The translations under genes were made by a program, and so were the position numbers. Under the pieces are notes generated by a model. That model was not told where the DNA came from. It searched no databases and worked only from the letters and a program-made list of their open reading frames with translations. Of a DNA stretch of 21,502 nucleotides, positions 1 to 21,502 are shown piece after piece. This DNA comes from a virus. Positions within the stretch are counted from its first letter, which is position 1. Every line of letters begins with the position of its first letter. Location of the stretch: positions 93,904 to 115,405 of IMG/VR virus record IMGVR_UViG_3300030331_002523; one strand, given 5' to 3'.

Positions 1-2
1 GG

Positions 3-608
3 TATGATGATATAAATAAAACACATGAACAACTAGAAATGATTATTGAGTGGTATAATGCTTGGACTATAGTAGAGAATAATATTTCTTTATTTATACA
101 GTATATGATATCAAGAAGAAAACAAAAGTATCTTGTACCTAGATCACAAATGGTTTTTTTAAAAGACCTTGGATCTAATAATAATGTATTTCAAGAATAT
201 GGATGGAAAAATACAGGTACATTATTTAAAAGTCATTTAATATCTTATGCTATAGAATTTATTAGAGAAGCTATAGAAGAAGATACAGATGATAATGGTG
301 ATGTTATAAAAACAAGATATGGTGTTGAAAGGATACCTGATAAGATGTTGATAACAGAAATGTTACAATATTATCCTGGATTAAACGTAGATAGATTAGT
401 TTCATTTGCTGCTCTAGTTGCATTTGCTAAGATGCAACAAGCTAATAGAGGCTATATAAAGCGTAAAGAGAAGGATAAATCACTTGATTCCTTGGATAAT
501 TCCCAAAATTTGTATAAATTATCTATGAGACCTTTTAGTAATATTGGGCGGAGTAATAAATATACAAAAAATAAAAAAAGGAGAAATCCCTTTAAAAATA
601 TTAAATAA
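3..608 (+). CDS. terL: Terminase large subunit, C-terminal part (5' truncated by window edge)
   Basis: The reading frame is open to the left edge (codons from base 3), so the Met at base 39 is internal and the gene starts outside the window. The visible ~200 residues look like the end of the RNase H-like nuclease domain of a phage TerL, the motor that cuts and packages DNA into the head. Supporting motifs are EWYNAW followed by VENN and FIQYM near the start, and a late NVDRLVSFAALVAF segment that places an Asp where TerL nucleases carry their last metal-binding acidic residue; the tail is Lys/Arg-rich. Position directly before the portal gene is the usual packaging-module order. Family recognition is from motif memory, not from a search; the ATPase domain cannot be seen. 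Confidence 0.8.
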   Translation, partial: YDDINKTHEQLEMIIEWYNAWTIVENNISLFIQYMISRRKQKYLVPRSQMVFLKDLGSNNNVFQEYGWKNTGTLFKSHLISYAIEFIREAIEEDTDDNGDVIKTRYGVERIPDKMLITEMLQYYPGLNVDRLVSFAALVAFAKMQQANRGYIKRKEKDKSLDSLDNSQNLYKLSMRPFSNIGRSNKYTKNKKRRNPFKNIK

Positions 609-609
609 T

Positions 610-732
610 ATGTTATATGAATGGGTAACTACAACTTCAATTGATGATGATTCTCCTTATAGCCATATCCAATATATTTATGTTTATAATTCCTATCCAG
701 AAGATACAATAATTTATAAAGAACAAGAATAG
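610..732 (+). CDS. Small 40-aa ORF between terL and portal, unknown function
   Basis: ATG lies one base after the terL TAA, and the TAG stop abuts the portal ATG, so the ORF fills the gap exactly. The product is acidic and Tyr-rich (MLYEWVTTTS at the start, KEQE at the end) with no domain I recognise. An upstream in-frame ATG at 544 lies inside terL; I prefer 610 because it avoids a 65-base overlap. The ORF is in the same frame as the portal gene, so reading through the TAG would produce an N-terminally extended portal. It could be a real coupled micro-gene, a portal extension, or simply open spacer. No Shine-Dalgarno is present, as for nearly all genes here. Confidence 0.45.
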   Translation: MLYEWVTTTSIDDDSPYSHIQYIYVYNSYPEDTIIYKEQE

Positions 733-3495
733 ATGAAAGTATTAAGTGCAATGCAATTAAAAAATGGAGCAAAAGCTGAAGGTGCTCATGTTTCTGCAAC
801 ATTAACTCAACCAATTCAATTTTTACTTGATAAGGAAAAAGATGATAAGTGGACATCTTGGAATCTTGATTGGTATGAGACAAGAGGTCTTGATTACTTA
901 AGAGACAATGCTAGAGGTATTTTAAAAAATTACAAATTAGCAAAAGGTATAATTGATAAAACAGACTATATTGCAGAAGAAAATAATGAATATAGTGATC
1001 TTATTGATATATTAACAAAAGAAGATGAGACAGCATTAGAGTTAAAATTTTATCCTATAATACCAAATGTTGTAAATGTTCTTGTTGGAGAGTTTTCTAA
1101 AAGATTTGCTAAAGTACAGTTTAGAGCTGTAGATGATACATCATATAATGAGATGTTAGAGCAAAAAAGAATGATGGTAGAAGAAAACTTACTTACTGAT
1201 GCAAGAAATAAATTAATGTTCCAAATGATTCAAGCAGGTGGTAATCCTGAAGATGAAGAATTTCAACAACAAATATCACCAGATAAACTTAAAAGTCTAC
1301 CAGAAATAGAAGACTTCTTTTCAAAAGATTATAGAAGTATGGTAGAAGAATGGGCTCATCATCAATTAAACGTAGATGAGGAAAGATTTAAAATGCAAGA
1401 ACTAGAAGAAAGAGCATTTAAAGACATGCTTATTTGTGATAGAGAGTTTTGGCATTTCCGTATGATGGAGGATGATTATGAAATAGAGTTATGGAATCCT
1501 GCATTAACGTTTTATCAAAAGTCACCTGACTCAAGATATATATCTGATTCAAACTTTGTAGGTAAATGTGATATGATGTCTGTAGCAGATGTTATAGATG
1601 TTTATGGTTATCTAATGAATGAGAAGCAATTAAAATCTTTAGAACGTATATATCCAGCTTCAAATGCTAAATATCTTGTTAATGGTCAACAAAATGATGG
1701 ATCTTACTATGATGCTACAAGATCACATGAATGGAATACACAAAAACCAGGATTAGCATATAGACAATTGTTAGCAAATAGAGATATAAGAACTAATTAT
1801 GGAGGTGATGTTGTAGCCCAAATATTACAAGAGGGAGATGATATAAGACATTGGGGAGATGAAAACATGATGCGTGTTACTACAGTATATTGGAAAACTC
1901 AAAGACGTGTGGGTCATTTAACTAGAATTACTGAAGATGGTGATTTAACCCAAGAGATTGTAGATGATAAATATAAACTTACTGAAAAAGGTATTTATAA
2001 TACAAAAGCATTTACACAAAAAACAAAAGATAATTTACTTCAAGGAGAACATATAGATTGGTTTTGGATTAATGAAGTTTGGGGTGGTGTAAAAATAGGA
2101 CCTAATGCTCCTTCATCATGGAGAAATGATACAAATGAAGAACAACCTATTTACTTAGGTATAAATAAGACAAAACCTGGTAGAATAGATTATCAGTTTA
2201 AAGGTAACAATTCTTTATATGGATGTAAATTACCAGTAGAAGGTAGAGTATTTTCAGATAGAAATACAAAGTCTACATCATTAATTGATTTAATGAAACC
2301 ATATCAAATAGGTTACAATATGGTAAATAATCAAATAGCAGATATACTAGTAGATGAACTAGGTACTGTTATTATGTTTGATCAAAATGCATTACCACGT
2401 CACTCTATGGGTGAAGACTGGGGTAAAAATAATTTAGCTAAAGCTTATGTAGCAATGAAGGATTTTGGTATGATGCCATTAGATACTTCTATTACTAATA
2501 CTGAAAATGCTACAAACTTTAATCATTATCAAACATTAAATCTAGAACAAACAAATAGATTAATGTCTAGAATTCAATTAGCTAATCATTTTAAACAACA
2601 AGCTTTTGAATCTATTGGTATTAATCCACAACGTTTAGGTGGGGCTATAGCACAACAAACAGCTACAGGAGTTACACAGGCTATGAATCAATCATACGCA
2701 CAGACTGAAATGTATTTTATACAACACTCAGATCATTTAATGCCACGTGTACATCAAATGAGAACTGACTTAGCTCAGTATTATCATAGTACTAATCCTT
2801 CTCTTAGATTGAGTTATATTACTTCTGAGGCAGAAAAAGTTAACTTTCAAATAAATGGTACAGATTTATTAATGAGAGATTTTAATGTATTCTGTACAAC
2901 TAAAACAAATCATAGACAAATTCTTGATCAGTTAAAGCAAATGGCTCTTACTAATAATACAACTGGAGCTTCAATTTATGATCTTGGTAATATTATCAAA
3001 GCAACTAATATTGCTGAAGTTACTAATACTCTTAAAGATACTGAGACTAAGCAAATGAAAGCTAAAGAAGATGAAATGAAGAATCAGCAAGCTATGCAAC
3101 AACAACAACTTGAAGCACAGCAGCAACAATTACAACAGACTCAACAGTTCCAAGCTCAACAAGCTGAAGCTGAAAGACAGAAAGATATTACTGTTGCTGA
3201 AATTAGAGCTTCTGGTTATGGTGCACAAATGGATATTAATCAAAATATGCAAAGTGACTTTAAAGATGCTATGGATGATATGCGTAAAAGAGATGAGTAT
3301 AGAGAGCAGATGAACTTTAAAAAGGAACAAACAGCTGTACAGAATGCTGCACAACAATCAAAGTTAGCTATTGATAGAGAAAAATTAGCTACACAAAGGC
3401 AGATTGCTGAGAAAAATCTAGAAGTTGCAAGAGAAAATAAGAATAGATATGATGTACAACCAGCACCAAAATCTAAGAAAAAGAAAGAGGAATAG
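733..3495 (+). CDS. Portal protein, crAss-like type, with Gln-rich C-terminal coiled coil
   Basis: At 920 aa this is the expected size for a large Bacteroidota-phage portal. The portal forms the dodecameric ring at one capsid vertex through which DNA is packaged and ejected. Residues ~1-760 are a mixed alpha/beta body with few cysteines (about four in the whole protein). Residues ~765-900 are almost entirely helical and rich in Gln, Glu and Lys (runs such as QQQQLEAQQQQ), like the barrel/C-terminal helix of crAss-like portals, ending in a KSKKKKEE tail. It sits between terL and a probable scaffold plus MCP, the standard head-gene order. The start at 733 follows a TAG directly; a later in-frame Met at residue 7 is possible. 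It ends with TAG, one of only two TAG stops in the window. Confidence 0.82.
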   Translation: MKVLSAMQLKNGAKAEGAHVSATLTQPIQFLLDKEKDDKWTSWNLDWYETRGLDYLRDNARGILKNYKLAKGIIDKTDYIAEENNEYSDLIDILTKEDETALELKFYPIIPNVVNVLVGEFSKRFAKVQFRAVDDTSYNEMLEQKRMMVEENLLTDARNKLMFQMIQAGGNPEDEEFQQQISPDKLKSLPEIEDFFSKDYRSMVEEWAHHQLNVDEERFKMQELEERAFKDMLICDREFWHFRMMEDDYEIELWNPALTFYQKSPDSRYISDSNFVGKCDMMSVADVIDVYGYLMNEKQLKSLERIYPASNAKYLVNGQQNDGSYYDATRSHEWNTQKPGLAYRQLLANRDIRTNYGGDVVAQILQEGDDIRHWGDENMMRVTTVYWKTQRRVGHLTRITEDGDLTQEIVDDKYKLTEKGIYNTKAFTQKTKDNLLQGEHIDWFWINEVWGGVKIGPNAPSSWRNDTNEEQPIYLGINKTKPGRIDYQFKGNNSLYGCKLPVEGRVFSDRNTKSTSLIDLMKPYQIGYNMVNNQIADILVDELGTVIMFDQNALPRHSMGEDWGKNNLAKAYVAMKDFGMMPLDTSITNTENATNFNHYQTLNLEQTNRLMSRIQLANHFKQQAFESIGINPQRLGGAIAQQTATGVTQAMNQSYAQTEMYFIQHSDHLMPRVHQMRTDLAQYYHSTNPSLRLSYITSEAEKVNFQINGTDLLMRDFNVFCTTKTNHRQILDQLKQMALTNNTTGASIYDLGNIIKATNIAEVTNTLKDTETKQMKAKEDEMKNQQAMQQQQLEAQQQQLQQTQQFQAQQAEAERQKDITVAEIRASGYGAQMDINQNMQSDFKDAMDDMRKRDEYREQMNFKKEQTAVQNAAQQSKLAIDREKLATQRQIAEKNLEVARENKNRYDVQPAPKSKKKKEE

Positions 3496-3514
3496 TATAG
3501 ATAGCTATATACTA
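3493..3514 (+). other. Weak AT-rich hairpin overlapping the portal stop
   Basis: TAGTATA at 3493-3499 is the inverted complement of TATACTA at 3508-3514, giving a 7-bp stem with a short loop that itself contains the partly self-complementary TAGC. It starts at the portal stop codon. There is no T-tract after it, so an intrinsic terminator is unlikely; it may be a 3'-end or processing structure, or chance in AT-rich DNA. Confidence 0.25.
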
Positions 3515-3592
3515 CAAAATATCTTTAAAATCATTTAAAATTTTTAAGGTTTACAGAAAAAAAATATTTATATTATATATGTATATATGATA

Positions 3593-3624
3593 AAAAACCA
3601 ATTTTAATAATTTAAAAACCAATT
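3593..3624 (+). repeat. Short direct repeat AAAAACCAATT before the scaffold gene
   Basis: The 11-mer AAAAACCAATT occurs at 3593-3603 and again at 3614-3624, a period of 21 bases (about two helical turns), ending four bases before the ATG at 3629. It lies in a 133-base AT-rich gap that holds no other gene. ACCAA also appears in other leaders of this window. It could be a binding site or a translation-related leader element; nothing in the sequence decides this. Confidence 0.35.
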
Positions 3625-3628
3625 AATT

Positions 3629-4942
3629 ATGGCAGAAAAAATGAAAGAAACAACAACAGTAGAATCAGTAGATGTAAATATAGATGAGATCTTTAATGGA
3701 GCTCCAGGTGCTGATTCTATAGTTACTTCTGATAAGGAAACAAAAAAACCAAATATATTTTCAAAACCTGAAAATGTAGATTTATCTTTTTTAGATAATA
3801 ATAAAGAAGTAAAAGAAGAACCTAAAGCTGAAGAGAAAGCTGAAGAGAAAACTGAAGAAAAATCAGAAGAGGTTAAAGAAGAGGTTAAAGCTGAAGTAAA
3901 AGAAAAAAATAAACCAGAAATTAAACCTGATGAAGTAGAAGAAATACTAAATGAAGGCTTAGAGCTTGCTGAATCAGAAGATGAGAAATCAACTGCAAAG
4001 GGTAGAAGAAGAATTGAAGGCATGGCAGATGTTTTTAAGAAAATGATTGATGATGAACAAATTATACCTTTTGATGATGATAAAGATCTTGATGATTATA
4101 CTGCAAAAGATTGGAAGGAACTTATTCAAGCTAATATGGATGAAAGAGCAAATGCAGTAAGAAAAGAAACACCAAAGCAATTCTTTAATAGTTTACCACA
4201 AGAATTGCAAGTAGCTGCAAAATATGTAGCTGATGGTGGTACTGATCTTAAAGGTTTATTTGGTGCTCTAGCACAGGTTGAACAAGTTAAAGAACTTTCA
4301 ACTTCTTCAGAAGCTGGACAAGAGCATATAGTAAGAGAATATTTAACGGCTACTGGTTATGGTACACCGCAAGATATTCAAGAAGAAATAGATATTTGGA
4401 AGGATTTAGGTAAGCTTGAAAAACAAGCAAATAAATTTAAACCAAAATTAGATAAAATGCAAGAGCAAGTTGTTGCAAGAAGATTGCAAGAACAAGAGAT
4501 GAAAAAAGCTCAACAACAAAAAGCATCTGAAAATTATATGGCTAACGTATATAATACATTAAAAGATGGTAAAGTTGGTGATCTTAAAATAAACAAAAAG
4601 ACTCAGGCTCTTTTATATAATGGTTTAGTAAATCCTCAGTATCCTTCAATTAGTGGACAGAATACTAATTTATTAGGACACTTGTTAGAGAAGTATCAAT
4701 TTGTTGAGCCAAACTATTCACTTGTAACTGAAGCATTGTGGTTATTATCAGATCCAGAAGGTTATAAAGCACAAGTAATGAGTAAAGGAACTAATAAAGC
4801 TGTAGAGCAAACAGTTAGAAAATTAAAAACTGCTCAGGCTGGTAAGAGTGCTTCTGCTAGTGATAAGATGACTACTAATGAAAAACCAAGTGTTAGAAGA
4901 AGAACATTACCTAGAAGTAATAACATCTTTAAAAGATTTTAA
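3629..4942 (+). CDS. Probable scaffolding/head-assembly protein
   Basis: The 437-aa product lies between portal and MCP, where tailed phages usually keep a scaffold or prohead protease. I see no protease catalytic pattern. Residues ~45-110 are a highly charged Glu/Lys/Ala low-complexity stretch (KAEEKAEEKTEEK), followed by a mainly helical body with a Gln-rich coiled-coil-like segment around residues 255-300, and a basic tail (RRRTLPRSNN near the end). Acidic N-terminus, helical middle and basic C-terminus are typical of scaffolds that hold MCP through a charged tail. It could instead be an internal virion protein. The start has an ATGGCA context preceded by AT-rich leader without Shine-Dalgarno. 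The open frames on the opposite strand here are shadows of the Glu/Lys repeats. Confidence 0.6.
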   Translation: MAEKMKETTTVESVDVNIDEIFNGAPGADSIVTSDKETKKPNIFSKPENVDLSFLDNNKEVKEEPKAEEKAEEKTEEKSEEVKEEVKAEVKEKNKPEIKPDEVEEILNEGLELAESEDEKSTAKGRRRIEGMADVFKKMIDDEQIIPFDDDKDLDDYTAKDWKELIQANMDERANAVRKETPKQFFNSLPQELQVAAKYVADGGTDLKGLFGALAQVEQVKELSTSSEAGQEHIVREYLTATGYGTPQDIQEEIDIWKDLGKLEKQANKFKPKLDKMQEQVVARRLQEQEMKKAQQQKASENYMANVYNTLKDGKVGDLKINKKTQALLYNGLVNPQYPSISGQNTNLLGHLLEKYQFVEPNYSLVTEALWLLSDPEGYKAQVMSKGTNKAVEQTVRKLKTAQAGKSASASDKMTTNEKPSVRRRTLPRSNNIFKRF

Positions 4943-4946
4943 AAAA

Positions 4947-4975
4947 ACAATGAAAATTGTATGTATATTAAATTA
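4947..4975 (+). promoter_or_regulatory. MCP leader: small GAAA-loop hairpin and promoter-like AT motif
   Basis: ACAAT (4947-4951), a GAAA loop and ATTGT (4956-4960) form a 5-bp hairpin with a GNRA-type loop. Overlapping it, TTGTATGTATATTAAAT resembles the TTTTGTATATTAT element found in three other gaps, with a two-base insertion. The two readings (promoter DNA versus RNA hairpin) compete, so each is weak. The MCP ATG follows at 5002, preceded by an eight-base A run. Confidence 0.3.
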
Positions 4976-5001
4976 ATTATTAACTAAAAAAATGAAAAAA
5001 A

Positions 5002-6624
5002 ATGGCAACACCTAGTTTAAACAACGGTCTCTTTTTAAGAGATACCAAGTACAAGGCAAGTTCTCATATTGATTCATATCACTTAACTAATATGCTTGGT
5101 GACGCAGAACCTATGGACATGGGTCCAGTAGAACTGTGGGCAATGACACAAAAGGTAGAAATGCCTTTATATCAAATGGCATCGTTTGGTGGTAAGAATA
5201 CAATTATGGTGGACAATGCTAGAGGGGAGTATAAGTGGCAAACACCTATCTCTCAAGATTTACCTATGTCTTTAGGACAACCTGCAGGCACAGCTGATGC
5301 AGCAGGAATAGATGGTCAACCTTTTAAGATCAAATTATCAAAAAGAGATTTTGGTCATGGGGACATCATCACATATGATAAGTATAATGGTAAAGAACTT
5401 TACATTACAGCTGATGATATTATACCAGCAGGTGATGGATTTATCTATACTGTAACACTTGTAAATAATGACAGTTCTGCTGCTTTTGATGCAAAAAATT
5501 TCCTTGTAGCTGGAACTAAATACTTCAGAAAAGGTTCTGCAAGAGGTGAATACGGAGAAAGATTCTCTGATATTTCAACAGGAGCAGGTTTCAGAGAGTT
5601 CTACAACTTTGTTGGAGGAGCTGAAGCACACGTACATTATTCTATTTCTTCTAGAGCAGATTTAATGCTTAAAGGAGGAATGAATGCTGATGGTACTGTG
5701 CCTGTAACTGAGATTTGGAGAAACTTTGATAAGAATCTTGATCCATCTTTAAACTCTATTGAGTCTATTGCATCTGCAATGGGTAAAGGTTACATGAAGA
5801 GTGCATTTGATAATGGTACACTTTCAAGAACTTTCTTAACTTCTTTGGAAGCTGCACACTTAACAAAAATTGCAAACGACATTGAGTGTTACTTAATGTG
5901 GGGTCATGGTGGTAGAGTTAAACAAGACGGTCCAGATGATCTAAGAATGTCTGTTGGTCTTTGGAAGCAATTAGATAACTCATTCAAAAGAGTATACAAC
6001 AAAACTCAATTTAGCATGGATATGTTCAGAAATGAATTATATAACTTCTATGCTGGTAAAGTTGATTTTGATGGACCAGATCCAAAACGTCAGTTAATTG
6101 TACAAACAGGTATTGGAGGTATGCAATTAGTTAATGCTGCAATTGCTGCTAAAGCTAAAGATGCTAACAATATGGTTACTAATGCTGATAACATTGGTGC
6201 AGTAACTGGTTCTGGTATGGATTTAGGATTTGGATTTGCTTACACTAGTATGGTAATTCCATTCTTAGCAAACGTTAAGTTTGTATTGAATCCAGCGTTT
6301 GATAACCTTCACACTAATGATATTGAGAATCCATTAGTAGATGGTAGACCATTATCTTCTTACAGCTTTATCATATTTGATGTAACTGATGAGGGTAATG
6401 ACAACATCTTCTTATTGAAGCTTTCTTGGGATAATCAACTTAAGTGGTTCTACCAAAATGGTACTATGGACTACATGGGAAGAACTCAAGGATTCCAGTC
6501 TTCAGGACACTTCAATGGATATAGAGTGATGATGACACAAACCATGCCTTCTGTATGGGTAAAAGACCCAACTAAAGTGCTTAAGATTGTTATGAAGAAT
6601 CCAATTACTGGAGGATCATTCTAA
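5002..6624 (+). CDS. Major capsid protein (HK97-fold, crAss-like)
   Basis: This 540-aa protein is in the MCP position after portal and scaffold and has MCP character: near-absence of cysteine (one), many Gly/Phe/Asn turns, an N-terminal arm (residues ~1-60), and long mixed alpha/beta domains with motifs such as MGPVELWAMT and a GGSF end. It would polymerise into the icosahedral shell. The start at 5002 is chosen over the out-of-frame ATG at 4992. Codon choice differs from neighbours: many more AAC, TTC and GAC codons than in the flanking AT-ending genes, consistent with selection for high expression. It is followed immediately by a strong terminator hairpin. The inferred fold rests on family resemblance and synteny, not on a structure search. 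Confidence 0.82.
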   Translation: MATPSLNNGLFLRDTKYKASSHIDSYHLTNMLGDAEPMDMGPVELWAMTQKVEMPLYQMASFGGKNTIMVDNARGEYKWQTPISQDLPMSLGQPAGTADAAGIDGQPFKIKLSKRDFGHGDIITYDKYNGKELYITADDIIPAGDGFIYTVTLVNNDSSAAFDAKNFLVAGTKYFRKGSARGEYGERFSDISTGAGFREFYNFVGGAEAHVHYSISSRADLMLKGGMNADGTVPVTEIWRNFDKNLDPSLNSIESIASAMGKGYMKSAFDNGTLSRTFLTSLEAAHLTKIANDIECYLMWGHGGRVKQDGPDDLRMSVGLWKQLDNSFKRVYNKTQFSMDMFRNELYNFYAGKVDFDGPDPKRQLIVQTGIGGMQLVNAAIAAKAKDANNMVTNADNIGAVTGSGMDLGFGFAYTSMVIPFLANVKFVLNPAFDNLHTNDIENPLVDGRPLSSYSFIIFDVTDEGNDNIFLLKLSWDNQLKWFYQNGTMDYMGRTQGFQSSGHFNGYRVMMTQTMPSVWVKDPTKVLKIVMKNPITGGSF

Positions 6625-6639
6625 TCTTATTAATGATAG

Positions 6640-6678
6640 GAAAGACGGGGGAGCTTAGTGCTCCTCCAACTTTCTTTT
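6640..6678 (+). terminator. Intrinsic terminator after the MCP gene
   Basis: GAAAG (6640-6644) pairs with CTTTC (6670-6674), and GGGGGAGC (6647-6654) pairs with GCTCCTCC (6660-6667) with one G-U pair around a TTAGT loop; the two stems are separated by a 2x2 internal loop. A short T run follows. It is one of the few GC-rich spots in the window and lies 15 bases after the MCP stop, so it probably ends or attenuates the MCP transcript. Confidence 0.8.
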
Positions 6679-6711
6679 AAACCAAAATTAAAAAACTAAT
6701 AAATTTAAAAA

Positions 6712-7728
6712 ATGGAAAATACAGTAACATTTACAGAAAAAACAAATGCAGTAAAGGATGATAATATAACTATACGTCCTTACTTTAATCCTGAAATAGA
6801 AAATATGGGATTAGAAAGATATTCAATGACATTACATGAAGGTGTAAAACACACAGAGTCTGTTACATGTCTTGAAAGAAATGGAATTAGAAGATATATC
6901 ACAGGTTTAAATGAATTTTCACCTGATGTTAAAAAATTACCTACAAAGGAAAAAGCAGCAAAGGTAAAAGAAATTAGACAGGTAGTTTCTCAATTAGAGA
7001 AAGAATTAGCTACAAATATTATAGATGTTAATGATCCTGAGTTTTGGTCTAAGGTAAAAGTTGTTAGACCAGATAATGATGATTTTTGGGAAAAGGTAAA
7101 TGTAAGTGTAGGAAATGATCCTGTATTTTTGGATCCATCTGCAGATCCTTATGATCTTTTAAAATTATATGCAATTAGAGCTGGGGGTTTTTCTTTAGTT
7201 GCTCCTAGTTTAGAAGCAGCAAAATTAAATGGTAAATATAAATTTTATCTTGATGAAAGAAAAGAAACAATTCAAGAAAGAACAAAAGTTTCTAAAATTA
7301 GAAATAAAGCATTAGGTATTTTATCAGATCTTTATGATACAGATAAAACTAAATTACTATATATAACAAAATTATTAGATTATAATAGTACACAATATAC
7401 AGATTCTACACCTATTGATGTTTTATATGAAGTAATGGATTTATATGTTACAGGTGATGGTGCTGAAAAAAGTAGTGAAAAAGCTTCTAGAGCATTTATT
7501 AAATCATCTAAGTTATCTAATAAAGATTTACAATTACAAGTATTAGTAAAAGATTTATTAGCTGCAAATATATTTACTACTAAGACTGATGGATATATTT
7601 ATCATAGAGACACAGGTGCTAAGGTTTCTACTACTAAAGAAGGAGTTGTAGAATATTTAAAGAATCCAAAGAATGATGAAATTTTAAAAAGTTGTAAAGA
7701 AGAGTTTGATTACTTAATGACAATGTAA
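6712..7728 (+). CDS. Conserved capsid-adjacent protein, function unknown
   Basis: The 338-aa product is mostly helical and hydrophilic and belongs to a family I recognise from crAss-like and other Bacteroidota phages, where it sits next to MCP. Landmarks are the paired segments DPEFWSKVKV and DDFWEKVNVS (residues ~107-135), DPYDLLKLYAI shortly after, a DGYIYH motif near residue 295, and VEYLKNPKN close to the C-terminus, which recurs in the family. It has no enzyme motif or membrane segment. A role as auxiliary capsid, head-completion or assembly factor is inferred from position only. It is separated from MCP by a terminator but joined to the next gene by the tight junction TAATTATG, so the two are probably co-translated. 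Confidence 0.7.
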   Translation: MENTVTFTEKTNAVKDDNITIRPYFNPEIENMGLERYSMTLHEGVKHTESVTCLERNGIRRYITGLNEFSPDVKKLPTKEKAAKVKEIRQVVSQLEKELATNIIDVNDPEFWSKVKVVRPDNDDFWEKVNVSVGNDPVFLDPSADPYDLLKLYAIRAGGFSLVAPSLEAAKLNGKYKFYLDERKETIQERTKVSKIRNKALGILSDLYDTDKTKLLYITKLLDYNSTQYTDSTPIDVLYEVMDLYVTGDGAEKSSEKASRAFIKSSKLSNKDLQLQVLVKDLLAANIFTTKTDGYIYHRDTGAKVSTTKEGVVEYLKNPKNDEILKSCKEEFDYLMTM

Positions 7729-7730
7729 TT

Positions 7731-8438
7731 ATGAATAATACTACACTTGAATTAAAATTTAGACAAAGGCTTAACAAGATTGCCAGCAGTGACTATGATA
7801 ATATAGAGTGCTGGCAAATTGTTGAATCTTTTAATAAAGCACAAATTGAATGGTGTAGAAGACAATTACATGGTAATAACTTATATAAAGAAGGTGATGA
7901 AGCATCTAAAAGAAGAATAGATGATCTTCAAAGATTATTAACTACTACAGTTTTATTTACTATATCACCTAATGATAAATTTGATGTAGCAACTAATTTC
8001 CCAGAAGAATATTTGGAATTTAAAAGAGTTGATATAGAAGCTACTACAGAATGTTGTAATAAAGAACCTAGATCAATGACGGTTTATTTAGTAGAGGAAG
8101 CTAATATAGAAATGTATATGAGAGACCCATTAAAAAGACCAGACTTTGAATGGGGTGAAACATTTTGTACATTAAATAATAATCAAATAAGATTATATAA
8201 GAGAGATTTTGAAATTGTAAATCCAAGATTACTATATTACAGAAAACCAATTAATATAGAAATTCAAGGATGTGTTGATCCTTATACAAACATTTTATCA
8301 GCTGCTGATATTGAATGTGAGTTTAAAGATGATATTGTAGAATTACTTATTGATGAAGCTGTGTCAATTGTTGCTGGAGATATAAGTGATGCGGCTCAGG
8401 CTATGAGAGGATCACAAATGGCAGAAAAAAATAATTAA
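7731..8438 (+). CDS. Head-to-tail connector/ring protein candidate
   Basis: The 235-aa protein begins with a helical region carrying the conserved-looking stretch YDNIECWQIVE, then NKAQIEWCRRQLHG, followed by a beta-rich middle (NFPEEYLEFKRV) and a helical C-terminus (VELLIDEAVSI). This order, helices, a PEEYLEF-type beta element and a final helix, is usual for small phage connector/adaptor proteins that extend the portal neck. I recognise the N-terminus from crAss-like virion proteins. Start at 7731 is two bases after the previous stop. The exact ring position in the neck cannot be told from sequence. Confidence 0.65.
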   Translation: MNNTTLELKFRQRLNKIASSDYDNIECWQIVESFNKAQIEWCRRQLHGNNLYKEGDEASKRRIDDLQRLLTTTVLFTISPNDKFDVATNFPEEYLEFKRVDIEATTECCNKEPRSMTVYLVEEANIEMYMRDPLKRPDFEWGETFCTLNNNQIRLYKRDFEIVNPRLLYYRKPINIEIQGCVDPYTNILSAADIECEFKDDIVELLIDEAVSIVAGDISDAAQAMRGSQMAEKNN

Positions 8439-8583
8439 TACGGATTATTTAAATAAAAAGTATTATATTATATATAAGAGGTGTAAGAGTTCAGGTTTGG
8501 GTACTTTTGCACTGGTATAGTAAACCCATTCTGTATTGTAATTTAATAAAGTCCTCTGAATAAAATAGGAGGCAATAGAAAAA
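8439..8583 (+). ncRNA. Structured 145-nt leader of the 445-aa structural gene
   Basis: There is no ATG in this gap. GTGTAAGAG (8481-8489) can pair with CTTTTGCAC (8504-8512) as a 9-bp stem with two G-U pairs and a 14-nt loop. The loop GGTTT (8494-8498) can pair with AAACC (8522-8526), giving a possible H-type pseudoknot. CCTCT (8553-8557) can pair either with AGAGG (8477-8481) or with GGAGG (8568-8572), the latter being the Shine-Dalgarno. These alternatives are mutually exclusive, as in a translational switch. An AT-rich promoter-like tract (8455-8476) lies before it. Pairings are read directly; function is inference. Confidence 0.45.
8567..8572 (+). promoter_or_regulatory. Canonical Shine-Dalgarno AGGAGG, the only one in the window
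   Basis: AGGAGG lies 11 bases before the ATG at 8584. Every other gene start here has A-rich or AT-rich leader with no such motif, as expected in Bacteroidota. The motif can be hidden by CCTCT at 8553-8557. Confidence 0.6.
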
Positions 8584-9921
8584 ATGGCTTATTTTAATCA
8601 TGCGTATAGACAGACGTGGGTACCTTCTAGTATTGTAAAAACTGCTGGAAAAGCTACATCTGCTCTAACAAAAGGTGAGTTAGCATTTATTGATGCTAGT
8701 ACTTACCAATCAGTTAAACAACCTGGTCCAGGATTAGGTTTAGGTACTAGTGGTGCTGCTGGAACAAATGCTGTTGTAGGTGTTGCAGGTACTGTAGGTA
8801 ATTCAGGAATGCCTACTGCTACTGGGTACTTATTAGCTCAAGGTAGTTTTAATTTAACTACTAATGCTGCAGGTAACCCTGCTTCTGTTGGATCTCTAGG
8901 TGCTGGTGATGATGTTCTTGGTGGAGCAATTCCTGCTAATAATTTAGATGGTAGCGTTAACTTCCATGGAGGTTATGCAGAATCTTACAAGAGTAAAATT
9001 ATTATACCAAAATTCCTTACTGCTTTATATGAGGATGATGCAGGATGTGATGCTGCAACTACTGCTGTAGTGGACATTCAAATTCCAAATAATTGTATTG
9101 AATGTGATGGTTCAACATCATTAAGAAATCAGATAAGATTAGATTTTAAAGGTAATGCAGTATTACGTTATTTAAACAGATTTGCATATTCAACTTACTA
9201 TATAAAAGATTGTTGTGCTGATATGTCTGGTCAAATACCTGGTGCAGCAGTTGCTACTGAATTTGCAGCACAAATTAATGCTGATCCAATTGTTAACCCT
9301 TTTGTTACTGCATCTACTCACACAGGTAATCAAGGTAATAATATTTTAAGATTAACTGTTGGTTATACACCTACTTTCTTTGATAACTGTTCATTTGACA
9401 CTAGAGATAATGTTGATCATGAACCACTAACTATGAAAGTTGGAGTATTAGATGAAGATGGTGATGTATGTGTAGATAGTTGTCTTACACAAAGAAAAGG
9501 AACTTCAGCTGCTTTTGCTAAATTTCCAACTAATCAAACAGTTAATGTTGTTCTTGCGAAAACAGAAAAAACTGGTGAGAATGTTTTAAGAGATCTAATT
9601 TTAGATAGAAGATATTCTCAAGATGGAGGACATAATCAAGGTAACAGAGACTCTGCTAGATTTAGAGAAATTGAAAAAGGTAATAATATCTTAGCTGCAG
9701 TTGATAGAACAAAATTTTATAGAAACTATAAGATTCAACATACTGTTCCTAGATTTAATAATCCTACTGGAGTATTTGACAATGATCAATATCTATATGA
9801 GATTCATGTAGAATGTGGTAGTGGTGGTAACACTTTATGGAGTGATATAAGTAAATTTATAACAGGTTTACATCTTGAAGCTAAAGCTGCTGGTAGATTT
9901 GTTCCTATACAAACTATATAA
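8584..9921 (+). CDS. Conserved Bacteroidota-phage structural protein, role unassigned
   Basis: The 445-aa product starts MAYFNHAYRQTW and ends with a conserved-looking block around residue 395 (HTVPRFNNPTGVFDND). I recognise both ends from a family common in uncultured aquatic Bacteroidota phages, always among virion genes, with no established function. Residues ~35-110 are Gly/Ala/Thr-rich low complexity; HGGYAESYKSK follows near residue 128; the middle contains paired cysteines (CIEC, CC). It lacks signal peptide and membrane segments. It forms its own transcription unit by appearance: a structured leader with a strong Shine-Dalgarno before it and a strong terminator 28 bases after it, which suggests high or separately controlled output. 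Major virion component (head decoration, fibre base or tail-associated) is the likeliest role. Confidence 0.65.
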   Translation: MAYFNHAYRQTWVPSSIVKTAGKATSALTKGELAFIDASTYQSVKQPGPGLGLGTSGAAGTNAVVGVAGTVGNSGMPTATGYLLAQGSFNLTTNAAGNPASVGSLGAGDDVLGGAIPANNLDGSVNFHGGYAESYKSKIIIPKFLTALYEDDAGCDAATTAVVDIQIPNNCIECDGSTSLRNQIRLDFKGNAVLRYLNRFAYSTYYIKDCCADMSGQIPGAAVATEFAAQINADPIVNPFVTASTHTGNQGNNILRLTVGYTPTFFDNCSFDTRDNVDHEPLTMKVGVLDEDGDVCVDSCLTQRKGTSAAFAKFPTNQTVNVVLAKTEKTGENVLRDLILDRRYSQDGGHNQGNRDSARFREIEKGNNILAAVDRTKFYRNYKIQHTVPRFNNPTGVFDNDQYLYEIHVECGSGGNTLWSDISKFITGLHLEAKAAGRFVPIQTI

Positions 9922-9948
9922 TAGTTAGTTACTAGATTTATTTTTAAG

Positions 9949-9982
9949 AAGGGTGGGTTGAAATATCCCACCCTTTTTTTTT
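9949..9982 (+). terminator. Strong intrinsic terminator after the 445-aa gene
   Basis: AAGGGTGGG (9949-9957) pairs with CCCACCCTT (9967-9975) around a 9-nt loop and runs into nine T residues (9974-9982). This is a textbook rho-independent terminator and separates the 445-aa gene from the appendage genes that follow. Confidence 0.92.
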
Positions 9983-9997
9983 CAATTCTTATTAATA

Positions 9998-10010
9998 TTT
10001 TGTATATTAT
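9998..10010 (+). promoter_or_regulatory. Candidate promoter element TTTTGTATATTAT
   Basis: This 13-mer lies just after the terminator and 38 bases before the ATG at 10049. The identical 13-mer occurs at 16590-16602, and a one-base variant at 19641-19653, all in intergenic gaps in the same orientation. A start here would drive the 181-aa, 45-aa and 1937-aa genes. Confidence 0.5.
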
Positions 10011-10048
10011 TAATAGATACTATTTTTACAATTTATAATTATAAATAA

Positions 10049-10594
10049 ATGGCAGCAAAACATATACTAAGCTTAGAAGTATTAAATGTGTCAAATCCAG
10101 AAGTGTTTGCTATAAAAGATACAAGCAAGTATGCTAAAAATCTTAAAGTAGACTGTCCTGAAGTTTTGATAACACCACCAGGTTTTAATAAACCTGCATT
10201 AATTAAAGTGCAAGAGGGGTTTGATTTAGTACTAGAATCATGTTCATTAGGGATACAAACTACAGATTGTAATACTCAAAGAACTGTAATACCAGATGGA
10301 TTATATATTATAAGATATCAAGTAAGCCCTCATAATAAAGTATTTGTTGAGTATAATTATTTACGTATTACTAATATCATGAAAACATGGTATGATAAAT
10401 TATGTAAACTTGACATACAAGCATGTGAACCATCTAGAGATAGGCAAGCATTATTAGATGAAATGATGGATATTAAGCTATATATAGATGCTGCTAAAGC
10501 TAAAGTTGAATATTGTGCTAGTCCAGAAGCAGGATTAGAACTTTATACTTATGCTAAATCTAAATTAAATAAGATAACTTGTTCAAACTGTTAA
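10049..10594 (+). CDS. Conserved 181-aa virion-island protein, unknown function
   Basis: Two parts are visible. Residues ~1-115 are beta-rich (TPPGFNKPALIKV, then SCSLGIQTTDC, then DGLYIIRYQVSP), like a small beta-sandwich. Residues ~118-181 are helical with regularly spaced cysteines (LCKLDIQACEP, VEYCASPE, and the terminal CSNC). I recognise the family from Bacteroidota phages, where it accompanies large cysteine-rich fibre genes; no function is known to me. It has no signal peptide or membrane segment. It is the first gene after a terminator and a candidate promoter, and is followed 18 bases later by the zinc-ribbon-like gene, so it likely heads the adhesin operon. A chaperone, adaptor or anchoring subunit for the giant fibre would fit. 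Confidence 0.6.
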   Translation: MAAKHILSLEVLNVSNPEVFAIKDTSKYAKNLKVDCPEVLITPPGFNKPALIKVQEGFDLVLESCSLGIQTTDCNTQRTVIPDGLYIIRYQVSPHNKVFVEYNYLRITNIMKTWYDKLCKLDIQACEPSRDRQALLDEMMDIKLYIDAAKAKVEYCASPEAGLELYTYAKSKLNKITCSNC

Positions 10595-10612
10595 ATCAAA
10601 AACCAAAAAAAA

Positions 10613-10750
10613 ATGGCAGCAACATGTAAACACTGCAAAAAACAAATAGGCTGCGGATGTCAAAAGACAAAAGCAAAAGATGGAGCAACTGTATGCAAAC
10701 AATGCGTGCATGTTTATAATGCATCATTAGATAATAAAAAAAATGGCTAA
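10613..10750 (+). CDS. 45-aa zinc-ribbon-like micro-protein
   Basis: The ORF encodes MAATCKHCKKQ followed by GCGC and later CKQC. Cysteines at residues 5, 8, 14, 16, 28 and 31 make CxxC, CxC and CxxC pairs, enough for one zinc ribbon or a binuclear site. The start has a nine-base A run before ATGGCA, the same context as neighbouring genes, and the stop (10748-10750) overlaps the ATG of the 1937-aa gene by eight bases, which suggests translational coupling. Lys/Cys-rich content and the clean junctions argue it is real despite its size. Possible roles are a small virion/assembly factor for the cysteine-rich fibres, a nucleic-acid-binding regulator, or a metal donor; none can be chosen from sequence. 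Confidence 0.7.
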   Translation: MAATCKHCKKQIGCGCQKTKAKDGATVCKQCVHVYNASLDNKKNG

Positions 10751-13700
10751 GAATAAAAAAGATTACACGGTTAAAAAGATAAACATAGAGCGTGATTTTG
10801 CAGATGAAGTGTTTAAAAAGTATAAGTATAACAGATACGGAGTAGGATCTTGTTGTACCTCAAACTTCACATCAAAGTTAAATACCAAATATATATGTGA
10901 TTATCAAGATAGTGAAATTTTTAGATATTCAAATAAAGTTACAACAACTACAAAGTATGTAGTACCAACTGAAGGAGCTGCTGATGACGCTGATAGACCA
11001 GCGTGGGTAGATGCTTTATGTGGTATGGCAAATGAAGATGTTCAAATATATTGTTATTATGATGCATCATCTTTAACAGCTGATGATGTTTTAAAAGCAC
11101 ATTTAGCAGTAAAACAATGGATAGATTCATTAGGAGGACAAAATAATTCACTAAGTGGTTGCCCCAGCCCTCAAGGTCTTATTCAAGATTTTCATGTTTC
11201 AGTAGCAGGAGAAAGATGGTTAGATTGGGCAATACAACCTATAACAGGAGTTTTTAATAATTCAGGATCTTGTGGAGGTGTAGATTCAGGATGTAATACA
11301 AATACACCACCGGTTGATTTTGGTCCTTGTGTACAAGCAACATTTTCAGATGCAGTTCTTCCTTCAAATGTTAATTCTAAAATGTGGCAAACATTAAAGT
11401 TATTTGAAAATAATGGCTTTACATTATATAACAGTGGAGGTGCTGGAGCAAATGTAAGTGGTACATATGCATTAACTAATCCTACAATAGGTTTACCACC
11501 TATTGCAACTGCAAAAAATGTTTTAGTAATAGTATTTGCAGATGAATCAGCACAAGGTAGTACAGATGGTTCAGTAGCACAACCATATCATAATAGATCA
11601 AGTATAGTACCTCCTACAGCAATGACATGGGCTGCCGCAACTATAGGTACAGGATCTGCAGCAAATGGATCAGATGCAACATTAACACCATGTTGGAAAG
11701 CTGATCATCAAGAGTTTGTATCCCAAAGAAATACATATTTATCTCAAAATCCTACACATCAATTTAAATGTTTTTTATATCCTACAAGGCCTACTACTAT
11801 TACAGATACTCATAGACCATTTGGTTTACATGCATTAGGGGCTATAACTTCAGGAAATGGTATAAGCGCTTCTGCTACAGGAAAAATTGTTTTTGTTTCA
11901 ACAGGTCTTTCAATAGGTCAAACAATTCAAATAGTATCAACAACAGGTATAACAAAAACATATACTGCTGGTGCAGCTGAGAATCTTACAACTAATACAT
12001 TTAATGCTAATGCAAATGGTCTTGTCAATGTTGCTTTATCATTAAAAGCATGTATAGAAGATCCAGCAGGACATAATGGTCAAATAGGTGTACTTTTTTC
12101 TCAAAATACTTCTTTTCAACCGGTATTAAATTTAACTCAAGCTGCACCAGGTGGATTAGGAAATACAACAATTACTTCTAATTTAACAAATGTAACAGTT
12201 ACAAACTTTACAGGAGGTTCTCCTAATGGTACATTTATTCTTGATAATACTTTACCAAATAATGGAGCTCCTTTTTGCTCATTAGCAAATTTAGAAAATA
12301 TAACTTTAGGTAATCCATATTATAGTCAAGGCTATGGTGCTTTAGATCAACATGGTTGGGGTATTGATGTATCAACATTAGAATTCCAACCTCAACAATT
12401 TGCAGATGATATAAATGAATTTGCTGATGTAACAACATGTCAAGACACAGAATGTTTATTATTTGTTATATCAGATCAAAATGGAAATAGAGTAGAGGGT
12501 TATGAAATAATATGGAATGGTGGTGTTATAGGAGAAACAGATGAAAATGGATTATTTAGATTTTGTGTAGAAAATGCATCTATTGATAATAATCATATAT
12601 TTGATTTATGTACATGTATTACTACAACAGGAAATTGTAATTCACAAAAAATATCTGTAACTGTAACAGATGATACATGTGTGGAAGACTGTCCAGATAG
12701 ACCACATGAGCAGTGTTATATTCCTCCAGTTATTTCATCTGGAAATGAAAATAAAGGTTGCACAGATCCTAACGCATGTAATTATAATCCATTAGCAACT
12801 ACAGATGATGGTTCATGTACTTATTGTTGTACATTCTTTGCAAGTGTGGATTCAAAAACTGATGCTACAGGTGGAGCAGATAATGGTGAAATAAGTATAG
12901 TAGTTGGTGGTGGTGTTAGTCCTTATACTTTTCAATGGTTTAAGAATGGAGTTGCATATGCTACAACTCAAAATTTAACAGGTCTAGGTGGTGGTGTTTA
13001 TTCAGTAATAGTTACTGACTCATCAACAAATCCTCCTTGTACTACTCAATTAGTTATAACTATTGATCAACCACCAGCAATAATTTTTGGTTGTACTGAT
13101 TCTTTAGCCTGTAACTATGATGCAACAGCTAATCAAGATGATGGTAGTTGTTTATTTAAAGGATGTACTGATCCTACCGCTACAAATTATGATCCAGCAG
13201 CAACAGCAGATTGTAATTGTAATCCTCCTTCTTCTCCTTTATATCAAAATGATACTGGTTGGGATTCTTGTTGTATACCATGTATATTTGGGTGTATGGA
13301 TGCTAATGCAAATAACTATAATGCACAAGCAACATGTGATGACGGATCTTGTACATATAACTATAATTGTGTAGAAGTTCCTGGATCAGGGGTTACTGTA
13401 AATTATTTAGATAGCTCACTTGGCCCAAGTAATTTAACTACAGCAATAGCTCCATGTTTAATGGATGCAACTGGAGAACAATTAGCTTATACTAATGGTC
13501 TTACTGACAGATGTAGCACTGCTGTTAATATTGCTACAGCACCATTTGATAATTCAGATGAAATGTTACAATATATGACAACAGAATTATCATGGCAAAC
13601 TAGTATAAATAATGGACCTGATATAACACAATATATATTACCATATGATTTAAATGCAGGATATAATACAGATTGCCCTGTTTGTGATGTACCTCCGTTT

Positions 13701-16556
13701 CCTGGAGTAGTAAATACAGCTCCTGCAAATCCAATAAGAATTACATGGAATTTCTTATATAATTGGGCTAGTTTAATACCGAATTCAGTTCAAGATAGTT
13801 TAGGTCTTTATGCATATAAATATTATACTGATTTAACTGAACTTTATAGTGACATAAATATATTATTAACAAATAATACTATTGCCTTGAATGATGCATC
13901 CGGAAATGCTATTACTTCTGTGGGATCATTTACAGGATCTGGACCTACTTCAGGGACTCTTAATACTAATGAGATTAATACAGCTTTTAATAATGCTCCT
14001 TATGGATATCTTACTTCTACTTCAAGTACTCAGAAAATAGCTCCAAATATTACTATGGATTTTGCATTATGTCAATGTACTGTAATACAAAATACACAAT
14101 GTGAATGTCAAGAAATGTTTGATGGAACAGGTATATACCCTACATTATCTGATTGTACAAATGCTTTAACATGTTGTAATGATAATCCACCTGAATTACC
14201 ATGGGAATGTATGGAGGGTAGTTTTACTGACTCATGTCAAAACTTAGAAATATTTTCATCTACTGTAGCATATCCAAATGATACAGCAGCTATTAATGCA
14301 TGGACAACTGATGCTACTTTTTTAAATAATCCTAATCTGGGTAGTTATAAATTTTTACATTTAGGTACAACAGGAACCTGCACAACAACAACTACTGGAG
14401 GAACACCATCATATTGGAAAAAGTTTGATTTTATTGAACTTACACAATTTGATCCTACTACATCAACATTTGTTTCAATAGGTGTTGTTGGTAATGGTTG
14501 GTCTTGGTTTAGTCTTTGTAACTATATGTTTAATCAAGGACTAAATGGAACTGGTGGTTTTCCTAACGCTTTAAATATTCCTTCTTATATGCAGATGAAA
14601 AGTGTTATTGAGTCAAATAATGGATCAGGAGAATTATTACAAGGTTTTGAAATACATTTTCAAGTATCTGATTGTAACTGTGATTATCAAAATTGTCAAT
14701 GTATACAAAGTCCTAATGGAACATTTGCTCAAGAAGCAGATTGTACAGCTGTATGTTGTGGTGGTTCTAGTTTGAATGAGGTGCCAGGTTGTACACAACA
14801 GTCTGCTGCAAATTATAATCCAGGTGCTACAGTTGACGATGGTTCTTGCTATGTATGCTCACCAGCTCCAGATGACTTTAATGTTCCAGGTAGTGTAGGT
14901 GTAATTAGTTATACTGCAGATACTAGTGGAAGCACTGATCCATCAGCATATAATGTAGCAGATGGTAGTGTTGTAATTCTACCAAGTACTTTTATAAATG
15001 GTATACAAATTCCAGGATCATTACAAAGTTATACAGCAAGCCTTTTTGGTTCTACTAATGGTCAGGGATCTCCTTTAGTAAGTGATCAAGTATTCCAAAA
15101 TACAATTATATTTGATGGTTTAGATGCGGATGCTTACACAGTTGTTTTTTCACATAGTGATTATCCTGAATGTGAATTTACCGTTCAAGTTTCATTAGCT
15201 AATGCAATACCACAAATTAAATATAAATGTGTACCAGGTAACTTAGTTGATAGTACAGAAGATTTAGTATTTGTTAATGCTTTATCAAGTGATTTACAGT
15301 CTTCTGTTTCTGCATTTGCTAATGATGATGCATTTATAGATGCTATGACTACTCATGCTGTTGGACAAGATTTACAATCAATGTGGGGTTTTGTTGCGGG
15401 TAGTACAGATATAAATAAGTGTTATAGTGACTTATGGGGTGGTACTAAAAAAGTATTTGGAGTGCTTAAAGTTCTTGACGGAGATAGTGTTCTTGTCTCA
15501 AGTGATCCAGCTCAACCTTCAACATGGTTAGATTATGTAAAAGCGGCAATTATAATTATTAATGGTGCAGTTAGTGGAGTATATATAAATAATCCTAAAG
15601 TTTATTCAAGTAATTATTCAGCATTAAATGCATTTTTAGGTAGTGTTAAAGCAGGGTTGAGAGTTCTTATAGAAGTAGCAGATGCACAATGTACAGCATC
15701 ACAAACACAATGTTTACCAGATGTAGATGGTGTATATAATAGTATATCTGAATGTTTAGAAAGTGCATTATGTCCAACAACTATAACTGGTACAAATGTA
15801 GGATGTAATCAGGTTGCAAATGCTAATCCAACAAATGTTGTAACAGGGCAAAATACACAAACAACATTCTATCCTAATAATGATCATTGTTTATGGTGTA
15901 GTAGTTTTAATGGAGGTGTTGGAACAAACCCTTCTCTTCCTCAGTTTGGTTTTGATAAAACAGGAAGTCTTAATGTAGCTGCTATATATGCACCAATAGC
16001 AGCTTCTAATCCGGTAGATTTAATCATTCAAGTTAGAAGTGTTGTTGCTGACTTAAACAACTCACCAGGTTCTGTGATATATGCTAATTATGATCCGGCA
16101 GTAGATAAATTATATCCTGGTGTTTATTACGTTGTACTTATAGATAACGGTAATCAATTAAATGGAGGAACATCATCAACTACAAGATGTGTACAAACAA
16201 AACTTGTAGGTGTTGCTGCAGATGATGCAAATGCTAAGTTAAATAATGGCGGATTCCCAACAGTGGAATGGGGTAATAGTACGGGTAATCCTCAGAATAA
16301 TTTTATACCGGATACTGCTATAACTATAGATAATACTAATAATACCATTACATTTGATTTAAACCCAGTAAACGGAACATACAGTATAGGAATATTAACT
16401 AGTTCAGGTTCTCCAGCTGATATACCTCAGACAGGCGTAACACAATATACAACAAATAGTTTAGCACCAGATACATATATGGTAATTATGACTGTTGATG
16501 CGGGTAATGCAAATGCAGGGGCTAAAGCAACTGTACGTAATATAGTAATAACATAA
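10743..16556 (+). CDS. Giant modular cysteine-rich fibre/adhesin-like protein (1937 aa)
   Basis: Probably a tail or head appendage that contacts the host surface. Domains in order: residues ~1-370 plus ~497-560, an alpha/beta head resembling a von Willebrand A fold (YYDASS at D107, VIVFADES at D267; degenerate MIDAS, tentative); ~373-496, an inserted Thr/Asn/Gly-rich beta domain with TYTAGAAENLT and GNTTIT, seen in many phage fibres; ~571-650, a carboxypeptidase-regulatory-like beta domain (TDENGLFRF); ~697-781, a SprB/PKD-like repeat (SPYTFQWFKNG ... GGGVYSVIVTD); five GCTD...DDGSC repeats; three long modules each closing with a Cys-rich cap; ~1680-1937, beta-rich C-terminus. By my count about 77 cysteines, against four in the portal. 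There is no signal peptide, fitting phage release by lysis. It begins inside the 45-aa gene and no terminator follows. Confidence 0.72.
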   Translation: MAKNKKDYTVKKINIERDFADEVFKKYKYNRYGVGSCCTSNFTSKLNTKYICDYQDSEIFRYSNKVTTTTKYVVPTEGAADDADRPAWVDALCGMANEDVQIYCYYDASSLTADDVLKAHLAVKQWIDSLGGQNNSLSGCPSPQGLIQDFHVSVAGERWLDWAIQPITGVFNNSGSCGGVDSGCNTNTPPVDFGPCVQATFSDAVLPSNVNSKMWQTLKLFENNGFTLYNSGGAGANVSGTYALTNPTIGLPPIATAKNVLVIVFADESAQGSTDGSVAQPYHNRSSIVPPTAMTWAAATIGTGSAANGSDATLTPCWKADHQEFVSQRNTYLSQNPTHQFKCFLYPTRPTTITDTHRPFGLHALGAITSGNGISASATGKIVFVSTGLSIGQTIQIVSTTGITKTYTAGAAENLTTNTFNANANGLVNVALSLKACIEDPAGHNGQIGVLFSQNTSFQPVLNLTQAAPGGLGNTTITSNLTNVTVTNFTGGSPNGTFILDNTLPNNGAPFCSLANLENITLGNPYYSQGYGALDQHGWGIDVSTLEFQPQQFADDINEFADVTTCQDTECLLFVISDQNGNRVEGYEIIWNGGVIGETDENGLFRFCVENASIDNNHIFDLCTCITTTGNCNSQKISVTVTDDTCVEDCPDRPHEQCYIPPVISSGNENKGCTDPNACNYNPLATTDDGSCTYCCTFFASVDSKTDATGGADNGEISIVVGGGVSPYTFQWFKNGVAYATTQNLTGLGGGVYSVIVTDSSTNPPCTTQLVITIDQPPAIIFGCTDSLACNYDATANQDDGSCLFKGCTDPTATNYDPAATADCNCNPPSSPLYQNDTGWDSCCIPCIFGCMDANANNYNAQATCDDGSCTYNYNCVEVPGSGVTVNYLDSSLGPSNLTTAIAPCLMDATGEQLAYTNGLTDRCSTAVNIATAPFDNSDEMLQYMTTELSWQTSINNGPDITQYILPYDLNAGYNTDCPVCDVPPFPGVVNTAPANPIRITWNFLYNWASLIPNSVQDSLGLYAYKYYTDLTELYSDINILLTNNTIALNDASGNAITSVGSFTGSGPTSGTLNTNEINTAFNNAPYGYLTSTSSTQKIAPNITMDFALCQCTVIQNTQCECQEMFDGTGIYPTLSDCTNALTCCNDNPPELPWECMEGSFTDSCQNLEIFSSTVAYPNDTAAINAWTTDATFLNNPNLGSYKFLHLGTTGTCTTTTTGGTPSYWKKFDFIELTQFDPTTSTFVSIGVVGNGWSWFSLCNYMFNQGLNGTGGFPNALNIPSYMQMKSVIESNNGSGELLQGFEIHFQVSDCNCDYQNCQCIQSPNGTFAQEADCTAVCCGGSSLNEVPGCTQQSAANYNPGATVDDGSCYVCSPAPDDFNVPGSVGVISYTADTSGSTDPSAYNVADGSVVILPSTFINGIQIPGSLQSYTASLFGSTNGQGSPLVSDQVFQNTIIFDGLDADAYTVVFSHSDYPECEFTVQVSLANAIPQIKYKCVPGNLVDSTEDLVFVNALSSDLQSSVSAFANDDAFIDAMTTHAVGQDLQSMWGFVAGSTDINKCYSDLWGGTKKVFGVLKVLDGDSVLVSSDPAQPSTWLDYVKAAIIIINGAVSGVYINNPKVYSSNYSALNAFLGSVKAGLRVLIEVADAQCTASQTQCLPDVDGVYNSISECLESALCPTTITGTNVGCNQVANANPTNVVTGQNTQTTFYPNNDHCLWCSSFNGGVGTNPSLPQFGFDKTGSLNVAAIYAPIAASNPVDLIIQVRSVVADLNNSPGSVIYANYDPAVDKLYPGVYYVVLIDNGNQLNGGTSSTTRCVQTKLVGVAADDANAKLNNGGFPTVEWGNSTGNPQNNFIPDTAITIDNTNNTITFDLNPVNGTYSIGILTSSGSPADIPQTGVTQYTTNSLAPDTYMVIMTVDAGNANAGAKATVRNIVIT
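12756..13352 (+). repeat. Four GCTD...DDGSC repeats in the giant fibre
   Basis: Copies at 12756-12818, 13089-13151, 13161-13220 and 13290-13352 (residues 672-692, 783-803, 807-826, 850-870) are 20-21 codons each: GC-x-D at the start, NY-N/D near the middle, DDGSC at the end (the third copy ends ADCNC instead). A SprB-like domain separates copies one and two. Synonymous codons differ between copies, so these are old duplications. Confidence 0.9.
13368..14177 (+). repeat. Long fibre module A
   Basis: Residues 876-1145. Opens with CVEVPGSG and closes with a Cys-rich cap, CECQ ... GTGIYPT ... DCTNALTCC (14100-14177). At 270 residues it is the longest and most divergent of three modules with the same opening and cap. 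Confidence 0.55.
14208..14759 (+). repeat. Long fibre module B
   Basis: Residues 1156-1339. Opens with CMEGSFTDS and closes with CQC ... NGTFAQE ... DCTAVCC (14694-14759). Its core, FDFIEL ... STFVSIGVV ... WFSLCNYMFNQG, aligns by eye with the core of module C. Confidence 0.6.
14787..14849 (+). repeat. Fifth GCTD...DDGSC repeat
   Basis: Residues 1349-1369: GCTQ at the start, NYNPGAT in the middle, DDGSC at the end. It lies just after the cap of module B, about 480 residues from the other four copies. Confidence 0.85.
15228..15773 (+). repeat. Long fibre module C
   Basis: Residues 1496-1677. Opens with CVPGNLVDS and closes with QCLP ... DGVYNSI ... ECLESALC (15711-15773). Core FGVLKVLDGDSVLVSS ... 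WLDYVKAAIIIING parallels module B; length 182 versus 184 residues. Confidence 0.6.
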
Positions 16557-16586
16557 TTAACCTAGAAAATGTTGAATAAGATATAA

Positions 16587-16602
16587 TAATTTTGTATATT
16601 AT
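16587..16602 (+). promoter_or_regulatory. Candidate promoter: TAATTTTG box and TTTTGTATATTAT
   Basis: TAATTTTG (16587-16594) matches the Bacteroidota -7 consensus TAnnTTTG exactly, and overlaps the 13-mer TTTTGTATATTAT (16590-16602) shared with 9998-10010. It is 18 bases before the ATG at 16621 region of the 381-aa gene, so any leader would be very short. I do not see a convincing -33 TTTG at the usual spacing. Confidence 0.5.
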
Positions 16603-16619
16603 AAATGTAGACTAAAGAT

Positions 16620-17765
16620 ATGATACCAACTAACGCAAATAATCCTCAGAACTGTGACCCTATATCATCTAATTGTGTGATATGGCAAGGTCCAGACATT
16701 GAATGTGTAAATATATGTAATGGTGACACAGTAAGTACAGTAGTTGCTAGTATGGCAAATTTACTATGTTCACTTCAACAATCAATAGCCGGAGGTCTAG
16801 CTTTTGATATTACTCTTGTAGACCAAACAAATTTAGTTGGTCCTACTGCAACAACTCTTCAAGAACTTATACAGTTAATGATTGACAATATAATCTTGAA
16901 TCAAGGAGGTAGTAATACACCAGTTGGAGCTGATTCACTTTCATGTGAAGATGTATTTAAGTGTACAATGCCTATACCAGCATGTTTTGCGGAGTTGCCA
17001 GGAGTATCTCTTACAAATGATGGTAGCATACAAAATATACTTACTGAAGTAATGGATGAAATATGTGGTTTAAAAACATCATCCTCTACAAATGAAAGTA
17101 CAGCACAGCAAATATCAAAGAGAGTAACTACATTAGAGAATCAACCTCAAGGTGAACCGAACCCTAGAATATTTTCTAGTGGTGTTGTAAAAACAGGTGT
17201 ATTAACACCTATAGATGTTGTTGTTCAACAGTTAGATAAACAGTTTATACAATTACGTGGAGCTACTGGAACACCAGCAAATTTATCTTCAGCTACATCT
17301 AATCAGCCTAATTTACAAGTTCCATTATTTTCTGGTGGATATAGTAAAACTGTAAAACCTACAGTATCAAATTTAGCAGATTCATTGTTTAATGTATGGA
17401 CATCAATAGATGATATAAGAAAAGCATTAAAAGATGTACAAGATCATTGTTGTAATAGTACACAATTAACTATTATGGGTGGAGTAGGAAAGTTATATAC
17501 AACATCTACTACTTGTACAGCTTCATTAACAGCTGCAGGAAGTAATTCAGGATGCACTCAAATATGGAATAAAACTGGTGTACAATTTGACGTTACCTGT
17601 AGAGCTTATACATCTCCTTATAATGCTGGTCCTACAACAGAATTAATAAATGGTAATTGGTATGCATTATGTGGTGCTGCATCAGGTCCTACAGCTCAGT
17701 ATAGTACAACTGCACCTCATTGGAGTACACCACCACAAACAGGAGCAGGTGATAAATGTTCATAA
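16620..17765 (+). CDS. Fibre-like virion protein with conserved N-terminal attachment motif
   Basis: The 381-aa product opens with an N-terminal block (residues ~10-60) containing SNCVIWQGPDIECVNIC and then NGDTVSTVVASMANLLC, which I recognise from fibre-like proteins of Bacteroidota phages. The middle is helical, with a short coiled-coil-like stretch near residue 160-175 (QQISKRVTTLEN) typical of trimeric fibres, followed by beta-rich Ser/Thr/Gly sequence and a Cys-containing C-terminus (from ~residue 280: GGVGKLYTTSTTC). There is no signal peptide or enzyme motif. It lies between the giant fibre and the FN3 protein. A trimeric appendage docking through its N-terminus is the likeliest role. 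Start chosen at the first ATG after the promoter-like element. Confidence 0.62.
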   Translation: MIPTNANNPQNCDPISSNCVIWQGPDIECVNICNGDTVSTVVASMANLLCSLQQSIAGGLAFDITLVDQTNLVGPTATTLQELIQLMIDNIILNQGGSNTPVGADSLSCEDVFKCTMPIPACFAELPGVSLTNDGSIQNILTEVMDEICGLKTSSSTNESTAQQISKRVTTLENQPQGEPNPRIFSSGVVKTGVLTPIDVVVQQLDKQFIQLRGATGTPANLSSATSNQPNLQVPLFSGGYSKTVKPTVSNLADSLFNVWTSIDDIRKALKDVQDHCCNSTQLTIMGGVGKLYTTSTTCTASLTAAGSNSGCTQIWNKTGVQFDVTCRAYTSPYNAGPTTELINGNWYALCGAASGPTAQYSTTAPHWSTPPQTGAGDKCS

Positions 17766-17782
17766 TATAAAAATGTAAAAAA

Positions 17783-18325
17783 ATGATTTGTAATAATTGT
17801 AATTGTAATAGTGGAACTAAGTGTAGCAATGTACATTGTGGGTGTGCTGATACTTCAGTACCTATGCCATGTGTATACAATGATTGCAGAAGTAAAGATG
17901 CTGAATTATGTGAAGATATACAGTGTGCTGCATGTGTATCTTATTGCTCTAATACATTTAGCACACCAGTAGGTAACGAGACATTTACAATAGCATCAGG
18001 TGAAAGGTTAGATAGAATATTACAAAGAATAGCATTATTTATGTCAGATCCATCTTGTATTACTACAGCACCACAATTAGTTTATATAGTAACAACAACT
18101 AATAATTCTATAACAGTAGGATGGTCTGGAGTTCCAAATGGAGCAACAGTAAGTGTAGAATATAGAGTACCTGGTGCATCAGGATATCAAACAGCAGTAA
18201 CAGGTTTAAATTCTTCTGTAACAGATCATGAGATTACTAACTTACTTTCTAATCAAGTATATGAAATAAGAATAGTAAATGGATCATGTTCTTCAGTAAT
18301 TATAACAGCAGTAACATTAGTATAA
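17783..18325 (+). CDS. Cys-rich N-terminus plus fibronectin type III domain protein
   Basis: In 180 aa, residues 1-60 hold twelve of the protein's fourteen cysteines (CNNCNC, CGC, CAAC among them), a pattern for metal or disulfide cross-linking. Residues ~60-92 form a helical link (ASGERLDRILQRIALFM). Residues ~96-180 read as a fibronectin type III domain: an ITVGWSGVP strand, VEYRVPG, a GLNSSVTDHEITNLLSNQVYEIRI core and a final ITAVTLV strand. FN3 domains are common on phage surface proteins and bind glycans or the host surface weakly. It follows the 381-aa gene by 17 bases and ends before a strong terminator, so it is probably the last gene of the appendage operon. Its linker resembles the N-terminal block of the 381-aa protein in layout. 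Confidence 0.7.
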   Translation: MICNNCNCNSGTKCSNVHCGCADTSVPMPCVYNDCRSKDAELCEDIQCAACVSYCSNTFSTPVGNETFTIASGERLDRILQRIALFMSDPSCITTAPQLVYIVTTTNNSITVGWSGVPNGATVSVEYRVPGASGYQTAVTGLNSSVTDHEITNLLSNQVYEIRIVNGSCSSVIITAVTLV

Positions 18326-18370
18326 AACAAGAGAGTGAAGGGTTTATTGGTTTTCCTAAACTTAATTGTT

Positions 18371-18403
18371 GAGGCTCTGGGTTAACACGGAGCCTCTTTT
18401 TTT
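18371..18403 (+). terminator. Intrinsic terminator closing the appendage operon
   Basis: GAGGCTC (18371-18377) pairs perfectly with GAGCCTC (18390-18396) across a 12-nt loop and is followed by seven T residues (18397-18403). It lies 45 bases after the stop of the FN3 gene. Confidence 0.9.
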
Positions 18404-18405
18404 AT

Positions 18406-18421
18406 TATATTTGCAAATATA
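18406..18421 (+). promoter_or_regulatory. 16-bp perfect palindrome containing a TAnnTTTG box
   Basis: TATATTTGCAAATATA is its own reverse complement. Its left half, TATATTTG, matches the Bacteroidota -7 box TAnnTTTG, and the site sits directly after a terminator and 18 bases before the metallophosphoesterase ATG. It could be a promoter, an operator overlapping a promoter, or both. Confidence 0.45.
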
Positions 18422-18439
18422 TTAACCAACTTTTAAAAC

Positions 18440-19621
18440 ATGGACTCATTATTAGAAAAAATTAAAGCATCATTTAAATGGAAAAAAACAACAGAATATT
18501 GTGCAGAAAGATTAGGTATAACAACAGAGGACTATGAAGCCCTAAAAGATCTTGTAAAGGTAAGAGAATTACAAGAAAATAATTCTTCATCTTATGAGGT
18601 AAATTTAGATAAAGGTGAAGCAAAGATGGAAACTATAAGTTCATCTGAACCAAAGTCACCTGAAGAAATAATTGATATATTAAATATTGATACTACTCAG
18701 TGGAAACTTTCAAGTTATTGGAATAAACAAATGGGTGATCATTGGCGTGTATCTGCAATGGTTACAAAGATAAAAGATAATCAAATAGATAATGTAGCAG
18801 AATTATTAAAAGGTTTTAAACCAAAGAAATTTAAACCAACAAAAAGATTAAAAACTCCAGGAAAAGAAATAACAGCTGGAGTTTTGTCATTACAGGACAT
18901 ACATTTTGGTAAAGAAGGTAATGAAACTATTGATTTAGATTTTGAGGAAACTGTAAAAGATCTTGTTGACAGAGCAACAAGTGCACATCATTTAGAAAAA
19001 ATATTTTATGTTGTAGGAGGAGATCTTATTAACATGGATACATGGAGTGGTACTACTACAAGTGGTACTATGTTAGATAATTGTAAAACAGCTACAGAAG
19101 CATATAAACAAGCATTTGATGCTATACAATGGAGTATAAATTATATAAAACAATTTTGTGATGAATTACAAGTTATATATATACCTGGTAATCATGATAG
19201 ATTATCTTCATTTCATTTAGCACATGGTTTATCTAAATGTTTTGATGATCCTAATATACTTTGGGATGTAATTTATCTTGAGAGAAAAGTCTTTGTATAT
19301 GGAGATAATTTCTTTGCATTTGAACATGGTGATGTAAATACAAAAAATTCTTTAATGTTATATTCTATGGAGTATCCAAGAGAATGGGGTAAGACATTAT
19401 TTAGAACATTATATACAGGACATTATCATCATAAGAAAAAAATAGAATATATAACAGCACATGAAAATACAGGTTTTATGTTAAAAATATTACCAAGTTT
19501 ATCTAGAACAGATTATTATCATTATCACAATAAATTTGTAGGATCTAGAAGATCTGGTGTATTATCTATACATAGTCCAACTAAGGGTGAAATATGTGAG
19601 TTAACATATTCTCCTGAATAA
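18440..19621 (+). CDS. Calcineurin-like metallophosphoesterase
   Basis: The 393-aa protein has the full set of metal-binding motifs of this superfamily in order: D153-x-H155 in LQDIHFG, G194-D195 in VGGDL, G250-N-H252-D253-R, H296-G-D298, and G327-H328-Y-H330. These bind two metal ions and hydrolyse phosphoesters, often in DNA, RNA or nucleotides (Mre11/SbcD and many phage enzymes). Residues 1-145 are an extra N-terminal region: a helical start (YCAERLGITTEDYEAL, HTH-like) and a WKLSSYWNKQMGDHW segment; a comparable N-terminal arrangement precedes this domain in other phage phosphoesterases, which hints at nucleic-acid binding. It lies between fibre and connector genes, as in crAss-like genomes. 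Substrate is unknown. It has its own promoter-like palindrome; no Shine-Dalgarno. Confidence 0.88.
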   Translation: MDSLLEKIKASFKWKKTTEYCAERLGITTEDYEALKDLVKVRELQENNSSSYEVNLDKGEAKMETISSSEPKSPEEIIDILNIDTTQWKLSSYWNKQMGDHWRVSAMVTKIKDNQIDNVAELLKGFKPKKFKPTKRLKTPGKEITAGVLSLQDIHFGKEGNETIDLDFEETVKDLVDRATSAHHLEKIFYVVGGDLINMDTWSGTTTSGTMLDNCKTATEAYKQAFDAIQWSINYIKQFCDELQVIYIPGNHDRLSSFHLAHGLSKCFDDPNILWDVIYLERKVFVYGDNFFAFEHGDVNTKNSLMLYSMEYPREWGKTLFRTLYTGHYHHKKKIEYITAHENTGFMLKILPSLSRTDYYHYHNKFVGSRRSGVLSIHSPTKGEICELTYSPE

Positions 19622-19640
19622 CTTTTATTTATCCTCATTT

Positions 19641-19653
19641 TTTTGTAAATTAT
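19641..19653 (+). promoter_or_regulatory. Candidate promoter element TTTTGTAAATTAT
   Basis: This differs by one base from the 13-mers at 9998-10010 and 16590-16602 and lies 13 bases before the ATG at 19667, in a 45-base gap. It would serve the three-gene block that follows. Confidence 0.42.
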
Positions 19654-19666
19654 ATACGTAAGAGAT

Positions 19667-20188
19667 ATGATTAGTAATTTTAAAAAACCTGATTTAAACA
19701 AACCTAGATATAGGGAGAAAGTTTTAAGTTTATTAAATAGTGATACTTTAGAAAAATTTAAAGAAAAATATCCAATGTACTCTAGCGTTAGTAATCATAA
19801 GTTAAAGAAAGTTATTAATTTATTTAATGGGAAAATTTGGGAGAGAGTTATTGAAAATAGAAATGGCGTAGAGTTACCTGAAAGTCTAGGTTATTTATTT
19901 ATAGGGTCTTGTCCTCCTTCTAAAAAGGTAAATGTTGATTATGCCTTATCTAAGAAGTATGGGAAAGTTATAGAAAATAAAAACTGGGATACAAATGGAT
20001 ATGTAGGCAAGATATTTTATACTAACTACTCACCCAAGTATAAATTTAAAACTAGAGAGTTATGGCAGTTTAATGCTATAAGACAATTTAGAAGAGCTGT
20101 ATCTAAAATATACCCATCTAATTGGAGAAAGTATCATACAGTTAAAAATAAATTTAGAGTTGCGGATATGTATAAAAAAGAAAAATAA
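19667..20188 (+). CDS. Conserved basic crAss-like block protein, function unknown
   Basis: The 173-aa product is Lys/Arg-rich and hydrophilic. Recognisable landmarks are KPRYREKVLSLLN near the start, LPESLGYLFIGSCPPSKK in the middle (residues ~75-92), NWDTNGYVGKIFYTNY after it, and a final NWRKYHTV segment. I recognise this as a protein conserved in the virion block of crAss-like phages, normally next to ring-protein genes, without an assigned function. Its short GSCPPSKK motif with one Cys and the basic charge could suit nucleic-acid contact, but nothing proves this. It ends two bases before the next ATG (TAATTATG), as at 7726-7733, so it is co-translated with the next connector gene. Confidence 0.65.
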   Translation: MISNFKKPDLNKPRYREKVLSLLNSDTLEKFKEKYPMYSSVSNHKLKKVINLFNGKIWERVIENRNGVELPESLGYLFIGSCPPSKKVNVDYALSKKYGKVIENKNWDTNGYVGKIFYTNYSPKYKFKTRELWQFNAIRQFRRAVSKIYPSNWRKYHTVKNKFRVADMYKKEK

Positions 20189-20190
20189 TT

Positions 20191-20865
20191 ATGACAACAA
20201 TAGGAGAAGCAATATCTAGGGTACGTGGACAAATAAAAGCAGGAACTGAAGATGCTTTTATCACAGATAGATACATATATAGTTTAATAAAAAAGTATGC
20301 ACAACTTTTTATGAGAAGGCAAGATAATGCTAATAAGCTTATGAAGTTTAATAGTGTATGGAGAGAGTTAAAGTATGTAAAACTTATAGAAGTAGATAAA
20401 GTAGAAGCAAGTTGTGTAGGAATGAAAACTAACTGTATAATTAAAAGAACAAAAAAAAAGTTACCTACTTTTATGCAAGGCTATTGGGGACCATTGATTA
20501 GAACAGTTAGCTCTATTGATGGTGGTGTTGAGATACAACCAACAACTCCTGGTGGTTATGTTTCAATGTCAAAGACCACAACTTTTAAATATAATACTGC
20601 AAAATATTATTGGTTTCTTGATGGCTATTTATATTTACCTAATATTGACTGGGATGCAATTAAGTTAGAGGGTGTTTTTGAGGAAGATATATCTAAATGG
20701 ACATGTGAAGATGATGATGATTGTACTCCAAGATACTTACAAGATTTATATATTCCTGAATTTTTATTTTCTGAAATAGAAAATCAAATACTTAATACAG
20801 CATTTAATACAATTAAAGTACCATCTGATATTGATGGAGATAATAGTAAAAACATATATAGATAA
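20191..20865 (+). CDS. Connector/ring-type structural protein
   Basis: The 224-aa protein opens with a helical region (TIGEAISRVRGQI, then TDRYIYSLIKKYAQLFMRR), then beta-rich sequence with KYVKLIEVDKVEASC, a DGGVEIQPTTP turn, a YYWFLDGYLYLPNIDW strand pair and an acidic CEDDDDC loop, and ends in a helix (FSEIENQILN). This helix-then-beta order and the TDRYIYSLIKK motif are familiar from crAss-like neck/ring proteins that stack between portal and tail. No enzyme motif is present. Its TAA overlaps the next ATG (TAATG), a strong sign of coupled translation and probably of complex partners made in fixed ratio. Confidence 0.68.
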   Translation: MTTIGEAISRVRGQIKAGTEDAFITDRYIYSLIKKYAQLFMRRQDNANKLMKFNSVWRELKYVKLIEVDKVEASCVGMKTNCIIKRTKKKLPTFMQGYWGPLIRTVSSIDGGVEIQPTTPGGYVSMSKTTTFKYNTAKYYWFLDGYLYLPNIDWDAIKLEGVFEEDISKWTCEDDDDCTPRYLQDLYIPEFLFSEIENQILNTAFNTIKVPSDIDGDNSKNIYR

Positions 20866-21502
20866 TGAGCGTATCACACAAATATAGAACATTTGATCAA
20901 CTTCTTGAAAGTGTTAAAGTAGATTTTAACACTTATGATATGGAAGGTATGATTGAACCTCAACAATTAATTAAAGTAGCTATAAGAGTTAATTATGATT
21001 TAGGAATTAGAATACAAAGAACTAATAGTGTTATTTTAGATGTAGAAAATAGTAAAGCACAATTACCATCAGATTTTAGTACACTATGCTATGCTGCTAT
21101 TTGTGGAAAATTTAAAATTAATAACACAATGCCATCTGGAACGCATATAGATACCACACAACCTAAGTATACTCCTGAGCCTGGTTTTACTGGACCATGT
21201 GATGATCCTGAGTGTAAAGATGTTTGTGTAATAAAAGAGTGTGATGAAAATTATATGGTAATACAAAGGATAGGACCTAATACATTTAGAGAGTTCAGTA
21301 TGTTTCATCCTTTAAGAATATCTGATGTAAGTGGAACAACTTGTGAAATTGATTGTCCAAATTTAGGAATAACTTCTAGAGACTATGCAGAAATCAAAGA
21401 TGGTTTTTTATTAACAAACTTTACATCAGGTAAAGTATTTTTATCATATAGTGCTACTATGGAAAATCAAGGAGGAGAGTTAATTGTACTAGATCATCCA
21501 TA
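20865..21502 (+). CDS. Connector/ring-type structural protein, 3' truncated by window edge
   Basis: The frame starts with the ATG in TAATG and stays open for 212 codons to the right edge. The product begins MSVSHKYRTFDQLLESVKVD, then GMIEPQQLIKVAIRVNYDLG, a start I recognise from crAss-like virion proteins. It continues with a beta element LPSDFSTLCYAAICG, a Cys-rich loop (CDDPECKDVC), and near the cut a strand pair KDGFLLTNFTSGKVFLSY followed by acidic ILDHP-like VLDHP. The LPSDF element and a late FLSYSA ... VLDHP resemble phage head-tail adaptor proteins that have N-terminal helices plus a beta-sandwich. The missing C-terminus may carry the closing helix. Confidence 0.68.
   Translation, partial: MSVSHKYRTFDQLLESVKVDFNTYDMEGMIEPQQLIKVAIRVNYDLGIRIQRTNSVILDVENSKAQLPSDFSTLCYAAICGKFKINNTMPSGTHIDTTQPKYTPEPGFTGPCDDPECKDVCVIKECDENYMVIQRIGPNTFREFSMFHPLRISDVSGTTCEIDCPNLGITSRDYAEIKDGFLLTNFTSGKVFLSYSATMENQGGELIVLDHP

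Follow-up and report, generated by a model that had tools for sequence, protein, structure and literature searches.

A covarying leader RNA with a predicted pseudoknot and start-proximal hairpin upstream of the capsid auxiliary protein gene of uncultured crAss-like phages

Comparison of related sequences indicates that the leader of a capsid auxiliary protein gene (AUX) in crAss-like phages is a genuine structured, conserved, cis-acting RNA element. Two of its helices, S1 and S2, are predicted to form an H-type pseudoknot that is maintained by compensatory changes, and a third, the bulged hairpin H3, adjoins the start site. As far as comparison with Rfam, blast and the literature shows, the element is undescribed.

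The phage, the gene and its transcript

The window, the whole 21,502-nt stretch of DNA that was analysed, makes up the final 21.5 kb of a virus record 115,405 bp long. Its portal, terminase and MCP have matches in phage families; in tblastn the portal had matches in crAss-like phages, Cellulophaga phi17:2 and Leptolyngbya phage Lbo-JY46. The carriers of the element are a group of crAss-like phages, uncultured and mostly known from seawater. A host search in bacterial genome bins was uninformative, giving three matches in unrelated bins (Pseudomonadales, Sphingomonadaceae and Patescibacteria). The start sites of the genome are Bacteroidota-like: across 87 ORFs of the 115,405-bp record they are A-rich at -3, -6 and -11 to -14, and an A-rich pattern at such positions has been described for Bacteroidia (PMC9976891, PMC8710568). 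Bacteroidota use A-rich, weakly structured start sites and ignore the Shine-Dalgarno (SD) sequence (PMC9976891). The features discussed below are as follows.

near 8441-8444, + strand: weak T/G-rich, -33-like region (T/G enrichment 20-23 nt upstream of the promoter motif)
8464-8470, + strand: promoter-like element TATATTA (-7/-10 type), a shared motif
8480-8490, + strand: S1 5' arm, 11 bp with 8503-8513
8491-8497, + strand: loop L1 (TCAGGTT), from alignment A2
8498-8502, + strand: S2 (pseudoknot) 5' arm TGGGT, predicted to pair with 8524-8528
8503-8513, + strand: S1 3' arm, from the covariation count
8514-8523, + strand: loop L3, crossing S1, from alignment A2
8524-8528, + strand: S2 (pseudoknot) 3' arm ACCCA, from the covariation count and helix scan
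8529-8550, + strand: A/U-rich linker of variable length, from alignment A2
8551-8557, + strand: H3 5' arm, G-(T bulge)-CCTCT, from 35 leaders with 23 distinct hairpins
8558-8567, + strand: H3 loop GAATAAAATA, one of about six recurring alleles, from allele comparison
8568-8573, + strand: H3 3' arm GGAGGC, which with A8567 makes up the SD-like AGGAGG
8574-8583, + strand: A-rich spacer to AUG, 10 nt in the window, from leader comparison
8584-9921, + strand: AUX, a predicted relative of phicrAss001 gp36, from an AlphaFold2 model, structure match and gene order
9950-9982, + strand: putative intrinsic terminator, AGGGTGGG-loop-CCCACCCT plus T run, with a perfect 8-bp stem

AUX is without a sequence-level match in phages by tblastn. 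The best match of its AlphaFold2 model (mean pLDDT 71.8) was phicrAss001 gp36 (PDB 7qof chain a; Foldseek E 1.6e-6), with a VIA Z of 15.2 over 291 of 333 residues, and the modelled fold identifies the product as a crAss-like capsid auxiliary protein. In the window the gene lies after the MCP and ring-type genes, with portal, MCP and phrog_29507 as neighbours, and the order portal, MCP, ring-type genes, AUX recurs in phicrAss001, phi17:2 and csAssE-Sib. As the phicrAss001 asymmetric unit holds nine gp36 per nine MCP (PMC10172136) and the gene order matches, AUX is probably needed in about MCP numbers. The window also encodes a probable tail fibre of 1937 aa (10743-16556) with repeated GCTDPNACNYNPLATTDDGSC-like Cys-rich units.

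The promoter motif is shared by 141 of the 146 distinct upstream regions, and in the window S1 follows TATATTA directly, starting within about 10 nt, so that transcription would start near 8475-8478. A start downstream of 8512, which a previous reading made from the sequence alone (the sequence-only reading) had named as counting against a leader RNA, is unlikely given this conserved motif just before S1. Of 123 distinct AUX leaders, 72 have a stem of 5 bp or more after the motif, where shuffles predict 36.5. A promoter-like motif, GTATATTAT, occurs again at 9990-10048, immediately after the AUX terminator and before the gene at 10049-10594. With a promoter just upstream, a terminator downstream and a new promoter-like motif beyond it, the AUX gene looks like a single-gene transcript and is likely to be monocistronic. 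Several relatives have an ORF in the gap between the ring-type gene and the AUX leader: a short Lys-rich one (for example MKTKKPGTAKVMAKSVYKKGGSTKKKKKRSKKKKY) in L004-L009, L089, L091 and L096, a small holin-like one (MEKEQIFGLIRHALTIIGGALVAKGY...) ahead of the AUX promoter in L109, L118, L119 and L128, and one that by eye is ferritin/Dps-like in L122-L127, L130-L133 and L140-L141.

Covariation and the 5' pseudoknot

Relatives were collected with the downstream gene (55 loci in viral contigs), with a DNA pattern of the loop (15 stretches, including two new true members) and with the upstream ring-type gene (80 further loci); three more gene queries contributed additional members. Two pattern matches, L065 and L070, were dropped as chance matches inside genes. 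Removal of duplicates left 146 distinct upstream regions, which were read. H3 is present in 35 of these, and 21 of the 35 carry the pseudoknot type of the window (type A); covariation was counted on 19 distinct type A leaders in alignment A2.

Across these 19 leaders S1, S2 and H3 together pair in 94.5% of cells, against 84.7% when shuffled and 45-52% in a slide control with shifts of 1-3 columns. Both-sided changes occur in 13 of 22 pairs (40 cells), a level reached by none of 500 shuffles. An unbiased scan of 2,792 possible 5-bp helices returned S1, S2 and H3 as the only ones both well paired and covarying, with S2 as the best helix other than S1, and the three can coexist. The 9-bp stem of the sequence-only reading corresponds to S1, which is real and runs to 10-11 bp (8480-8490 with 8503-8513); it is paired in 94.7% of cells, with both-sided change in 7 of 11 pairs. 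A loop pseudoknot had also been foreseen correctly but in another register: GGTTT (8494-8498) with AAACC (8522-8526) is paired in 84.2% of cells against 83.3% shuffled and has no both-sided change, whereas TGGGT (8498-8502) with ACCCA (8524-8528) is replaced in other leaders by TGACT/AGTCA, CGGCT/AGCCG and TGGCT/AGCCA. In L011, read by eye, S2 is TAGGC/GCCTA.

The folding energy of the single leader sequence is ordinary (z -0.21), and the structure is therefore visible only by comparing relatives. Two other readings of these letters were set aside. A palindrome at the DNA level is disfavoured by the many G-U pairs and the pseudoknot topology. The fold of the single sequence also suggested that the 3' arm of S2 pairs around the start codon; judged only by eye, this pairing does not vary along with MAYF/MSYF at the start. 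A covariance model at E < 0.1 has the AUX leader as its sole match in each of the nine records matched at that level, and its other matches in the genome of the window (E 0.19 and 2.3) are without leader-like context. The loop motif matches the genome exactly once, and a second match, with one mismatch, falls inside the AUX gene; a search of the genome for an antisense partner gave one 13-mer match only, far away.

We considered whether the H-type pseudoknot could be a ligand-binding riboswitch. SAM-V and SAM/SAH riboswitches are formed by H-type pseudoknots (PMC6061858, PMC7367207), and letters of loop L1 are conserved in the leader, with A8493, G8494 and T8497 invariant in the 19 leaders of alignment A2. 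SAM-II, SAM-V, SAM/SAH and preQ1 riboswitches likewise place a small H-type pseudoknot in a 5' leader. In the AUX leader, however, the S2 3' arm is not the SD and the gene, which encodes a shell protein, is without a metabolic role; these four classes gave no match in the window even at E 10, and no Rfam family matched the window or its relatives at curated score. There is also no conserved mutually exclusive pairing, and unrelated stems replace the pseudoknot in sister clades. We consider a riboswitch highly improbable.

The replacements take several forms. Another H-type pseudoknot of different sequence (type B) precedes the same H3 in L205, L206, L208, L209, L213 and L214, where the pairing was read by eye; in one example S1 is GTACTATC/GATAGTAC and S2 is GTCCA/TGGAC. 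Clade C leaders have a plain 5' stem and H3; more distant relatives, like clade C, have plain hairpins in place of the pseudoknot. In the ring-protein tree A and C form one group (94/84), within which H3 is present in every leader, and B is separate, with eight rows without H3 between. No such leader was found in the nearest database phages checked (crAss001, phi17:2 and csAssE-Sib), and Lbo-JY46 has only a 25-nt gap at the corresponding place. With replacements in some relatives and no counterpart in the closest cultured ones checked, the pseudoknot is not generally essential. An alternative leader design, with a 5' hairpin, a CAG...CTG hairpin and a start-proximal hairpin, is seen in L120, L121, L138, L146 and L217-L229; the stem of their start-proximal hairpin varies and its loop is GTAATGGT.

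The start-proximal hairpin and its SD-like arm

H3 has the form A-G-H-CC-(2-4 bp)-loop-GG-C-A, where the bulged H is T, A or C. In the 35 leaders (23 distinct hairpins) its lower stem G-H-CC/GGC is invariant, in a set that was chosen by a pattern itself requiring AGNCC...GGC, and the upper pairs covary (CTCT/GGAG, CACT/GGTG, CTG/CAG, CTAG/CTAG and CAG/CTG). The linker and the 5' domain vary while H3 stays, and it lies 8-11 nt from the AUG in each of the 34 leaders where this could be measured. The loop alleles show 13 changes on a 27-row tree where five would suffice; L102 and L113 have near-identical ring proteins and different H3 alleles, and a 27-nt sequence, AAAGTCCTTTGAATAAAATAGGAGGCA, is found both in type A leaders (L011, L185) and in type C leaders (L163, L113). 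One reading of this swapping between close relatives is exchange of hairpin cassettes by recombination.

The sequence-only reading had drawn attention to AGGAGG at 8567-8572 as the only canonical SD. The hexamer is there, and although the window holds 11 copies of AGGAGG over both strands, this is the sole one in SD position; among the 87 ORFs of the record only the AUX gene has GGAGG or AGGAG within 20 nt of its ATG. The central observation of that reading holds: a virion gene is preceded by a structured leader RNA, and next to its start codon lies an SD-like sequence found in that position nowhere else in the genome. It went on to propose that H3 hides a working SD, that pairing of CCTCT with AGAGG frees it, and that the gene may be translated under a special regime, for example by ribosomes poor in bS21 or carrying a phage bS21. 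Besides the uniqueness of the sequence, this could draw on the anti-SD pairing energies predicted for the leaders, which reach -6 kcal/mol or better in 21 of 34 but in only 1 of 87 ORFs of the genome, and on the precedent of rpsU in Flavobacterium (PMC9976891). CCTCT (8553-8557) and AGAGG (8477-8481) are both present, and CCTCT does pair with GGAGG (8568-8572) in H3, but its pairing with AGAGG occurs in 63.8% of cells against 61.7% shuffled, without covariation. With that alternative at shuffle level and the helices of the scan mutually compatible, an on/off switch is not supported. Nor do homologous leaders preserve the SD: all 35 have the hairpin, but GGAGG occurs in only 15 of them, the 3' arm being CAGG, CTAGG, CTGG or GGTGG elsewhere, and 13 of 34 leaders retain the hairpin without good anti-SD complementarity. 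A phage bS21 was not found in the 115-kb record, which may be incomplete. We regard the hidden SD as very doubtful. These counts point to the hairpin as the conserved feature; its SD-like arm is common but dispensable, and may have a role in some members.

Possible functions of the leader

The best explanation overall, and in our view a probable one, is that the element is the cis-acting leader of a single-gene AUX transcript, in which pseudoknot and H3 act on mRNA lifetime and initiation. The most likely role of the leader is to set how strongly the mRNA of a stoichiometric shell protein is translated, how long that mRNA lasts, or both. We propose that the transcript begins just before S1, that decay is slowed by the pseudoknot capping its 5' end, and that H3 works at initiation, most likely as a site for a protein or the 30S subunit that adjoins an A-rich, SD-independent start site. 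Together these would determine how much of a shell protein, required in about MCP copy number, is made and when. A specific form of this, in which H3 takes the position of the SD/anti-SD helix and the 30S platform of anti-SD-hiding ribosomes binds it, seems to us rather improbable; if true, an abundant phage structural protein would have a hairpin-directed, SD-independent initiation signal with interchangeable hairpin alleles. We note that G at -12/-13 lowers translation in Flavobacterium reporters (PMC9976891) and, as H3 puts G residues at these positions, it could repress rather than help.

Another possibility, which we hold to be unlikely though credible, is an autogenous or trans-acting operator, with AUX or another phage protein binding the pseudoknot and/or H3 late in infection and blocking initiation. 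The T4 gene 32 leader is an autogenous operator in which a coaxial H-type pseudoknot is followed by an A/U-rich stretch and the start site, and gp32 represses (PMC3014915). The AUX leader shares this layout, and its fixed H3-AUG spacing and invariant bulged G-H-CC/GGC, which resembles a recognition site, would fit an operator. However, the AUX leader controls a capsid auxiliary protein rather than an ssDNA-binding protein, carries an extra bulged hairpin 8-11 nt from AUG, and has no sequence relation to the T4 leader that we could find; as the gene differs, we do not class it with the gene 32 operators. AUX is a candidate ligand only, no RNA-binding domain being suggested for the gp36-like protein among the matches listed, and the H3 loop sequences often switch between close relatives.

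It is also conceivable, though unlikely, that the leader is purely an mRNA stabiliser, in which the 5' structures only guard the end of a late transcript and H3 only keeps the start site unpaired. The closeness of S1 to the promoter motif in the window, the unrelated 5' stems of the sister clades and a single-gene transcript that is probably highly used would all agree with this, but it leaves the invariant lower stem of H3, its bulge and its tight distance to AUG unexplained.

Among other leaders, that of Flavobacteriales rpsU likewise has an SD-like AGGAGG before the gene in a Bacteroidota-like translation setting. There the extended SD is used as such, in an SD-dependent gene autoregulated by bS21 (PMC9976891), whereas the SD-like sequence of the AUX leader forms one side of a conserved hairpin and is itself not kept across relatives. 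The phicrAss001 gp36 locus has the same kind of gene in similar order, but a 31-nt gap without such a leader precedes gp36. Blast against phage records gave spurious A/T-rich matches only, and no description of crAss-like leader RNAs was found in the literature searched.

The AUX leader adds a strongly covarying RNA element without an Rfam family to what is seen in uncultured crAss-like phages. Its fixed hairpin-AUG distance in an SD-poor genome may offer a handle on how initiation at strong genes is achieved when ribosomes hide their anti-SD.
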